Assembly (NCBI GenBank): GCA_021806045.1
Contig: JAJZDI010000017.1
Span: forward strand, 1 to 64,000
Origin: Actinomycetes bacterium
GTDB lineage: Bacteria; Actinomycetota; Acidimicrobiia; Acidimicrobiales; RAAP-2
DNA length: 64,000 nt
Reading direction: 5' to 3'
Under the pieces are notes generated by a model. That model saw only the letters and a program-made list of their open reading frames with translations, did no database searches and was not told where the DNA came from. Shown piece by piece: positions 1-64,000 of the stretch. Made by a program: the position numbers and the translations under genes. How positions within the stretch are numbered: position 1 is the first letter of the stretch; each line of letters opens with the position of its first letter.

Positions 1-201
1 CCACGCGGTGTGGAAGAAGCCGGTGGCCGTGAAGGGTGTTGCCACTTCGGGCGTTGCTGGCATAGCGGTGCGATGCGTCGACCGTGCCGGTGCTGCCCCG
101 GCGCCGCCACCCACCGGCAGGGCCAGGGCGGCCGACGCGGACACGGCCACTGCCGCCGTGCACCAGCGCGCCCTCCAGCCCCTACGACGCCCTCGGCCCA
201 C
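1..201 (-). CDS. Secreted protein, N-terminal part (cut by the left window edge)
   Basis: Reading the minus strand from a GTG at 201 gives 67 uninterrupted codons to the window edge. The product begins with an arginine-rich n-region (VGRGRRRGWRARW), then a hydrophobic Ala/Val stretch (residues 15-30) and a small-residue site around GAGAAPA, a classic Sec signal peptide. The mature part is too short to assign. A TAGCGT hexamer at 209-214 lies 7 nt before the GTG, so translation may start on a leaderless transcript. The signal peptide is seen directly; function is unknown. Confidence 0.6.
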   Translation of the reverse strand, partial: MGRGRRRGWRARWCTAAVAVSASAALALPVGGGAGAAPARSTHRTAMPATPEVATPFTATGFFHTAW

Positions 202-379
202 GGGAGAGACGCTACCGGCACGCCGGGCGCACGGCGAGGGCGGGGGGACGTGGCCTGATCGTGCAGGGACCGGGGCGGGAGACCAGGTCGGATCGGGGCG
301 TTCCAGCGGGTGGAGCGGTGCCGACGGCGCTCCGACGATCCCCGGCGGCACGCCGGGCCGGCCATAGGCTCGCGGTCCG
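202..379. other. Divergent intergenic region
   Basis: GC-rich spacer between the secreted-protein gene (minus) and the membrane-protein gene (plus). Apart from the TAGCGT hexamer at 209-214 that may serve the minus-strand gene, no convincing promoter or RNA was recognised. Confidence 0.4.
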
Positions 380-1030
380 ATGACCGACGCGTCCCCGACC
401 CCTGCAGAGCCGCGGTGGCCGGCCATGATCGCGTTGACCGTGGCGGTCGTCTTCTACGTCGTGCTCCCCGACACCCTCACCTTCGGGCCCCGCTGGCTGG
501 TGCCGGCTCTCGAAGTGGCGGTCGCCGTCCCCCTCCTGATCGGCCACCGGATGGGTCGCATCGGGGAGCGACCGGGCTGGCGGGTGCTCGCCGTGGCTGT
601 GATCGCCCTCATCAACCTGGCCAACATCATCTCGGTCGGCTTGCTCGTCTCCCACATCCTGGGCAGCACGCATACCAGGGGCAAGCAGCTGCTCTACTCG
701 GCCGTGGCCATCTGGATCACCAACGTCATCGTGTTCGGGTTGTGGTTCTGGGAGCTCGACCGGGGCGGGCCGGCGGCCCGGGGCACGTCCTCCGAGCGCT
801 ACGCGGACTTCCAGTTCCCCCAGATGCTCACTCCCGAGCTCTCCCCACCGAACTGGCGCCCCACCATGGTCGACTACCTCTACCTCGGGTTCACCAACGC
901 CACCGCCTTCAGCCCGACCGACGCCATGCCGGTGACGATTCCGGCCAAGGCGCTCATGACCGTCGAGTCGCTCGTCTCGCTCGTCACCGTGGTCGTCATC
1001 GCCGGCCGGGCCATCAACATCATCGCCTGA
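380..1030 (+). CDS. Multispanning membrane protein with an ion-channel-like C-terminus
   Basis: 216 aa. Four hydrophobic segments are visible at about residues 14-32, 36-52, 69-96 and 101-120, then a loop and a final helix at about 186-214. The segment before the last helix (VDYLYLGFTNATAFSPTDAMPVT) has the layout of the pore helix, filter and outer loop of two-helix potassium channels (FxTxTTxGYGDxxPxT), but the GYGD filter is replaced by AFSPTD. It could be a degenerate channel or belong to an uncharacterised DUF1345-like membrane family. Function is not assigned. It stands alone, with a promoter region on either side. Confidence 0.7.
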   Translation: MTDASPTPAEPRWPAMIALTVAVVFYVVLPDTLTFGPRWLVPALEVAVAVPLLIGHRMGRIGERPGWRVLAVAVIALINLANIISVGLLVSHILGSTHTRGKQLLYSAVAIWITNVIVFGLWFWELDRGGPAARGTSSERYADFQFPQMLTPELSPPNWRPTMVDYLYLGFTNATAFSPTDAMPVTIPAKALMTVESLVSLVTVVVIAGRAINIIA

Positions 1031-1131
1031 GCCGGTTCGTGGTCCGCCAGCGATCGGGCCATGCGGCCGGCCGCCGGTGTGCGGGCCATCACATGAGCCG
1101 GATGCCCCTAGTGGGGGCCGGGCCCCGGTCC

Positions 1132-1137
1132 TACGGT
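1132..1137 (+). promoter_or_regulatory. Candidate -10 element (TACGGT) of the beta-CASP hydrolase gene
   Basis: TACGGT is separated from the ATG at 1144 by only AGGAGC. The AGGAG is too close to the start to act as a normal ribosome binding site, which favours leaderless initiation at 1144. Confidence 0.45.
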
Positions 1138-1143
1138 AGGAGC

Positions 1144-2550
1144 ATGACCGGTGCTCCGATCCTCTCGTTCCTCGGCGCGGCAGGGACGGTGACCGGCAGC
1201 AAGTTCATGGTCGAGACGGGCGAGGCCCGGATCCTGGTGGACTGCGGCCTGTTCCAGGGCCTGCGGGAGCTGCGCCGGCAGAACTGGGCACCGTTCCCCG
1301 TCGACCCGGCGACGATCGACGCCGTGGTGCTGACCCATGCCCACGTCGACCACTGCGGGTACCTGCCGGCACTGGCCCGCGACGGCTTCGCGGGGCCGGT
1401 GGTGTGCACGCCAGCGACAGCCGAACTGGCCGGCATCGTCCTGCCCGACGCCGCCCATCTCCAGGAGGAGGAGGCCGGCTACGCCAACGCCCGCGGCTTC
1501 TCCAAGCACCATCCCGCGCTGCCCCTCTACACGCAGGACGACGCGGCCCACGTCCTCGAGCAGTTCCGACCCGTCCCCTACGGCCGGCGCACCGTGATCG
1601 CACCCGGCATCCACGTCGAGCTCATCTCCGCCGGCCACATCGTCGGATCGGCCAGCGCGCTGGTGGAGGTGGACGGGGGTGCTGCCCGGCGGCTGTTCTT
1701 CAGCGGCGACGTCGGCCGGCCCTCCCATCCCATCCTCCTCCCTCCCCCCACCCCGCCTTCCGCCGACGTGGTGGTGGTCGAGTCCACCTACGGGAACCGG
1801 GTCCACGAGCCCGAGGGGCAGGCACTCGACCGGATGGCGGAGGCCATCGGGCGCAGCGCCCGCCAGGGGGGTTCCGTGGTCATCCCCTCCTTCGCCGTCG
1901 ACCGCACCGAGGTCCTCCTCATGGCACTCGGTACCCTGACCGCCGACGGGCGGGTGCCCCGCCTGCCCGTCTACGCCGACAGCCCCATGGCACTGGCCGT
2001 GCTCGACGTCTACCGGCGGGCCATCGCCGAGCACGACCCGGACGTGCGGCCCTTCCCCGCCGGCACCGACCCGTTCGACACCACCGGCGAGCTCCACGAG
2101 CTGCACACCCCCGAGGAGTCTCGTTCGTTGAACGACCTCGGCTTCCCCTCGATCATCATCTCCGCGTCGGGGATGGCCACCGGCGGACGCGTCCTCCACC
2201 ACCTGGCCCGCCTCCTGCCCGACCCGCGCTCGACCATCATCCTCCCCGGCTACCAGGCGGAGGGCACCCGCGGCCGGCAGCTGGCCGACGGGGCCCGCAC
2301 GGTGAAGATGCTCGGCCGCTACGTGCCCGTGCGGGCCCACGTGGTCGAGCTGGGGGCGTTCTCCGTCCACGCCGACGCCGACGAGCTCGTCTCGTGGCTC
2401 CGCCCGGTGCCCGCTCCCGAGAATGCATACGTGGTCCACGGCGAGCCCGACGCGGCCTCGGCGTTGGCCACCCGCCTGGGGGACGAGCTGGCGTGGGACG
2501 CGGTGGTTCCCACCCACGGGGAGCGTGTGCGGGTAGACCGGAGGGCGTGA
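1144..2550 (+). CDS. Metallo-beta-lactamase fold beta-CASP hydrolase (RNA-processing type)
   Basis: 468 aa. The N-terminal MBL domain carries the zinc motif THAHVDHCG at about residues 63-71, later metal ligands in SAGHIVGSA and FFSGDVGRP, and the STYGNR segment leading into the beta-CASP domain. The C-terminal part has SASGMATGGRVLHH and a final VHADADEL histidine motif, as in the YsaE/CPSF73-like stand-alone nucleases. The family cleaves RNA using two zinc ions; the substrate here is unknown. No KH domain is present. The ATG at 1144 was chosen because the fold begins directly after it (FLGAAGTVTGSKF); open sequence further upstream is not family-like. Its stop overlaps the next start. Confidence 0.88.
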   Translation: MTGAPILSFLGAAGTVTGSKFMVETGEARILVDCGLFQGLRELRRQNWAPFPVDPATIDAVVLTHAHVDHCGYLPALARDGFAGPVVCTPATAELAGIVLPDAAHLQEEEAGYANARGFSKHHPALPLYTQDDAAHVLEQFRPVPYGRRTVIAPGIHVELISAGHIVGSASALVEVDGGAARRLFFSGDVGRPSHPILLPPPTPPSADVVVVESTYGNRVHEPEGQALDRMAEAIGRSARQGGSVVIPSFAVDRTEVLLMALGTLTADGRVPRLPVYADSPMALAVLDVYRRAIAEHDPDVRPFPAGTDPFDTTGELHELHTPEESRSLNDLGFPSIIISASGMATGGRVLHHLARLLPDPRSTIILPGYQAEGTRGRQLADGARTVKMLGRYVPVRAHVVELGAFSVHADADELVSWLRPVPAPENAYVVHGEPDAASALATRLGDELAWDAVVPTHGERVRVDRRA

Positions 2551-3257
2551 CCGACACCGCACCTGACACCGCTCACCACACCACCCCTGCGCCGCACGCC
2601 AAACCGGGTTCCCGCGCGGAGCGGCCCGGGAACCATGCCGACCGCCGGCCGTCGCTCGCCGTAGGGGTGATGGGCTCGGCGAGCGGGACCATCCCACCCG
2701 AGGTGTCGGCCCGGGCGCGGTCCCTCGGGCGTGCCGTGGCGCGGGCCGGGTGCACGCTCATCACCGGTGCGTGCCCGGGCCTCCCCCAAGAGGCCGTCGT
2801 GGGCGCCTCGGACGAGGGCGGGCTGGTGCTGGGGATCTCACCCGCCCTCTCCGAGCAGGAGCACGTCGAGCGGTACGGCTCGCCGACCGAGGGGTTCGAC
2901 GCGCTCATCTACACCGGGTCGGGCCTCATGGGCCGTGAGGTCGTCAACATCCGCTCCTCGGACATCGTGGTGATCGTGGGCGGGCATTCCGGCACGCTCG
3001 GCGAGTTCGCCATCGCCTACGACGAGGGTCGTCTGATCGGCGTGCTCACCGGCACCGACGGCGTGGCCGACCTCATCGACGAGGTCGTGGGGCGCCTCTC
3101 CAAGGAGACGGGCGCCAAGATCCTCTACGACGACGATCCCGATCGGCTGATCGCCAGCCTCATCGACTACTACCGGACCGTCCACTTCCACCGGCCCCAT
3201 TCCCTCTTCAGCGGCGCCGACCACGAGGGGGGTGTGGCCCCCCCGACGCCGGCCTGA
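2547..3257 (+). CDS. LOG/SLOG-family nucleotide-binding protein (TIGR00725-like)
   Basis: 236 aa with a GTG start at 2547 that overlaps the stop of the upstream gene (GTGA), so the two are probably translationally coupled. The Rossmann-like core starts at AVGVMGSA (about residue 39) and contains GGHSGTLGE at about residues 145-153, a variant of the PGGxGTxxE signature of lysine-decarboxylase-like (LOG) phosphoribohydrolases. The N-terminal 35 residues are low-complexity. Family members bind nucleotides and some release bases from nucleoside monophosphates; the activity here is not proven. Confidence 0.8.
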   Translation: MTDTAPDTAHHTTPAPHAKPGSRAERPGNHADRRPSLAVGVMGSASGTIPPEVSARARSLGRAVARAGCTLITGACPGLPQEAVVGASDEGGLVLGISPALSEQEHVERYGSPTEGFDALIYTGSGLMGREVVNIRSSDIVVIVGGHSGTLGEFAIAYDEGRLIGVLTGTDGVADLIDEVVGRLSKETGAKILYDDDPDRLIASLIDYYRTVHFHRPHSLFSGADHEGGVAPPTPA

Positions 3258-3295
3258 GCCAGGGCACCGAACACCGGCCTGAGCCAGGGCACCGA
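3249..3295 (+). repeat. 22-bp sequence in tandem (period 25 bp) spanning a stop codon
   Basis: Positions 3249-3270 and 3274-3295 are identical, separated by ACA. The first copy contains the last codons and TGA of the LOG-family gene, so the repeat is a local duplication of the gene's 3' end into the spacer. Confidence 0.9.
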
Positions 3296-3410
3296 CGCCC
3301 GTCCCAGCCACCGGCCGGTCCGACCGGCACCACGCCCGGCCCCGACCGGAACCGGCGCACAGCCCGGCCTACACTGGCCGCTGGGGCACCTCCGGAACGA
3401 AGCGAGGTGG

Positions 3411-3980
3411 ATGATGCACCGAACGTTGGGGAACGTCGGATCGCAGCGGCGGCGGGTCGCCGTGCCGGTCCTGCTCGTGGTCACCGCGCTGGGCGTTGCC
3501 GCGTGCAGCTCGTCTGCCACACCGGCGAACACGGTGGCAGGGGGGGCGTCGCCGACCACCGGGGCGACCGCCACCTCCGGCGGCACGGTCGACACGGCGA
3601 CCACCGACCTCGGCAAGGTGATCGTGAACTCGGCGGGGCGCCCGCTGTACCTCCTGACCGCCGACTCGGCGACGTCGAGCGTATGCACCGGCAGCTGCGT
3701 CAACATCTGGCCCCCCCTCACCGTGTCGGGCACCCCCACGGCCGGCCCCGGTGTCGAGAGCTCAAAGCTCGGCACCATCACCCGGGCCGACGGGACGAAG
3801 CAGGTGACCTACGCCGGCCATCCGCTCTACACCTTTGCCGGCGACAGCGCGGCAGGCACGGTACACGGCGAGGGGATCCACTCCTTCGGCGGCACGTGGG
3901 AGGTGCTCACCCCGGCGGGCACCCCCGTGGCACCGGGACACGCCACGACGACCACGACGGCGGGATCCTCGGGCTACTGA
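3411..3980 (+). CDS. Secreted-repeat lipoprotein (Lipoprotein_15 type)
   Basis: 189 aa. A signal peptide with lipobox GVAAC (cysteine about residue 31) is followed by a Ser/Thr/Ala linker and two copies of the 'secreted repeat of unknown function': one around GRPLYLLTADSATSSVCTG with WPPL, the second around GHPLYTFAGDSAAGTV with FGGTWEVL. A Thr-rich tail ends the protein. It should be anchored to the outer face of the cytoplasmic membrane. Function is unknown across the family. A GAGGTGG sequence precedes the ATGATG start; TACACT at 3371-3376 is a plausible -10. Confidence 0.85.
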   Translation: MMHRTLGNVGSQRRRVAVPVLLVVTALGVAACSSSATPANTVAGGASPTTGATATSGGTVDTATTDLGKVIVNSAGRPLYLLTADSATSSVCTGSCVNIWPPLTVSGTPTAGPGVESSKLGTITRADGTKQVTYAGHPLYTFAGDSAAGTVHGEGIHSFGGTWEVLTPAGTPVAPGHATTTTTAGSSGY

Positions 3981-4086
3981 TCCCCTGACGCCGACGGCCG
4001 GCCCGCCTGCCGGGAGCGACGTCGCGCCCGCGCACCCGGGATGACCGCACGCCGCCGGCGGCGCACGGGCACACCACCCCGGCGGA

Positions 4087-5610
4087 GTGAAGGCGGGAAG
4101 CGAGCGTGTCGATACTCCCCACGTGCAGTTCAGCGTGCCGGCAACCCGCCACGACCTGGCACGCGAGGCGGTGGTCACCGGCTTCGCGGGCCAGCTGGTC
4201 GGTATCCCCGTCCTGGTCTCCGTGCTCATCGAGCACGACCGCCCGGTGCGGTGGTGGTACCTGGGCATCGCCATCGGCCTCGTCGTCACCAGCGTGGGCA
4301 TCCTGACCGCCGTCATCGCCACCCGACCGCCGGCCGACTACTCCTCCATCAGCCCCCACCTGAGCATCGTCCTCACCACCCTGCCCCTCGTCGGCCTGTG
4401 CTTCGTCCAGCTGGCGTCACCCCACGCCGACCTCTACGTGCCCGTCATCGTGCTCGGCGCGCTCTACCTGTCGCTCATCGGCGACCGTGGCATGCGGACC
4501 ACCAGCGCGCTGATCGGGATCGCGCTGGTGGCCGGCTGTGCGTGGGCCAGCCACGACCGCGGCGCCACCCTCGCCACCACCGTCCTCGTCGGCGGGTCCG
4601 CCGTCGTGGCCGTGGCCTGGATGGCGTCGCACGCCACCCGCTCCATCATCCTGTCGCTCGGCTCGGACGAGGACCGGGCCCGCCTGTCGAGCGCACTGGC
4701 CGGCACCGAGTCCCTCACCGGGGGCCTGCAGGCGGCCCTCCCCCTCGTCACCGGGGTGCTGGCCACCGATCGGGTCGTGGTGGCCGGTCGCGGCCCGGCC
4801 GGTGACCCGGTCCACTGCGTGGCCTGGTGGGAGCACACTGGCGGGGTGGAGACGCTCGTCCTCGAACCCGACGAGGGCGAGGACGTGCCCGAGCTCGCCG
4901 ATCCCAGGCTGCATGCCGCCTTCGACAGTGGCGACGTCGTCATCGACGGGCACCGGTGCATCATCCCCATCGGCTACGACGGCAACCGCTCTCTCGCTCT
5001 CGTCCTCGACCATGCCGCTACCATCGAGAACCCGGCGGCGTTGCGGGCGGCGAGCGACGTCCTCGCCACGTCGTTCCTGCGTCACAACGCCCGCGTCGCC
5101 TTCGTGGCCGGCCTCCGCCACGAGAGCCGCACCGATGCCCTCACCGGTCTGGCCAACCGGCGCACCCTCGGCGAGCGGCTCGGGTTCGAGCTGGCCCGGG
5201 CCGGCCGTTCAGCGAGCCCCCTGGCCGTGGCGATGGTCGACCTGGACCACTTCAAGGCGTACAACGACACGCACGGTCACGTGGCCGGGGACACCGTCCT
5301 CCGGACGATCGGCGCCTTGCTGGCGTCACACGTGCGCGGCCAGGACCTGGCCGCCCGGTACGGCGGCGAGGAGTTCTGCCTCCTCCTGCCCGACACCGGG
5401 GCACGGGGCGCGTCCGCGCTCCTCGACGCGCTGCGGGCTGCGGCCACGGCGGCGACCGACGGCGCCGTGACCCTCTCGGCCGGGGTGGCGGTGTGGGACG
5501 GCGCCGAGGATGGCCACGCGCTGGTGGCGCGGGCCGACGCCGCCCTCTACCGGGCCAAGGAGGCCGGCCGGGACCGGGTGGCCATCCACCAGGCGGCCAT
5601 CGAGCCCTGA
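4087..5610 (+). CDS. Membrane-bound diguanylate cyclase (GGDEF domain)
   Basis: 507 aa. About six hydrophobic helices fill residues 20-185, followed by a region resembling a degenerate sensor and a C-terminal GGDEF domain. The active-site loop reads ARYGGEEF, preceded by DLDHFKAYNDTHGH (metal- and substrate-binding). RGQD lies five residues before GGEEF and fits the RxxD inhibitory site. It should make cyclic di-GMP and be product-inhibited; the N-terminal membrane block probably senses a signal. The GTG at 4087 is uncertain; GTG at 4123 (VQFSVPATRHD) is an alternative. Converges on the paaX-type gene. Confidence 0.88.
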   Translation: MKAGSERVDTPHVQFSVPATRHDLAREAVVTGFAGQLVGIPVLVSVLIEHDRPVRWWYLGIAIGLVVTSVGILTAVIATRPPADYSSISPHLSIVLTTLPLVGLCFVQLASPHADLYVPVIVLGALYLSLIGDRGMRTTSALIGIALVAGCAWASHDRGATLATTVLVGGSAVVAVAWMASHATRSIILSLGSDEDRARLSSALAGTESLTGGLQAALPLVTGVLATDRVVVAGRGPAGDPVHCVAWWEHTGGVETLVLEPDEGEDVPELADPRLHAAFDSGDVVIDGHRCIIPIGYDGNRSLALVLDHAATIENPAALRAASDVLATSFLRHNARVAFVAGLRHESRTDALTGLANRRTLGERLGFELARAGRSASPLAVAMVDLDHFKAYNDTHGHVAGDTVLRTIGALLASHVRGQDLAARYGGEEFCLLLPDTGARGASALLDALRAAATAATDGAVTLSAGVAVWDGAEDGHALVARADAALYRAKEAGRDRVAIHQAAIEP

Positions 5611-5626
5611 AGGGTTCCGCGTCCCG

Positions 5627-6472
5627 TCAGGCCGGGCGGTCCGCCCGGGCCCACGAGGCGAGGAGCCCCCGGTACCGGCGGTCCCAGTCGTCGAAGGTGG
5701 AACGCAGCCGGGCGCCGGGCCACCCCTCGGGGAGGAGCTCGGTCGGCAGGAGGGGATCGGCCTGGAGGTGGCGGAGGACGGCCGCGGCCAGGACGAAGCC
5801 GTCGGCCAGCGAGCCGGCGTCGGGGGGGGCGCCCTCCAGCGCTCCGGCGAGCTCCCTGGCCCTGGCCGCCCAGCCGTCCAGGTCCCACATCCTGCCGGCC
5901 AACCGCTCCGGGTCCGGGGGCCGGGCCTCGAGCACCTCGACGTCGCCCGGCGCGATGGCGCCCAGGTCGAGGGGGAGGTTGGCCGGCCGCATCCACACCC
6001 CGTCGCGCAGTTCGGCCAGGCGGGCATAGGTGAAGGCCGCCCGTCGCCGGGACCGCTCGGATGCCGGGCTGCCGCTCGACACCACGGCCACCAGGTGCCA
6101 GGCGCCCGACCACGGGCCGGTCACCCCGGCTCGGGACACGTGCTGCCGCCGGCCCCGGGCGTCGAGATGGCCGGCCAGCCGGTAGCGCCCGTCGCCCGCA
6201 GTCGTCACCTCGCCCGCTGCCGCCATCCGGCTCAGGGCCACCCGGGCCCGGTTGCCGCTGATGCCGAACAGCCCGGCCAGCCTCACCAGGTGGGAGACGG
6301 GGAGCTCGGGCGGGTCGGTGCCGAGGAGCGTGCTCGCCAGCACCGACCGGGCCGTGAAGGGGCGCGACCGCCGGTCCGGGGACGCCGGAGCGGTCGAGGC
6401 GGCCGGAGGATGCGGCGCGGCCAGCCCACCCGCCGGCGAGGGCGTATTACGTTCTTGCGATATATGACTCAT
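5627..6472 (-). CDS. PaaX-family transcriptional regulator
   Basis: 281 aa. After about 35 low-complexity residues comes a PaaX-type winged-helix domain (SVLASTLLG, LVRLAGLFGISGNRARVALSRMAAAGEV) and the PaaX central and C-terminal domains (GDGRYRLAG, WHLVAVV, RLAELRDGVWMRPANL). PaaX proteins repress phenylacetate or other aromatic/acyl-CoA pathways and respond to CoA esters; the effector here is unknown. Divergent from the desaturase with only 17 bp between start codons, so it probably controls that gene and itself. The start at 6472 lies inside the desaturase promoter; a start further in is possible. Confidence 0.82.
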   Translation of the reverse strand: MSHISQERNTPSPAGGLAAPHPPAASTAPASPDRRSRPFTARSVLASTLLGTDPPELPVSHLVRLAGLFGISGNRARVALSRMAAAGEVTTAGDGRYRLAGHLDARGRRQHVSRAGVTGPWSGAWHLVAVVSSGSPASERSRRRAAFTYARLAELRDGVWMRPANLPLDLGAIAPGDVEVLEARPPDPERLAGRMWDLDGWAARARELAGALEGAPPDAGSLADGFVLAAAVLRHLQADPLLPTELLPEGWPGARLRSTFDDWDRRYRGLLASWARADRPA

Positions 6473-6483
6473 ATTAGTAATAT
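6455..6483 (+). promoter_or_regulatory. Desaturase promoter with embedded palindrome (probable PaaX-type operator)
   Basis: TTGCGA (6455-6460) and TAATAT (6478-6483) are spaced by exactly 17 bp. The spacer contains ATATG-ACT-CATAT (6462-6474), a perfect 5-3-5 inverted repeat that also includes the regulator's start codon. The ATG at 6490 follows the -10 by 6 nt, predicting a leaderless transcript. The boxes are seen; the assignment of the operator to the adjacent regulator is inferred. Confidence 0.65.
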
Positions 6484-6489
6484 CCCCAC

Positions 6490-7446
6490 ATGGCCGACAC
6501 CATGGTGCCCGATGTGGTCGACCGACCCGACGTGCTCCCGACCGACCGCCTGCAGGCGAACGGGATGTGCCGGCCCGAGCTGCGTGCGGAACTGCGGCGG
6601 ATCGCAGGGGTGCGGAACGCCTGGACGGTGACCTGGTTGTGGCTGTGGGTGGCGGCCACGGTGGCCGTCGTGGCCCGCTTCCCGTACCCGTGGGTGGTGG
6701 TGGTGGCCTTCGTGCTGATGGGTCCGGTCCACGCCCGCCTGGCCATCCTCATGCACGAGGCCGCCCACAAGCTCCTGTTCGTGCACAAACGGGTGAACGA
6801 CGTGGTGGGACGGTGGTTGATCGCCGCGCCGGCCTTGGTGCCCATCGCCCTCTACCGCCGGGGCCACTTCGCCCACCACCGTGCCGAGTTCGGGCCCGAC
6901 GATCCCGACATCGCCTACTACGGCGGCTACCCCACCACCCGGCGCACCCTCCTGCGCCGGTTGACCCGCGACGCGGTGGGCATCTCGGGGTGGAAGAACT
7001 TCAAGCCGCTGCTGCGGGCGTCGGTGAGGCCCGCCACCCGGCGGGTGGCCCTGCCCATCGTGGGCGTCCAGGCCGTGCTGTGGGCGGCCAGCTGGGCCGC
7101 CACCGGTGACTGGTGGATCTACCCGGTCCTGTGGTGGTTGCCGTGGATGACCCAGTGGCGGGTCCTCAACCGCCTGCGCTCGCTGGCCGAGCACGGAGGC
7201 ATGGCCGCGTCGGACGACCGCCGGGCCACCACCCACGACGTCCGCCAATCGTGGATCGCCAGGTTCTGGTTCGTCCCCTACCACGCCGGCTGGCACCTGG
7301 CCCACCACGTCGACATGGGCATCCCGTGGCGCAACCTCCCCCGGTACCACGAGGAGCTGCGCCGGGCCGGGTACGTCACCCCGACGCTCACCCGCCCGAG
7401 CTACCGGGCGCTGTGGCGGGCCCTGTCGTCCGAGCCGGCGGCCTGA
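6490..7446 (+). CDS. Membrane fatty acid desaturase
   Basis: 318 aa. Three histidine boxes typical of di-iron membrane desaturases are present: HEAAH (about residues 88-92), HFAHH (about 124-128) and HLAHH (about 270-274), separated by hydrophobic segments. It likely introduces a double bond into an acyl chain or oxidises a carotenoid or terpenoid substrate; the substrate cannot be read from sequence. The divergent PaaX-type regulator suggests control by an acyl- or aryl-CoA. Confidence 0.85.
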   Translation: MADTMVPDVVDRPDVLPTDRLQANGMCRPELRAELRRIAGVRNAWTVTWLWLWVAATVAVVARFPYPWVVVVAFVLMGPVHARLAILMHEAAHKLLFVHKRVNDVVGRWLIAAPALVPIALYRRGHFAHHRAEFGPDDPDIAYYGGYPTTRRTLLRRLTRDAVGISGWKNFKPLLRASVRPATRRVALPIVGVQAVLWAASWAATGDWWIYPVLWWLPWMTQWRVLNRLRSLAEHGGMAASDDRRATTHDVRQSWIARFWFVPYHAGWHLAHHVDMGIPWRNLPRYHEELRRAGYVTPTLTRPSYRALWRALSSEPAA

Positions 7447-7497
7447 GGAGCAGCGGCCGCCACTGCCCCGGCGCCGGGCATCGACCACGTCTGCCCG

Positions 7498-9150
<1,653 letters not shown>

Positions 9151-9241
9151 GCACACCTGCCGTTCCCGCCGGCCGCCCGGCGTCGCTCGCACCGTAGCGT
9201 CGGGCCCCGGGCACCGCCACGCGCCCGGTGGCCCGGGACGC

Positions 9242-9643
9242 TCAGCCGGCGATGAAGCTGCAGCGCACCGACCGGACGGGATTGTCGCCGTTGCTGTCCA
9301 CCAGCACCACCCGCTGCCACGCCCCCAGTGCCACCATCCCGCCGATCACTGGGAGGACCAACGACGGGCTGATGACCACCGGGAGCAGGTGGTCGGCGCC
9401 GTGACCCGCTGACCCGTGGCGGTGCCGGTAGCGGTCGTCGCGCGGCAGGAGGCGGTCGAGCGCGTCGGCCAGGTCCGGCTCCGAGCCCGAGCCGAGCTCC
9501 ATGAGCGCGAGACCGGCGGTGGCGTGCGGGGCGAAGACGGACACCAGCCCGTCACCCCGCCCCTCGACGAAGCCGGCGATGCGATCCGTCAGGTCGGTCA
9601 CCAGCCGGTCACCGACCTCGACCCGGAAGACGACTGTTTCCAC
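9242..9643 (-). CDS. yjbQ: YjbQ/UPF0047-family protein
   Basis: 133 aa, full length for the family. Signatures are [16 protein letters not shown], the [23 protein letters not shown] segment and [13 protein letters not shown]. Members have weak thiamine-phosphate synthase activity in vitro and an unclear physiological role. GTG start at 9643. The 400-bp spacer upstream belongs to the phosphate-regulated promoter of the opposite strand. Confidence 0.93.
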
Positions 9644-10043
9644 CCGACCATGCTGGCACCGGGATCATGCTGCCGACAGGACCTGGAGCGAACAGCTGCG
9701 CCGCAGTGGGGTGGCTACGACGCACGGTGAAATTACCGACCATTCACCCGCATGTCACCGGACTCTCACGTCCGGTTCACCAGGGTTTTCTACCGTCATC
9801 GGTGATGGCTCCCTCCCGACCCGTCACCAGGTGCCGACGCCGCACCGCCGTGCGTGCGGTACCGCCCGGTGACGAACGGGCGGCGGGCGGCCGTCCCGGG
9901 ACCATGTCCCGGCCGCCTCTCACGGCAACCCCCCGCCGGGACCCGACCGGTCCCGCCGGGGCATGCGCGTACTGCGGGCCGGCTGGTGGTGGACCAGCCA
10001 CCGGCCGGCCGCCGTGCCCGCTCCGGAGCACCAGGGTCGGGCG
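9644..10043 (+). other. Leader region of the first response regulator
   Basis: This 400-bp stretch holds the PHO-box array at 9742-9785, a TACCGT -10 at 9791-9796 and a roughly 240-nt leader. In the leader an 80-codon frame runs from ATG 9805 to TGA 10047 and overlaps the next start (ATGA). Its product is Arg/Pro/Gly-rich and resembles nothing I know; it may be a leader peptide or chance. Confidence 0.5.
9742..9785 (+). promoter_or_regulatory. PHO box: four 11-bp direct repeats
   Basis: TCAC occurs at 9744, 9755, 9766 and 9777, exactly 11 bp apart. The units are ATTCACCCGCA, TGTCACCGGAC, TCTCACGTCCG and GTTCACCAGGG; the unit before (9731-9741) is a weaker match. This is the actinobacterial PhoP/RegX3 box layout. 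The last unit is followed, after 9 nt from GTTCACC, by TACCGT. Confidence 0.85.
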
Positions 10044-10805
10044 ATGACCGTGGCGCTCCGCGAAGTCGACCGGGCCGACCGGGCCGCGCACGGCCTCGGG
10101 ACGGACCAGCCGGTGGACGTCCTCGTGATCGACGGCGATCCGTCGACGCGGGGCCCGGTGGTGGCCGCGCTCGCCTCCGAGGGGTTCGCCGTCGCCGAGG
10201 CGGTGGACGGTGCCGACGGGCTGCGCCTCCTCGACGAGCGCCGGCCGGCCCTCGTCCTCCTGGACCTGATGCTCCCCGACCAGTCCGGCCTGGCCGTCTT
10301 CCGCCAGATCGGCGCCCGCTGCTCGGTGCCGGTCATCACGGTGACCGACGCCGATGACGAGATCGACGCCGTGCTCTCCCTGGAGGCCGGTGCCGCCGAT
10401 CACGTGACCAAGCCCTTCGGGGTCCGCGAGCTGTCGGCACGGGTCCGTGCCGTGCTCAGGCGGGCCGGGCACCCCTCACATCCCCAGCCCTACCGGTCGC
10501 CGGCCGGCCCCATCTCGGCCGGGCCGCTGGTGCTCGACCCCCTCCGGCGTCTGGTGGAGGTGGACGGTCGCCAGCTCGACCTGGCCCGAAAGGAGTTCGA
10601 CCTGCTCGAACTGCTCGTCGCCGAGCACGACCGGGTGGTGACCCGGGCGCGCTGCCTCGAACTGCTGTGGCCCGAGCGCAGCCGCGGCGACAGCCGCACC
10701 CTCGACACCCACATCAAGCGCCTGCGGAAGAAGATCGAGGTGGACCCGGCCCACCCCGTCCACCTCCTCACCGTCCGGGGAGTCGGGTACCGCTTCAGTC
10801 CGTAG
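10044..10805 (+). CDS. OmpR/PhoB-family response regulator (phosphate island, first copy)
   Basis: 253 aa. Receiver domain: phosphoacceptor Asp in LVLLDLMLPD (about residue 74), Thr in ITVTDA and Lys in VTKPF. Where the family has two consecutive acidic residues this protein reads VIDGD, so one Mg-binding acid is glycine. The DNA-binding winged helix is typical (RKEFDLLELL, SRTLDTHIKRLRKKIE, VRGVGYRF). Start ATG at 10044 chosen; an in-frame ATG at 9963 would add 27 residues. Its promoter carries a PHO box, and pst genes lie next to it, so it is likely a PhoP- or RegX3-type regulator. No kinase gene is adjacent. Confidence 0.88.
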   Translation: MTVALREVDRADRAAHGLGTDQPVDVLVIDGDPSTRGPVVAALASEGFAVAEAVDGADGLRLLDERRPALVLLDLMLPDQSGLAVFRQIGARCSVPVITVTDADDEIDAVLSLEAGAADHVTKPFGVRELSARVRAVLRRAGHPSHPQPYRSPAGPISAGPLVLDPLRRLVEVDGRQLDLARKEFDLLELLVAEHDRVVTRARCLELLWPERSRGDSRTLDTHIKRLRKKIEVDPAHPVHLLTVRGVGYRFSP

Positions 10806-10992
10806 GGGTCCGCCCGCCGCCGCCATCGCCCCTCCCCCTCACGGGTCCAGGCACGCGATCGGGCGGGCCCCTACCGGCTGAGCCGGTCCTCGTCCACGTG
10901 GCGGCACCGGGACGGCGGCTGTGCCCCGCCACGCCGCCGCACCGGTGGCCGCCCGGAGCCGATCCTGGTGCCACCGGAGCAACATGGCGGCG

Positions 10993-11058
10993 GTTCACGA
11001 AACGATCACCTGGCTGTCGCCTTGCGCTCGCGGCCCGTTCACCTTGCCTCCGTACCAT
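10993..11058 (+). promoter_or_regulatory. PHO box (five 11-bp repeats) and -10 of the second response regulator
   Basis: Units GTTCACGAAAC, GATCACCTGGC, TGTCGCCTTGC, GCTCGCGGCCC and GTTCACCTTGC occupy 10993-11047 in exact 11-bp phase (TCAC/TCGC at 10995, 11006, 11017, 11028, 11039). TACCAT at 11053-11058 follows the last GTTCACC by 9 nt. The predicted transcript starts near 11065, at the GGAGGTGA (11066-11073) preceding ATG 11080. Confidence 0.85.
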
Positions 11059-11079
11059 CCGGCGTGGAGGTGACGCGCC

Positions 11080-11895
11080 ATGCCGCCCGGAGACGAACCC
11101 GTCCGCGTCCTGGTCGTCGAGGACGAGGCTTCCTACCGAGAGGCCCTGGCCTCCGGGCTCGCCCGCGAGGGGTTCGCCGTCGAGTTCGCGGCTGACGGGC
11201 GCGAGGCCCTCGACCGCTTCGCCGCCGACCCGCCGGACATCGTCCTCCTCGACCTGCTCCTTCCCGGGCTCCCGGGCACGGAGGTCTGCCGGCGGATGCG
11301 GGAGCTGGCCCCGGTGCCCATCGTCATGGTGTCGGCCGTCGACAGCGAGCTCGACGTCGTGCTCGGCCTGGAGCTCGGTGCGACCGACTACGTCACGAAG
11401 CCGTACCGGATGCGGGAGCTGGTCGCCCGCATCCAGGCCGTACTGCGCCGGGTGGCCCCCGCTGACGGGAGGGCCGGCGACGGGAGGGCCGGCGACGGGA
11501 GGGCCGGGGGCACGGGCAGGGGCAGTGTCAGGGGCACGGTCGACACCCGCCCCGGCGAGGCAGGGGCACGGCTCCTCACCTTCGCGTCCGCCACCGTCGA
11601 TCCGGCGCGCCGTGAGGTGACGGTGGCCGGCTCCCACGTACACCTGTCACGCCGGGAGTTCGACCTCCTCACGCTGCTGCTGTCCCCCGCCGGCCAGGTA
11701 CGGACCCGGGACGAGCTCATCGAGCGGCTGTGGCCCGACCGCGACCTGTCCGACAGTCGGACCCTCGACACCCACATCCACCGGCTCCGGGCCAAGCTCG
11801 AGGGCGATCCCGACGCAGCGGCTGCCATCGTGACCGTCCGGGGCGTCGGCTTCCGGCTCGATCCCGGCCCCCGGCGCCCGGCTCCCCCTGCCTGA
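11080..11895 (+). CDS. OmpR/PhoB-family response regulator (phosphate island, second copy)
   Basis: 271 aa. The receiver is complete: VVEDE acidic pocket (residues 13-16), phosphoacceptor in IVLLDLLLPG (about residue 58), Ser in IVMVSAV and Lys in VTKPY. A linker of about 45 residues containing three DGRAG repeats leads to the winged-helix domain (SRREFDLLTLLL, SDSRTLDTHIHRLRAKLEGD, VRGVGFRL). Strong ribosome binding site GGAGGTGA. It faces the pst operon tail to tail. With its own PHO box it is a good candidate for the phosphate-starvation activator; which of the two regulators does this cannot be told from sequence. Confidence 0.9.
   Translation: MPPGDEPVRVLVVEDEASYREALASGLAREGFAVEFAADGREALDRFAADPPDIVLLDLLLPGLPGTEVCRRMRELAPVPIVMVSAVDSELDVVLGLELGATDYVTKPYRMRELVARIQAVLRRVAPADGRAGDGRAGDGRAGGTGRGSVRGTVDTRPGEAGARLLTFASATVDPARREVTVAGSHVHLSRREFDLLTLLLSPAGQVRTRDELIERLWPDRDLSDSRTLDTHIHRLRAKLEGDPDAAAAIVTVRGVGFRLDPGPRRPAPPA
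11464..11508 (+). repeat. Three tandem 15-bp units inside the response-regulator linker
   Basis: Units at 11464-11478, 11479-11493 and 11494-11508 are identical except for the last base and encode DGRAG three times. The repeat keeps the reading frame and sits between receiver and DNA-binding domains. Confidence 0.95.
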
Positions 11896-11940
11896 AGCGG
11901 CTGGCCGCGACACCCGGCCGCGGCCGGCACGGCACCGCCC

Positions 11941-12867
11941 TCAGCGCACCCCGCTGTTCTCGCTGTGCCGCTGGGTCCGGGCAACCACGATGCGGCTCAG
12001 GATGATGAGCATCACCACCATCACGATCAGGATGAGCGCGGCCTCCGCCGCCAGCCGGTGGGCCGACGCGGCCGGGAGGTTGTAGAAGGTCCACACCGGG
12101 TAGGTGAGGAACGGCACGTTGGCGTGGGTCAGCTGCGCGGTCGGGAACTTGTCCGACCAGCTGGCCGTGTAGAGGAGCGGGGCCGTCTCCCCCAGGGCGA
12201 TGGCCACGGCCACGATGAGCCCGGTGGCGATCCCGGGGAGGGCCGGGCGCAGCACGACCCGCCGGAGGGCGTACCCGGTCGGCATGCCGAGCGCCTCGGA
12301 CCCGTCGCGGTAGGCGGTGGGCACGTTGCGCAGCGCCACCTCTGTCGTCTTCACGATGTAGGGGACGCAGAGCACCGACAGGACGATCCACGCCGCCAGC
12401 AGCGAGAACCCCCAGTGGAAGTGGTAGACGAGTGCGACGTAGCCCACGTAGCCGAGGACGATGGAGGGCACGCCGGCCAGCACCTCCGACGCGCCCCGCA
12501 CGATCGACCCCTCTTTCGCCCCAGAGAACTCGGCCAGGTAGATGCCGCCGGCCACGCCGACGATCCCGGCGATGACGACCACGCCGACGACGATCACCGT
12601 CGTGCCCACGATGGCATTGGCCAGCCCACCGCCATTCGCGCTGGTGGTCGTGGTGGCGAGCACGCTCCAGTGCCAGCCGGCCACACCCTTGCGGACCACG
12701 CCGATGAGCACCCAGGCCACCGGGATGGCCACCAGGGCCGTCATCAGCCCGGCGATCCCCCACAGCACCGTGTTCACGATCCGCCGCCGGGCCATCCGGC
12801 CCGTGGCCACCAGGCCGGACGTGGCCCTGGCCACGGGGACGCCGAGCGGCGCGGAGACGTCCGACAT
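11941..12867 (-). CDS. pstA: Phosphate ABC transporter permease PstA
   Basis: 308 aa with about six membrane helices. Second permease of the high-affinity phosphate importer. The ABC-contact loop is visible (TYRDGSEALGMPTGYALRRVVLRPALPGIATGLIVAVAIALGETAP), with the EAA motif glycine. The ATG at 12867 overlaps the pstC stop by one base (TGATG), so the two are coupled. Last gene of the operon, converging on the second response regulator. Confidence 0.95.
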   Translation of the reverse strand: MSDVSAPLGVPVARATSGLVATGRMARRRIVNTVLWGIAGLMTALVAIPVAWVLIGVVRKGVAGWHWSVLATTTTSANGGGLANAIVGTTVIVVGVVVIAGIVGVAGGIYLAEFSGAKEGSIVRGASEVLAGVPSIVLGYVGYVALVYHFHWGFSLLAAWIVLSVLCVPYIVKTTEVALRNVPTAYRDGSEALGMPTGYALRRVVLRPALPGIATGLIVAVAIALGETAPLLYTASWSDKFPTAQLTHANVPFLTYPVWTFYNLPAASAHRLAAEAALILIVMVVMLIILSRIVVARTQRHSENSGVR

Positions 12868-13943
12868 CAGATCCCCCGCCCCACCGGCAGTGCCACACCC
12901 GCCGACGACCGGCGCACCAGGAACCGTGCCACGACGTTGGCGCTCAGGCTGATCACCATCAGCAGGAGCCCGGCCTCGGCCAGGGTGCCCAGTGCGAACC
13001 CGGTGGCGTCGGACAGCGCGTAGTCGAGCTGGGAGACGATGGTCGCCGCGATGGTGGTCATGGTGGCGTACAGGTTGGCCGGGTTGGCACCGAGGACGGC
13101 CCCGCTGACCATGGCGACCGCCATCGTCTCGCCCAGGGCCCGGCCCAGCCCGAGGATGCAGGCACCGACGAACCCGCTGCGGATCCACCGCAGGTCGACC
13201 CACCGGATGACCTCGGCGTCGGTCATGCCCAGGGCCATGGCGCCCTCACGGGTGCCCCGGGGGACCTGGCGGAGCAGGTCCCGGGTGGTGGCGGCCACGA
13301 TGGGCAGCACCATGATCCCCAGCACAACGCCCGACGGCAGCAGCCCCTCGCCCGATCCCACCGGACCCTTCAGGAACCGGAACGGAGGGACGTCGGGCAC
13401 GTGGGAGGCGATGAAGGGGGACACGTGGTGGACGAGGAACGGGCCCAGGGTGAGGGCACCCCACAGCCCGAAGACCACCGAGGGGATGCCGGCCAGCATC
13501 TCGAGGAACATCCCCACCGCCGACGACAGCCGCTTGGGCAGCTTGTCCACCACCACGAGGGCGGTGCCCAGTGCCACCGGCACGGCGATGAGCATGGCGA
13601 TGGCCGACGACTCGAGGGTGCCGGTGATGAGGGGGAGGGCGCCGTAGCTGGCACCGGCCGGCATCTGCACGCCGTGGGAGATGACCGGTTGGCTGTAGGA
13701 GTTCCCCGGGTTCCACGTGTTGGTGGTGAAGAAGTGCAGCCCGTTCACCGGGATGACCGGCACGGCCTCGAGGGCGAGGACGACGATGACGGCCACCAGG
13801 GCCAGGCCGGGGAGGACGGCGGCGACGCGGGTCGTCCACCGGACCAGTCCCTGGGTGTCGCGGCGGCTCGTGCGCGGGCGCGCCCCATCCCCCGGCGGCT
13901 TGGCCACCGGGGGATGGGTCACGCTGGTGCGTCCGTCGGTCAC
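12867..13943 (-). CDS. pstC: Phosphate ABC transporter permease PstC
   Basis: 358 aa. A basic cytosolic N-terminus of about 35 residues precedes six or more helices. Diagnostic segments are [16 protein letters not shown], the EAA-type loop [27 protein letters not shown] and [16 protein letters not shown]. It forms the membrane channel with PstA. It lies 34 bp downstream of pstS. Confidence 0.95.
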
Positions 13944-13977
13944 GGTCGGTCGCTACCGGTCAACGGGGGCCGATCCC

Positions 13978-15189
13978 CTACTTGATCGACTCGAGCTGGG
14001 CCTGGGACTGGCCGACCACCTGCACCGGGAGGGGCTGGAAGTTGACCGCGTCCAGGAAGCTGGTTGCGTTGCCCCCGGCCGGGTTGATGGCCCACGAGAG
14101 GAAGGCCTGGATGGCCTTCGCCGTCGTGGCGCTCGACTGCGAGCTGTTCACGATGGCGTACTCGTAGTTGATGATCGGGTAGCCCTGGGGGTTGGTGGTG
14201 CCGTAGATCATCGAGATGGCCCCGTTGGCCGGCGTCGAGTTGGCGAAGCCCGCGGCTTCGGCCTGGATGGTGGAGGAGGTGGGCAACAGGTAGTTGCCGG
14301 ACCCGTTCTTCACCATGGCCTCACCGAGACCGGCCTGCTGCGTGTTGGCGAGGAAGCTGATGCCGATGTAGGCGATGCAGCCCGGGGTCTTCCCGCACTC
14401 GCTGACCATGCCGCCGTTGCCGTTGGCACCGATGGCGCCCGTCACCGGGGGCCAGCTGATGGAGGTGCCGAAGTTGTTGGCGCCCCAGTCGGCCGGGTCG
14501 GACTTCGACAGGTACTGGGAGAACAGGAAGGTGTCACCGCTGCCGTCGGAGCGGTGGAGCGGCACCACGGCGGTCGCCGGCAGGGTGACGCCCGGATTGA
14601 GGGCGGCGATCTGCGGGTCGTTCCACTTGGTGATCTTCCCCTGGTACATCCGTGCCAGCACCGTGCCGTCGAGCTTCAGGTGCGTCGAGGCGGGGATGCC
14701 GGGCAGGTTGTAGTTGATCTGCTGGGCCGAGATGGCCAGCGGGATGTTGAGCAGGGTCGGCGTCTTCGCCAGGTCGGACGACGACAGGTAGGCGTCGGAG
14801 GCGCCGATGGACACGGTGCCCGCCGCCGCCTGCGAGATGCCGGTGCCCGACCCGGTCCCGGCCGTCTGGATGGTGATGTTGCTGTGCAGGCCCGTGTAGG
14901 CGGGGCTCCACTTCTGGAACAGCGGGTACAGCAGGGTGGAGCCCGTCTCGGTCAGGGCAACCGTCGACGTCGGCGGGGCGATGATCGTCGGCGCAGCCGG
15001 CGCGGCCGTCGTCGAGGGCGCCTTGGCTGCGGCGCTGGTGGACGACGACGTCGAGCTCGACGAGCAGGCGGCGAGCAGCAGACCGGCGGCGGCCGTCACT
15101 GCCGCCACGGCCATGGGCCGGGCGAACCGGCGGCGTGCCGACGTCGGGGGCTGCATGGCAGCCGGGTCCTGCGGGGTGGTGACGTCCAT
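13978..15189 (-). CDS. pstS: Phosphate-binding lipoprotein PstS
   Basis: 403 aa. Signal peptide with lipobox LLAAC (cysteine about residue 42), then a Ser/Thr-rich tether. The binding-protein fold shows TETGSTLLYPLFQKW, TAGTGSGTGISQA, IGASDAYLSSSD, KITKWNDPQIAALNPG and HRSDGSGDTFLFSQYL, matching phosphate-contacting loops of PstS. It captures extracytoplasmic phosphate for PstCAB. ATG 15189 preferred, with AAAGGAG upstream at a slightly long spacing. A possible weak internal promoter lies upstream, with one pair of CAC motifs 11 bp apart. Confidence 0.95.
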   Translation of the reverse strand: MDVTTPQDPAAMQPPTSARRRFARPMAVAAVTAAAGLLLAACSSSSTSSSTSAAAKAPSTTAAPAAPTIIAPPTSTVALTETGSTLLYPLFQKWSPAYTGLHSNITIQTAGTGSGTGISQAAAGTVSIGASDAYLSSSDLAKTPTLLNIPLAISAQQINYNLPGIPASTHLKLDGTVLARMYQGKITKWNDPQIAALNPGVTLPATAVVPLHRSDGSGDTFLFSQYLSKSDPADWGANNFGTSISWPPVTGAIGANGNGGMVSECGKTPGCIAYIGISFLANTQQAGLGEAMVKNGSGNYLLPTSSTIQAEAAGFANSTPANGAISMIYGTTNPQGYPIINYEYAIVNSSQSSATTAKAIQAFLSWAINPAGGNATSFLDAVNFQPLPVQVVGQSQAQLESIK

Positions 15190-15316
15190 GGTGGACGGTG
15201 CTCCTTTCGGTAGGGGATGCGGTGAGATCGCTGTGTTCAGGGGCGCGCCGGGCCAAGCGTTCGGCACAGATGCGGCGTTCCCTCCGGTTCAGGTCAGGTG
15301 GCGGTGTGGGGCTGGC

Positions 15317-16201
15317 TCAGCCGAACCTTCCGGTGACGTACTGGCGGGTGGCCTCGGAGGCGGGCTGCTCGAAGACCTGCTCGGTCTCGCCCGCCTCGGC
15401 CAGCCGGCCCTCGAAGAAGAAGGCCGTCCGGTCGGACAGCCTCCTGGCCTGGGCCAGGTTGTGGGTGACGATGACGATGGTGATGCCGGGCGACAGCGTG
15501 CGCAGCAGGTGCTCGACCGCCTCGGTGGAGACGGGGTCGAGCGACGACGTCGGCTCGTCGAGGAGGAGGACGTCGGGCTCGACGGCGAGGGCCCGCGCCA
15601 GGCACAGGAGCTGCTGCTGGCCGCCCGAGAGCCGGAAGGGCGACGACCCGAGGCGGTCGGCCACCGCGTCCCACAGGCCTACTTCACGCAGGCGGGTCTC
15701 GGTGATGTCGCGCAGCTTGTTGCGGGGTGCCAGGCGGTGGGCCTTCACGCCGGCCACGACGTTCTCGTGGATGGACAGCGGGAACGGGTTGGGGCGCTGG
15801 AACAGCATGCCGACACGCCGGCGCACCACCAGCGGATCGGCCGAGGGTGCGTAGAGGTCGTCGCCGAAGAGGGTGAAGGTGCCGGTGCGCCGGAAGCCCG
15901 GCACCCGGTCGTTCATGCGGTTGAGGGAACGGAGGAAGGTGGTCTTGCCGCACCCGGTCGGACCGACCAGTGCGGTGATGGTGCCGGCCGGGAACTCGAG
16001 GTCGACCCCCGAGAGCACCGTCTTGTCGCCGAAGGACAGGGAGACGTCGTGCGCCGACATCGCCGTCCCGGACTCGGGTGCCGGCGCCGGCTTCGGTGCC
16101 GCTGCGCTCCCGGCGACGGGTGCGGGCACCTGCAGGTGCAGGTTGTGGCCGGGGGTGCGGGCCGTGTCGGGTTCCGTCAGCTCATGCATCGCATTCACCA
16201 T
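15317..16201 (-). CDS. pstB: Phosphate ABC transporter ATPase PstB
   Basis: 294 aa. Walker A GPTGCGKT (about residues 89-96), Q-loop FQRPNPFPLS, signature LSGGQQQ, Walker B VLLLDEPTSSLD and switch histidine VTHN are all intact. About 45 extra N-terminal Pro/Ala-rich residues precede the usual start. It powers phosphate import. The gene comes first in the operon, unlike the usual pstSCAB order. ATG 16201 sits 8 nt after a TACGAT -10, so translation may begin at the very 5' end of the mRNA; ATG at 16189 is an alternative. Confidence 0.95.
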   Translation of the reverse strand: MVNAMHELTEPDTARTPGHNLHLQVPAPVAGSAAAPKPAPAPESGTAMSAHDVSLSFGDKTVLSGVDLEFPAGTITALVGPTGCGKTTFLRSLNRMNDRVPGFRRTGTFTLFGDDLYAPSADPLVVRRRVGMLFQRPNPFPLSIHENVVAGVKAHRLAPRNKLRDITETRLREVGLWDAVADRLGSSPFRLSGGQQQLLCLARALAVEPDVLLLDEPTSSLDPVSTEAVEHLLRTLSPGITIVIVTHNLAQARRLSDRTAFFFEGRLAEAGETEQVFEQPASEATRQYVTGRFG

Positions 16202-16209
16202 CGATGCGG

Positions 16210-16297
16210 ATCGTACGGAGGCGAGGTGAACGGGCGGTCATCGCCAGGTGTCCGGAAGGTGAACCGGGACTGAATTGTTGTTGAAGGCCATCTGACC
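16210..16297 (-). promoter_or_regulatory. PHO box array and -10 of the pstBSCA operon
   Basis: On the minus strand four clear 11-bp units lie at 16221-16264: GTTCACCTTCC, GGACACCTGGC, GATGACCGCCC and GTTCACCTCGC. Three weaker units upstream keep the same phase up to 16297 (ATTCAGTCCCG, CTTCAACAACA, GGTCAGATGGC). The last GTTCACC is followed after 9 nt by TACGAT (16210-16215), the same geometry as at the two response-regulator promoters. Confidence 0.87.
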
Positions 16298-16415
16298 AGG
16301 GATTTCACCGCCGCCAGCCCGATGATGCGGGCTCGGTCGGCACGGCCGCTCCCGGCGGCGGCGCCGGCGGCGGGACCTCCGGGCGGCGGGCGGCCGGAAT
16401 ACCCGTGCACCCGTG

Positions 16416-16433
16416 TCGTTGTATCTACAACGA
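16416..16433 (+). promoter_or_regulatory. Perfect 18-bp palindrome over the lon start
   Basis: TCGTTGTA-TC-TACAACGA is an 8-2-8 perfect inverted repeat ending on the A of the lon ATG. It covers a possible -10 (TATCTA, 16422-16427). It looks like an operator; it does not match the HAIR (HspR) consensus or the actinobacterial LexA box as I know them. Confidence 0.7.
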
Positions 16434-18820
16434 TGTCACGACCACTTGGAGATCCGGTGAACGACGAGACCACGCTGACCCTGCCCCTGCTGCCCCTCAC
16501 CTCGGGGGTCGTGCTGCCGGGCATGGTCCTCACCCTCGCCCTCGAGACGGACGAGGCCCGTGCCGCGCTCGACGCCGCCTCGTCGGCCGGCGGGCGCTTC
16601 GTCATCGTCCCCAAGGTGGAGGGCCGCTTCGCCACCGTCGGCGTCGTCGCCGAGGTGGTGGAGCGCGGCGACCTCCCCGGCGGCCTGCAGGCGGCTGCGA
16701 TCCGCGGCGTGGAGCGCGCCGTCCTCGGCTCGGCCGTGCCGGGGACGGGGCGGGCCCTGTGGGTCGAGTCCTCACCGGTGGTGGAGGGCGAACCGGACGA
16801 ACGCGCCCAGCAACTGGCCCGCGAGTACCGGGCCGTGCTGGAGAACATCCTCGAGTCGCGGGGGGCCGGCGGGCTGGCCGCCCGGCTGCGGGACCTGTCC
16901 GAGCCGGGCCGCATCGCCGACGTCGCCGGGTACTCGCCCGACCTCACCGACGCGCAGAAGGTCCAGGTCCTCGAGAGCCTGGACGTCACCGCCCGGCTCG
17001 AGCTGGTACTGGGCTGGGCCCGTGAGGTCCTGGCCGACCTGACCCTGCGGGAGCGGATCCGGTCCGATGTGGAGGAGGGGATGGAGCGCACCCAACGCGA
17101 GTTCCTCCTGCGGCGCCAGCTGGAGGCCATCCGCAAGGAGTTGGGCGAGCTGGACGACGGGGAGGGCGGTGACGACGTGTCCGACCGGCTGGCCTCGCGT
17201 GACCTGCCCGACGCGGTCCGGACCGCCGTCGACCGGGAGCTGGCCAAGCTGGAGCGCACCAGCGAGCAGAGCCCGGAGCACGGCTGGATCCACACCTGGC
17301 TGGAGACCGTGGCCGACCTGCCGTGGGGCATCACCTCCGAGGACCGCCTGGACGTCTCCGAGGCATCGGCCATCCTCGACGAGGACCACGACGGCCTCCC
17401 GGACGTGAAGGAGCGGATCCTCGAGCACCTGGCCGTGCGGGCGCTCCGTGCCCGGCGGGGGCTCGCCCCGGTGGAGGGGCGCGGCAGCGGTGCCATCCTC
17501 GCCCTGGTCGGGCCCCCGGGCGTGGGCAAGACGTCCCTCGGCGCGTCCGTGGCCCGGGCGCTCGGCCGGTCCTTCGTGCGGGTCTCGCTCGGCGGGGTGC
17601 GCGACGAGGCGGAGATCCGGGGCCACCGCCGGACGTACGTGGGCGCCCAGCCGGGCCGGTTGGTGCGCGCGCTCCGCGAGGCGGGGACGATGAACCCGGT
17701 GGTCCTCCTCGACGAGGTGGACAAGCTGGGCAGCGACTTCCGGGGCGACCCGGCCGCCGCCCTCCTCGAGGTGCTCGACCCGGCCCAGAACCACACCTTC
17801 CGTGACCACTACCTCGAGGTGGACCTCGACCTGTCCGACGTGTTGTTCCTGGCCACCGCGAACGTGGTCGAGACCGTTCCCGGGCCGCTGCTCGACCGCA
17901 TGGAGGTCATCCGCATCGACGGCTACACCGAGGCCGAGAAGGTGGCCATCGCCCGCAACCACCTCCTCGGACGCCAGGCCGCACTGGCCGGTCTGGTCGA
18001 CGGGGAGCTCGATGTGACCGACGACGCCCTGGCCGCCATCATCGCCGACCACACCCGCGAAGCGGGCGTGCGCGCCCTCGAGCGGGAGCTCGGGCGCCTG
18101 GCCCGCAAGGTGGCCACCCGGCTGGCGTCAGGCACCATCGAGGCGCCCGTCGCCGTCGGCGCCGGGGAGGTGACCGGATGGCTCGGCCGCCCCCGGTTCT
18201 TCTTCGAGGCGGGCGACCGGACCGCGGTCCCCGGGGTCGCCACCGGCCTGGCCGTCACCGGCAATGGCGGGGATGTCCTGTTCGTCGAGGCCACCCTGGT
18301 CGACGGGCCGGGCGGGCTCACCCTCACCGGCCAGCTGGGCGACGTGATGAAGGAGTCGGCGGAGATCGCCCTGTCCTATGTCCGCTCCCACGCCACCGAG
18401 CTCGGTGTCGACGCCTCCGCGCTGACCGGCTCCCACGTCCACCTCCACGTGCCGGCCGGCGCGGTGCCGAAGGACGGGCCCTCGGCGGGGGTGACGATGG
18501 TCAGCGCCCTGGTGTCGCTCCTGACGGGGCACCACGTCCGCCCGTCGGTGGGCATGACGGGCGAGGTCACCCTCCAGGGGCGCGTGCTCCCCATCGGCGG
18601 CGTGAAGCAGAAGGTCCTGGCCGCCCATCGGGCCGGGTTGACCGACGTCGTCCTGCCGGCGAGGAACGGTCCGGACCTGGAGGACGTGCCCGAGGCGGTC
18701 CGTGAGTCGATGACCTTCCACCTGGCCGCGGACGTGACCGACGTGCTCGCCGCCGCTCTGGTGCGTTCGGGCGGTGCCGCCCCGGAGGTCCTGCCGGCCG
18801 AGGCCGGCGTCGCCGCCTGA
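16433..18820 (+). CDS. lon: ATP-dependent protease Lon
   Basis: 795 aa, full length. N-terminal substrate domain (LPLLPLTSGVVLPGMVL), AAA+ module with Walker A GPPGVGKTS (about residue 360) and Walker B VVLLDEVDK, and C-terminal protease domain with catalytic Ser in KDGPSAGVTM (about 684) and Lys in GGVKQKVLAAHRAG (about 726). It degrades misfolded and regulatory proteins in the cytosol. The ATG at 16433 is directly preceded by the palindrome, with no ribosome binding site, so leaderless initiation is likely. An upstream in-frame ATG at 16322 would add low-complexity sequence. Confidence 0.97.
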   Translation: MSRPLGDPVNDETTLTLPLLPLTSGVVLPGMVLTLALETDEARAALDAASSAGGRFVIVPKVEGRFATVGVVAEVVERGDLPGGLQAAAIRGVERAVLGSAVPGTGRALWVESSPVVEGEPDERAQQLAREYRAVLENILESRGAGGLAARLRDLSEPGRIADVAGYSPDLTDAQKVQVLESLDVTARLELVLGWAREVLADLTLRERIRSDVEEGMERTQREFLLRRQLEAIRKELGELDDGEGGDDVSDRLASRDLPDAVRTAVDRELAKLERTSEQSPEHGWIHTWLETVADLPWGITSEDRLDVSEASAILDEDHDGLPDVKERILEHLAVRALRARRGLAPVEGRGSGAILALVGPPGVGKTSLGASVARALGRSFVRVSLGGVRDEAEIRGHRRTYVGAQPGRLVRALREAGTMNPVVLLDEVDKLGSDFRGDPAAALLEVLDPAQNHTFRDHYLEVDLDLSDVLFLATANVVETVPGPLLDRMEVIRIDGYTEAEKVAIARNHLLGRQAALAGLVDGELDVTDDALAAIIADHTREAGVRALERELGRLARKVATRLASGTIEAPVAVGAGEVTGWLGRPRFFFEAGDRTAVPGVATGLAVTGNGGDVLFVEATLVDGPGGLTLTGQLGDVMKESAEIALSYVRSHATELGVDASALTGSHVHLHVPAGAVPKDGPSAGVTMVSALVSLLTGHHVRPSVGMTGEVTLQGRVLPIGGVKQKVLAAHRAGLTDVVLPARNGPDLEDVPEAVRESMTFHLAADVTDVLAAALVRSGGAAPEVLPAEAGVAA

Positions 18821-18841
18821 GGGGCCCCGCCCCGGGCGGCG

Positions 18842-19774
18842 TCAGCCGTCGACCCGGGCCAGCTCCCCGTCGATGAGCGCGGCCAGCTCCAGGGGGCGGT
18901 CGCCCTGCACGCTGTGCCCGGCGCCGTCCACCACCACCACCCGGGCATCGGGGCGGCGGCGCACCAGCTCGTCCACGTCGGCGTCGTCGACCACCGGGGA
19001 CCGCCCGCCCCGCACCAGCAGCAATGGCGCCGCTGACGAGCCGAGCGCGTCCCACAGCCCGTCGAACGCCAACCGCTCGACGTGGATCCCCGTCGCGCCC
19101 TCGGGCCGGCCCAGCTGGTGGCGCCACGTCCACCGGCCGTCGGCACGGCGCACCGCGTTGTGGAGCACGCCCCGCCGCAGCGACGACACCGACCGGGTGG
19201 GGTTGAAGGCGACGGTGCGTTCCAGGATCTCGTCGAAGGTGGCGAAGCTCTCCGGCCCGGCCAGGAAGGCGGTGATGTCGCCGGTCTTCTCCCCGTCCAC
19301 CCCGGGGGTGATGTCCACCAGTACCAGCCTGCGGACGAGCTCGGGACGATCGCGGGCGAGGGCCAGGGCGGTGATACCGCCCAGCGACATCCCGACCACG
19401 GCACGGGCCGCCGGCGCCAGAGCCTCGACGGCGACGGCGACATCGGCGGCCAGCGAGCCGGGATCGAGCGCGCTGCCTACTGGCCATCCGGAATGGCCGT
19501 GGCCGGGCAGGTCGATGGCGACGAGCGGCCGGGTCAGGGCGAGGGCGACGGTGTCCCAGGTGTGGGCGTTCTGCCCGCCCCCGTGGAGCAGCACCAGCTC
19601 GGGCGGCCCGCTCCCCCACACCAGGGCGCTCACGCTCCGGCCGGGGGTCACCTCGATGTGGTGGCGCGCCACCACCGGCGGACCGTGCCACGCCAGCCCG
19701 GCTTCGGCCGCGTTCTCGTGGAACAGGCCGAATTCGTCGTAGGCATCGGGGTCGACGCCTGCCTCCTCGCGCAT
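18842..19774 (-). CDS. Alpha/beta-fold hydrolase
   Basis: 310 aa. Oxyanion region LVLLHGGGQNAHTWD, nucleophile elbow GMSLGG (Ser about residue 141), acid in the RGGRSPVVDDADVDEL region and catalytic His in DGAGHSVQGDRP. Typical of lipase/esterase or meta-cleavage hydrolases; the substrate is unknown. ATG 19774 chosen because the upstream extension is basic and low-complexity. Divergent from the CoA-transferase and convergent with lon. Confidence 0.85.
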   Translation of the reverse strand: MREEAGVDPDAYDEFGLFHENAAEAGLAWHGPPVVARHHIEVTPGRSVSALVWGSGPPELVLLHGGGQNAHTWDTVALALTRPLVAIDLPGHGHSGWPVGSALDPGSLAADVAVAVEALAPAARAVVGMSLGGITALALARDRPELVRRLVLVDITPGVDGEKTGDITAFLAGPESFATFDEILERTVAFNPTRSVSSLRRGVLHNAVRRADGRWTWRHQLGRPEGATGIHVERLAFDGLWDALGSSAAPLLLVRGGRSPVVDDADVDELVRRRPDARVVVVDGAGHSVQGDRPLELAALIDGELARVDG

Positions 19775-19829
19775 GCCCCATGGTGCCACGGGGCCGCCCC
19801 GACCTGGCACGCCCCTCCTCCGACCAGGC

Positions 19830-21143
19830 ATGATCGTGCGGATGGCACCCCGCACCTGCACCCCGGACGAGGCCGTCGCGCTCCTCTCGGCCGAGGACAC
19901 GCTCGGGTTGGGTCTGGGACCGGGCAACCCCGATGCCTTCCTCACCGCGCTCGGACGTCGGACGGACTGGCGGTCGCTCACGGTGGGCGGCGCCCTGCTC
20001 CTCGGCTACTACGACGTCTTCGCCCGGCCCACCACCCACTACCGGTGCGGCTTCTTCGGTCCGGCCGAGCGGATCCTGCTCGCCGGCGGCGCCGACGTGG
20101 AGCTCGTCCCCGGTGGCTTCCGCCAGTTCGCCCCCATCCTGGCCCGGTTCGCCCCCCGGGTGATGGCCGTCCAGGCGGCGCCCGGCCGTGACGGGGAGGT
20201 CAACCTGTCGCTGCACCTCGGGGCGACACGGCCCGAGCTGCTGGCCGCCGGGCGCGACCCCGACCGCCTCCTGGTGGTGGAGCTCAACCCGAACCTGCCC
20301 CGCACCTCCGGTCTCCCGCCCGAGTACCGCAACACCCTCCCCCTCGAACTGGTGGACGTGGTGGTGGAGGCGGACGGGCCGCCGTACGCACTGGCCGAGT
20401 CGGCTCCCGACGAGGTCGACGTCGCCATCGCCGAGATCGCCGCCTCGTTCGTGACCGAGGGCGCCACCCTCCAGACGGGTATCGGCGCGGTGCCCAGCAT
20501 GGTGGCCACCCGGCTGGCCGAACGTCCCGGTGGCCACTACGGCGTCCACAGCGAGATGTTCACCGACGGCCTCATGCACCTCCACCAGGCGGGCAAGGTC
20601 GACAATGCGTCGAAGGGCGTGTTCGACGGGCACTCCGTCACCACGTTCGCGCTGGGCTCGCCCGAGCTCTACGCGTGGCTTGACGGGAACGAGGACGTCG
20701 CCTTCCTACCCGTCGACGTGGTGAACGACCCCACGGTCATCGGGCGCAACCGGTCGCTCGTCTCCATCAACGGCGCCCTCTCCGTCGACCTCTACGGCCA
20801 GGTGGTCGCCGACCACATCGACGGCCGCCAGGTGTCCGGTGTGGGCGGTCACGAGGACTTCGTGGCCGGCACCGAGCTCCGCCTGGACGACCACTCCCTC
20901 ATCTGCCTGCGCTCCACCGTGACCGTCGGCGGCGAGCTGCGGTCCCGCATCGTCCCGTTGCTGCCCCAGGGCTCGATCGTCTCCACCCCCCGTCACCACC
21001 TGGGCGTCGTCGTGACCGAGTACGGGGCCGCCGACGTCGTCGGCATGACGGTGCGGGAGCGGGCCCGGGCCCTGGCCGAGATCGCCCACCCGGACTTCCG
21101 CGCCGAGCTCCGGGCGGCGGCCGAGACCCTGGGGCGCCGGTGA
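19830..21143 (+). CDS. Acetyl-CoA hydrolase/transferase family (4-hydroxybutyrate CoA-transferase-like)
   Basis: 437 aa in the usual two-domain layout. Recognisable segments are TLQTGIGAVPSMVATRL, HYGVHSEMFTDGLMHLHQAGKVDNASKG with the probable catalytic Glu in HSEMF, and the C-terminal GSIVSTPRHHLGVVVTEYGAADV. Members move CoA between short-chain acids; the exact acid is unknown. Start 19830 or 19842 (MAPRTCTPDEA); neither has a clear ribosome binding site. It precedes two other genes on the same strand. Confidence 0.85.
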   Translation: MIVRMAPRTCTPDEAVALLSAEDTLGLGLGPGNPDAFLTALGRRTDWRSLTVGGALLLGYYDVFARPTTHYRCGFFGPAERILLAGGADVELVPGGFRQFAPILARFAPRVMAVQAAPGRDGEVNLSLHLGATRPELLAAGRDPDRLLVVELNPNLPRTSGLPPEYRNTLPLELVDVVVEADGPPYALAESAPDEVDVAIAEIAASFVTEGATLQTGIGAVPSMVATRLAERPGGHYGVHSEMFTDGLMHLHQAGKVDNASKGVFDGHSVTTFALGSPELYAWLDGNEDVAFLPVDVVNDPTVIGRNRSLVSINGALSVDLYGQVVADHIDGRQVSGVGGHEDFVAGTELRLDDHSLICLRSTVTVGGELRSRIVPLLPQGSIVSTPRHHLGVVVTEYGAADVVGMTVRERARALAEIAHPDFRAELRAAAETLGRR

Positions 21144-21156
21144 ACGCGCCCGGCGC

Positions 21157-22056
21157 GTGAGCACGAACGGCGAGCGGGGCGCCGGTCTCGTCGTCGCCAC
21201 CTACAACATCCATGCCGGCGTGGACGGGTGGGGGCGCCCGTTCGACGTCGCCGACCGCTGCCGCCAGCTCGATGCCGACATCCTCGTCCTCCAGGAGTGC
21301 TGGGCGCCCGACGACGAGGAGGGGATCGCCGAGCAGGTGGCCGCCGCCCTCGGCTACGCGGTCGCCGCCACCGCCGCCCTGGCACGCGGGCGGCTGGCCG
21401 AGCCCGACCCGGCACCGGGGGCCGGCTGGGGGCCCGTCCGCTGGGGCCGTGACCGCGGCCGGCTGGCCGAGGCCATCCGCCTGGACGACGCCGGGCGGCG
21501 GTCCGCCCGCCGGGTGACGCGCCCCGCCGTCCGCGGCCGGTGGCAGCTGGCCGTCCTGTCCCGGCTCCCGGTGACACGATCCCGGATCCATCCCCTGCCG
21601 AGGGCGGCCAACGACCCGGCCGCCCGGGCCGTGGTCACGGTGGACGTGACCGTGGGCGGCACGGCGGTGACCGTCTCAGGGGTCCACCTGGCCCACCTGC
21701 GCCAGCGCTCCCTCCGCCAGCTCCGGGATCTCCGGCGGCACCTGGCACCCCACCGGGGCGGCGCCGCCGTACTGTGCGGTGACATGAACCTGTGGGGTCC
21801 GGCCGTGGAGGCGGCCCTCCCCGGGTGGCGCCGGGCGGTGGTCGGGCCGACGTGGCCCGCCTGGCGTCCCCGCCACCAGATCGACCACGTGCTGGTGGCC
21901 GGCGACGTGGCGCCTGCCGGAGGCGGGCCGGTCCCGGTGGCCGGGTCCGACCACCTGCCGCTGCGGGCCGAGCTCCTGGTGGGCCGGGCGGGCGGCGGGC
22001 CACCGGGGAGCACGGACGGCCGATCGGAGCCCGATCGGGACAGGGGGGAGCGATGA
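21157..22056 (+). CDS. Endonuclease/exonuclease/phosphatase (EEP) family hydrolase
   Basis: 299 aa. Motifs of the Mg-dependent EEP fold are in order: ATYNIHAG, ILVLQECW, SGVHLAHL, CGDMN and SDHLPLRAE at the C-terminus. No signal peptide. Substrates in this fold range from DNA to phosphoinositides; no prediction is made. GTG start 13 bp after the CoA-transferase stop. A low-complexity acidic/basic tail ends the protein and the stop overlaps the next start (ATGA). Confidence 0.82.
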   Translation: MSTNGERGAGLVVATYNIHAGVDGWGRPFDVADRCRQLDADILVLQECWAPDDEEGIAEQVAAALGYAVAATAALARGRLAEPDPAPGAGWGPVRWGRDRGRLAEAIRLDDAGRRSARRVTRPAVRGRWQLAVLSRLPVTRSRIHPLPRAANDPAARAVVTVDVTVGGTAVTVSGVHLAHLRQRSLRQLRDLRRHLAPHRGGAAVLCGDMNLWGPAVEAALPGWRRAVVGPTWPAWRPRHQIDHVLVAGDVAPAGGGPVPVAGSDHLPLRAELLVGRAGGGPPGSTDGRSEPDRDRGER

Positions 22057-22844
22057 CCGGCGCACTCGATGGCTTCGTCGCCGAGGAACGGACCTACGAC
22101 GGTGCCACCCGGACGGTGTGGCGCACAGGGGACGGACCGGCGGTGATCGTGATGAGCGAGGTCCCCGGCATCACCCCCCGGGTGGCCGACTTCGGCCGTG
22201 CCGTCGCCGGCGCCGGCTGCACGGCGGTCATGCCCCACCTCTTCGGCACCGACGGCCGGGAGCCGTCAGGGACGGCCATCGCCGGCACGCTGGCCGAGAC
22301 GTGCATCTCGCGCGAGTTCACCCTGCTGGCCAGGGAGCGCTCGAGCCCGGTGACCCGGTGGCTCACCCTGCTGGCCCGCTACGAGCACGAGCGGTGCGGC
22401 GGCCCGGGCGTGGGGGCGGTGGGCATGTGCATGACCGGGGGCTTCGCCCTTGCCATGATGATCGACGACGCGGTGGTGGCGCCCGTCCTCAGCCAGCCGT
22501 CCCTGCCGCTGCCCCTCGGGGCGTCGCGGCGGCGCGACCTCGGGATCAGCCGCGGCGATCTCGAGCGGGTCCGTGAGCGGGTGGCCGGCGGCACGTGCGT
22601 GCTCGGCCTCCGCTTCACCGGCGACCGGGCCAGCCCGGCCGAGCGGTTCGACCGGCTCCGGGCCGAGCTGGGCGACGGGTTCATCGCCGTGGAGCTCGAC
22701 TCCTCCCCCGGCAACCCCTACGGCCACCGGCGCGGCGCGCACTCGGTGCTGACCGAGGACCTCGACGACCGGCCGGGGACCCCGACCCGCCAGGCCCTCG
22801 ACACCGTCCTCGACTTCCTACGGGAGCGGCTGGGGGTGGGATGA
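22053..22844 (+). CDS. Dienelactone hydrolase family protein
   Basis: 263 aa. Begins with a strand-loop VIVMSEVPGITPRVADFGR and has GMCMTGGFALAM, the GxCxGG nucleophile elbow with cysteine instead of serine as in dienelactone hydrolases. A C-terminal histidine in NPYGHRRGAHSVL could complete the triad. ATG 22053 overlaps the upstream stop. It probably acts on a lactone or ester, perhaps downstream of aromatic breakdown, but the neighbours do not fix the pathway. Confidence 0.85.
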   Translation: MTGALDGFVAEERTYDGATRTVWRTGDGPAVIVMSEVPGITPRVADFGRAVAGAGCTAVMPHLFGTDGREPSGTAIAGTLAETCISREFTLLARERSSPVTRWLTLLARYEHERCGGPGVGAVGMCMTGGFALAMMIDDAVVAPVLSQPSLPLPLGASRRRDLGISRGDLERVRERVAGGTCVLGLRFTGDRASPAERFDRLRAELGDGFIAVELDSSPGNPYGHRRGAHSVLTEDLDDRPGTPTRQALDTVLDFLRERLGVG

Positions 22845-22880
22845 CCGGCGGGGCGCGCCGGGCACCCGGGCGCCGGTCCC

Positions 22881-23537
22881 TCAGCTGTGCGGCGAGAACG
22901 ACGAGAGGAACTGAGTGGCGGTCGTCGCGTCGGTCGTCGTCGCGTCGACGACGTACATGACGTTCCCCTTCACCAGGGCCAGCGCCGCCGCCGTGAACGC
23001 GGAGGCCGAGCCCGGCGTCCCCACCTGCGACAGCGCCTCGATGCCCGTCGATCCTCCCACCGTCACCTGCTTCGGGTTGTGCAGCTGGGAGGTCGACGCC
23101 TTGAAGCAGGCCGAGGCGGAGGCGGCATCGGGGAACAACGCCACCAGCACCGCGTAGGTCGGGATGGAGGGCTGTGCGCCGGACGACAGCACGTTCGGGG
23201 TCTTGCTCACCGCGTAGGTGTGGACCGACGTCGTGTGGGGGCACTGGGACGACGGCGAGGACGGCAGCGTCCCCGGCACCGGTCCGGACGGGAAGGCCAC
23301 GGTGAAGTGCCCCCCGGGCGGGCCGAGGACGGCGTTGGCGGGCAGCGTGGTCGGTGGCCCGGTGGTGGTGGTGGTGCCGGGCACCGTGGACGGGGGTCGG
23401 GGGGACGTGGTGGAGCTGCTCGAGGTGTTCGACGCACAGGCGGCGAGGAGGACAACGGTGCCCGCCAGGGCGGCGGCCACCGCCGGGCGGACACGTCGGG
23501 CGCGGGTGGGCGTGCTCGGTTGGTCGAGGGGGGACAC
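22881..23537 (-). CDS. Putative lipoprotein of unknown function
   Basis: 218 aa. Signal peptide with lipobox LLAAC (cysteine about residue 34), a Ser/Thr/Pro tether of about 35 residues and a compact domain beginning GGHFTVAFPSGPVPG, with two cysteines (CPHTT, CFKAST) that could pair. The domain order (FTVAFP, YAVLVALFPD, VMYVVDATT) resembles small surface lipoproteins of actinobacteria, but I do not recognise a named family. Confidence 0.75.
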   Translation of the reverse strand: MSPLDQPSTPTRARRVRPAVAAALAGTVVLLAACASNTSSSSTTSPRPPSTVPGTTTTTGPPTTLPANAVLGPPGGHFTVAFPSGPVPGTLPSSPSSQCPHTTSVHTYAVSKTPNVLSSGAQPSIPTYAVLVALFPDAASASACFKASTSQLHNPKQVTVGGSTGIEALSQVGTPGSASAFTAAALALVKGNVMYVVDATTTDATTATQFLSSFSPHS

Positions 23538-23594
23538 GGACGGCTCCTTCGCCTGGGCGGGGCGGTCGCGGCCGACCCGAGGTGACGGACCAGG

Positions 23595-24611
23595 CTACCG
23601 GGCCTCGGGGAGCAGCACGGCACGTGCCCGGATGGCGCCCGCCTTCAGCCGACCGAGGACGTCGCCGGCCTCCTCCAACGGGAACCGGTCCACGTGGGCC
23701 CGCACCCTGCCCGCGGCGGCCAGCTCCAACACCTCGCGCATCTGCTGGCGGGCACCGATCACCGATCCCACCAGGCGCTTCTCGTCGGCGAAGGCGAAGT
23801 GCCCCACCGACCCGTGCACCCCGAGGACCACGGTGCCTCCGGGGCGGACCGCCTCCAGGGCCTGGGCGATCATCCGGTCCGACGGGGCGAACACGATGGC
23901 CGCGTCCACGCCGCCGGTGGCGGTGAGGGCGGCCACCGGGTCGGCACCGGCATCGACCGGGTGCGCACCCAGCTCCTCGGCCAGGGCCAGGTGGTGCGCG
24001 GATCGGGCCACGCCGAACACCTCGGCGCCGGTCAACGCGGCGAACTGGAGGACCATGTGGCCCACGCCGCCCACCCCGAACAGGGCCACCGACGAGCCGG
24101 GGGCGAGACCGGCCTTGCCCACCGCGTTGTAGGCGGTGATCCCCGGACAGAAGAGGGGGGCGGCCTCCGCGTCGTCCAGGCCGTCCGGCACCGGGTGGGC
24201 GTGGGCGGCCGTCGCCAGCATGCGCTCGGCGTAGCCACCGTGGACGGTCTCGCCGGTGATCTGCTTGGAACAGCAGAGCTGGTCGCGTCCGGTCAGGCAG
24301 AAGGAGCAGTGGCCGCACGTCGACCACAGGGGCTGGACGCCGACCCGGTCGCCCACGGCCAGCCAGTCCACGCCGTCGCCCACCTCGACGATGCGACCGA
24401 CCACCTCGTGACCGGGGATGATGGGGGTGAAGGCGGGCACCCCGTAGGGGAGCCAGTCCCCCTCCACCATGTGGAGGTTGGAGCGGCACACGCCACACGC
24501 GGTGACCTCGACCACGATCTGCCCGGGGCCGGGGTGGGGATCGGGCAGTTCGGTGACCCGGACGGGACCGCCCTCGATCGGTCCCGGCGTCTCCAGCACG
24601 ACAGCGCGCAC
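23595..24611 (-). CDS. Zinc-dependent alcohol dehydrogenase (MDR family)
   Basis: 338 aa. Catalytic zinc ligands in ACGVCRSNLH and GHEVVG; structural zinc cysteines in STCGHCSFCLTGRDQLC; NAD(P)-binding GVGGVGHMVLQFA in the Rossmann domain. Closest in layout to AdhA-type single-chain dehydrogenases that oxidise primary alcohols. Upstream spacing and direction leave it as a separate unit from dnaB. Confidence 0.9.
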   Translation of the reverse strand: MRAVVLETPGPIEGGPVRVTELPDPHPGPGQIVVEVTACGVCRSNLHMVEGDWLPYGVPAFTPIIPGHEVVGRIVEVGDGVDWLAVGDRVGVQPLWSTCGHCSFCLTGRDQLCCSKQITGETVHGGYAERMLATAAHAHPVPDGLDDAEAAPLFCPGITAYNAVGKAGLAPGSSVALFGVGGVGHMVLQFAALTGAEVFGVARSAHHLALAEELGAHPVDAGADPVAALTATGGVDAAIVFAPSDRMIAQALEAVRPGGTVVLGVHGSVGHFAFADEKRLVGSVIGARQQMREVLELAAAGRVRAHVDRFPLEEAGDVLGRLKAGAIRARAVLLPEAR

Positions 24612-24705
24612 ACGACCTCCTCTCGCCGGCGGGCAGCGCCTGCTGCCACGTGCCGACGGTAGCGGGCCGGGCGGGTGGGGCGGATCGGAGCGGGTCGGAG
24701 GATCC

Positions 24706-26079
24706 TCACACCTTCGCCATGTTGGCGAACCTGGTGTGGTGGTTGAGGAAGGCGAGCCGCACCATGCCGGTCGGGCCGTTGCGGTGCTTGGCCACGATGA
24801 TCTCGGCTGCGCCGGCGTCGCCCGATTCGGCGTTGTAGACCTCGTCGCGGTAGATGAACATGACGACGTCGGCGTCCTGCTCGATGGAGCCCGACTCCCG
24901 CAGGTCGGCGAGGATCGGGCGCTTGTCCTGGCGGGCCTCGAGGCCGCGGGACAGCTGGGAGAGCGCGACGACGGGCACCTCGAGCTCGCGGGCCAGGATC
25001 TTCAGGCCGCGACTGATCTCGGACACCTCGACCTGGCGGTTCTCCGCGCCGTGGCGGCCGGTCATCAGCTGGAGGTAGTCGACCACCACCAGCCCCAGCC
25101 CCTCCCTGCTCTTGAGGCGCCGGGCGCGGGCCCGGATGTCCATCACGGTGAGGTTGGGGTTGTCGTCGATGAAGATGGGCGCCTCGCTCATGCGGCTGAT
25201 GGCGTTCGAGATCTTCGGCCAGTCGGTCTCCAGGAGCTTCCCGGTCCGCATGCGACTGGCGTCCACCTGGGCCTCGGCGCTCAGCATGCGCTGGCTCAGC
25301 TCCATGTGGTTCATCTCCAGGGAGAACAGCAGCACCGGCTTGCGGAGGTGGATGCCGGCGTGGGCGACCATGCCGAGGGCGAAGCTGGTCTTCCCCATGG
25401 CCGGCCGGGCGCCCACGACCAACAGGTTGGAGGGCTGCAGGCCAGCCAGCAACCGGTCCAGGTCGTGGTAGCCGGTGGCCAGGCCCGTGATGTCGTCGTT
25501 CTGCTCGTAGAGGACCTCGAGGTGGTCGAGGGTGAGGCCGAGCACGTCCTTCAGCAGCGCCACGGAGTCGACGACCCGGCGCTGGGCGACGTCGAAGACC
25601 ATGCTCTCCGCCCGGTCGAGCACGTCGGCCACGTCCTCGGGGACGCTGTAGCCGAGGTCGGCGATCTCGCCGGCCACGCCGATGAGCCGCCGCAGCAGGG
25701 CGTGCTCCTCGACGATCCGGGCGTAATACTCGGCGTTCCCGATGGACGGGGTGTTGGCCTGGAGGGCGATGAAGACGGACTGGTCGCCGATCGACTCGAG
25801 CAGGCCGCGGCGGCGGAGCTCCTCGGTGACGGTCACCGCGTCAGCCGGCTCGCCCTGGGCGAAGAGCGAGGTGATGGCGGTGAAGATGTGGGCGTGGGAC
25901 TGCTTGTAGAAGTCGTCGGCCCGGCACACCTCCATCGCCGTGGCGATGGCGTCGCGGGACAGGAGCATGGCGCCGAGCAGCGACTCCTCCGCCTCGAGGT
26001 TGTGGGGTGGGACCCGCCCCGCGGAGGCCGGGGAGGCGTGCAGGCGCCGGGGCGCGTCGTCGTCGAATGCCTGGACCAT
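24706..26079 (-). CDS. dnaB: Replicative DNA helicase DnaB
   Basis: 457 aa, no intein. N-terminal domain starts PHNLEAEESLLGAMLLS; RecA-like motor with Walker A GARPAMGKTSFA (about residues 219-230), Walker B LVVVDYLQLM, arginine-finger region and DLRESGSIEQDADVV. It unwinds the fork as a hexamer. A short AT-richer segment upstream (ATAGATAG at 26113-26120) offers a possible -10. A DciA-type loader gene lies near oriC in the same window. Confidence 0.97.
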   Translation of the reverse strand: MVQAFDDDAPRRLHASPASAGRVPPHNLEAEESLLGAMLLSRDAIATAMEVCRADDFYKQSHAHIFTAITSLFAQGEPADAVTVTEELRRRGLLESIGDQSVFIALQANTPSIGNAEYYARIVEEHALLRRLIGVAGEIADLGYSVPEDVADVLDRAESMVFDVAQRRVVDSVALLKDVLGLTLDHLEVLYEQNDDITGLATGYHDLDRLLAGLQPSNLLVVGARPAMGKTSFALGMVAHAGIHLRKPVLLFSLEMNHMELSQRMLSAEAQVDASRMRTGKLLETDWPKISNAISRMSEAPIFIDDNPNLTVMDIRARARRLKSREGLGLVVVDYLQLMTGRHGAENRQVEVSEISRGLKILARELEVPVVALSQLSRGLEARQDKRPILADLRESGSIEQDADVVMFIYRDEVYNAESGDAGAAEIIVAKHRNGPTGMVRLAFLNHHTRFANMAKV

Positions 26080-26370
26080 GATCTCCTAACCCTCACCCAT
26101 GGGAGATGGGGATAGATAGGGCAGGAACCTGTGGTTTTCCCTGCGGAAATCCCTGGTCACACCTGTGGAAACCCGGGGGATGCAACGAGCGCGCCTGTGG
26201 GTTGGAGGGGCCACCCCACCAGTGTGCCCACCGGGTGTGACGCCGGGTGCGATGGTGCCGCGGTCAGTGACGGCGGCGGGCTGGCGCCACCCGGGCCGGG
26301 CGCCCGGTGGGCGCTGCCGGCCCAGCACGGAGCCCGGTACGGTCACCGGACCGCGGCGCTGACCCCGGGG

Positions 26371-26820
26371 TCAGTCGGCGGCGACGACGGCCAGCGAGAT
26401 CTCGAAGATGACGTCGGGGTGGAGCTCGACCCGCACGGCGTGGTCACCGACCGTCTTGATCGGCTCGTCGAGCTGCAGACGGTGGCGGTCGATCACCGCA
26501 CCGGTGGCCGCCTCCACCTCCCGCACGATGTCGGCGGCCGACACCGAGCCGAAGAGCTTGCCCGCCGCGCTGGCACGGGCGGCGATGGTGATGGTCGTAC
26601 CCACCAGGGCACGGGCCACCGTCTCGGCCGACTCCCGGTCGCGGGCGTCGCGCAGGTCCCGAGAGCGACGCATGGCAGAGGCCTGAGCCTCGATCCCGGG
26701 GCTGGCGGCGAGGGCCTTGCCCGCCGGGAACAGGTGGTTGCGGGCGAAGCCGCCGGCGACATCGACGATGTCGCCGCGCTTGCCCACGCCGTCGATGTCC
26801 GAGCGCAGGAGGACCTTCAT
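26371..26820 (-). CDS. rplI: 50S ribosomal protein L9
   Basis: 149 aa. N-terminal KVLLRSDIDGVGKRGDIVDVAGGFARNHLFPAGKA is the family signature, followed by the connecting helix and C-domain (LFGSVSAADIV). Binds 23S rRNA at the L1 base. One base separates it from rpsR, at the end of the rpsF-ssb-rpsR-rplI operon. Confidence 0.97.
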   Translation of the reverse strand: MKVLLRSDIDGVGKRGDIVDVAGGFARNHLFPAGKALAASPGIEAQASAMRRSRDLRDARDRESAETVARALVGTTITIAARASAAGKLFGSVSAADIVREVEAATGAVIDRHRLQLDEPIKTVGDHAVRVELHPDVIFEISLAVVAAD

Positions 26821-26821
26821 C

Positions 26822-27325
26822 TCACGCCTCCCCGTCGCTCACGACCGCTGCGGTCTCGACGGCTGCGGTCTCAACGGCTGCGGCGCCACCGCCGGCCGCG
26901 TCACCACCGGCACCCGACGCAGCGGCCGGCCGGGCGCCGTCACGATCGCCCGCGGGCGGTCCCTGGCGGTCCTCGCCCTCCGACCGGCGCCGGCCACCCT
27001 GGCCGAACCCGCCCTCACGGCCGCCCCGGCCCCGACCGCCGGGGCGCTCGGTGGTGGTCCGCTGCGTGTAGGGGAGCAGCATCAATTCACGGGCCGTCTT
27101 GATGGCGAGGGCCACGTCCCGCTGGTGCTGGGCGCAGTTGCCCGAGACACGGCGGGCCCGGATCTTGCCCCGGTCGCTCATGTACTTCCGGAGCATGTTG
27201 ACGTCCTTGTAGTCGACCCACTCGACGTGGTCCTTGCACAGCGCGCACGCCTTCTTCTTGATGCGCCGGCCGGCGTCCTTCGGTGCCCGGCGGCTGGTCG
27301 TGCCGCGGTCGTTGCTTCGTGCCAT
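26822..27325 (-). CDS. rpsR: 30S ribosomal protein S18 with a long disordered C-terminal tail
   Basis: 167 aa, about twice the usual 75-90. The core (about residues 1-88) is standard: [59 protein letters not shown], with cysteines of the zinc-binding form. After TQRTTTERP comes an Arg/Gly-rich stretch and then an Ala/Gly/Glu tail with AVETA repeated. The frame is uninterrupted and ends just before rplI, so the tail is a true extension. ATG 27325 overlaps the ssb stop (TGATG). Confidence 0.93.
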
Positions 27326-27777
27326 CAGAAGGGCTCCTCGCTGTATCCGTACCCGCCGCCGCCGGACGGACCGGCCGGCGGGGCGCCGCGGCCGCCACCC
27401 TCGGCGGGCCCGCGGCGCTCGTTCTTCGTCACCTGCGCGGTGGCCCAGCGGATGCTGGGGCCGATCTCGTCGGCGACCACCTCGATCTTCGAGCGCTTGT
27501 CGCCCTCGGGCGTCTCCCAGCTGCGCTGCTCCAGGCGGCCGGTGACGATGACCCGAGCTCCCCGGGACAGGCTCTCGGCCGCGTTCTCGGCCATCTCCCG
27601 CCAGCACACGACGTCGAAGAAGGACGTCGCCTCCTCCCACTCCTGGGTCTGGCGGTTCTGCCACCGGCGGTTGACGGCCAGCCCGAACGTGGTGGTGGCC
27701 TGGCCGGTGTTGGTGAAGCGGAGCTCCGGGTCGCGTGTGACGTTGCCGACCAGGGTCACGGTGTTGCCGTTGGACAT
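27325..27777 (-). CDS. ssb: Single-stranded DNA-binding protein
   Basis: 150 aa. OB-fold from [18 protein letters not shown] to [13 protein letters not shown], Gly/Pro-rich linker, and an acidic tip (YSEEPF) that in this family recruits repair and replication partners. Lies between rpsF (5 bp upstream) and rpsR (overlapping). Confidence 0.96.
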
Positions 27778-27782
27778 GGCGC

Positions 27783-28121
27783 TCAGCCCTCCTCGGCGAC
27801 GGCCGGCGCCGCCACGGCCCGCCTACCGGCGACCTTGTCGGGAATCCGCATGACCTTGTGGCGGATCACCTCGTCGGCCAGGACGAACACCCGCTCCATG
27901 TCGGCCACCGCCTCCGGCTCGGCCGTCAGCTCGATCACGACGTAGTAGCCCTCGCGCTTCTTCCCCACCTCGTAGGCGAAGGGGCGGCGCCCCCACCGCA
28001 CCACCTGGCCGGGCACCCCGCCCTTGGCCCGCAGTGCGTCGAGTCCGCGCTCGAGGGCGGCGTTCACCGCGGTGTCGTCCGACGCGGTGTCGAAGATGAC
28101 CATCGTCTCGTATGGCCGCAC
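27783..28121 (-). CDS. rpsF: 30S ribosomal protein S6
   Basis: 112 aa. [32 protein letters not shown] and [13 protein letters not shown] are diagnostic. GTG start with the strong ribosome binding site AGGAGGTGA 8-9 nt upstream. First gene of the ribosomal/ssb operon; S6 pairs with S18 in the 30S platform. Confidence 0.96.
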
Positions 28122-28284
28122 GTGCGGCTCACCTCCTCTGGATCGGGCGCCGGTGGCGTCCGAGCCCCGGTGCGGGGCAGGTTTTCGAGTGGCACACCTG
28201 GGCCGGGGCCCGGTGCGACCGGGACACTTTAGCCGCGACCGGCCGGGCCGGGGGCGCCGGCCGGTGGCGCCGGCACCCGCCGGG

Positions 28285-29103
28285 TCAGTGGTAGGTCTCG
28301 CTGTCGTCGGGGAAGGTGCCGACCCGCACGTCGGCGACGTACCGGGCGAGGGCGGCGACGGCCTCGTCGCCCAGGTCGGCGTAGCGCCGGACGAACTTCG
28401 GCGGCGTGCGGTCCCCCAGCCCCAGGACGTCGTGGAAGACGAGCACCTGGCCGTCGCAGCCGGGACCGGCTCCGATGCCGATCACGGGAATGTCGACCGC
28501 CTCGGTCACCCGGGCGCCCAGCGGGCCGGGCACGCCCTCGACCACCAGGGCGAAGCACCCCGCAGCGGCGACCGCCTTGGCGTCGGCCACCAGCGCCTCG
28601 GCCGCACCGTGGGACTTCCCCTGGACGCGGAACCCGCCCATGACGTTCACCGACTGGGGCGTCAGCCCCAGGTGGCCCATGACGGGGATCTCGGCCGACA
28701 CCAGCGCCTCGATCATCGGCACCCGGACGCGGCCGCCCTCGAGCTTGACCGCCTGGGCCCCGGCACGCACCAGGCGGGCGGCGTTGCGCACGGTGTCGGC
28801 CACGTCGAGGTGGTAGCTCAGCCACGGCAGGTCGGCCACGATCAGCGCTCCCGGCCGTGCCCGGCCGACGGCGGCGGTGTGGTGGACCATGTCGTCCACC
28901 GTCACCTGCAGGGTGTCGTCGTAGCCGAGGACGTTGTTCGCCACCGAGTCGCCGACGAGGATCACGTCGACCCCGGCGGCGTCGGCGAAGCGGGCGCCGG
29001 GGGCGTCGTAGGCCGTGACCATCACGATCGGCTCGGCGCCAGCTCGCCGCTTCCGGACGGACAGCGACGGCACGGTCACCGGGGCGGTGCGGGGTTCGGG
29101 CAT
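28285..29103 (-). CDS. panB: 3-methyl-2-oxobutanoate hydroxymethyltransferase
   Basis: 272 aa. TIM-barrel enzyme that makes ketopantoate from alpha-ketoisovalerate and methylenetetrahydrofolate, first step to pantothenate and CoA. Signatures: VMVTAYDAPGARFADAAGVDVILVGDS, VKLEGG, VMGHLGLTPQSVNVMGGF, VVEGVP and IGIGAGPGCDGQVLV. ATG 29103 is preceded by AGGAGGACC. TACGAT on the minus strand (29196-29201) is a plausible -10. Confidence 0.96.
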   Translation of the reverse strand: MPEPRTAPVTVPSLSVRKRRAGAEPIVMVTAYDAPGARFADAAGVDVILVGDSVANNVLGYDDTLQVTVDDMVHHTAAVGRARPGALIVADLPWLSYHLDVADTVRNAARLVRAGAQAVKLEGGRVRVPMIEALVSAEIPVMGHLGLTPQSVNVMGGFRVQGKSHGAAEALVADAKAVAAAGCFALVVEGVPGPLGARVTEAVDIPVIGIGAGPGCDGQVLVFHDVLGLGDRTPPKFVRRYADLGDEAVAALARYVADVRVGTFPDDSETYH

Positions 29104-29358
29104 GGTGGGTCCTCCTGATCGACCGTCCAGCGCACGATGGCTGCCGGCGGTGCTGGCGGGCGTGACGCCCACGAGCAGGCGAGTGCTCCGGGACGATCGT
29201 AGCTGCAGGGGGCCGGCCGGGAAAGGGTGACCCGGGCCCGGCGCAGCGGGCGGGCAGCGGGTGACCGGCACCGGTGGCAGACTCGGGCCAGCGTGCCGGT
29301 CGTCCACACCTGGACACCCTGGGGGGTCCCGGCACACGAGCCGTCGAGGGGGGACGCC

Positions 29359-29892
29359 GTGGAGCTCCGAGGGATCAACCACCTGGCACTGGTGTGCAGC
29401 GACATGGCCCGCACCGTCGACTTCTACACGGGGGTCCTCGGCATGCCGCTGGTGAAGACCATCGAGCTGCCCGCCGGGCTGGGCCAGCACTTCTTCTTCG
29501 ACTGCGGCGGCGGTGACTGCCTGGCGTTCTTCTGGTTCCCCGACGCGCCGCCCCCGGCACCGGGCGTCGCCGCGCCCGCCGCCCGGCCCGACCGGGGGAG
29601 CCTGCTGAGCGCCATCGGGTCGATGAACCACGTCGCCTTCGGCGTCGATCCCGACCGGCTCGAGGAGTACCGGGAACGCCTCATCGCCGCCGGTGTCCCC
29701 TGCACCGAGGTGGCCAACCATGACGACAGCGAGATCGGGATCTCCGACGACGTCCACCCCGGGGTGTTCATCCGCTCCGTGTACTTCCAGGATCCCGACG
29801 GGATCCTGCTCGAGCTGGCCTGTTGGACCCGGCCCCTCGGGCCCGGCGACGTCCGCCACCAGCCGGCAGTCGCCACCGGCGCCCGGAGCTGA
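29359..29892 (+). CDS. VOC (glyoxalase/bleomycin-resistance fold) protein
   Basis: 177 aa. Two beta-alpha-beta-beta-beta modules: RGINHLALVCSDMARTVDFYTGVLGMPLVKTIEL and MNHVAFGVDPDRLEEYRERL ... VYFQDPDGILLELACW. His in NHLALV, His in NHVAFG and Glu in LLELAC fit metal ligands. GTG start after a G-rich ribosome binding site. First gene of a four-gene plus-strand cluster; activity unassigned. Confidence 0.85.
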   Translation: MELRGINHLALVCSDMARTVDFYTGVLGMPLVKTIELPAGLGQHFFFDCGGGDCLAFFWFPDAPPPAPGVAAPAARPDRGSLLSAIGSMNHVAFGVDPDRLEEYRERLIAAGVPCTEVANHDDSEIGISDDVHPGVFIRSVYFQDPDGILLELACWTRPLGPGDVRHQPAVATGARS

Positions 29893-29898
29893 TCCGGC

Positions 29899-30510
29899 GT
29901 GCCCCGACTGCGTCAGGTGCCGCGGGCCGAGGCCGCCTCGCCCGTGGTGGCCGGCGCCTACCAGTTCGTCTTCGGCGACCGCGACCCGGTGACCGAGCCC
30001 GGCACCGACACGGGGACGCGGGGCGACTGGTGGACCGTCTTCGCGCTGGTGCCCGACGTGCTCGAGCACGCCGTCGCCGGCTTCGCCCTCTACGGCAACC
30101 CCCGGCGGGTCCTTCCCGCCGTCCTGCGGGAGCTGGCCCAGGCCCGGGCGGGCTGGGCGGCCGGCAGCCGCTTCGTCTTCTCCCAGCACTGCAAGTCGCT
30201 CCGTGCCCTCGGCGTCGGCGACGAGGTCATCGACGCCCTCCCCGCCTGGGCGGCGGCCTCCGTGTTCGGGGACCGGGAACGCCTGGTCCTGGCCTACACG
30301 GACTGCCTGGTCCTCGACCGCGGCCGGGTGCCGGACGGCCTGTTCGACGCCCTCCGGGCCGAGCTGGGCGACGAGCAGGTGCTCGAGCTGACGTACATCA
30401 CCTCCCTCTACCTCCAGCACGCGGTCATCGCACGGGCGCTCCGCCTGGAGCTCGACGACCGCCCGGAACCGGTCACCGAGGCCGGCAGCTGGGACGAGGA
30501 ACCCGGATGA
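29899..30510 (+). CDS. Carboxymuconolactone decarboxylase/AhpD-like protein
   Basis: 203 aa, helical. The segment around RFVFSQHCKSLRALGVGDEVIDALPAW matches the CMD-fold motif (usually ExxxCxxC/HxxxxR), here with a single cysteine followed by KSLR, so peroxidase chemistry of AhpD type is unlikely. LVLAYTD and LTYITSLYLQHAVIARAL are family-like. GTG start 6 bp after the VOC gene; stop overlaps the next ATG. Confidence 0.75.
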   Translation: MPRLRQVPRAEAASPVVAGAYQFVFGDRDPVTEPGTDTGTRGDWWTVFALVPDVLEHAVAGFALYGNPRRVLPAVLRELAQARAGWAAGSRFVFSQHCKSLRALGVGDEVIDALPAWAAASVFGDRERLVLAYTDCLVLDRGRVPDGLFDALRAELGDEQVLELTYITSLYLQHAVIARALRLELDDRPEPVTEAGSWDEEPG

Positions 30511-31604
30511 CCGAGCCCGAGCCCCCGTTCGTGCGGGCGGCCGGGGACGTGACCCCCCGGTGGTGCTCCGAGGTCCTGTCCCGGTCGGGCGCGCTGGCGC
30601 CGGGCGCGGCGGTGACCGCCGTCGAGCCCGAGCCGATCGGCACCGGGCAGATGGCGGAGACGGCGCGCCTCCGGCTCGACGTCGACCCCCCGGGTGGCGG
30701 CCCCGCCTCCGTGGTGGCCAAGTTCGCCTCCGCCGACCCGACCAGCAGGTCGACGGGGGTGGCCACCAGCGCCTACCGGATCGAGGTGGGCATCTACCGC
30801 GAGGTGGCCGGCCGGCTGGCCGGGCGGGTCCCCCGCTGCCACTTCGCCGCCGGGGGGGAGGGCGAGGGGTGGTTCACCGTGGTGCTCGATGATGTGGCCG
30901 GCGCCAGCCAGGGCGAGCAGCTGGCCGGGTGCGACGAGTCCCGGGCGGCGGGCGCACTGGCCGAGCTGGCCGCCATCCACGCATCGACGTGGGAGGTGCC
31001 CGAGCTGGCCGCTCTGCCGTGGCTCGCCCGGTGGGGCGCCGACTCGGCCCGGTCCACTGCCGCGCTGGTGGTGCCCCTCTACCCCGGGTTCCTCGAGCGC
31101 TACGGGGACCGCCTGGCGCCGGAGCACCGCGATCTCGGGCAGCGCTTCGTGGACCGGCTCGAGGGCTGGCTCGCAGGGCGCACCGGGGGCCACGCCGTGA
31201 CCCACGGCGACTTCCGCCTCGACAACCTGTTGTTCGAGGGGGACGACCCGCGGCCGTGGGTGGTCGACTGGCAGACCGCCCTGTGGGCACCGGCGGTGGG
31301 CGATCTCGCCTACTTCATCGGCGGCAGCCTGACCACCGAGGTGCGGCGGCGGTCCGAGGCCACCCTCATCGAGGGGTACCGGCGCGGGCTGGAGGCGCGG
31401 GGCGTCGCCGGCGGCGGGGGGGCCGGCTTCGACGACGACTACCGACTGGCGGCGTTCGGCGGCGTCTTCATGGCCATCGGCGCGTCGATGCTCGTCAAGC
31501 GGACCGAACGGGGAGACACCATGTTCACCACCAACTTCAGCCGGCACGCCCAGCACGTGCTCGATCTCGACGCCGAGGGCGCGCTGGCGGTGACGGCCCG
31601 ATGA
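30507..31604 (+). CDS. Phosphotransferase-like protein (APH/ecdysteroid kinase-like fold)
   Basis: 365 aa. N-lobe with GTGQMAETARLRLDV and a lysine in SVVAKF; catalytic loop VTHGDFRLDNLLF (HGDxxxxN) and metal-binding WVVDWQ. These are the signatures of the aminoglycoside phosphotransferase fold, shared by kinases of many small molecules. Start overlaps the preceding stop (ATGA), and its own stop overlaps the next start. In context it more likely acts on a lipid or steroid-like compound than on an antibiotic, but this is inference. Confidence 0.8.
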   Translation: MTEPEPPFVRAAGDVTPRWCSEVLSRSGALAPGAAVTAVEPEPIGTGQMAETARLRLDVDPPGGGPASVVAKFASADPTSRSTGVATSAYRIEVGIYREVAGRLAGRVPRCHFAAGGEGEGWFTVVLDDVAGASQGEQLAGCDESRAAGALAELAAIHASTWEVPELAALPWLARWGADSARSTAALVVPLYPGFLERYGDRLAPEHRDLGQRFVDRLEGWLAGRTGGHAVTHGDFRLDNLLFEGDDPRPWVVDWQTALWAPAVGDLAYFIGGSLTTEVRRRSEATLIEGYRRGLEARGVAGGGGAGFDDDYRLAAFGGVFMAIGASMLVKRTERGDTMFTTNFSRHAQHVLDLDAEGALAVTAR

Positions 31605-32536
31605 CCGCCCTGCCGCCGTGGGCGGTGGACGGCGCGGATGAGGGCCCCCACCCGCCCGGGCCCGAACCGTTGTGGAACGAGTCGTGGTACCTCGACCTGG
31701 TGGCGGACGAGGACGGCGTCGGCGCGTACGTCCGCATCGGGCGCTACCCGAACCTGGGGGTGACGTGGTGGACGACTGCCCTGACCCTGCCGGGGCGCCC
31801 GCCGCTCCGCTCGGTGGGCACCGACCTGCCCCTGGCCGATCCGCCAGCGGCAGCCGTGTCGGGCGAGGGGGTCGACGTGACCTGCACGATGCTCGATCCG
31901 CTGACCGCGGTGCGCGTGTCGGGCACCTGCACCGGACACGAGCTGGCCGACGTGGAGCAGGTGGTGGACGCACCCGGGGCCGGCGTGCCCATCTCGCTCG
32001 ACCTCACCTGGCGGACCGACGGCGCGCCCTACGCCTACGGCGTCACCACCCGCTACGAGATCCCCTGCCTGGTGGAGGGGACGATCACCGTCGACGGCAC
32101 ACCGATCGGCGTCACCGGGCACGGCCAGCGGGACCACTCCTGGGGCGTGCGTGACTGGTGGGCGTTCGGCTGGTGCTGGACGGCGGGCCGGCTGGACGAC
32201 GGGACCCGGGTCCACGCCGCCGACATCCGCGTGGGCGGTCACCCGCTGGCGTTCGGCTACGTGCAGCACCCGGGTGGGGACGTGGTACCCGTCACCACCC
32301 TGGACGTGGTGGACGTGCCCGGGACGGGCCGGTTCCCGGCAGGCGTGACGGCGGCCATCGGGCCGGACGGGCCGGAGGTGACGATCACAGCCACCGCGTA
32401 CGGACCCCTGGTCCTCGACGCCCCGGACGGCCGGCGGAGCTGGTTCCCCCGGGCGCTGGCACGCTTCGAGGCGTCCGACGGACGCCAGGGATCAGGGTGG
32501 ATCGAGTGGAACCTGCCCGAGCCGGGAGCCGGGTGA
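31601..32536 (+). CDS. Lipocalin-like (CrtC/DUF7064-type) protein
   Basis: 311 aa, rich in beta strands and tryptophan. WNESWYLDLVADEDGVGAYVRIGRYPN near the N-terminus and VTGHGQRDHSWGVRDWWAFGWCWTAGRLDDG in the middle resemble the repeated lipocalin-like domains of hydroxyneurosporene-synthase-type proteins often found next to APH-like genes. Function unknown. Translationally coupled to the phosphotransferase-like gene. Confidence 0.65.
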   Translation: MTALPPWAVDGADEGPHPPGPEPLWNESWYLDLVADEDGVGAYVRIGRYPNLGVTWWTTALTLPGRPPLRSVGTDLPLADPPAAAVSGEGVDVTCTMLDPLTAVRVSGTCTGHELADVEQVVDAPGAGVPISLDLTWRTDGAPYAYGVTTRYEIPCLVEGTITVDGTPIGVTGHGQRDHSWGVRDWWAFGWCWTAGRLDDGTRVHAADIRVGGHPLAFGYVQHPGGDVVPVTTLDVVDVPGTGRFPAGVTAAIGPDGPEVTITATAYGPLVLDAPDGRRSWFPRALARFEASDGRQGSGWIEWNLPEPGAG

Positions 32537-32562
32537 GCGCTCGTCGGTGACGAGCGGCCCGG

Positions 32563-33006
32563 TCAGCGGGCCGTGGGCCGGCCGGCAGCCCGGGCGGGCG
32601 GCCCGGGAAGCGTGGCACCGGAGGGGTCCATGCGCACCAGGTGGTTCCAGGCACAGTCGGGACACACCTCGACGACGTAGACGACGACCGGGTCCTTGCG
32701 GCGGCGGAGCCGTTCGAGCTCCCGCGGCGAGGTCACGCACCGGCCATTGGCGGGCAGCCGTGCACCGAACACGAAGGTGACCTCGACCAGGTCGCCCTCG
32801 TCGCAGATGGGGCACGTCTCGCCCGAGGGCGTACCGACGTGGCGTGCGGCCCGCACCAGCTCCGGATGGGCGTCGCACACGTCCAACCTCGACAGCCGGC
32901 CCCGCCGGAACTCGGCCACGACCGCGTTGCGGGCCAGCCGGTACTCGACCCGCCCACCGACCGGCGAGGTCATGACCCCCTGGCCGGCTACCGGACGCAT
33001 CCCCAT
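32563..33006 (-). CDS. DUF5318-type cysteine-motif protein
   Basis: 147 aa. EYRLARNAVVAEFRRGRLSRLDVCDAHPELVRAARHVG leads to two CxxC pairs, CPICDEGD and CPDCAWNH, which could hold one metal. I recognise the pattern of an actinobacterial family of unknown function. ATG 33006 follows a minus-strand TACCCT (33015-33020) by 8 nt. Divergent from padR. Confidence 0.7.
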   Translation of the reverse strand: MGMRPVAGQGVMTSPVGGRVEYRLARNAVVAEFRRGRLSRLDVCDAHPELVRAARHVGTPSGETCPICDEGDLVEVTFVFGARLPANGRCVTSPRELERLRRRKDPVVVYVVEVCPDCAWNHLVRMDPSGATLPGPPARAAGRPTAR

Positions 33007-33102
33007 GGTCAACGAGGGTAGTGCCCGGTGGGCTCCGCCGGTCGCCCCCTCGGCCCGGCGTCGCCCCCCGAAACCGCCCGGAGAGCACCCGCGTCACATA
33101 AC

Positions 33103-33132
33103 TTGTTGCTCGATATATCGATGAGATATATC
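33103..33132 (+). promoter_or_regulatory. padR-ino1 promoter with paired GATATATC motifs
   Basis: Self-complementary GATATATC occurs at 33112-33119 and 33125-33132, 13 bp apart. They overlap a possible promoter (TTGTTG 33103-33108, TATATC 33127-33132). A PadR-family repressor encoded directly downstream is the obvious candidate ligand. ATG 33142 comes 9 nt after the hexamer. Confidence 0.6.
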
Positions 33133-33141
33133 ATCATCACA

Positions 33142-33819
33142 ATGAACGGGTTGGACCTGGCCATCCTCGGCCTCCTCCACGAGCAGGAGCTCCACGGTTA
33201 CGAGATCCGCCGCCGCCTGCGCGACGACCTCGGCCTGTTCGCCAACATCTCGTTCGGCTCGCTCTACCCGGCCCTGTCCCGCCTGGAGCGCGCCGGCCTG
33301 GTCGTCACCACGATCGACGAGGGACGCGCCGGGCGGGCGCCCATCCCCCTCACCGGCTCCCTGGGCGGGGAACGTGCCGTCCTGCGGGCCCGGCGCGCCG
33401 GTGTCGGCCGGGCGCCGTCGTCCCGCCGCTCACGGAAGGTGTACCGGATCACCGAGAGCGGCCGGGACCAATTCACCAGGATGCTCGAGGACGGGGCGGC
33501 CGCCTCGACCGACGACGACCGGGGCTTCGGTCTCCGGCTCGCCTTCGCCCGCCATCTCTCCCCCCGTGCTCGCCTCCGCCTGCTCGAGGGGCGCCGCGCC
33601 CACCTGGCCGAGCGGCTCGCCGCCGAGACGGCGCGGGCCGGCGGCGGCGGCCTCGACCCCTACACCCGCTCGCTGGCCCAGCACGCCTCGGAGGCGACCG
33701 AGCGCGACATCACCTGGCTGGACCACCTGATCGAGTCGGAACGGCTCGGCCTCGACGACTCCACGTCCTCGCACGTACCAGCGCCTGACCCGGCGACAAC
33801 GAAGGGAAGCAACCCATGA
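33142..33819 (+). CDS. PadR-family transcriptional regulator
   Basis: 225 aa. Winged helix: [54 protein letters not shown]. The wing, normally a short loop before the KVYRITESG strand, carries an Arg/Gly-rich insertion of about 35 residues. A C-terminal helical dimerisation part follows. Its stop overlaps the ino1 start (ATGA); the same padR-ino1 pairing occurs in mycobacteria (Rv0047c-Rv0046c). ATG 33142 chosen over 33121, which lies inside the promoter. Confidence 0.88.
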
Positions 33820-34913
33820 GCAAGATCCGAGTGGCCATCGCCGGCGTGGGCAACTGCGCCAGCTCCCTGATCCAGGGGGTGGAGTACTACCGCGACGCGG
33901 ATCCGAGCGAGACGGTCCCCGGCCTGATGCACGTGGTGCTCGGCGGGTACCACGTCGCCGACCTCGACTTCGTCGCCGCCTTCGACGCCGACGCCACCAA
34001 GGTCGGCACCGACCTGGGCAAGGCCGCCTTCGCCGGCCAGAACAACACCATCCGGTTCGCCTCGGTCGGCGATCTCGGCGTCACCGTCCAGCGCGGTCCC
34101 ACGCTCGACGGCTTCGGCACCTACTACCGGCAGATCGTCGAGGAGTCCCCGGCCGAGCCGGTCGACGTCGCCGCCGCCCTGCGCGACGCGAAGGCCGACG
34201 TGCTCGTGAGCTACCTCCCCGTCGGTTCGGAGGAGGCCCAGCGTCACTACGCGGCGGCCGCGCTCGAGGCGGGTGTCGCCTTCGTCAACGCCATCCCGGT
34301 GTTCATCGCATCGGACCCTGAATGGGCCCGACGCTTCGCGGAGGCGGGCGTGCCGATCGTCGGCGACGACATCAAGAGCCAGGTCGGCTCCACCATCGTC
34401 CACCGGATCCTGACCCGCCTGTTCGAGGACCGGGGCCTGGCACTCGACCACACGTACCAGTTGAACGTGGGCGGCAACATGGACTTCAAGAACATGCTCG
34501 AGCGGGAGAGGCTGGAGTCGAAGAAGGTCTCGAAGACGCAAGCCGTCACCAGCCAGATCGAGCACGCCACGCTGGCCGACGACGACGTCCACATCGGCCC
34601 CTCGGACCACGTGCCGTGGCTGGCCGACCGGAAGTGGGCGTACATCCGGATGGAGGGCCGCAACTTCGGCGACGTCCCCCTCAACCTGGAGCTCAAGCTC
34701 GAGGTGTGGGACTCGCCCAACTCGGCCGGTGTCATCATCGACGCCGTCCGGTGCGCCAAGCTGGCCCTCGACCGGGGGATCGGCGGCCCCCTCCTCGGCC
34801 CGAGCGCCTACTTCATGAAGTCCCCGCCGGTCCAGTACCACGACGACGTCGCCCACGAGATGGTCGAGGCGTTCGCGGCGGGCGATCCCGGCCCAACCTG
34901 GCCCGAGAGCTGA
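33816..34913 (+). CDS. ino1: Inositol-3-phosphate synthase
   Basis: 365 aa. NAD-dependent cyclisation of glucose 6-phosphate, feeding phosphatidylinositol and mycothiol-type thiols. Signatures: [57 protein letters not shown] and [13 protein letters not shown]. Actinobacterial short form. Coupled to padR. Confidence 0.96.
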
Positions 34914-34964
34914 CGGGCCGGGGTCCGGCTCCCGGTCGGGCGGCCGCTGCCGTCCCGGCCGGCC

Positions 34965-36368
34965 TCACTGGCCCGTCGTGCCCGCCGGCCCCGACTGGTC
35001 GGCCCACCATGCCTCGAGGCGGCGGCGCGCCCCGTCGGCGCCGAGCGGACCCTCCTCCAGGCGCAGCTCGAGCAGGAAGGCCAGGGCCCGCCCCACGTCG
35101 CGCCCGGGGGGCAGCCCGAGGATCCCCATGACCTCGGTGCCGTCCAGGTCGGGCCGTATGGCGTCGAGCTCCTCCTTGGTGCGCAGTTCGGCGATCCTCG
35201 CCTCCAGCTCGTCCATCCGCCGGGACAGGGCCCGGGCCTTGGCTGCGTTGCGCGTGGTGCAGTCGCAGCGGGTCAGCTCGTTCAACCGGTCGAGCAGCGG
35301 TCCCGCGTCGCGCACGTAGCGGCGTACCGCCCGATCGGTCCACCCCAGCCGGTAGGTGTGGAAGCGGAGGTGCAGGTTGACCAGTTCGGTGACGACCTCC
35401 ACGTCGTTGTTGGGGTAGCGGAGGGCGGTCATGCGCTCCCGGGTCATGCGGGCGCCGACCACCTCGTGGTGATGGAAGGACACGCCACCGCCCTCGAACG
35501 ACCTGGTCTTCGGCTTGCCCACGTCATGGAAGAGCGCGGCCAGGCGCAGGAGCCGGTCGGGGCTCGTCTTGTCCACCACGGCCAGGGTGTGGGCCAGGAC
35601 GTCCTTGTGGCGGTGGATCGGGTCCTGTTCGAGAGCGAGGGCCGGAAGCTCGGGGAGGAACTCGTCGGCCAGACCGGTCCGGACCACGAACCACAGGGCC
35701 ACCGACGGCCGCTCCACCATGAGGATCTTGTCGAGCTCGTCCCGGATCCGTTCGGGCGAGACGATGGCCAACCGGTGGTGGCCCGACACCACCGCCGCCA
35801 TCAGGTCCGCGTCGGGCTCGAGCTCCAGACGGGCGATGAAGCGCGCGGCGCGCAGCATGCGCAGGGGGTCGTCGCCGAAGGACTCCACCGGGTCGAGCGG
35901 TGTGCGCAGCCGCCGGGCGGCCAGGTCGGACAGGCCACCGAACGGATCGATCAGCTCCAGGTCGGGCAGGCGGAGCGCCATGGCGTTGACGGTGAAGTCC
36001 CGCCTGGACAGGTCGTCCTCCACCCGGTCACCGAAGCGCACGTCGGGCTTGCGCGAGTCGGGCACGTAGGCCTCGGCCCGGTGGGTGGTGATCTCGAGGC
36101 GGCGACCGCCGTGCAGGCAGCCGATGGTGCCGAAGCGCTTGCCCTGGGTCCAGACCGCCTCCGCCCAGCCGGACACGACCGCCTCGATCTCGTCGGGCCG
36201 GGCGTCGGTGGTGAAGTCGAGGTCGTGGTCCTCGTGCCCGGCCGTGGCGCCGACGATGGCGTCACGCACCGAACCCCCGACGAGGTAGAGGGTATGGCCG
36301 GCGTCCGCGAAGCGCGTGGCCAGCTCGGTGGACGCATCCACCAGGGACTGCATTCGCGCGGGCAGCAC
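34965..36368 (-). CDS. cca: CCA tRNA nucleotidyltransferase (PcnA/Cca)
   Basis: 467 aa. Nucleotidyltransferase head LYLVGGSVRDAIVG with the metal aspartates in DHDLDFTTDA, then RRDFTVNAMAL and DPLRMLRAARFIARLELEPD, and a C-terminal HD-type domain (ALFHDVGKPKT, HHHEVVGA). Adds or repairs the 3' CCA of tRNA. GTG 36368 (VLPARMQSL) is 7 nt after a TACCCT hexamer (36376-36381, minus); ATG 36353 is the alternative. Divergent from the DUF6049 gene, as in mycobacteria. Confidence 0.95.
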   Translation of the reverse strand: MLPARMQSLVDASTELATRFADAGHTLYLVGGSVRDAIVGATAGHEDHDLDFTTDARPDEIEAVVSGWAEAVWTQGKRFGTIGCLHGGRRLEITTHRAEAYVPDSRKPDVRFGDRVEDDLSRRDFTVNAMALRLPDLELIDPFGGLSDLAARRLRTPLDPVESFGDDPLRMLRAARFIARLELEPDADLMAAVVSGHHRLAIVSPERIRDELDKILMVERPSVALWFVVRTGLADEFLPELPALALEQDPIHRHKDVLAHTLAVVDKTSPDRLLRLAALFHDVGKPKTRSFEGGGVSFHHHEVVGARMTRERMTALRYPNNDVEVVTELVNLHLRFHTYRLGWTDRAVRRYVRDAGPLLDRLNELTRCDCTTRNAAKARALSRRMDELEARIAELRTKEELDAIRPDLDGTEVMGILGLPPGRDVGRALAFLLELRLEEGPLGADGARRRLEAWWADQSGPAGTTGQ

Positions 36369-36409
36369 GCCGCTGAGGGTAGTGCGCCTGACGTAGGCTG
36401 CCCGTCGAG

Positions 36410-38743
36410 GTGAACCGGGAACGAGGCGACGCACGCCCGACGAGCAGCAGCTCCCGCGGGGGACCCGGCTGTGGGGACGGGCCGGGAATTGCACCCGGGG
36501 CGGGGCCCTCACCGGTCGGCGCGCCCCCCGGAGGCACAAGGGCACCTGGCCGGAAGCACGCCCGGCGGGGCCGGATCGCCCGGCTCGGCCGGCCGGCGGG
36601 CCACGACGGCGTTCTGCGCACGATCGTGGCCCTCTCGCTCCGCCTCGGGGCGGCCACCTGCATGGCGGCCATGCCCGTCCTTCTCCCGATGGCGCCCGGG
36701 GGCGGGGCGGGAAGGGCAGGTGCCGCGCCCGCCGGGCAGACCGGCCTCCTCCTGGCGTCCCAGTCGACGTGGATCGGTCCCGGGCAGGACTTCGACGTAC
36801 AGCTGACCGCCGGTTCGGCCGCGCCACCGGTGGCGGACCGTGCCATCTCCGTTGCCGTCTACCCGTGCCTCCACACCCGGTCGAACTTCGATCAGACGGT
36901 CGGCACGCCGTCGCAGCTCGGGACGCCGCAGGCGGAGACGACCACGCCCCTGACATGGAGGTCCCTGCCCGTCGCCACCGGTGGCGCGGCCGACCTGCGC
37001 ATCGCCGTCACCGTCGACGGCAGCTCCGTCGGCGTGACCACGCCCCCGGCCGGGGCCGCCCTGGCGGTCGGGCTCTCGTGCCACGCCGCCGACGGTGGGG
37101 TCTTCCCGGTCAGGATCACCCTCTCGGACCAACGCACCGGGAATGACGTCGCATCGCTGGTGACGCACCTCGTGTACCTGTCGTCCCCGGGCAGCCAGCC
37201 GCTGCGTGCCGCTCTGGTCCTTCCCGTCGCCGCCACCGTGACGGCCGCCCCACCGGTACTTGGCGCCCGGGCCATCGAGCCCACCACCGCACTGCGGCGG
37301 GTGCCCGCCGCCGCGCTCGGCGACCTCGCCACCGAGGTCGCCGACGTGGCCTACGCCGACCTCCCCATGACCCTCGCCGTCTCTCCCCAGTCGGTCCTGG
37401 CACTGGCCGGCTCGGGACACCAGCGGACCGTCACCGCCCTCGCCACCCTGTCCAGCGGGTCCACCGTCGAGGTCCCCGCCCCTGGCTACGTGCCCGTGGA
37501 CGCCACCGCGCTGGTGCGCGGTGGGGTGGGCTCCGACCTCACCCTCCAGGTCCACCAGGGCACCCAGGTCCTGCGGGCTGCCGGCCTCCACGTGACCGAT
37601 CCCACCGCCGATCCCACCGCCGGAGGCGGCGCCGGTGCCACGTGGATCGCCTCGGGCTCGATGGACAGCTCCGCGCTCGAATCCCTGGCCGCCCTGGGCT
37701 ACCGGACGATCGTTGTCCCTGAGGGCAGCCTGCGCACGACATCCGCCGGCTCGGGCGGGTCGACGTCGCCACCCGAGACGGTGACGACGCCCCAGGGCAC
37801 GGTGACCCTCCTCGCCTCGTCGGCCGACCTCACCCAGCGCTTCGCCGGGCGCGATCCCGTCCTCGCCGCGCACCAGCTCCTGGCCGAACTGACGCAGATC
37901 TACCTGGAGGCACCCAACCTCGTCCACGCACGCGAGGTCGTCATCGTGCCCCCCGCCGGCTGGACGCCCGAACCGGCCTTCGTCCAGACCCTGCTGGCCG
38001 GGCTCCAGCACAATCCGGCGCTGTCCCCCGTCACCATCGCCGGAGCTCGCCAGGCGGTGCCGCCGGTCAGCGGGGAGCTGGCCACCGGGGTACCGGTGCC
38101 CGCCGTCCCGGGACCGTCGATCCTGGCCGCGAAGGCCGACCTGGCGAGCTTCGCCGCAGCGATCCCGGCGACGGCGCTTTCCCCGGACGGCAAGCCCCTC
38201 ATCACCGAGCTCCAGGAGCTCCGCCTCTCCGCCGAGGCCGCCACGTTGCGGCCGGGGCAGCAGGCGGACGTGGTCCGGGCGGCCCAACGGGCGCTCACCG
38301 CCCAGGTGGACCAGGTCGGCGTCGCCGTCGGCCAGTCGATCACACTCACCGCGAGGAAGGGGCGGATCCCCGTCACCCTGGTGAACGAGGCGGGCTACCC
38401 GGTGACGGGCACGTTGACCCTCACGAGCGACAAGCTGCTCTTCTCCTCGGGGACGACGAGGCTGTCCGTGCCCCACGTCACCCTCAACCGGGCCAACAAC
38501 GCCGTGTACGTGTCAGTGGAGGCCCGGGCGTCGGGAGAGTTCCGGGTGAGCGTGGCCTTCGATGCACCCACGGGCAGGCTGCCGCTCGCCGCCGGCACCG
38601 TCATCGTCCGCAGCACGGCGACCTCCGTCGTCGGGATCGTCCTGTCCCTCGGGGCCGTCGCCGTGCTCCTCGGCTGGTGGCTCCGGACGGCACGACGCTC
38701 GAGGAACGGGAACGGGGGCCCTGACGACGCCCCCGCGCCATGA
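36410..38743 (+). CDS. DUF6049-type secreted/membrane-anchored protein
   Basis: 777 aa. A long low-complexity cytosolic N-terminus precedes one hydrophobic helix (about residues 70-95), a large extracytoplasmic region with beta-rich domains, a Ser/Thr-type linker, and a C-terminal membrane helix (SVVGIVLSLGAVAVLLGWWL) ending in a basic tail. It corresponds in position and layout to Rv3909, the gene before murJ in mycobacteria. Probably part of envelope biogenesis. GTG 36410 may start too far upstream. Overlaps murJ (ATGA). Confidence 0.82.
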   Translation: MNRERGDARPTSSSSRGGPGCGDGPGIAPGAGPSPVGAPPGGTRAPGRKHARRGRIARLGRPAGHDGVLRTIVALSLRLGAATCMAAMPVLLPMAPGGGAGRAGAAPAGQTGLLLASQSTWIGPGQDFDVQLTAGSAAPPVADRAISVAVYPCLHTRSNFDQTVGTPSQLGTPQAETTTPLTWRSLPVATGGAADLRIAVTVDGSSVGVTTPPAGAALAVGLSCHAADGGVFPVRITLSDQRTGNDVASLVTHLVYLSSPGSQPLRAALVLPVAATVTAAPPVLGARAIEPTTALRRVPAAALGDLATEVADVAYADLPMTLAVSPQSVLALAGSGHQRTVTALATLSSGSTVEVPAPGYVPVDATALVRGGVGSDLTLQVHQGTQVLRAAGLHVTDPTADPTAGGGAGATWIASGSMDSSALESLAALGYRTIVVPEGSLRTTSAGSGGSTSPPETVTTPQGTVTLLASSADLTQRFAGRDPVLAAHQLLAELTQIYLEAPNLVHAREVVIVPPAGWTPEPAFVQTLLAGLQHNPALSPVTIAGARQAVPPVSGELATGVPVPAVPGPSILAAKADLASFAAAIPATALSPDGKPLITELQELRLSAEAATLRPGQQADVVRAAQRALTAQVDQVGVAVGQSITLTARKGRIPVTLVNEAGYPVTGTLTLTSDKLLFSSGTTRLSVPHVTLNRANNAVYVSVEARASGEFRVSVAFDAPTGRLPLAAGTVIVRSTATSVVGIVLSLGAVAVLLGWWLRTARRSRNGNGGPDDAPAP

Positions 38744-40590
38744 CCGGGTTCGGGTCGGGGCCGGAGGGGCCGGCACCGGGCAGGGCGGGCGCGCCAGGTG
38801 GTGCCCACCTGCCCGACGACCGGGACCCGGGGATCGAGCACGGGAGCCTGACCGGCGCCACCATCGGCATGGCCGTCGGCACCGCACTGTCCCGGCTCAC
38901 GGGCGTGATCCGGGTGGTGGCGCTCACCACCGCGCTCGGCGGCACGTCGTTCGCCGACGCCTACAACCTGGCCAACACCACGCCCAACATCGTCACCGAC
39001 ATCGTCGTCGGGGGTGTCCTGGCCGCCACCTTCGTACCCGTCTTCGTCGACCGGCTGTCCACCCGGCGGAGCGCCGAGGCGTGGCGGGCCATCTCCGCCG
39101 TCACCACCGCCACCGTGCTCCTCCTCATCGGCGCCACCGTCGCCTTCTGGTTCGCCGCCCCCGCCATCATCGCCCTCTACACGGTGGCGAACCACGCCCC
39201 CGACGTCCGCCAGCAGCAGGCCATGGCCGTCACCCTCCTGCGGTGGTTCGTCCCCCAGCTCACCTGCTACGGGTTGATCGCCCTCTTCACCGCGCTGCTC
39301 AACGCCAGGCGGCGCTTCGCCGCTCCCATGTTCGTCTCGGTGGCGAACAACGTGGTGGTGATCGTGGTGCTGTTGTGGTTCCACGCCCTCGTTCCCCACC
39401 CCACCCTGGCCTCGGTGGCCGCGCACCACACCGGGCTCGTCCTCCTCGCCTTCGGTACCACGCTCGGCGTGATCGCCCAGACGGCCTTCCTGGCGCCGTC
39501 ACTGCGGCGGGCCCGGCTCCACATCCGGTTCCGGTTCGAACCCGGTCACGAGGCGATGCGCACCATCGTCCGCCTGGCCGGCTGGACCTTCGGCATGGTG
39601 GTGGCGAACCAGATCGCCCTGGTCGTCATCCTCGCCCTGGCCGACGGGATCCCGGCCGCGGGTTCCGTCTCCGCGTACACCTACGCCTACACCTTCTTCC
39701 AGCTGCCCTTCGGCGTGGTGGCCGTGTCGGTCATGAGCGCCGTCACACCCGCGCTGGCCGAGCGATGGGCCCTCGGCGACGTCGCCGGGTTCCGCCGGCG
39801 GATGGCACAGGGTCTGCGCTCCATGATGGCGATCATCATCCCCTCCACGGTGGGGATCCTCGTCCTCGCCCACCCCCTCATCCAGCTCGTCCTCGCCCAC
39901 GGCTCCGAGACGCCCGCCGCCGCCGCGACGGTGGCGGCCACGCTGGCCATGTTCACCCTCGGGCTCCCCGGCTTCTGCACCTTCCTCTACGCGGTGCGGG
40001 TGTTCCAGGCCATGCAGGACACCCGCACGGCCTTCGTCCTCTACGGGGTGGAGAACGGGGTCAACGTGGTGGCCGGCCTGGCGCTGGTCGGCCCCCTCGG
40101 CGTGCGGGGACTCGCCCTCTCCCTCTCACTGGCCTACGTCGTCGCCGGGGTCACGTCCCTCTACCTGCTCCACCAGCGCCTCGGCGGCATCGGCACCGAC
40201 ATCCTGGCGGGACCGCTGCGGCGGGTGACGGCGGCCAGCCTGGTCATGGGCGTGGTCGCCGTGGTCGTCGTCAACCTCTCGGCGTCGCAGTCGACAGCGG
40301 CGCTGACACTGCGCGTCGGCGCCGCCATCGTTCTCGGCTCGGCCACCTACCTCGGCATCGTCGCGCTCCTGGGCGCCCGCGACGACCACCGGCGTCGGGG
40401 CCACGGCACGGGCGGTGGGCCACCGGAGCCGCCGGTCGGGTACACACCGGGACCGGTCACGCACCCTGAGCCGTTCCGTGCCAGACTCGAACCTGGCCGA
40501 CCGGGCCCGTCGGTCCGTGTCCTCCGCCCCTCGGAGGGCAGTCCCGACGTCCGTCCCCCCAGCAGGTGGGACGCCGAGACCGAGGAGTGA
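38740..40590 (+). CDS. murJ: Lipid II flippase MurJ
   Basis: 616 aa with about 14 membrane helices. Recognisable MviN/MurJ segments: TALSRLTGVIRVVALTTALGGTSFADAYNLANTTPNIVTDIVVGGVLAATFVPVF, and KARRRFAAPMF-like loop NARRRFAAPMF. It moves lipid II across the membrane for peptidoglycan synthesis. The mycobacterial homologue carries a cytosolic pseudokinase; here only a short disordered tail of about 80 residues follows the last helix. Coupled to the DUF6049 gene. Confidence 0.94.
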   Translation: MTGFGSGPEGPAPGRAGAPGGAHLPDDRDPGIEHGSLTGATIGMAVGTALSRLTGVIRVVALTTALGGTSFADAYNLANTTPNIVTDIVVGGVLAATFVPVFVDRLSTRRSAEAWRAISAVTTATVLLLIGATVAFWFAAPAIIALYTVANHAPDVRQQQAMAVTLLRWFVPQLTCYGLIALFTALLNARRRFAAPMFVSVANNVVVIVVLLWFHALVPHPTLASVAAHHTGLVLLAFGTTLGVIAQTAFLAPSLRRARLHIRFRFEPGHEAMRTIVRLAGWTFGMVVANQIALVVILALADGIPAAGSVSAYTYAYTFFQLPFGVVAVSVMSAVTPALAERWALGDVAGFRRRMAQGLRSMMAIIIPSTVGILVLAHPLIQLVLAHGSETPAAAATVAATLAMFTLGLPGFCTFLYAVRVFQAMQDTRTAFVLYGVENGVNVVAGLALVGPLGVRGLALSLSLAYVVAGVTSLYLLHQRLGGIGTDILAGPLRRVTAASLVMGVVAVVVVNLSASQSTAALTLRVGAAIVLGSATYLGIVALLGARDDHRRRGHGTGGGPPEPPVGYTPGPVTHPEPFRARLEPGRPGPSVRVLRPSEGSPDVRPPSRWDAETEE

Positions 40591-40594
40591 GCCG

Positions 40595-41437
40595 ATGTCC
40601 CCGATCCGGGTTGTCACCGACAGCGCCGCCGACCTCACCACCGAACTGGCGGAAGCGAACGACGTGGTCGTCGTCCCTCTCTCCATCCGCTTCGGCGAAG
40701 AGGAATTCGTCGACGGCACGACGCTGTCGACCGACGAGTTCTGGAAGCGGTGCGCCGAGCAGCGGGACCTCCCCGAGACCTCCGCGCCGTCACCCGGCGC
40801 CTTCTCGGCGGCCTTCACGGAGGCGGCCGACGCCGGCTGCGACGGGGTGGTGTGCATCACGCTGTCGGGTGGGGTGTCGGCCACCTACCAGTCGGCCCGC
40901 ACCGCTGCGGAGTCCGTGGCCGACCGGATCCCGGTCGAGGTGATCGACACCCGTTCCCTCACCATGGGCCAGGGGCTCATCGTGCTCGAGGCGGCCGAGA
41001 TGGCCGCCCGGGGCGCCGGGCTCGACGAGGTGGCGGCGGCCGTGCGGGACCTCATCCCCCGGACCAAGGTGCTGGGCGTGGTGGGCACCCTGGAGCACCT
41101 CGAGCGCGGCGGGCGGATCGGCGGCGCGAAGGCCCTGCTCGGCTCGCTGCTCTCCATCAAGCCGGTCATCCAGGTCAGCGACGGGGTGGTCGAGGAGGAG
41201 TCGAAGCAGCGCACGCGCTCGCGGTCCCTCCGGTACCTGGCCGACAAGGTGCGCGCCACCGGCCACCTGAGCCGGCTCGCCGTGTGCAACGGTGCCGCCG
41301 AGGACATCGACGACTTCCTGGCCCTGATCGACGGGGTGGAGGTGGACCATCCGCTGGTGGTGGTGGACCTCGGGCCGGTGGTGGGCACCCATGCCGGGCC
41401 CGGCACCATCGGCGTCTGCATGGTGACGGCTCCCTGA
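40595..41437 (+). CDS. DegV family fatty-acid-binding protein
   Basis: 280 aa. IRVVTDSAADLTTELAEANDVVVVPLSIRFGEEEFVDGTTLS at the N-terminus, then TSAPSPGAF, ITLSGGVSATYQSAR and VIDTRSLTMGQGL match the DegV fold (EDD superfamily), which holds a fatty acid between its two domains and can supply it to a fatty-acid kinase. GAGGAG lies upstream of the ATG. Four bases after murJ. Confidence 0.93.
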   Translation: MSPIRVVTDSAADLTTELAEANDVVVVPLSIRFGEEEFVDGTTLSTDEFWKRCAEQRDLPETSAPSPGAFSAAFTEAADAGCDGVVCITLSGGVSATYQSARTAAESVADRIPVEVIDTRSLTMGQGLIVLEAAEMAARGAGLDEVAAAVRDLIPRTKVLGVVGTLEHLERGGRIGGAKALLGSLLSIKPVIQVSDGVVEEESKQRTRSRSLRYLADKVRATGHLSRLAVCNGAAEDIDDFLALIDGVEVDHPLVVVDLGPVVGTHAGPGTIGVCMVTAP

Positions 41438-41486
41438 CGGCGGACCGGCCGGGGGAGCCGCTGGTCGGGCACGGTATCCTGGTCCC

Positions 41487-41813
41487 ATGGACAACGCTCC
41501 CCCTCCAGCCGGCGGCGACTGGCCGGCGCGGGCTGCCGACCTGCTCGACGCCGTCGTCGCCGTCGTGCGCGACAAGGCCGTCCGCCCGGTGGCCCTGGCA
41601 GCCCGGGCCCTCGTGTTCGGCATCATCGTGCTGATGTCGTCGCTGCTCATGACCATCGTCCTCTCCATCGCGCTGGTCCGCATCCTCACCGTCTACGCGT
41701 TCTCGGGGCGGGTGTGGCTCTCCGACCTGGTGGTCGGTGCGGTCTTCGTCCTTCTCGGCCTGGGGGCGTGGTCGAAGCGGCGGGCTCCCGCCAGCCAGGC
41801 GAGGGCACGATGA
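41487..41813 (+). CDS. Small membrane protein with two helices
   Basis: 108 aa. Helices at about residues 39-66 and 78-95, both ends cytosolic, with a basic C-terminus. No recognised family. TATCCT (41475-41480) lies 6 nt before the ATG, which implies its own leaderless promoter. Its stop overlaps the trxB start, so the two are co-translated. Confidence 0.75.
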   Translation: MDNAPPPAGGDWPARAADLLDAVVAVVRDKAVRPVALAARALVFGIIVLMSSLLMTIVLSIALVRILTVYAFSGRVWLSDLVVGAVFVLLGLGAWSKRRAPASQARAR

Positions 41814-42760
41814 CCGAGGCCCGGAAGGTCGTCATCGTCGGGTCGGGGCCTGCCGGCCTCACCGCCGCCATCTACGCGGCACGCGCCCAGCTCGAGCCGC
41901 TGGTCATCGAGGGGGAGCCCTCCTCCACCAGCGACCAGCCCGGCGGGCAGCTGATGCTCACCACCGAGATCGAGAACTTCCCCGGTTTCGTCGACGGGAT
42001 CATGGGCCCCGAGCTCATGGCGTCGTTCCGCGCCCAGGCAGCACGGTTCGGTGCCGAGTACCTGACGGCCAAGGTCTCCCGCGTGGAGCTGGAGGAGCGC
42101 CCGTTCCGCCTGTGGGTGGGCGACGGGGACGAGCCCACCTACACCGCCGAGGCCGTGATCGTCGCCACGGGAGCCCGTTCGCTCATGCTCGGTCTGCCCG
42201 AGGAGGCACGGCTGCTCGGTCACGGCGTGTCGACGTGCGCCACCTGTGACGGGTTCTTCTTCCGCGACCAGGACATCATGGTCGTCGGTGGCGGCGACTC
42301 GGCCCTCGAGGAGGCGCTGTTTCTCACCCGCTTCGGGCGGACGGTGACCATCGTGCACCGCCGCGACCAGCTGCGGGCGTCCAAGGTGATGCAGGAACGG
42401 GCGTTCGCCAACGAGAAGATCACGTTCCGATGGAATTCGCTGGTGACAGCCATCAACGGCGAGTCGAAGGTCGAGTCGGTCCAGCTGCGGGACGTCACCA
42501 CCGGCGCGGAGGACACGGTCCCCGTCGGCGGCCTGTTCGTCGCCATCGGGCACGAGCCCAACACGGCGGTCTTCTCCGGCCAGCTCGAACTGGAGGACAA
42601 CGGCTACATCCGGACGTTCGGCGGCACCCGCACCAGCGTCGAGGGCGTCTTCGCCTGCGGTGACGTCCAGGACCACGAGTACCGCCAGGCGATCACCGCT
42701 GCCGGATCAGGGTGCATGGCTGCCATCGACGTGGAGCGGTGGCTCGAGGCGAAGGCCTGA
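41810..42760 (+). CDS. trxB: Thioredoxin reductase
   Basis: 316 aa. FAD-binding VVIVGSGPAGLTAAIYAARA, redox-active CATC in GVSTCATCDGFFF, NADPH-binding VVGGGDSALEEALFL, and C-terminal GVFACGDVQDHEYRQAITAAGSGCMAA. It reduces TrxA with NADPH. Followed by trxA on the same strand, as in mycobacteria. Confidence 0.97.
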   Translation: MTEARKVVIVGSGPAGLTAAIYAARAQLEPLVIEGEPSSTSDQPGGQLMLTTEIENFPGFVDGIMGPELMASFRAQAARFGAEYLTAKVSRVELEERPFRLWVGDGDEPTYTAEAVIVATGARSLMLGLPEEARLLGHGVSTCATCDGFFFRDQDIMVVGGGDSALEEALFLTRFGRTVTIVHRRDQLRASKVMQERAFANEKITFRWNSLVTAINGESKVESVQLRDVTTGAEDTVPVGGLFVAIGHEPNTAVFSGQLELEDNGYIRTFGGTRTSVEGVFACGDVQDHEYRQAITAAGSGCMAAIDVERWLEAKA

Positions 42761-42912
42761 CAGCCGGGCGGTACCGGCGCCCGGGAATGCCCACCGGCCC
42801 GGGGGCGTTCCACTAGCGTGCCCGGCGGCGGGCCGCCGTGCGGGACCACCGTGCGGTGTCCCCAACGGGACGGGCAGCAGTCGGACGTGCCGGGAACGGC
42901 GAGGAGGACGCA

Positions 42913-43239
42913 GTGAGCCAGACGATCACCAACCTGAGCGACGCTAGCTTTGACGAGCATGTCAAGGGATCGGACGTTCCCGTCCTCGTCGACTTCTGGG
43001 CGGAATGGTGCGGTCCGTGCAAGATGATCGCTCCCCTGCTCGAGGAGATCGCCTCGGAGCAGGAAGGGCGGTTGGGGATCGCCAAGCTGAACATCGACGA
43101 CAACCTCGACGTGACCCGCCGGTTCGACGTCATGAGCATCCCGACCCTCATCCTGTTCAAGGAGGGGGAGCCGGTGGCCCGCATCGTCGGTGCCAAGCCC
43201 AAGGGTGCCCTCCTCCAGGAGATCACGCCCCACCTCTGA
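42913..43239 (+). CDS. trxA: Thioredoxin
   Basis: 108 aa. Active site WAEWCGPCK with conserved PVLVDFWA before it and the cis-proline in SIPTLILF. General cytosolic disulfide reductant. GTG 42913 is preceded by GGAGGACGCA, a better match than GTG 42838. A TAGCGT hexamer near 42815 may be a separate promoter. Confidence 0.97.
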   Translation: MSQTITNLSDASFDEHVKGSDVPVLVDFWAEWCGPCKMIAPLLEEIASEQEGRLGIAKLNIDDNLDVTRRFDVMSIPTLILFKEGEPVARIVGAKPKGALLQEITPHL

Positions 43240-43246
43240 TCAGGGC

Positions 43247-44263
43247 ATGCCCGCCCCCGCTCCGGGGGTTCGCGTGATCCGCCCGGCGTTCGCCCCCCTG
43301 GTCCAGGGCAACACAGGTCCGGCCGTCGCCGACGTCCAGGAGCGGCTGGACGCACTGGGCTTCGCCGTCGCTCCCGACGGACCCGGTGTGTTCGGGCCCG
43401 GGACCAGGGCCGCCGTCGAGGCGTTCCAGCACCGGCGGGGCCTGCGGGTGGACGGTGTGTGTGGCCGGCAGACGTGGTCCGCACTGGTCGAAGCCGGACG
43501 CCGCCTGGGCGACCGTTTCCTCTACCGCCGTTCTCCCATGCTCCGGGGCGACGACGTCGCCGAGCTCCAACAGCGTCTGAGCGCCCTCGGGTTCGACGCC
43601 GGCCGGGTCGACGGGATCTTCGGTGATCGCACGTCCCGTGCGCTCGGCGAGTTCCAGCGCAACGTCGGGCTGCCCGTCGACGGGATCGCCGGCGCCTCCA
43701 CCGTCCAGGAGCTCCTCCGCCTGGGCTCCCGCCACGTCGACCCCGAGCTGGTGACCTCCGTACGGGACCGGGAGGAGCTCCGTCACGGCCGCCGCACCCT
43801 CGCCGGCCTCCGGGTGGCCGTGGGGGAGGAAGGGGGCGTGGACGTCGCCACAGGGGCCCTCAGGCGGGCCCTGGTGCGCCGTTCCGCGGTGGTGACCACC
43901 CACCACCACCCTGACGGCTCCATGCTGGCCGCCGAGGCCAACGCCGTCGGGGCCGACGTCTTCATCGGCATCCGGTTGGACGGGGCCCGGTCGGCGTGCA
44001 GCGCTTCGTACTATGCCGGCTTCCACTACCAGTCGCCCGGTGGGCGCATGCTGGCCGAGCTGGTGGCGACAGCGGTGGCCGGCGCGCTCGGAATCGTCGA
44101 CGAGGGCGCCCACGGCATGTCGCTCCCGGTGTTGCGGGAGACACGGATGCCCGCCGTGATCTGCGACGTCGGCCCGCCGGCGGTGCTGGTCCCGGGCGTC
44201 GTCACCTTCGCCGACGCCGTGGTGGACGCCCTGGCCCGGTGGGTGTCCACCCCCTGGGACTGA
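43247..44263 (+). CDS. CwlM-like protein: two peptidoglycan-binding domains and a degenerate amidase_3 fold
   Basis: 338 aa. Two PG_binding_1 domains: GNTGPAVADVQERLDALGF ... GPGTRAAVEAFQHRRGL, and GDDVAELQQRLSALGFD ... GDRTSRALGEFQRNVGL. The C-terminal part follows the N-acetylmuramoyl-L-alanine amidase pattern, but zinc ligands seem lost: GHGG becomes AVGEEGG, the HxN strand reads FIGIRLDGA, and the last glutamate region reads ICDVGPP. Position after trxA matches mycobacterial cwlM, whose product activates MurA. Likely regulatory rather than enzymatic. Start 43247 or GTG 43274. Confidence 0.85.
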   Translation: MPAPAPGVRVIRPAFAPLVQGNTGPAVADVQERLDALGFAVAPDGPGVFGPGTRAAVEAFQHRRGLRVDGVCGRQTWSALVEAGRRLGDRFLYRRSPMLRGDDVAELQQRLSALGFDAGRVDGIFGDRTSRALGEFQRNVGLPVDGIAGASTVQELLRLGSRHVDPELVTSVRDREELRHGRRTLAGLRVAVGEEGGVDVATGALRRALVRRSAVVTTHHHPDGSMLAAEANAVGADVFIGIRLDGARSACSASYYAGFHYQSPGGRMLAELVATAVAGALGIVDEGAHGMSLPVLRETRMPAVICDVGPPAVLVPGVVTFADAVVDALARWVSTPWD

Positions 44264-44477
44264 GGGCATCGGCGACCCGATCGCCCCGGTGAACCTCACC
44301 GTCCACCTGAGGAGGAGTCTCTCATCCACAACCTGTGCATGAGGTTGTGGACGAAGCTCTAGTGCCGCTTGAGATATTGCTATCTCTCTGAGCGATAATC
44401 CCTGCTCATGCCATCATTTCTGCTGCATCCCCACCACTGGTGCTACCGCTGGCCATGGTGTGATCGGCGCGGTCGCG
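44264..44477. other. Convergent intergenic region with inverted repeats
   Basis: 214 bp, clearly less GC-rich than its surroundings. It holds the perfect inverted repeat at 44325-44351 and a smaller one, GAGATA-TTGC-TATCTC (44371-44386). No open frame with coding character was seen. Confidence 0.6.
44325..44351. repeat. Perfect inverted repeat whose arms are DnaA-box-like
   Basis: TCCACAACCT (44325-44334) and AGGTTGTGGA (44342-44351) are exactly complementary across a 7-nt loop. With flanking bases the arms read TCATCCACA and, on the other strand, CGTCCACAA, each close to the DnaA-box consensus. It could act as a hairpin between the convergent genes or as a DnaA-binding site. Confidence 0.75.
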
Positions 44478-45437
44478 TCAACCGGCGTTGTTGCCGCCCA
44501 CCATGCACTGGTAGATCCGCTCCAGATCCTCCAGGGTGGCGAACTCGACGATGACCTTGCCCCGCTTGCCGGACACATCCACATTGACCCGGGTGTTGAG
44601 GTGGTCGGACAGCAGCGCCTCGAGCTCGAGTATGCCGGGGGGAGGGAGGCGCCGGGGGGACGGCGAAGGCCGTTCGGCAGCCGTTCCCACGGACGCTGAC
44701 GCTTCCTCCTCGGGCGCCGGCGATACCTCGTCCGACTGGTCCGACTGGTCCGACTCCCCGGCCACCGGCTGGACCCGCCGGCGCACCTCGTCCTCCACCG
44801 CCCGGACGGTCAACCCCTCCGCTGCCGCCCGCCGAGCCAGCTCCTCCTGGAACGTCCGGTCGGGAGAGCCGAGCAGCGCCCGGGCATGACCGGCGCTGAT
44901 CTGGCCGTCGGCCACCAGGCGCTGCACGCCCGACGGCAGCTGGAGCAGGCGAAGGGTGTTGGTCACCGTCGCCCGGCTCTTCCCCACCCGGGTGGCGACC
45001 ACGTCATGGGTGTAGCCGAATTCCTCGATCAGCTGCTGGTAGGCAGCGGCCTCCTCCAGCACGTTGAGATCCTGCCGGTGGAGGTTCTCGACCAACGCGT
45101 GCTCGAGACTGCGGACGTCGTCCACGTCCTGGATGAGCACCGGGATCGTCTGTAACCCGGCGCGCCGGGCTGCCCGCCACCGCCGCTCCCCAGCGATGAG
45201 CTCGAACTCGTCATCGTCGGTGAGCGCACGCACCAACACCGGTTGGAGGACGCCCAACTCTCGAATCGATGCCGCCAGCGACGACATCGTCTCCTCGTCG
45301 AAGTACGACCGAGGTTGCTGCGGGTTGGGGCGGATGGCCCCGATCGGCACTTCCCGAAGTGCCGAGGCCCGGTCGCCGACCACCTCCGTGGGAATCAGCG
45401 CCCCCAGTCCCTTCCCCAAGCCGCTACGACGCGCCAC
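44478..45437 (-). CDS. parB: Chromosome partitioning protein ParB
   Basis: 319 aa. CTP-binding clamp domain with GERRWRAARRAGL and ENLHRQDLNVLEEA, helix-turn-helix around VATRVGKSRATVTNTLRLLQLP, a Ser/Asp/Gln linker, and a C-terminal dimer domain. Loads at parS and spreads as a sliding clamp. GTG 45437 with AAGGAGGT upstream; it lies inside the end of parA (14-bp overlap). A 9-bp tandem repeat (44731-44757) encodes the linker SDQSDQSD. Confidence 0.97.
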   Translation of the reverse strand: MARRSGLGKGLGALIPTEVVGDRASALREVPIGAIRPNPQQPRSYFDEETMSSLAASIRELGVLQPVLVRALTDDDEFELIAGERRWRAARRAGLQTIPVLIQDVDDVRSLEHALVENLHRQDLNVLEEAAAYQQLIEEFGYTHDVVATRVGKSRATVTNTLRLLQLPSGVQRLVADGQISAGHARALLGSPDRTFQEELARRAAAEGLTVRAVEDEVRRRVQPVAGESDQSDQSDEVSPAPEEEASASVGTAAERPSPSPRRLPPPGILELEALLSDHLNTRVNVDVSGKRGKVIVEFATLEDLERIYQCMVGGNNAG

Positions 45438-46248
45438 CACTGACCTCCTTTGCCAGCTCCCGGTAGGCGATCGCCCCTCGTGACGTCGGATCGAAGGTGG
45501 TGATCGGTTGCCCGAAGGATGGCGCCTCCGACAGGCGCACTGTTCGGGGGATGACCGTCCGGCACACCTTCGATCCGAAGTGCTCACGCACTTCGGCAGC
45601 CACCTGATCGGCAAGCTTTGTCCGGGCGTCGTACATGGTGAGGACGATGGTCGACACCTCCAACCCCGCGTTCAGGTTCGACGCCACCAGGTGGACGTTG
45701 CGCAGCAGCTGGCTGAGGCCTTCGAGGGCGTAGTACTCACACTGGATGGGGACCAGGACCTCATGGGCGGCAGCAAGCCCGTTCACCGTGATCAGTCCCA
45801 GCGACGGGGGACAGTCGATGAGGACGAAGTCGAAGTCCCCGATGACCGCATCGATGGCCCGCTTCAACTTCAACTCACGGCTGAAGGCGGGCACCAGTTC
45901 GATCTCGGCACCTGCCAGGTCGATGGTTGCCGGTGCGACGAACAGGTTCTTCATGCTAGTGGGCTCGACACAGTCCTCCAGGGTGGCGTCCCGCATGATC
46001 ACGTCGTACATGGACAGTTCGAAGTTGCGGGCATCGATGCCCAGACCGGTGGTGGCATTTCCCTGGGGATCGAGGTCGATGACCAGCACGCGATGACCGA
46101 GCTCGGCCAGGGCAGCGCCGAGGTTCACCGAGGTGGTGGTCTTACCCACACCACCCTTCTGGTTGGCCACTGCAAGCACCCGTGGCAGCGGGCGGCCTGA
46201 TGCCCACTGGGTGGTAGGGGTGTCGGGCGCGGTGGCTGTCTCTGACAT
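45424..46248 (-). CDS. parA: Chromosome partitioning ATPase ParA
   Basis: 274 aa. Deviant Walker A in VANQKGGVGKTTTSVNLG, Walker B VLIDCPPSLGL, and VPIQCEYYALEGL. Forms the nucleoid gradient that moves ParB-parS. ATG 46248 chosen, with GGAG about 10 nt upstream; an in-frame start at 46359 would add unrelated residues. Two parS sites lie upstream. Confidence 0.96.
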   Translation of the reverse strand: MSETATAPDTPTTQWASGRPLPRVLAVANQKGGVGKTTTSVNLGAALAELGHRVLVIDLDPQGNATTGLGIDARNFELSMYDVIMRDATLEDCVEPTSMKNLFVAPATIDLAGAEIELVPAFSRELKLKRAIDAVIGDFDFVLIDCPPSLGLITVNGLAAAHEVLVPIQCEYYALEGLSQLLRNVHLVASNLNAGLEVSTIVLTMYDARTKLADQVAAEVREHFGSKVCRTVIPRTVRLSEAPSFGQPITTFDPTSRGAIAYRELAKEVSGGAS

Positions 46249-46429
46249 GTCGGTGTGCTCCGGCTCGGGGGAAAATTCAGTGTCGGCGACTGACGGGGTG
46301 GTCAACTCAGGACCGCTGTGACCAGGTGTGTTGTCGCGATGTCGCCGGTGCGCGCGCACGGGTTCCTCCGGTCAGCAGTGCGTCCGCCCATCCTCGCCGG
46401 ACCGGGGCCCCGGGTCAAGTCATTCGCCA

Positions 46430-46445
46430 TGTTTCACGTGGAACA
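46430..46445. promoter_or_regulatory. parS: parS site 1
   Basis: TGTTTCACGTGGAACA, the exact 16-bp consensus for ParB binding, 180 bp upstream of the parA start. Confidence 0.97.
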
Positions 46446-46613
46446 GTACCTAGCCGGTGGACTGCACGGGATGCCCCCACCCATGCCGCGTGGTGTCCAG
46501 CGCCCCCGCCCGCCATGCGCAATTCGGGCAGCGGTGCCCCCTGACTGACCTGCGTGAACGTGGCAACGACTGCCACTCGGGCCACACGGTCGAGGTCGGA
46601 CACGATCCAGGTT

Positions 46614-46629
46614 TGTTTCACGTGGAACA
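46614..46629. promoter_or_regulatory. parS: parS site 2
   Basis: A second exact TGTTTCACGTGGAACA, 184 bp from the first, between parA and rsmG. Confidence 0.97.
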
Positions 46630-46814
46630 TCCCGACCGGGCTGGGGGGCTGCGCCGACAGCACCTCCCGGTGCTGGACGCTGACGGCGGTCCTACCGCGA
46701 CGGGAGCGGAATGGGAGGTGACGACGGCTGGGCAGAAGCTGGAACGGGATGCACGGCCTACCTGTCGATCCTGGCAGGGGGCCCACGGTGCAACCGCTCG
46801 CCGAGCTCCGGCTG

Positions 46815-47498
46815 TCAGAACTTCGGGCGTTTGGCCGGCCGGCCGATGCCCCGTGGCTCGCCGGCTTCGCTCGGGCGGACCTTCGTCAACACCTGCAGCG
46901 TCACGACGGAACCGCACCGGACCACCGGACCTCTGGCCAGCCCCACGGTCGCCACGCCTACCCGGGGCCAGCGGACCTCCGGGTCGGCAGCCGGCGGCTC
47001 AGCCACGACCAGCATCCCGCCCGGCACCAGGAACGGAGCCCCGCACTCGGCGGTCACCGCCGGAGGACCAAACGAGCGGGCGGTCACCACCGGAAACTGC
47101 TCTCGCAACAGCGGGTCGTGGCCGAGCTCCTCCGCCCGGCCTCGCCGCACGGTGGCCCGGGAGGACCAGCCCAAGGCTGCGATCTCATCCGCCAGGAAGT
47201 CAGCGCGTCGCTCAGAGGCGTCGATCAGGTGGGCGCGGGCTGTCGGCCACACGGCGAGGAGGACCATCGCCGGGAGACCGCCACCCGAGCCCAGGTCGAG
47301 AAAGGACTGCGGCTGCCCGCCGAGGACGTGCTCCACCGCCGCCGCCATACCCCGGGCGTGGCGCAGGTGGTCCTCCGGATCGGACCCTCCCACCAAGCCC
47401 AGGTCGACCGCCCGCTCCAGCCACGGCGCCAGCCGATCACGCAACGCCCCGCCGACCTCGGGCAGCTCGACCTCAACGATCGGGTCAGCCTGCATCAT
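46815..47498 (-). CDS. rsmG: 16S rRNA (guanine527-N7)-methyltransferase RsmG
   Basis: 227 aa. SAM-binding motif FLDLGSGGGLPAMVLL and LIDASERRADFL, then VTARSFGPPAVTAECGAPFLVPGGMLVV. Methylates G527 of 16S rRNA. Start ATG 47498 because upstream codons lie within jag and are not family-like. Confidence 0.94.
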   Translation of the reverse strand: MMQADPIVEVELPEVGGALRDRLAPWLERAVDLGLVGGSDPEDHLRHARGMAAAVEHVLGGQPQSFLDLGSGGGLPAMVLLAVWPTARAHLIDASERRADFLADEIAALGWSSRATVRRGRAEELGHDPLLREQFPVVTARSFGPPAVTAECGAPFLVPGGMLVVAEPPAADPEVRWPRVGVATVGLARGPVVRCGSVVTLQVLTKVRPSEAGEPRGIGRPAKRPKF

Positions 47499-47547
47499 CG
47501 GCTCACCGGTGCTGTCGGGCCGAGCGTCGGCCCGGTCTCGGACGCGC

Positions 47548-48627
47548 TCAGTCCGCCAGCTCGATGACGATGTAACGCCGTGGCTCTTCGCCTTCGGAAC
47601 GCGTCTGCACGCCGTCGATCTCATTGGCGGTGTCGTGCACGACCTTGCGGTCCGCTGCAGACATCGGCTCCAGGGCTCGTTCCGTCCCCGACGCCAGCAC
47701 CTCGTCGGCGACACCCTGCGTGAAGCGCCGAAGTGCAGCGGAGCGCTTCTCCCGGTACCCGCCGATATCGACCAGGATACGATCGGTGCGACTGACGGAC
47801 TGCCGCTGCACGACCGTCCGGGCCAGGTCCTGCACGGCGGCCAGCGTTGCCCCCCGAGGTCCCACCAGCAGTCCGAGATCGGATCCGGTGGCGGTCACCT
47901 CCACGGTCTCCTCATCGAGTGTGCGGGTCCCCACGTCGGCGGCCACGCCGAACTGCTCGAGCAGACCGGCCACGAACACGCGCGCTGCTTCCCCCTGCTC
48001 CTCCAGCGTCAAGCGCTCTTCCATCTGGTCCTCACTCTCCCGTGGTGCGATCTCCTGACGGCCGGCATCTCCGGTCGCGCCAGCTTGCTGCGTTTCGGCC
48101 ATCCCTGAGGGAGCGGTGGTGGTGGCCGCTCCCTTCTCCGAGGTGCTCCCTGCCGTGCCGTTGGACGACCCCGCCGGCCGGCCACTCCCTCGCCGCCTGC
48201 GGTTCCTGCCGCTCCCACCACCGGCACCGCCCTGGCGTGGACCTCCGCCGCTCTCCGGCGCCGTCGCCCCGGAAGCATCGGCGTCAGGCTGTTCGACAAC
48301 GGCCGCCTTCGGGCCACTGCTCCGCCCTCCCTGGCCTTGCCCCTCACCCGCTGCAGCGCCACGCCCGCCACGCCCGCCACGCCCGCCGCCGGCGCCGCTC
48401 CCGCCGGCACCCCGGCGTTCCCGCTGCGACCGTCCTCGCTTGGGCGGGGGTGCGACCGGTCGTACGCGGGCCTGCACCCGAGCCTCGCCTCGCATACGTC
48501 CGAACAGCCCGGGACGCGGCTCGCTCACCACCACGATCTCCGCGTCGTCCTCCGCCACACCCAACAGGTCGAGTGCGTGCTCTCGCGCCTCGACCAGGCT
48601 CTTCCCGCTGGCTTCGACCCACTCCAC
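47548..48627 (-). CDS. jag: Jag/KhpB RNA-binding protein with long disordered linker
   Basis: 359 aa. Jag-N domain (VEASGKSLVEAREHALDLLGV), then about 150 residues rich in Gly, Arg, Ser and Ala, a KH domain with GLLVGPRGATLAAVQDL and an R3H domain ending ARRYIVIELAD-like (EEPRRYIVIELAD). Members bind RNA and affect cell division and envelope growth. GTG start 3 bp after yidC. The linker is much longer than in Firmicutes homologues. Confidence 0.93.
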   Translation of the reverse strand: MEWVEASGKSLVEAREHALDLLGVAEDDAEIVVVSEPRPGLFGRMRGEARVQARVRPVAPPPKRGRSQRERRGAGGSGAGGGRGGRGGRGAAAGEGQGQGGRSSGPKAAVVEQPDADASGATAPESGGGPRQGGAGGGSGRNRRRRGSGRPAGSSNGTAGSTSEKGAATTTAPSGMAETQQAGATGDAGRQEIAPRESEDQMEERLTLEEQGEAARVFVAGLLEQFGVAADVGTRTLDEETVEVTATGSDLGLLVGPRGATLAAVQDLARTVVQRQSVSRTDRILVDIGGYREKRSAALRRFTQGVADEVLASGTERALEPMSAADRKVVHDTANEIDGVQTRSEGEEPRRYIVIELAD

Positions 48628-48630
48628 CCG

Positions 48631-49755
48631 CTATCGATCCCTTCGCTCTCGCTTCGACTTGGAGCGGGGGTGGGACTTGGGCTTGGCGCCCGTCCCGTCG
48701 GCGCCCTCGCTCTGCTCCCCGCCGTCCGCCCCAGCTTTCCGACCCGTTGCACCGTTCCGGCTGGCATCCGCCTCCCGTGCACCGGCTCCGGAACCCTTCG
48801 ATCCCGCCCCCTTGGCTCCCGGCTTCTCCGCTCCGGTCGCCGGCGACCGCTTCGGGCCTGGCTTCGCCGGGCTCGGCTTCGCCGGAGGTGGCCCTACCTC
48901 TGCCTCGCCGCCCTTGGGGAGCTTCCGCTCCGCCTGAGCCGCCTTCCGTGCCGCCGCGCCGGGGCCGATCCCCTGATGGAACAGCACCTCCTGCGTCCCC
49001 AACCGGATGGCACTCGAGACGATGAAGTACACGTTGATGATTGCGGGAATATTGAGATAAATGATGCCGAATATGATCGGCATGTATTTCTGCATCGCCG
49101 CCATCTGTGGATTGGCCTGTGCCGCTTGTGGATTTCGGGCATTCAATCGAGCCATTTGCAGATATTGGAGCCCGATCGCCGCCAGGACCAAGAGTGCATA
49201 AGGAAGGTAGGCGAAAATGGAGCCGCGGTGGCTGAAGAGCTTCTGTGCGAAGTCCATCCCGAACGCGTTCAGCTTGCCGTGCGACGCAACGATGTCGTGG
49301 TACATCTTCGAGGACGGGGAGATGTAACGAGGGGCGGCGGTAACCTTCGTGATCTTCTCACCTGCGATTACGTGCACGGTCGTCACCGTGTTCGTAATGC
49401 CCCGGATCACCTCATAGAGGGCGAAGAACGCCGGCATCTGGAGGAGCAAAGGAAGGCAGCCACCCACCGGGCTGACGTCGTACTCCTTGTACAGCTTCAT
49501 CATCTCTTCTTGAAGCTGCATGCGATTGTCCGCGCCCTTGTACTTCGCTTGGAGCTTCTTCAACTCCGGCGCGATATCCTGCATCTTGACCTGGTACTTG
49601 GTCGCCCTGACCGTGAGGGGCGTGAGGAGCGCCATGATGGCCACGGTGAGGAGCGCGATATCGACCGGATAGTTCGGGATCAGCGCATAGAAGAACGCGA
49701 GAACGTCGCCGATGCCCCGCAGGATCGGTTGGAAGATCTGGCCGATGGTCCTCAT
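48631..49755 (-). CDS. yidC: Membrane protein insertase YidC
   Basis: 374 aa. Five-helix YidC/Oxa1 core: [83 protein letters not shown], and late helices [29 protein letters not shown] basic, Gly/Lys/Pro-rich tail of about 90 residues follows. Inserts and folds membrane proteins. The middle of the gene is noticeably less GC-rich than its neighbours. ATG 49755 overlaps the yidD stop. Confidence 0.95.
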
Positions 49756-50009
49756 GCCGGGTGCTGCTCCACGTGCGGGACGGGGTCGAAGCCGGAGCCG
49801 CCCCACGGGTTGCAGCGGGCCACCCGCCGCACGGCCAACCACGTGCCCCGGGCAGCTCCGTGCTCAGCCAGGGCCTCCTCCGCGTACGCGGAACATGACG
49901 GCGTGAAGCGGCATGGTGACGGCCGGCCGAACCGTGCTGCCTGGTACAGGTGGACCAACGCGGTGAGGAGCCGCGCCGCTACCGGGCGGTGGGGGGAGCG
50001 CTCGTTCAC
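49752..50009 (-). CDS. yidD: Membrane protein insertion efficiency factor YidD
   Basis: 85 aa. [38 protein letters not shown] and [13 protein letters not shown] are diagnostic, including the conserved cysteines. GTG start overlapping the rnpA stop. Confidence 0.96.
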
Positions 50010-50368
50010 GACGTGGCTCCCGTCGGTCGGGCGCCGGCTCGTGGCCCGGTGGCCCGCTCGAGTGCGGCGATCATGGCGTTCCTCATCTCTTCGAAGGTCA
50101 GTTCGACGACATCCGGCTTGGCACTGAACAGGTACGTCCCCCGGGGGAGACGGGCCTGCTCACCTGCGATGATGGCCTTCATCCGTCGCCGGATCCGGTT
50201 CCGGATGACGGCGGACCCCACCCGACGGCCAATGGCGAAGGCGAACAGGTGGGCGTCCGGACCGGGGTCGAATCGCACCGATACGGGCCCGCTGTGCCCC
50301 GAGCGACCCCGCCTGCGGACATCGTCCAGGGCCTGGCGCACGGTGGTGCCCCCACGGTCCCTGGTCAC
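50006..50368 (-). CDS. rnpA: Ribonuclease P protein component
   Basis: 120 aa. The RNR motif is in [20 protein letters not shown]; the first 35 residues ([13 protein letters not shown]...) are less conserved than usual. Binds RNase P RNA and helps trim tRNA 5' ends. GTG start 13 bp after rpmH. Confidence 0.94.
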
Positions 50369-50381
50369 GGGGCGCTGGCGG

Positions 50382-50516
50382 TCAGGCCGACAGCCGGTGG
50401 CGGCCCTTCAGGCGCCGTGCCCGCAGCACGGCTCGCCCAGCGCGGGTCGACATCCGCTTGCGGAAGCCGTGCGTCTTGGCGCGCTTGCGCACGTTGGGCT
50501 GGTAGGTGCGTTTCAC
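50382..50516 (-). CDS. rpmH: 50S ribosomal protein L34
   Basis: 44 aa, read from the minus strand with GTG at 50516 and TGA at 50382-50384. Sequence begins [20 protein letters not shown] and ends [11 protein letters not shown], the full L34. First gene of rpmH-rnpA-yidD-yidC-jag, divergent from dnaA. A TAGGAT hexamer on the minus strand near 50592-50597 is a plausible -10. Confidence 0.97.
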
Positions 50517-50865
50517 GATTCACGTCCTTCCTCGCCGGTCGGGGCCGTTCGGCACCCGCGGCCGGTCGCCGGGTCCTCCCGGAGCAGACCCCGTATCCTA
50601 GGCGCGCACGAGCTCTTCGGCATACTCGCCCCCCGGGCGGGGGCCGGTCGCCACGGTGTACCGTTCCGGAACCGGGGGCCGTCCCCGGCCTACGGACCCC
50701 TTCCGACAGGGGGATCGTGTGGAGAGCAGTGGAAAACTCGACAGATCGCGACCGCACCCGGGGGCTGCCGGTAACGCCGAATTCGGCGGCACGCTGGGAC
50801 AGTACTGTCCACAGCCTGTGGATTGAGCTGTGGACCATTCGGGGGCGGATCGGGCGGAGGCCCAA
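50517..50865. promoter_or_regulatory. rpmH-dnaA divergent promoter region
   Basis: 349 bp. DnaA-box-like 9-mers cluster just before and over the dnaA start: CTGTCCACA (50805-50813), TGTGGATTG (50817-50825) and TGTGGACCA (50829-50837). This suggests autoregulation of dnaA. TACCGT near 50661 could be a dnaA -10. Confidence 0.7.
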
Positions 50866-52278
50866 GTGAACGACATCGACGAGGTGTGGACGCGTTGCGC
50901 CGACGCGCTGCGGGCCCAGGTGTCTGACGCCATCTGGCAGGCGTACCTGGCCGGGCTCACGCCGGTCGAGCTCGGCGGCGACGATGTCGTCCTCGGAGTT
51001 CCGAACACCCTCATCCGTGAGCGGGTCGAGTCGCGCTTCTCCGGCCTCATCGCCGACACGGTGACCGCCACCGTCGGTCGCCCCGTCTCCGTCGCCTTCA
51101 CCGTGGTCGCCCCGGCCGCGTCGACGCGGCCCGTCCCGGACGGCGGCGACGCCGGCCCGGTGACGGCCGAACCGGATCCTCCGGTGACAGCCGACGTTCC
51201 CCGCCAGACCCGACCCGACCGCCGGGGCGACCGCGACCCGAGCGACACGTCGGTGCTGAACCCGGCCTACACCTTCGAGACGTTCGTCATCGCCGCGTCC
51301 AACCGGTTCCCCCATGCCGCCTCATTGGCCGTGGCGGAATCCCCGGCCCGTTCCTACAACCCCCTCTTCATCTACGGCGAGGCCGGGCTGGGCAAGACCC
51401 ACCTACTCCACGCCATCGGGAACTACGTCATCGAGAACTTCCCGGGCAGCAACGTCCGGTACGTCTCGACCGAGACGTTCCTGAACGAGTTCGTCGACGC
51501 CGTCCGCAGCAACTCCACGCTGGCGTTCAAGCGCCGCTACCGCGAGTGTGACGTGCTGCTCATCGACGACATCCAGTTCATCGAGGGCAGGGAGGGCCTC
51601 CAGGAGGAGTTCTTCCACACGTTCAACTCGCTCTACGGAGCGTCGAAGCAGATCGTCCTCACCTCCGATCGCCCGCCCAAGTCCATCGCCACCCTCGAAG
51701 ACCGACTGCGCAGCCGGTTCATGTCCGGCCTGATGACCGAGGTCCAGCCGCCCGACCTCGAGACACGACTCGCCATCCTCCGGGCCAAGGCCGAGCGGGA
51801 CGGCGTCGACGTCCCCGCTGACGTGCTCGAATTCATCGCCACCCACGTGAAGGACAACATCCGCGTGCTGGAGGGCGCCCTCATCCGGGCAACCGCCTAC
51901 GCCAGCCTCAACGGTGCCCGTCTGGACCTGCCGCTCGCCGAAGCCGTCCTCTCCGACCTCATGACCGCGTCCCGCCCCAAGCAGATCACGCCCCAGATGA
52001 TCCTGGACGCCACCGCCGACGCCTTTGGCTTCACCGTCGAGGAGCTGAAAGGCCCCAACCGGCGCCGGCCGCTCGTCACCGCCCGCCAGTGCAGCATGTA
52101 CGTCTTCCGGGAGCTCACCGACTTCAGCTACCCGGCCATCGCCAAGGAATTCGGTGGTCGGGACCACACGACCGTCATGCACGCGGTCGAGAAGATCTCC
52201 AACCAGATGAAGGAGAAGCATCAGATCTTCAACCAGGTCACCGACCTCATCCTCCGCATCAAGCAGGAAGAGCGGTGA
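50866..52278 (+). CDS. dnaA: Chromosomal replication initiator DnaA
   Basis: 470 aa. Domain I ([29 protein letters not shown]), a variable linker, AAA+ with Walker [10 protein letters not shown] (about residue 170) and Walker [10 protein letters not shown], and DNA-binding domain IV with [18 protein letters not shown] 50866 has GGAGG upstream; GTG 50830 is possible. Opens oriC, located directly downstream. Confidence 0.98.
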
Positions 52279-52362
52279 ACATTTCCAGAGGGTGTGCGTT
52301 GCTTGTGGACATCATTGACCCACCCTGTGATCCCATTGTGGGAACCGGTGAACATTTCCAGA
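52273..52362 (+). repeat. 17-bp perfect direct repeat in oriC
   Basis: CGGTGAACATTTCCAGA occurs at 52273-52289, over the dnaA stop codon, and again at 52346-52362, start to start 73 bp (about seven helical turns). It is not a DnaA box. Confidence 0.95.
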
Positions 52363-52528
52363 ACGGGCAAGCTCCCCGTAACCCACCTGCGAGCAACACC
52401 GACCTCCTGTGGATCACCCGTACAGCGCTACAGGTCCCCTACGCTGCGGCGGAACGGGGTTGTCCACAATCCACAACCCCTACTACCACTACTGACAATT
52501 CATTCTTCTTAGAGATAGAGAGGCTGCC
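52273..52528. other. oriC: Chromosomal origin oriC (dnaA-dnaN spacer)
   Basis: DnaA-box-like sites: TTGTGGACA (52303-52311), TTGTGGGAA (52336-52344), CTGTGGATC (52407-52415), TTGTCCACA (52460-52468) and CAATCCACA (52467-52475), the last two overlapping by two bases. An AT-richer stretch at 52494-52522 next to dnaN may be the unwinding element. A 17-bp direct repeat lies at 52273-52289 and 52346-52362. Confidence 0.85.
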
Positions 52529-53638
52529 GTGAAGTTCCGATGTGAACGCGACTCCCTGGTCGAGGTGGTGACCACCGCCGGGCGGGCGGTGAGCACGCGG
52601 TCGGCGACCTCCATGGCCCTCGGTGGGGTCCGGCTCACGTGTCACGGAAACACGTTGTCGGTGGTCGGCACCGACCTCGACCTGACCATCCACGCGGTGA
52701 CCGAGGCGATCGGTCTGGAGGACGGCGTGTGCGTAGCTCCCGGCCGGCTGGTGTCGGACATCGTGCGGGCGTTGGAGCCCGGCGCGGTCACCGTCGAGTC
52801 GACCGGGGAGAACGTCGAGATCTCGGCGGCCCGATCGCACTTCAGCCTGCGCACCTTCCCGAGCGAGGAGTTCCCGTCGCTCCCGGACCCCGAACCACCG
52901 TCGACGACCTTGCCCACCGCGGCGCTTTTCGACGCCCTGCGGCAGGTGGTGCGGGCGGCGTCGTCCGATGACGCCCGCCCGTTGCTGACCGGCGTGCTGG
53001 TGGCGTCGGAAGGCGACGGCGTCCGCCTGGTGGCCACCGACTCGTACCGGCTTGCGCTGCGGGACCTGGCCGGGACAGGGGACCTGGCCGGCCAGCAGAT
53101 CCTCGTACCCGCTCGTGCCCTCGCCGAGCTGCAACGCCTGGCCCCATCCGACCGCGTCGAGGGTGAGTCGACCGTGGGCGTCAGCGTCGGGACCCACGAC
53201 GTCACCTTCACCGTCGGCGCCGTCCGGGTCAGCAGCCGGCTCCTCGACGGGACCTACCCGGACTACCGGCAGCTCATCCCGCCCAGCTACCCGAACCGGC
53301 TCCATCTGGGCAAGGACTCGCTCCTCGACGCCCTCCGTCGCGTCCGGCTCCTGGTGCGCGACAACACCACCCCGGTCCGGCTGTCGATGCGCCAGGGTGG
53401 GGTGGACCTCACCGTCGTCTCCCAGGAGGTGGGTGACGCCTCGGAGACGGTCGACGCCGACTTCGACGGCGAGGAGCTCACCATCGCCTTCAACCCCACG
53501 TACCTGATCGACGGCGTCGAGGCCGTGGCCGGCGACGAAGTCGTCCTCGAGACGGTCGACGCCACCAAGCCGGCCACCGTCCGGGCGGCCGAGATCGAGG
53601 ACTTCCACTACCTGCTCATGCCGGTGCGCGTCTCCTGA
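52529..53638 (+). CDS. dnaN: DNA polymerase III beta clamp
   Basis: 369 aa, three clamp domains. KFRCERDSLVEVV, LVATDSYRLALRD and the C-terminal DFHYLLMPVRVS are typical. GTG start at the right edge of oriC. Confidence 0.97.
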   Translation: MKFRCERDSLVEVVTTAGRAVSTRSATSMALGGVRLTCHGNTLSVVGTDLDLTIHAVTEAIGLEDGVCVAPGRLVSDIVRALEPGAVTVESTGENVEISAARSHFSLRTFPSEEFPSLPDPEPPSTTLPTAALFDALRQVVRAASSDDARPLLTGVLVASEGDGVRLVATDSYRLALRDLAGTGDLAGQQILVPARALAELQRLAPSDRVEGESTVGVSVGTHDVTFTVGAVRVSSRLLDGTYPDYRQLIPPSYPNRLHLGKDSLLDALRRVRLLVRDNTTPVRLSMRQGGVDLTVVSQEVGDASETVDADFDGEELTIAFNPTYLIDGVEAVAGDEVVLETVDATKPATVRAAEIEDFHYLLMPVRVS

Positions 53639-53660
53639 CCCGGAGGCATCCCGGCACGTC

Positions 53661-54740
53661 ATGTTCCTCGTCCACCTGGAGATCACCGGGTTCCGCAACC
53701 TCCGCCACCTGGCGCTCGACCTCGATCCGGAGGGGACCACCGCCATCGTCGGACCGAACGGATCGGGAAAGACCTCGCTGGTGGAGGCGGTCGGCTATCT
53801 GGCCACCCAACGGTCGTTCCGGGGTGCCCCGAGAGACGCCCTCATCGCCCGGGACAGCCGGTCGGCCGTCGTGCGTGGACTCACCGACACCGACGGGCGT
53901 CGGGTGTCGATCGACGCCGAGCTGCGGCGGGAGGGACCCAGCCGGACACTGGTCAACCGTAAGCCGGCCCGGCGGCGGTCCGATCTCCTCGACGGCCTCC
54001 GGACCACGATCTTCTCCCCTGAGGACACCGAGACCGTCCGCGGTGGGCCGGCCGCCCGGCGGGCGTTCCTCGACGACGTGCTCGCCCTCTGTGACGTCCG
54101 CCAGGCGGCACTGGTGGACGAGGTCGAGCGCGTCCTCCGGCAACGGGGCGCCCTGCTGCGCCAGGCCGGCCCTCGCCCGCCGGCGGACGTGCTCGTGACC
54201 CTGGACGTCTGGGACGATCGACTGGCCAGGGCGGGCACTGCCCTCGCCGATGCCCGTGACGCCCTGGTGCGCTCCCTGGAGCCCATCGCCGCCCGGACGT
54301 ACCGGGCCGTCGCCGGGAGGCCGGACGACCTGCAACTCAGCTACCGGCGATCGTGGGAGGGGGATCTCGGAGCGGCCCTGGCCGCGGGGAGGACCGACGA
54401 TCTCCGCCGGGCCGCGTCCCTGATCGGTCCCCATCGCGACGAGATGGACGTCACCCTCGAAGGCCTGCCGGCCCGGACCCACGCGTCCCAGGGTGAGCAG
54501 CGGACGGCTGCCCTCGCCCTCACCCTCGCGGCCCACCGGCTGGCCACCGACCAACTCGGCAGCCCGCCCGTACTCCTCCTCGACGACGTGTTCTCGGAGC
54601 TCGATCCCGAGCGGTCAGCCCTCCTCACCGCGTCCCTCCCCGCCGCCCAGACCCTCCTCACCACGGCCTCCCCCCTGCCGTCCGGGGTGGCGACGGCCCA
54701 GGTCCTCGACATCCGGGTGCTCCAGGAGGGCGCAGCATGA
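53661..54740 (+). CDS. recF: DNA replication and repair protein RecF
   Basis: 359 aa. SMC-like ATPase: Walker A GPNGSGKTSL (about residues 32-41), signature ASQGEQRTAALALTLA, Walker B PVLLLDDVFSELD. Loads RecA at gaps. Stop overlaps the next ATG. Confidence 0.96.
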   Translation: MFLVHLEITGFRNLRHLALDLDPEGTTAIVGPNGSGKTSLVEAVGYLATQRSFRGAPRDALIARDSRSAVVRGLTDTDGRRVSIDAELRREGPSRTLVNRKPARRRSDLLDGLRTTIFSPEDTETVRGGPAARRAFLDDVLALCDVRQAALVDEVERVLRQRGALLRQAGPRPPADVLVTLDVWDDRLARAGTALADARDALVRSLEPIAARTYRAVAGRPDDLQLSYRRSWEGDLGAALAAGRTDDLRRAASLIGPHRDEMDVTLEGLPARTHASQGEQRTAALALTLAAHRLATDQLGSPPVLLLDDVFSELDPERSALLTASLPAAQTLLTTASPLPSGVATAQVLDIRVLQEGAA

Positions 54741-55057
54741 GCGTGCGGCGGCCCGGACCCGACGGCCCGTCGCCCCGACGGCTGGCCGACTCCCTCGGCG
54801 CTGTCGTCTCCGGTCTGGGTGGCGCGGACCGCGGCGGCATCGCCACCGTGTTCGGGCAGTGGGAGCAGCTGGTGGGACCGGCGGTGGCCGCGCACGTGAC
54901 GCCGGTCCGCATGGCCGCGGACGTGCTGGTCCTCGAGGTGGACCACCCGGCGTGGGCCACCCAGGTCCGCCAGCTCTCCACCGAGATCCTCGACCGGATC
55001 GAGGCGGCCGGGGTGGCCAGACCGGCCCGGATCTCCGTCCGGGTGGCACCTCGCTGA
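54737..55057 (+). CDS. DUF721 protein, DciA-type helicase loader
   Basis: 106 aa. Core IATVFGQWEQLVGPAVAAHVTPVRMAADVLVLEVDHPAWATQVRQLSTEILDRI matches the DUF721/DciA KH-like domain between recF and gyrB, as in other actinobacteria. DciA interacts with DnaB and helps load it at oriC. Translationally coupled to recF. Confidence 0.88.
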   Translation: MSVRRPGPDGPSPRRLADSLGAVVSGLGGADRGGIATVFGQWEQLVGPAVAAHVTPVRMAADVLVLEVDHPAWATQVRQLSTEILDRIEAAGVARPARISVRVAPR

Positions 55058-55227
55058 CAGGCCGGTCCCGGTCCCGGAATTCGGACCCGCAGCCACACCC
55101 CGTTGGTACACTGGAGTATCGGAACCGAGCCCCGGACAGCTGCTCGGGCACGCACGCCGTCCGGCGCGGGCGGGCGCGTGCCGTCGCTCGACGGACGGCT
55201 CGCCGTTCCCAACCCACCGACAGTTGA

Positions 55228-57183
<1,956 letters not shown>

Positions 57184-57211
57184 GGCGGGCGGCACGGGAC
57201 GGAGACGACGC

Positions 57212-59695
<2,484 letters not shown>

Positions 59696-59792
59696 CCGGC
59701 AGGGGCACCGGTCCCGGCGCGCCGCCTGACCGGCTCGCCACCGGGTCCCGGGGCTCAGTGGGGACGGGCCGTTCCCACCACGATCCCGGGCT

Positions 59793-60122
59793 CTACGAGG
59801 TGAAGTAGTCCAGCCTGCTCACCCAGACGTCGGAGACGAGCAGCACGCCCGGTCGCCGGTCGAACAGGTGGCGGAGGCCGGCGATCAGGTCGTCGGCACG
59901 TTCGGAGGGCAGCACCACGATGAGCAGCGACAGGGCGTTGCGGTCGTTGAACTGCAGCCGGCCCTGGTGGTAGCCGCCGTGGCCGAGGCCCGAGACGTTG
60001 GAGACAGCGGTGAAGCCGCTGGCCCCGGCCTGGGTGACCAGTTGCTCCACCAGGGGGGCATCGGTGCCCTCCACCACCACCTCGACCTTGGTCATGGCCA
60101 TGAGCCCGGGATGATCAGGCAT
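59793..60122 (-). CDS. PII-like signalling protein linked to the DAB operon
   Basis: 109 aa. TKVEVVVEGTDAPLVEQLVTQAGASGFTAVSNVSGLGHGGYHQG resembles the beta-alpha-beta of the PII fold, with a T-loop region shorter than in GlnB and no uridylylation-type tyrosine motif. LVSDVWVSRLDYF ends the fold. Such SbtB/CPII-like proteins sense adenylates or bicarbonate beside inorganic-carbon transporters. ATG 60122 has GGAGGTGGGAG upstream and overlaps the dabA end by 8 bp. Confidence 0.78.
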   Translation of the reverse strand: MPDHPGLMAMTKVEVVVEGTDAPLVEQLVTQAGASGFTAVSNVSGLGHGGYHQGRLQFNDRNALSLLIVVLPSERADDLIAGLRHLFDRRPGVLLVSDVWVSRLDYFTS

Positions 60123-62439
60123 GGACTGCTCCCACCTCCTCCGTGTTCGACCGCTCCCATACGATCCACCGACCGCCCGGCAACCGCCTGGACCATGGTG
60201 ACCCGGGGGCGTCCCGTGCCACCAGGTGGACCCAGTCCCCGTCGAACAGGTCGCCGAGGACGGGGTTGCGGCGGATGGTCCGGTCGACCATGGCGACAGG
60301 CGCCTCCACCACCACCTGGAGCCGCAACGGCTCGTGGACGGACCGGGCGCCGTCGAAGACCGACTGGCGGGGCAGGCCGATGCGCAGGTCGCCGCCCGTC
60401 CCGGTGACGACGCCGATCCCGCCCACCACGTTGTGGACCGTCTTGTCGCCGGCGCCGAACAGCTCAGGCGCGACGGTGGAGAAGTAGTACTGGGCGTTGA
60501 TCCAGTGGGCCACCACCACCGGTGCGGTCAGAATCGTCTCCAGCGCCGTCCCGTCCGGATCGGTGGCCGCGTCATAGGAGTGGAGGAAGCACCGCCTGCC
60601 GAGGGTGACACCGGCGGTCATCCGCCGTGGACCGACGATGATCGCCGCGTTCCCGGCAAGCCCCCACTCCGGGCGCACCTGGGCCCAGTCGACTGCACGT
60701 GCGTCGACGCCGTCGGGCCCACGGGCGCCGGCGGCGCCGGGGAGGTCGGCCGACCGCTCGGCGACGAGCGCGACACGTGCGTCGGCTATCGCCCGCTCCA
60801 GCGCCTCGAGCCCTGCCAGGTGGGAGGCGGGCACCAGGTGCCGGTCGAGCACCTCGACGCGATCGGTCACCGTGTCGTGCTCGCCGGCCACGAACCAGGT
60901 GGACGGAGGGATGACGATGCCCTGGGCGGCCAGCGCGGCGCGCACCTCATCCCGGTTGAAGATGCCAGCGGCGGCACGGGCGCTCACCACACCGCGGTTC
61001 CCCCCGCAGGCACCGCAGTCGAGCGCCGAGGCGTGCGGGTTGTTGGCGCTGGTGGCACCGTGGCCGGTGAGGACGACCAGCGGCGCGAACCCCCTCACCA
61101 ACCCCATGGTCGACAGGGCCGAAGCCGCGTAGTGGACCTGCTCGTCGAGGCTCATCCCCCGGTCGCCCGCCTCGGGCACCACCTCGGTGAGGCCGGGTGA
61201 CGTGAAGCGCTGCCGGGCCCAGGAGCGCAGGCGACCGGTCCACGAGGGAGCCACCGTCCGGGCCAGGGCGGCCGCACCCAGCACGGGGCCGGTCAACTCG
61301 GCCAGGAGGAAGCTCCCGACCGGATGCTCACGCCCGGTCTCGAAGGCGGCGGCAGCGGCGCCGCGGGCAGCGAGCGCCCCGAGCGCGCGCGCCGCAGGTG
61401 CCTCCTCGCCGCCGGCCGGCACCTCGATAAGATCCACCGTCGGGCGGACGAGGACGGGGCACAGGTCGACGGTCCCCTGCGCGCCGAGCGGCCGGAAGCG
61501 TGCTGGCAGCCCGAAGAACCCGGCGAACCCGAGGGTCTCGTAGGGTCCGGCCGCCTCGAGGTGGCGCCGCATCCCCTCCGAGCGCACATCGATGCAGAAG
61601 ACGACCTGGGCGGCCGGAGGCCCGGCAGGCCGGTCGTCGGAGGGGTGGTCGAGAGCGGTCAGCAGCCAGTGGCGGAACCGGTCCTCGCAGGCGGTGAGCT
61701 CGGCCCGTTGCAACTCCCGATCCGTGTCGCGCCCACCGGGCGCCCGGACCAGTGGCGGGAGCGTGCCGGCATCCCCGAATCCCTCGGCATGGAGCGCGGC
61801 CTCGACGGTGAGGCGGACGGCCATCAGGTCCACCAGGGTGAGGCGGGGAGCGCCGGTGCCCGGAGGCGCCCACTGGGCGCGCCACTTGGCCAGCCCCGCC
61901 CATCCCGGCGTACGGGCCAGGCGGGCGGCGAAGGCCGGGGTGCGCCCACCATCTCCGACGCCTAGTTCCACCAGCGCGACGGCGATGGCGGCCACCGCGT
62001 CCGCCGGCGCAGCGGCCATGGCGGCGCGACCGCGCTGGCCGGCCAGCCGCCGGGCGGCCGGGTCGTGACCGATCCCGGCCCGCCACGCCGCGTAGAAACC
62101 CCCGCCATCGCCCCCGCCGAGCTGACCGCCCACGAACGCCGCGCACCAGCGGGTGAGCACGTCATCGACGGCCGCCGATGCCCGGTCCGCGGCCCGGGAC
62201 CCGTCAGGAGTCGGGTCGGACCGGCCAGGCGGCACGGGGTCGCCGGTCGGGGTGGGTGGCGGCAGCAGGTCGGCGCCGTAGAGCGTGCCGGCCGCCTCGA
62301 TGGCCCCGTCGAACCCCAGCTGCCGGAGGTCCCAGAGGGGATTGACGGCGACGAAGGTGGAGAGCGGCCACATGGGCGGGACGAAGCGGGCCGCCTCGTC
62401 CAGGTCGACGAGGATGGATGCCCGTGACGGGCCGGTCAT
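60115..62439 (-). CDS. dabA: DAB inorganic carbon transporter subunit DabA (DUF2309)
   Basis: 774 aa. Starts in family style (FVPPMWPLSTFVAVNPLWDL). The carbonic-anhydrase-like zinc site is complete: Cys and Asp in VVFCIDVRSE (about 283 and 285), His in LTGHGATSANN (about 459) and Cys in LDCGACGG (about 474); the 15-residue His-to-Cys spacing is that of characterised DabA. Peripheral subunit that hydrates CO2 to bicarbonate. ATG 62439 preferred; GTG 62448 would overlap dabB. Confidence 0.92.
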   Translation of the reverse strand: MTGPSRASILVDLDEAARFVPPMWPLSTFVAVNPLWDLRQLGFDGAIEAAGTLYGADLLPPPTPTGDPVPPGRSDPTPDGSRAADRASAAVDDVLTRWCAAFVGGQLGGGDGGGFYAAWRAGIGHDPAARRLAGQRGRAAMAAAPADAVAAIAVALVELGVGDGGRTPAFAARLARTPGWAGLAKWRAQWAPPGTGAPRLTLVDLMAVRLTVEAALHAEGFGDAGTLPPLVRAPGGRDTDRELQRAELTACEDRFRHWLLTALDHPSDDRPAGPPAAQVVFCIDVRSEGMRRHLEAAGPYETLGFAGFFGLPARFRPLGAQGTVDLCPVLVRPTVDLIEVPAGGEEAPAARALGALAARGAAAAAFETGREHPVGSFLLAELTGPVLGAAALARTVAPSWTGRLRSWARQRFTSPGLTEVVPEAGDRGMSLDEQVHYAASALSTMGLVRGFAPLVVLTGHGATSANNPHASALDCGACGGNRGVVSARAAAGIFNRDEVRAALAAQGIVIPPSTWFVAGEHDTVTDRVEVLDRHLVPASHLAGLEALERAIADARVALVAERSADLPGAAGARGPDGVDARAVDWAQVRPEWGLAGNAAIIVGPRRMTAGVTLGRRCFLHSYDAATDPDGTALETILTAPVVVAHWINAQYYFSTVAPELFGAGDKTVHNVVGGIGVVTGTGGDLRIGLPRQSVFDGARSVHEPLRLQVVVEAPVAMVDRTIRRNPVLGDLFDGDWVHLVARDAPGSPWSRRLPGGRWIVWERSNTEEVGAVHA

Positions 62440-62444
62440 GGCGC

Positions 62445-64000
62445 TCACCGTCCTGCCGGCGCACCGGCGCCGGCCAGACCGGGGATCAACCGGCCCGACG
62501 GCTGGCGGGCGGGCCGTAGCGGGGGCCGCTCGATGGCACGACCGGACGGTGCGAGACCGGCCAGGCCGGCCCCGGCCAACCGGCGGCTGAGGCGCGGGTC
62601 GCGTTCCAGGGCCGAGAGCACCACACCCCCGACCGCCACGGCCACCAGCCATCCGGGAGCCAGCGCCCCATGTCCCCCGGCGGGGAGGGCGGGCCCGAAC
62701 CAGGCGGCGGCTCCGGCGGCGACCGCCCCGTACGCGGCCGACCCGGCCAGCAGGGTCACGGCGGCGAGGGCGTTCGCCCCGCGTGAGGCGGGCCGGTGCT
62801 CCCACCACCCCCACGCCGCCGCCCCGGCTGCGAAGGCGACGAACAGGGCGATGACGGCGACGAGCGACCCGCCGGCCATGCCGGCCCAGCGCATGACAGC
62901 GGCACTGGTGGCCGCCGCGGCCAGTGAGGCGATCACGGCGGCGGCGGCAGCCGGCAGGGAGCTCCCCGGGCGCCGAACCCCGGCACCGGCACCAGCCACC
63001 GGAGGGGTGACCCGAGCCCCGGAGCCGAGGAAGAGGCTGGCCTTGTAGAACCCGTGGCCGATCAGGTGCGTCGTCGCCGCCACCGGTGCGCCCACCGCCA
63101 CCTCGGCCAGCATGAACCCCATCTGGGCCATGGTGGACAGGGCGAGCCCGCCCTTGGCATCGGGACGCCGTCCGGCGGCCACGCCGGCGGCCACCGCGCT
63201 CCCCCCGGCCACGGCGAACAGGAGGATGGTGACAGGCAGGCTCGAGGTCGCCACCGGGTCGAGGCGGAGGAGCAGGATCCCCCCGCCGTTGACCACCCCG
63301 GCGTGGAGGAGCGCGGATGCCGGCGTGGGGGCGGCCACCGTCTTCGGCAGCCACGTGCGGAACGGCCCCTGGCCGCAGCGTGACAGCGCAGCCGCGCCGA
63401 CGAGGGCGGCGACCACCAGGCCCAGGTGGCCGGGCAGCCGGGTGGAGGCGGCCAGCCGGTTCCCCAGGTTCACGTCGCCCGCGTGCCAGACGATCACGGT
63501 GACGGCTCCTACCAGAGCCAGGTCGCCGACGGCGAACGACCGGAGCATGGACCGGCGTGCGCCGGCGACCTGGGGGAGGTCGGTGCGGTACCCGGCGGTC
63601 ACCACGAAGGCGGCCCCGGCCAGTACCCACCCGACGGTCATCAGCACGATGTCTCCGGCCGCAGTGACCAGGACCATGCCGGCGACGACGATGCTGGCGC
63701 TGCGCGCGAAGACGGCCCCCCGCGGGTCGTCCTGGAGGTAGCGGCGGGCGAAGGAGAGGACCACGGCCCCGACCAGTGCGACGAGGACCAGCACGGCCAC
63801 GGTGAAGTGGTCGAGCAGGAGGCCCGTGCCGCCCAGGTGGGGGAGGGCGGACCGGGCGGTGCCGCCCATCGCCACCCCCGCCAGCGCGATGACGGCACCG
63901 ACGGCACCGACGGCAGCACCCCGCGCCGCCCGGCGGAGAGCGGTGCGGGTGTCGCGTCCGGCCATTGCTGCGCCGGCCAGGGGACCGGCCAGGGCCACCA
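62445..64000 (-). CDS. dabB: DAB transporter membrane subunit DabB (cut by or ending near the right window edge)
   Basis: At least 517 aa with about 14 hydrophobic helices. NuoL/MrpA-like proton-conducting family: LPKTVAAPTPASALLHAGVVNGGGILLLRLDP and KGGLALSTMAQMGFMLAEVAVG, plus THLIGHGFYKASLFLGSG. In DAB systems this subunit couples cation flow to bicarbonate formation by DabA. A GTG at 63998 could be the start, but the frame stays open to the edge, so the N-terminus is uncertain. Five bases separate its stop from the dabA start. Confidence 0.88.
   Translation of the reverse strand, partial: VALAGPLAGAAMAGRDTRTALRRAARGAAVGAVGAVIALAGVAMGGTARSALPHLGGTGLLLDHFTVAVLVLVALVGAVVLSFARRYLQDDPRGAVFARSASIVVAGMVLVTAAGDIVLMTVGWVLAGAAFVVTAGYRTDLPQVAGARRSMLRSFAVGDLALVGAVTVIVWHAGDVNLGNRLAASTRLPGHLGLVVAALVGAAALSRCGQGPFRTWLPKTVAAPTPASALLHAGVVNGGGILLLRLDPVATSSLPVTILLFAVAGGSAVAAGVAAGRRPDAKGGLALSTMAQMGFMLAEVAVGAPVAATTHLIGHGFYKASLFLGSGARVTPPVAGAGAGVRRPGSSLPAAAAAVIASLAAAATSAAVMRWAGMAGGSLVAVIALFVAFAAGAAAWGWWEHRPASRGANALAAVTLLAGSAAYGAVAAGAAAWFGPALPAGGHGALAPGWLVAVAVGGVVLSALERDPRLSRRLAGAGLAGLAPSGRAIERPPLRPARQPSGRLIPGLAGAGAPAGR

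What the first reader, a model, noticed from the sequence alone, without database searches (positions are those of the whole stretch)
59793..64000. DAB inorganic-carbon transporter with a PII-like gene overlapping dabA
dabB and dabA form a tight operon, and the third gene, a short PII-like protein, overlaps dabA by 8 bp and has its own strong ribosome binding site. The DabA zinc residues and their spacing are intact. A PII-like partner suggests control of bicarbonate uptake by adenylates or bicarbonate. Its location next to gyrA, near oriC, is unusual.
Basis: partly seen in the sequence, partly recalled or inferred. Interest (0 to 1): 0.6.

Follow-up and report, generated by a model that had tools for sequence, protein, structure and literature searches.

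The report
CO2-uptake operon with built-in bicarbonate sensor
A bacterium with no detectable Rubisco carries a CO2-trapping membrane pump encoded in one operon with a small sensor-like protein related to one crystallised with ADP and bicarbonate, and the same operon recurs in many relatives, which suggests that bacteria that do not live by fixing CO2 may also meter their bicarbonate supply.

Summary
dabB, dabA and a 109-aa PII-superfamily gene form one operon; dabA and the PII gene overlap by 8 bp; dabB starts 28 bp beyond the window. DabA keeps every DabA2 active-site and tunnel residue that I mapped. The PII protein is not canonical: by sequence and predicted fold its nearest solved relative is CPII of Thiomonas, crystallised with ADP and bicarbonate. 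A pattern scan of a species-genome collection with the PII alignment gave 37 loci; in all 36 that can be judged, dabA lies directly upstream, 32 of them overlapping by 1-8 bp (the alignment was itself made from dabA-linked genes). The same operon stands beside Rubisco and carboxysome genes in Nitrobacter, so the kind is known. New is the setting: no Rubisco or BMC-shell hit in this host, no Rubisco hit in 27 of 34 genomes with the PII gene, and a larger module with a winged-helix protein and DUF6671 (ITPase-like fold), families that elsewhere neighbour purK/purE, SbtA or carbonic anhydrase. Best reading: a PMF-driven CO2-to-bicarbonate pump gated by a CPII-type sensor. Gating, ligand and repression are inferred. 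The gyrA neighbourhood was seen only in this genome.

The parts
59793..60122 (-). CPII-type PII-like gene, 109 aa, overlaps dabA by 8 bp
   Evidence: PF00543 E 1.9e-16; CPII 5d4n/5d4l E 7e-17 and 8e-17; predicted fold best match 5d4p CPII+ADP+bicarbonate, E 2e-11, TM 0.83
60115..62439 (-). dabA, cytoplasmic beta-carbonic-anhydrase-like subunit, 774 aa
   Evidence: PF10070 E 1.2e-223; DabA2 9rd0_A E 7e-107, mapped active-site residues kept
62445..64000 (-). dabB, NuoL-like membrane subunit; start codon GTG lies at contig position 64028, 28 bp beyond the window. Further parts lie outside the window on the same contig (same numbering): promoter-like site 64097-64070 (-), winged-helix gene 64144-64500 (+), DUF6671 65447-64563 (-), purK 66586-65411 (-), purE beyond
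   Evidence: PF00361 E 3e-30; DabB2 9rd0_B E 8e-27; start read from sequence; outside parts:
60115..60122 (-). 8-bp dabA/PII overlap (ATGCCTGA)
   Evidence: sequence; the same 8-bp overlap in 15 of 36 related loci

Best explanation
This is a DAB (DAC-type) inorganic-carbon accumulation operon, dabB-dabA-PII. DabB lets protons in and drives DabA to turn CO2 into cytosolic bicarbonate one way. The third gene makes a CPII-type PII protein that reads adenylates together with bicarbonate and, through its flexible T-loop, docks on DabAB and throttles it when bicarbonate is plentiful or energy is short. The stop/start overlap couples its translation to dabA, so that sensor and pump are made in step. 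Upstream, a small winged-helix protein most likely represses the operon by binding TTCACGA-type sites over the dabB promoter. In this host, where no Rubisco was found, the bicarbonate probably serves carboxylases such as PurK. Shown: gene identities, predicted fold, active-site residues, overlap, linkage. Inferred: transport, ligand, docking, coupling, repression, purpose.
For: DabA and DabB match the solved DAB2 complex, with the mapped catalytic and finger residues kept (mechanism from PMC13144422). PII protein: CPII is the only significant match among PDB sequences (7e-17; next hit 0.23); by profile 1e-32 against 5e-6 for the next; best fold match is CPII with ADP and bicarbonate. Linkage: 36 of 36 judgeable loci have dabA directly upstream; in 296 genomes of the class the six strong profile hits all lie beside dabA. 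The overlap is conserved. No promoter-like site by the PII gene, a strong one before dabB. A carbonic anhydrase gene follows the PII gene in a Mycolicibacterium plasmid and in G359; purK-purE follow it in 5 of 37 loci. SbtB, PII-like, inserts its T-loop into the bicarbonate transporter SbtA (PMC8352866, passages).
Against: No binding, transport or ligand data exist here for any actinobacterial member. The linkage scan used patterns from six PII genes that I had found beside dabA, so it favours that subfamily. The sensor is optional: 13 of 19 DabA genomes of the class have no such PII gene, nor do 13 of 15 further DabA genomes of a phylum sample within the 1.5-kb flanks searched. DAB2 is a heterodimer while SbtB and other PII proteins are trimers, so docking geometry is unclear. 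The T-loop is the least sure part of the model (residues 53-59 pLDDT under 50). The host also has a beta-carbonic anhydrase, so DAB need not be its only source of bicarbonate.
Confidence: 0.6

Rival explanations
1. The PII protein does not touch DabAB; it carries the bicarbonate/adenylate signal to another target (the winged-helix protein, DUF6671 or PurK) and is co-transcribed only because it needs the same cue.
For: A winged-helix protein and DUF6671 travel with the operon; two plasmid records name the PII protein 'transcriptional regulator'; linkage alone does not prove a partner.
Against: dabA is upstream in 36 of 36 judgeable loci, while DUF6671 was seen in 14 of 37 (several cut by contig ends) and the winged-helix gene is missing in 3 of 28 loci with dabB in view; the overlap is with dabA; SbtB acts on the transporter of its own operon.
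Confidence: 0.2
2. The pump is not a CO2 hydrator here but a cation-coupled bicarbonate symporter like MpsAB, with the PII protein as its gate.
For: MpsAB, the DAC homologue of S. aureus, was proposed to be a Na+/bicarbonate symporter (PMC13144422 introduction).
Against: Zinc ligands, Asp-Arg dyad and the mapped tunnel residues of DabA2 are kept; whether MpsA also keeps them was not checked.
Confidence: 0.12
3. The operon serves an autotrophic pathway that was missed (assembly gap or non-Rubisco fixation).
For: The genome is 97.5% complete in 43 contigs, so a gap is possible; CPII-DAB of Nitrobacter sits beside cbbLS and csoS2; 4 of 34 genomes with the PII gene have strong Rubisco hits and 3 weaker ones.
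Against: No Rubisco large subunit and no BMC shell protein found in the host; no Rubisco hit in 27 of 34 genomes with the PII gene. Other fixation pathways were not searched.
Confidence: 0.08

Closest known systems
CPII (carboxysome-associated PII, Thiomonas intermedia K12; PDB 5d4l, 5d4n, 5d4o, 5d4p, 5drk, 5ds7)
   Same: Sequence (E 7e-17), predicted fold (TM 0.83), length; a Nitrobacter homologue also overlaps the dabA stop, by 4 bp
   Different: About 35% identity to Thiomonas CPII; host without detected Rubisco or BMC shell genes; neighbours winged-helix, DUF6671, purK, purE
DAB2 / DAC complex of Halothiobacillus neapolitanus (9rd0)
   Same: Both subunits, mapped active-site residues kept
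   Different: Added PII gene in the operon; host without detected Rubisco
SbtA-SbtB (cyanobacterial bicarbonate transporter with PII-like partner)
   Same: Logic: a bicarbonate-supplying transporter encoded with a PII-like protein; related fold
   Different: Different transporter; SbtB only E 0.035 by profile; C-terminal CGPxGC motif of some SbtBs absent from the sequences
GlnB/GlnK (canonical PII)
   Same: Superfamily; Gly-x-Thr and an Arg near the C-terminus align (their nucleotide roles are recalled)
   Different: No BLASTP alignment with the host's own canonical PII at E<=100

Membership tests
DAB/DAC inorganic carbon accumulator | DabA (PF10070) plus NuoL-like DabB (PF00361) encoded together | tested here: met
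DAB/DAC inorganic carbon accumulator | Zinc ligands Cys-His-Cys and Asp-Arg dyad of DabA2 | tested here: met
   FCIDVRSE identical; H460, C475
DAB/DAC inorganic carbon accumulator | Membrane finger glutamate (Glu444) | tested here: met
   aligned to E371; a low-identity stretch, so only moderately sure
DAB/DAC inorganic carbon accumulator | DabB proton-path residues | not tested
   no alignment with DabB2 was printed
DAB/DAC inorganic carbon accumulator | PMF-driven CO2 hydration in cells | not testable with these tools
   needs complementation and uptake assays
CPII | Closer to CPII than to other solved PII proteins in sequence and fold | tested here: met
CPII | ADP/AMP and bicarbonate binding | not testable with these tools
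   only the titles of the CPII crystal entries were seen
CPII | Association with carboxysome genes | tested here: not met
   no PF00016 and no PF00936 found in the host; met in Nitrobacter. I therefore call it CPII-type, not carboxysome-associated PII
SbtB | Encoded with SbtA | tested here: not met
   encoded with dabA here and in the 36 judgeable relatives
Canonical PII (GlnB/GlnK) | Full-length similarity to canonical PII | tested here: not met
   no BLASTP alignment to the host's canonical PII; by profile the best canonical matches (E 5e-6 to 6e-4) cover only about positions 8-52, longer ones are weaker
ITPase/HAM1/Maf superfamily (for DUF6671) | Fold | tested here: met
   model of a relative, pLDDT 93; Foldseek 2j4e E 8e-4, YjjX 1e-3, TM only about 0.3 to the whole model; VIA Z 12.8 to 1vp2, 126 aligned, rmsd 3.1
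ITPase/HAM1/Maf superfamily (for DUF6671) | NTP pyrophosphatase activity | not testable with these tools
   needs an assay

The most novel reading that the evidence does not exclude
Actinomycetota hold a general, undescribed bicarbonate-homeostasis regulon for cells without Rubisco: one winged-helix regulator family that reads inorganic-carbon status and controls DAB, SbtA, carbonic anhydrase and purK/purE alike; a CPII-type sensor tied to DabA that gates the pump; and DUF6671, an ITPase-fold cysteine-ribbon protein that acts on a nucleotide signal of carbon status. DAB here feeds purine and other carboxylases rather than Rubisco, and CPII is in origin a DAB partner rather than a carboxysome protein.
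Probability: 0.35. Interest if true: 0.78.

Novelty: new variant of a known kind. Interest (0 to 1): 0.57.

Why it matters
DAB pumps are reported from heterotrophs too (PMC13144422 introduction), but what they feed and how they are controlled there is open. A sensor gene that overlaps dabA in most of its occurrences, in genomes mostly without a Rubisco hit, makes both questions testable with one three-gene cassette. It also recasts CPII, named for the carboxysome, as a likely DAB partner, and offers two little-known families (a winged-helix protein and DUF6671) as candidate parts of bacterial inorganic-carbon control. For engineering, a small CO2-to-bicarbonate pump with its own switch would be useful.

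Tried and rejected
Rejected: canonical PII; SbtB (weak); gyrA/oriC adjacency as a feature of the system (GyrA in no locus from another genome within the flanks fetched); Rubisco/carboxysome service in this host; the PII gene as a chance ORF. NCBIfam 'PG0541 transporter-associated' hits 25 of 35 members, but the window protein scores 20 against a cut-off of 45, so I do not file it there.

Results against or beside my reading. Among DabA genomes of the class without the PII gene, 5 of 13 have a strong Rubisco hit (G014, G134, G214, G225, G269) and G138 a weak one, against 0 of 6 with it, so in this class PII-less DAB goes with Rubisco more often. The DabA tree (quick tree of 49 rows, the careful search did not finish, 10 short fragments left out) does not make PII-bearing DabAs one clade: at least 6 changes. 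The operator motif was chosen after looking at the sequences, which are related, so overstates its significance; in the 9 non-acidimicrobial regions the TCACGA form is not enriched (4 against 2.05 in shuffles) and the spaced pair is absent. In one search, 14 further regions beside winged-helix genes (some partly coding, no shuffles) were read for related hexamers: 8 have one or more, 6 have none. The junction of L122 (-305) is unexplained and not counted as a short overlap. L092's 'DabB' has no dabA hit in its locus and looks Mrp-like to me; I left it out of the winged-helix count (20 became 19). The 30 winged-helix loci are ranked by similarity to a DAB-adjacent query, which favours DAB neighbours. 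The PII scan was limited to two peptide patterns drawn from six dabA-linked genes.

Paper searches: DUF6671 gave 0 papers. Listings for DAB with PII, CPII, heterotrophs or a winged-helix regulator and for purK with carbonic anhydrase showed no report of these links among the rows listed; most were capped at 10-20 rows and the library lacks most subscription journals. The CPII paper was not held; I saw only its title in a reference list and the PDB titles.

Full report
What is there. A genome of its own family (G231) has a contig of the same length (40,854) as a record titled 'uncultured Acidimicrobiaceae' (L128), so the host is most likely an acidimicrobial actinobacterium (inference). On the minus strand lie dabB (to 62445, start at 64028 by my reading), dabA (62439-60115) and a 109-codon gene (60122-59793). 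The dabB-dabA gap is 5 bp; dabA and the third gene overlap by 8 bp.

The pump. DabA scores 745 bits against PF10070 and aligns with the solved DabA2 (9rd0) at E 7e-107. PMC13144422 (abstract, introduction, results and discussion read) reports zinc ligands, an Asp-Arg dyad, a finger glutamate and tunnel residues; each of those that I mapped is kept: the FCIDVRSE block, H524, C539, E444, L658, A376, F378, H585, D590, L629, R653, W656. DabB matches DabB2 at E 8e-27; its proton-path residues were not checked.

The third gene. It belongs to P-II (E 1.9e-16). Among PDB sequences its only significant matches are the two CPII sequences of Thiomonas intermedia (E 7e-17 and 8e-17; next hit 0.23). A 35-sequence profile gives CPII 1e-32, then an archaeal PII at 5e-6, and SbtB at 0.035. 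[quoted passage not shown] its first 14 matches are CPII chains, best the ADP-bicarbonate complex 5d4p (E 2e-11). The host's other PII, on contig C1, gives no BLASTP alignment to it.

Linkage. I scanned the genome collection (one genome for each of 84,980 species) with an alignment of six PII proteins. Those six had been found beside dabA, and the scan is limited to two peptide patterns drawn from them. It gave 37 loci, all in Actinomycetota where the title names a lineage: Acidimicrobiaceae, Solirubrobacterales, Nocardia, Rhodococcus, Microbacterium, Cryobacterium, Arthrobacter, Agromyces, Geodermatophilus, Dactylosporangium and others. In 36 of 37 dabA is directly upstream on the same strand; the 37th (L123) begins at the PII gene. 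Some loci are near-copies (L117/L118; the PII genes of L122/L123), and four have the contig lengths of class genomes already used (G059, G063, G161, G231), so these are not 36 independent events. Junctions: 32 overlaps of 1-8 bp, 3 gaps of 2-16 bp, one unexplained value (starts chosen by script). In the class (296 genomes) the PII profile hits 7 genomes at E<=1e-8: six beside dabA, and a weaker seventh (G154, 5e-13) beside an SbtA-like gene, as an SbtB would be. The converse is looser: 6 of 19 DabA genomes of the class have the gene, and 2 of 15 further DabA genomes of a phylum sample (1.5-kb flanks, some cut by contig ends). Of the other 13, 11 have dabA before dabB, one has dabB first and one cannot be judged.

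Known precedent. Nitrobacter hamburgensis plasmid 1 carries dabB - hypothetical - dabA - PII twice, with 4-bp overlaps, next to a LysR gene, cbbLS and csoS2; its PII is 37% identical to ours over 97 residues. A figure legend in PMC4499774 (passage) lists HAM1, sbtA, sbtB/P-II, nuoL and DUF2309 among genes at alpha-carboxysome loci. So the pairing is a known kind.

What differs. No Rubisco large subunit was found in the host (5 of 14 controls ring) and no BMC shell protein (2 of 14 controls ring). Of 34 genomes with the PII gene that were searched (own, 5 of the class, 28 behind named loci, one of which, that of L123, has no dabA in view; the genomes of L103, L105, L110, L111 and L115 were not searched), 4 have a strong Rubisco hit (E under 1e-100), 3 a weaker one (E 7e-64 to 7e-15, perhaps Rubisco-like proteins) and 27 none; many are MAGs of untold completeness. 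In the class, 5 of 13 DabA genomes without the PII gene have a strong Rubisco hit, against 0 of 6 with it. The host also has a beta-carbonic anhydrase.

The module. Divergent from dabB, outside the window, is a 118-aa winged-helix protein, then DUF6671, purK and purE. In contig numbering, which continues the window's, they lie at 64144-64500 (+), 65447-64563 (-), 66586-65411 (-) and beyond. The winged-helix gene is near dab in 13 of 21 class stretches and in 25 of 28 PII-DAB loci where dabB is in view. It has a match in 92 of 296 class genomes at E<=0.001. Of its 30 best loci, 19 have an inorganic-carbon gene within 1.5 kb: 11 dab, 5 others purK/purE, 2 SbtA, 1 carbonic anhydrase (L092 dropped). 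DUF6671 is in 15 of 296 genomes and DabA in 19, both in 11 (Fisher p 3e-12, not corrected for kinship); it is near dab in 8 of 21 stretches and in 14 of 37 PII loci, several of them cut short. Of the four DUF6671 genomes without DabA, two have SbtA near it: G295, with a winged-helix gene between, and G291, about 2 kb off. In the phylum sample DUF6671 was found in 7 of 336 genomes, only one of them outside the class (G382), and that one shows no DabA. A Mycolicibacterium plasmid shows winged helix - TerC - CBS - DUF6671, then dabB-dabA-PII-carbonic anhydrase. purK-purE directly follow the PII gene in 5 of 37 loci. PurK consumes bicarbonate (recalled).

DUF6671. A relative's model (pLDDT 93) has the ITPase/YjjX/Maf fold in its N-terminal part, and the 11 aligned members share eight invariant cysteines. 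No paper in the held library mentions DUF6671. With HAM1 among the genes at alpha-carboxysome loci this hints at a recurring tie between ITPase-fold proteins and inorganic carbon; activity is untested.

Control region. A TTGACA-N16-AATAAT site (11 of 12) lies before dabB at contig 64097-64070, and TTCACGA falls between its hexamers (sequence). TCACGA/TCGTGA occurs in 10 of 10 acidimicrobial winged-helix/dabB regions, 18 times against 2.15 +/- 1.43 in shuffles (motif chosen after inspection, related sequences). TCGTGT sites lie between SbtA and winged-helix genes in L097 and L100, but 6 of the 14 regions read in that call have no related hexamer. No promoter-like site lies by the PII gene.

Mechanism and limits. 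I read this as a PMF-driven CO2 hydrator, made in step with a CPII-type sensor that throttles it, and repressed by the winged-helix protein. Gene identity, residues, predicted fold and linkage are shown; transport, ligand, docking, repression and purpose are inferred. The T-loop block on the transporter is by analogy with SbtA-SbtB (PMC8352866, passages). The flexible T-loop and the heterodimer/trimer mismatch are the main doubts.

Noticed in passing
contig 64563-65447 (-), just beyond the window; relative L113:1443-2288 (-) modelled: DUF6671: ITPase/HAM1/Maf-like fold plus eight invariant cysteines, co-occurring with DabA in the class and found near SbtA in two genomes; no paper in the held library mentions it.
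   Followed up: partly
contig 64144-64500 (+), beyond the window; L072-L101: Small winged-helix family whose neighbours are DAB, SbtA, purK/purE or carbonic anhydrase in 19 of its 30 best loci.
   Followed up: partly
L103, L105, L109, L114, L128: purK-purE directly downstream of dabA-PII, linking DAB to purine carboxylation.
   Followed up: partly
L168:6426-19231: Nitrobacter hamburgensis plasmid 1 carries dabB-hypothetical-dabA-PII twice in tandem ahead of its Rubisco/carboxysome genes; the two PII genes and the two hypothetical genes bear the same protein accessions.
   Followed up: no
L145: A distant PII-like protein in G154 sits just downstream of an SbtA-like gene, i.e. an SbtA-SbtB-like pair in this class.
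   Followed up: no
L037, L065, L067, L076, L086, L106, L111, L146: An isocitrate-dehydrogenase-like gene recurs in loci of the winged-helix gene, DUF6671 or DAB.
   Followed up: no
L081, L089, L099: Cation P-type ATPase-like genes beside the winged-helix gene.
   Followed up: no
L117/L118, L120/L122/L123, L167, L169: Near-identical DAB-PII or PII genes in different species and genera, and two DAB-PII operons on plasmids, suggest horizontal transfer.
   Followed up: no
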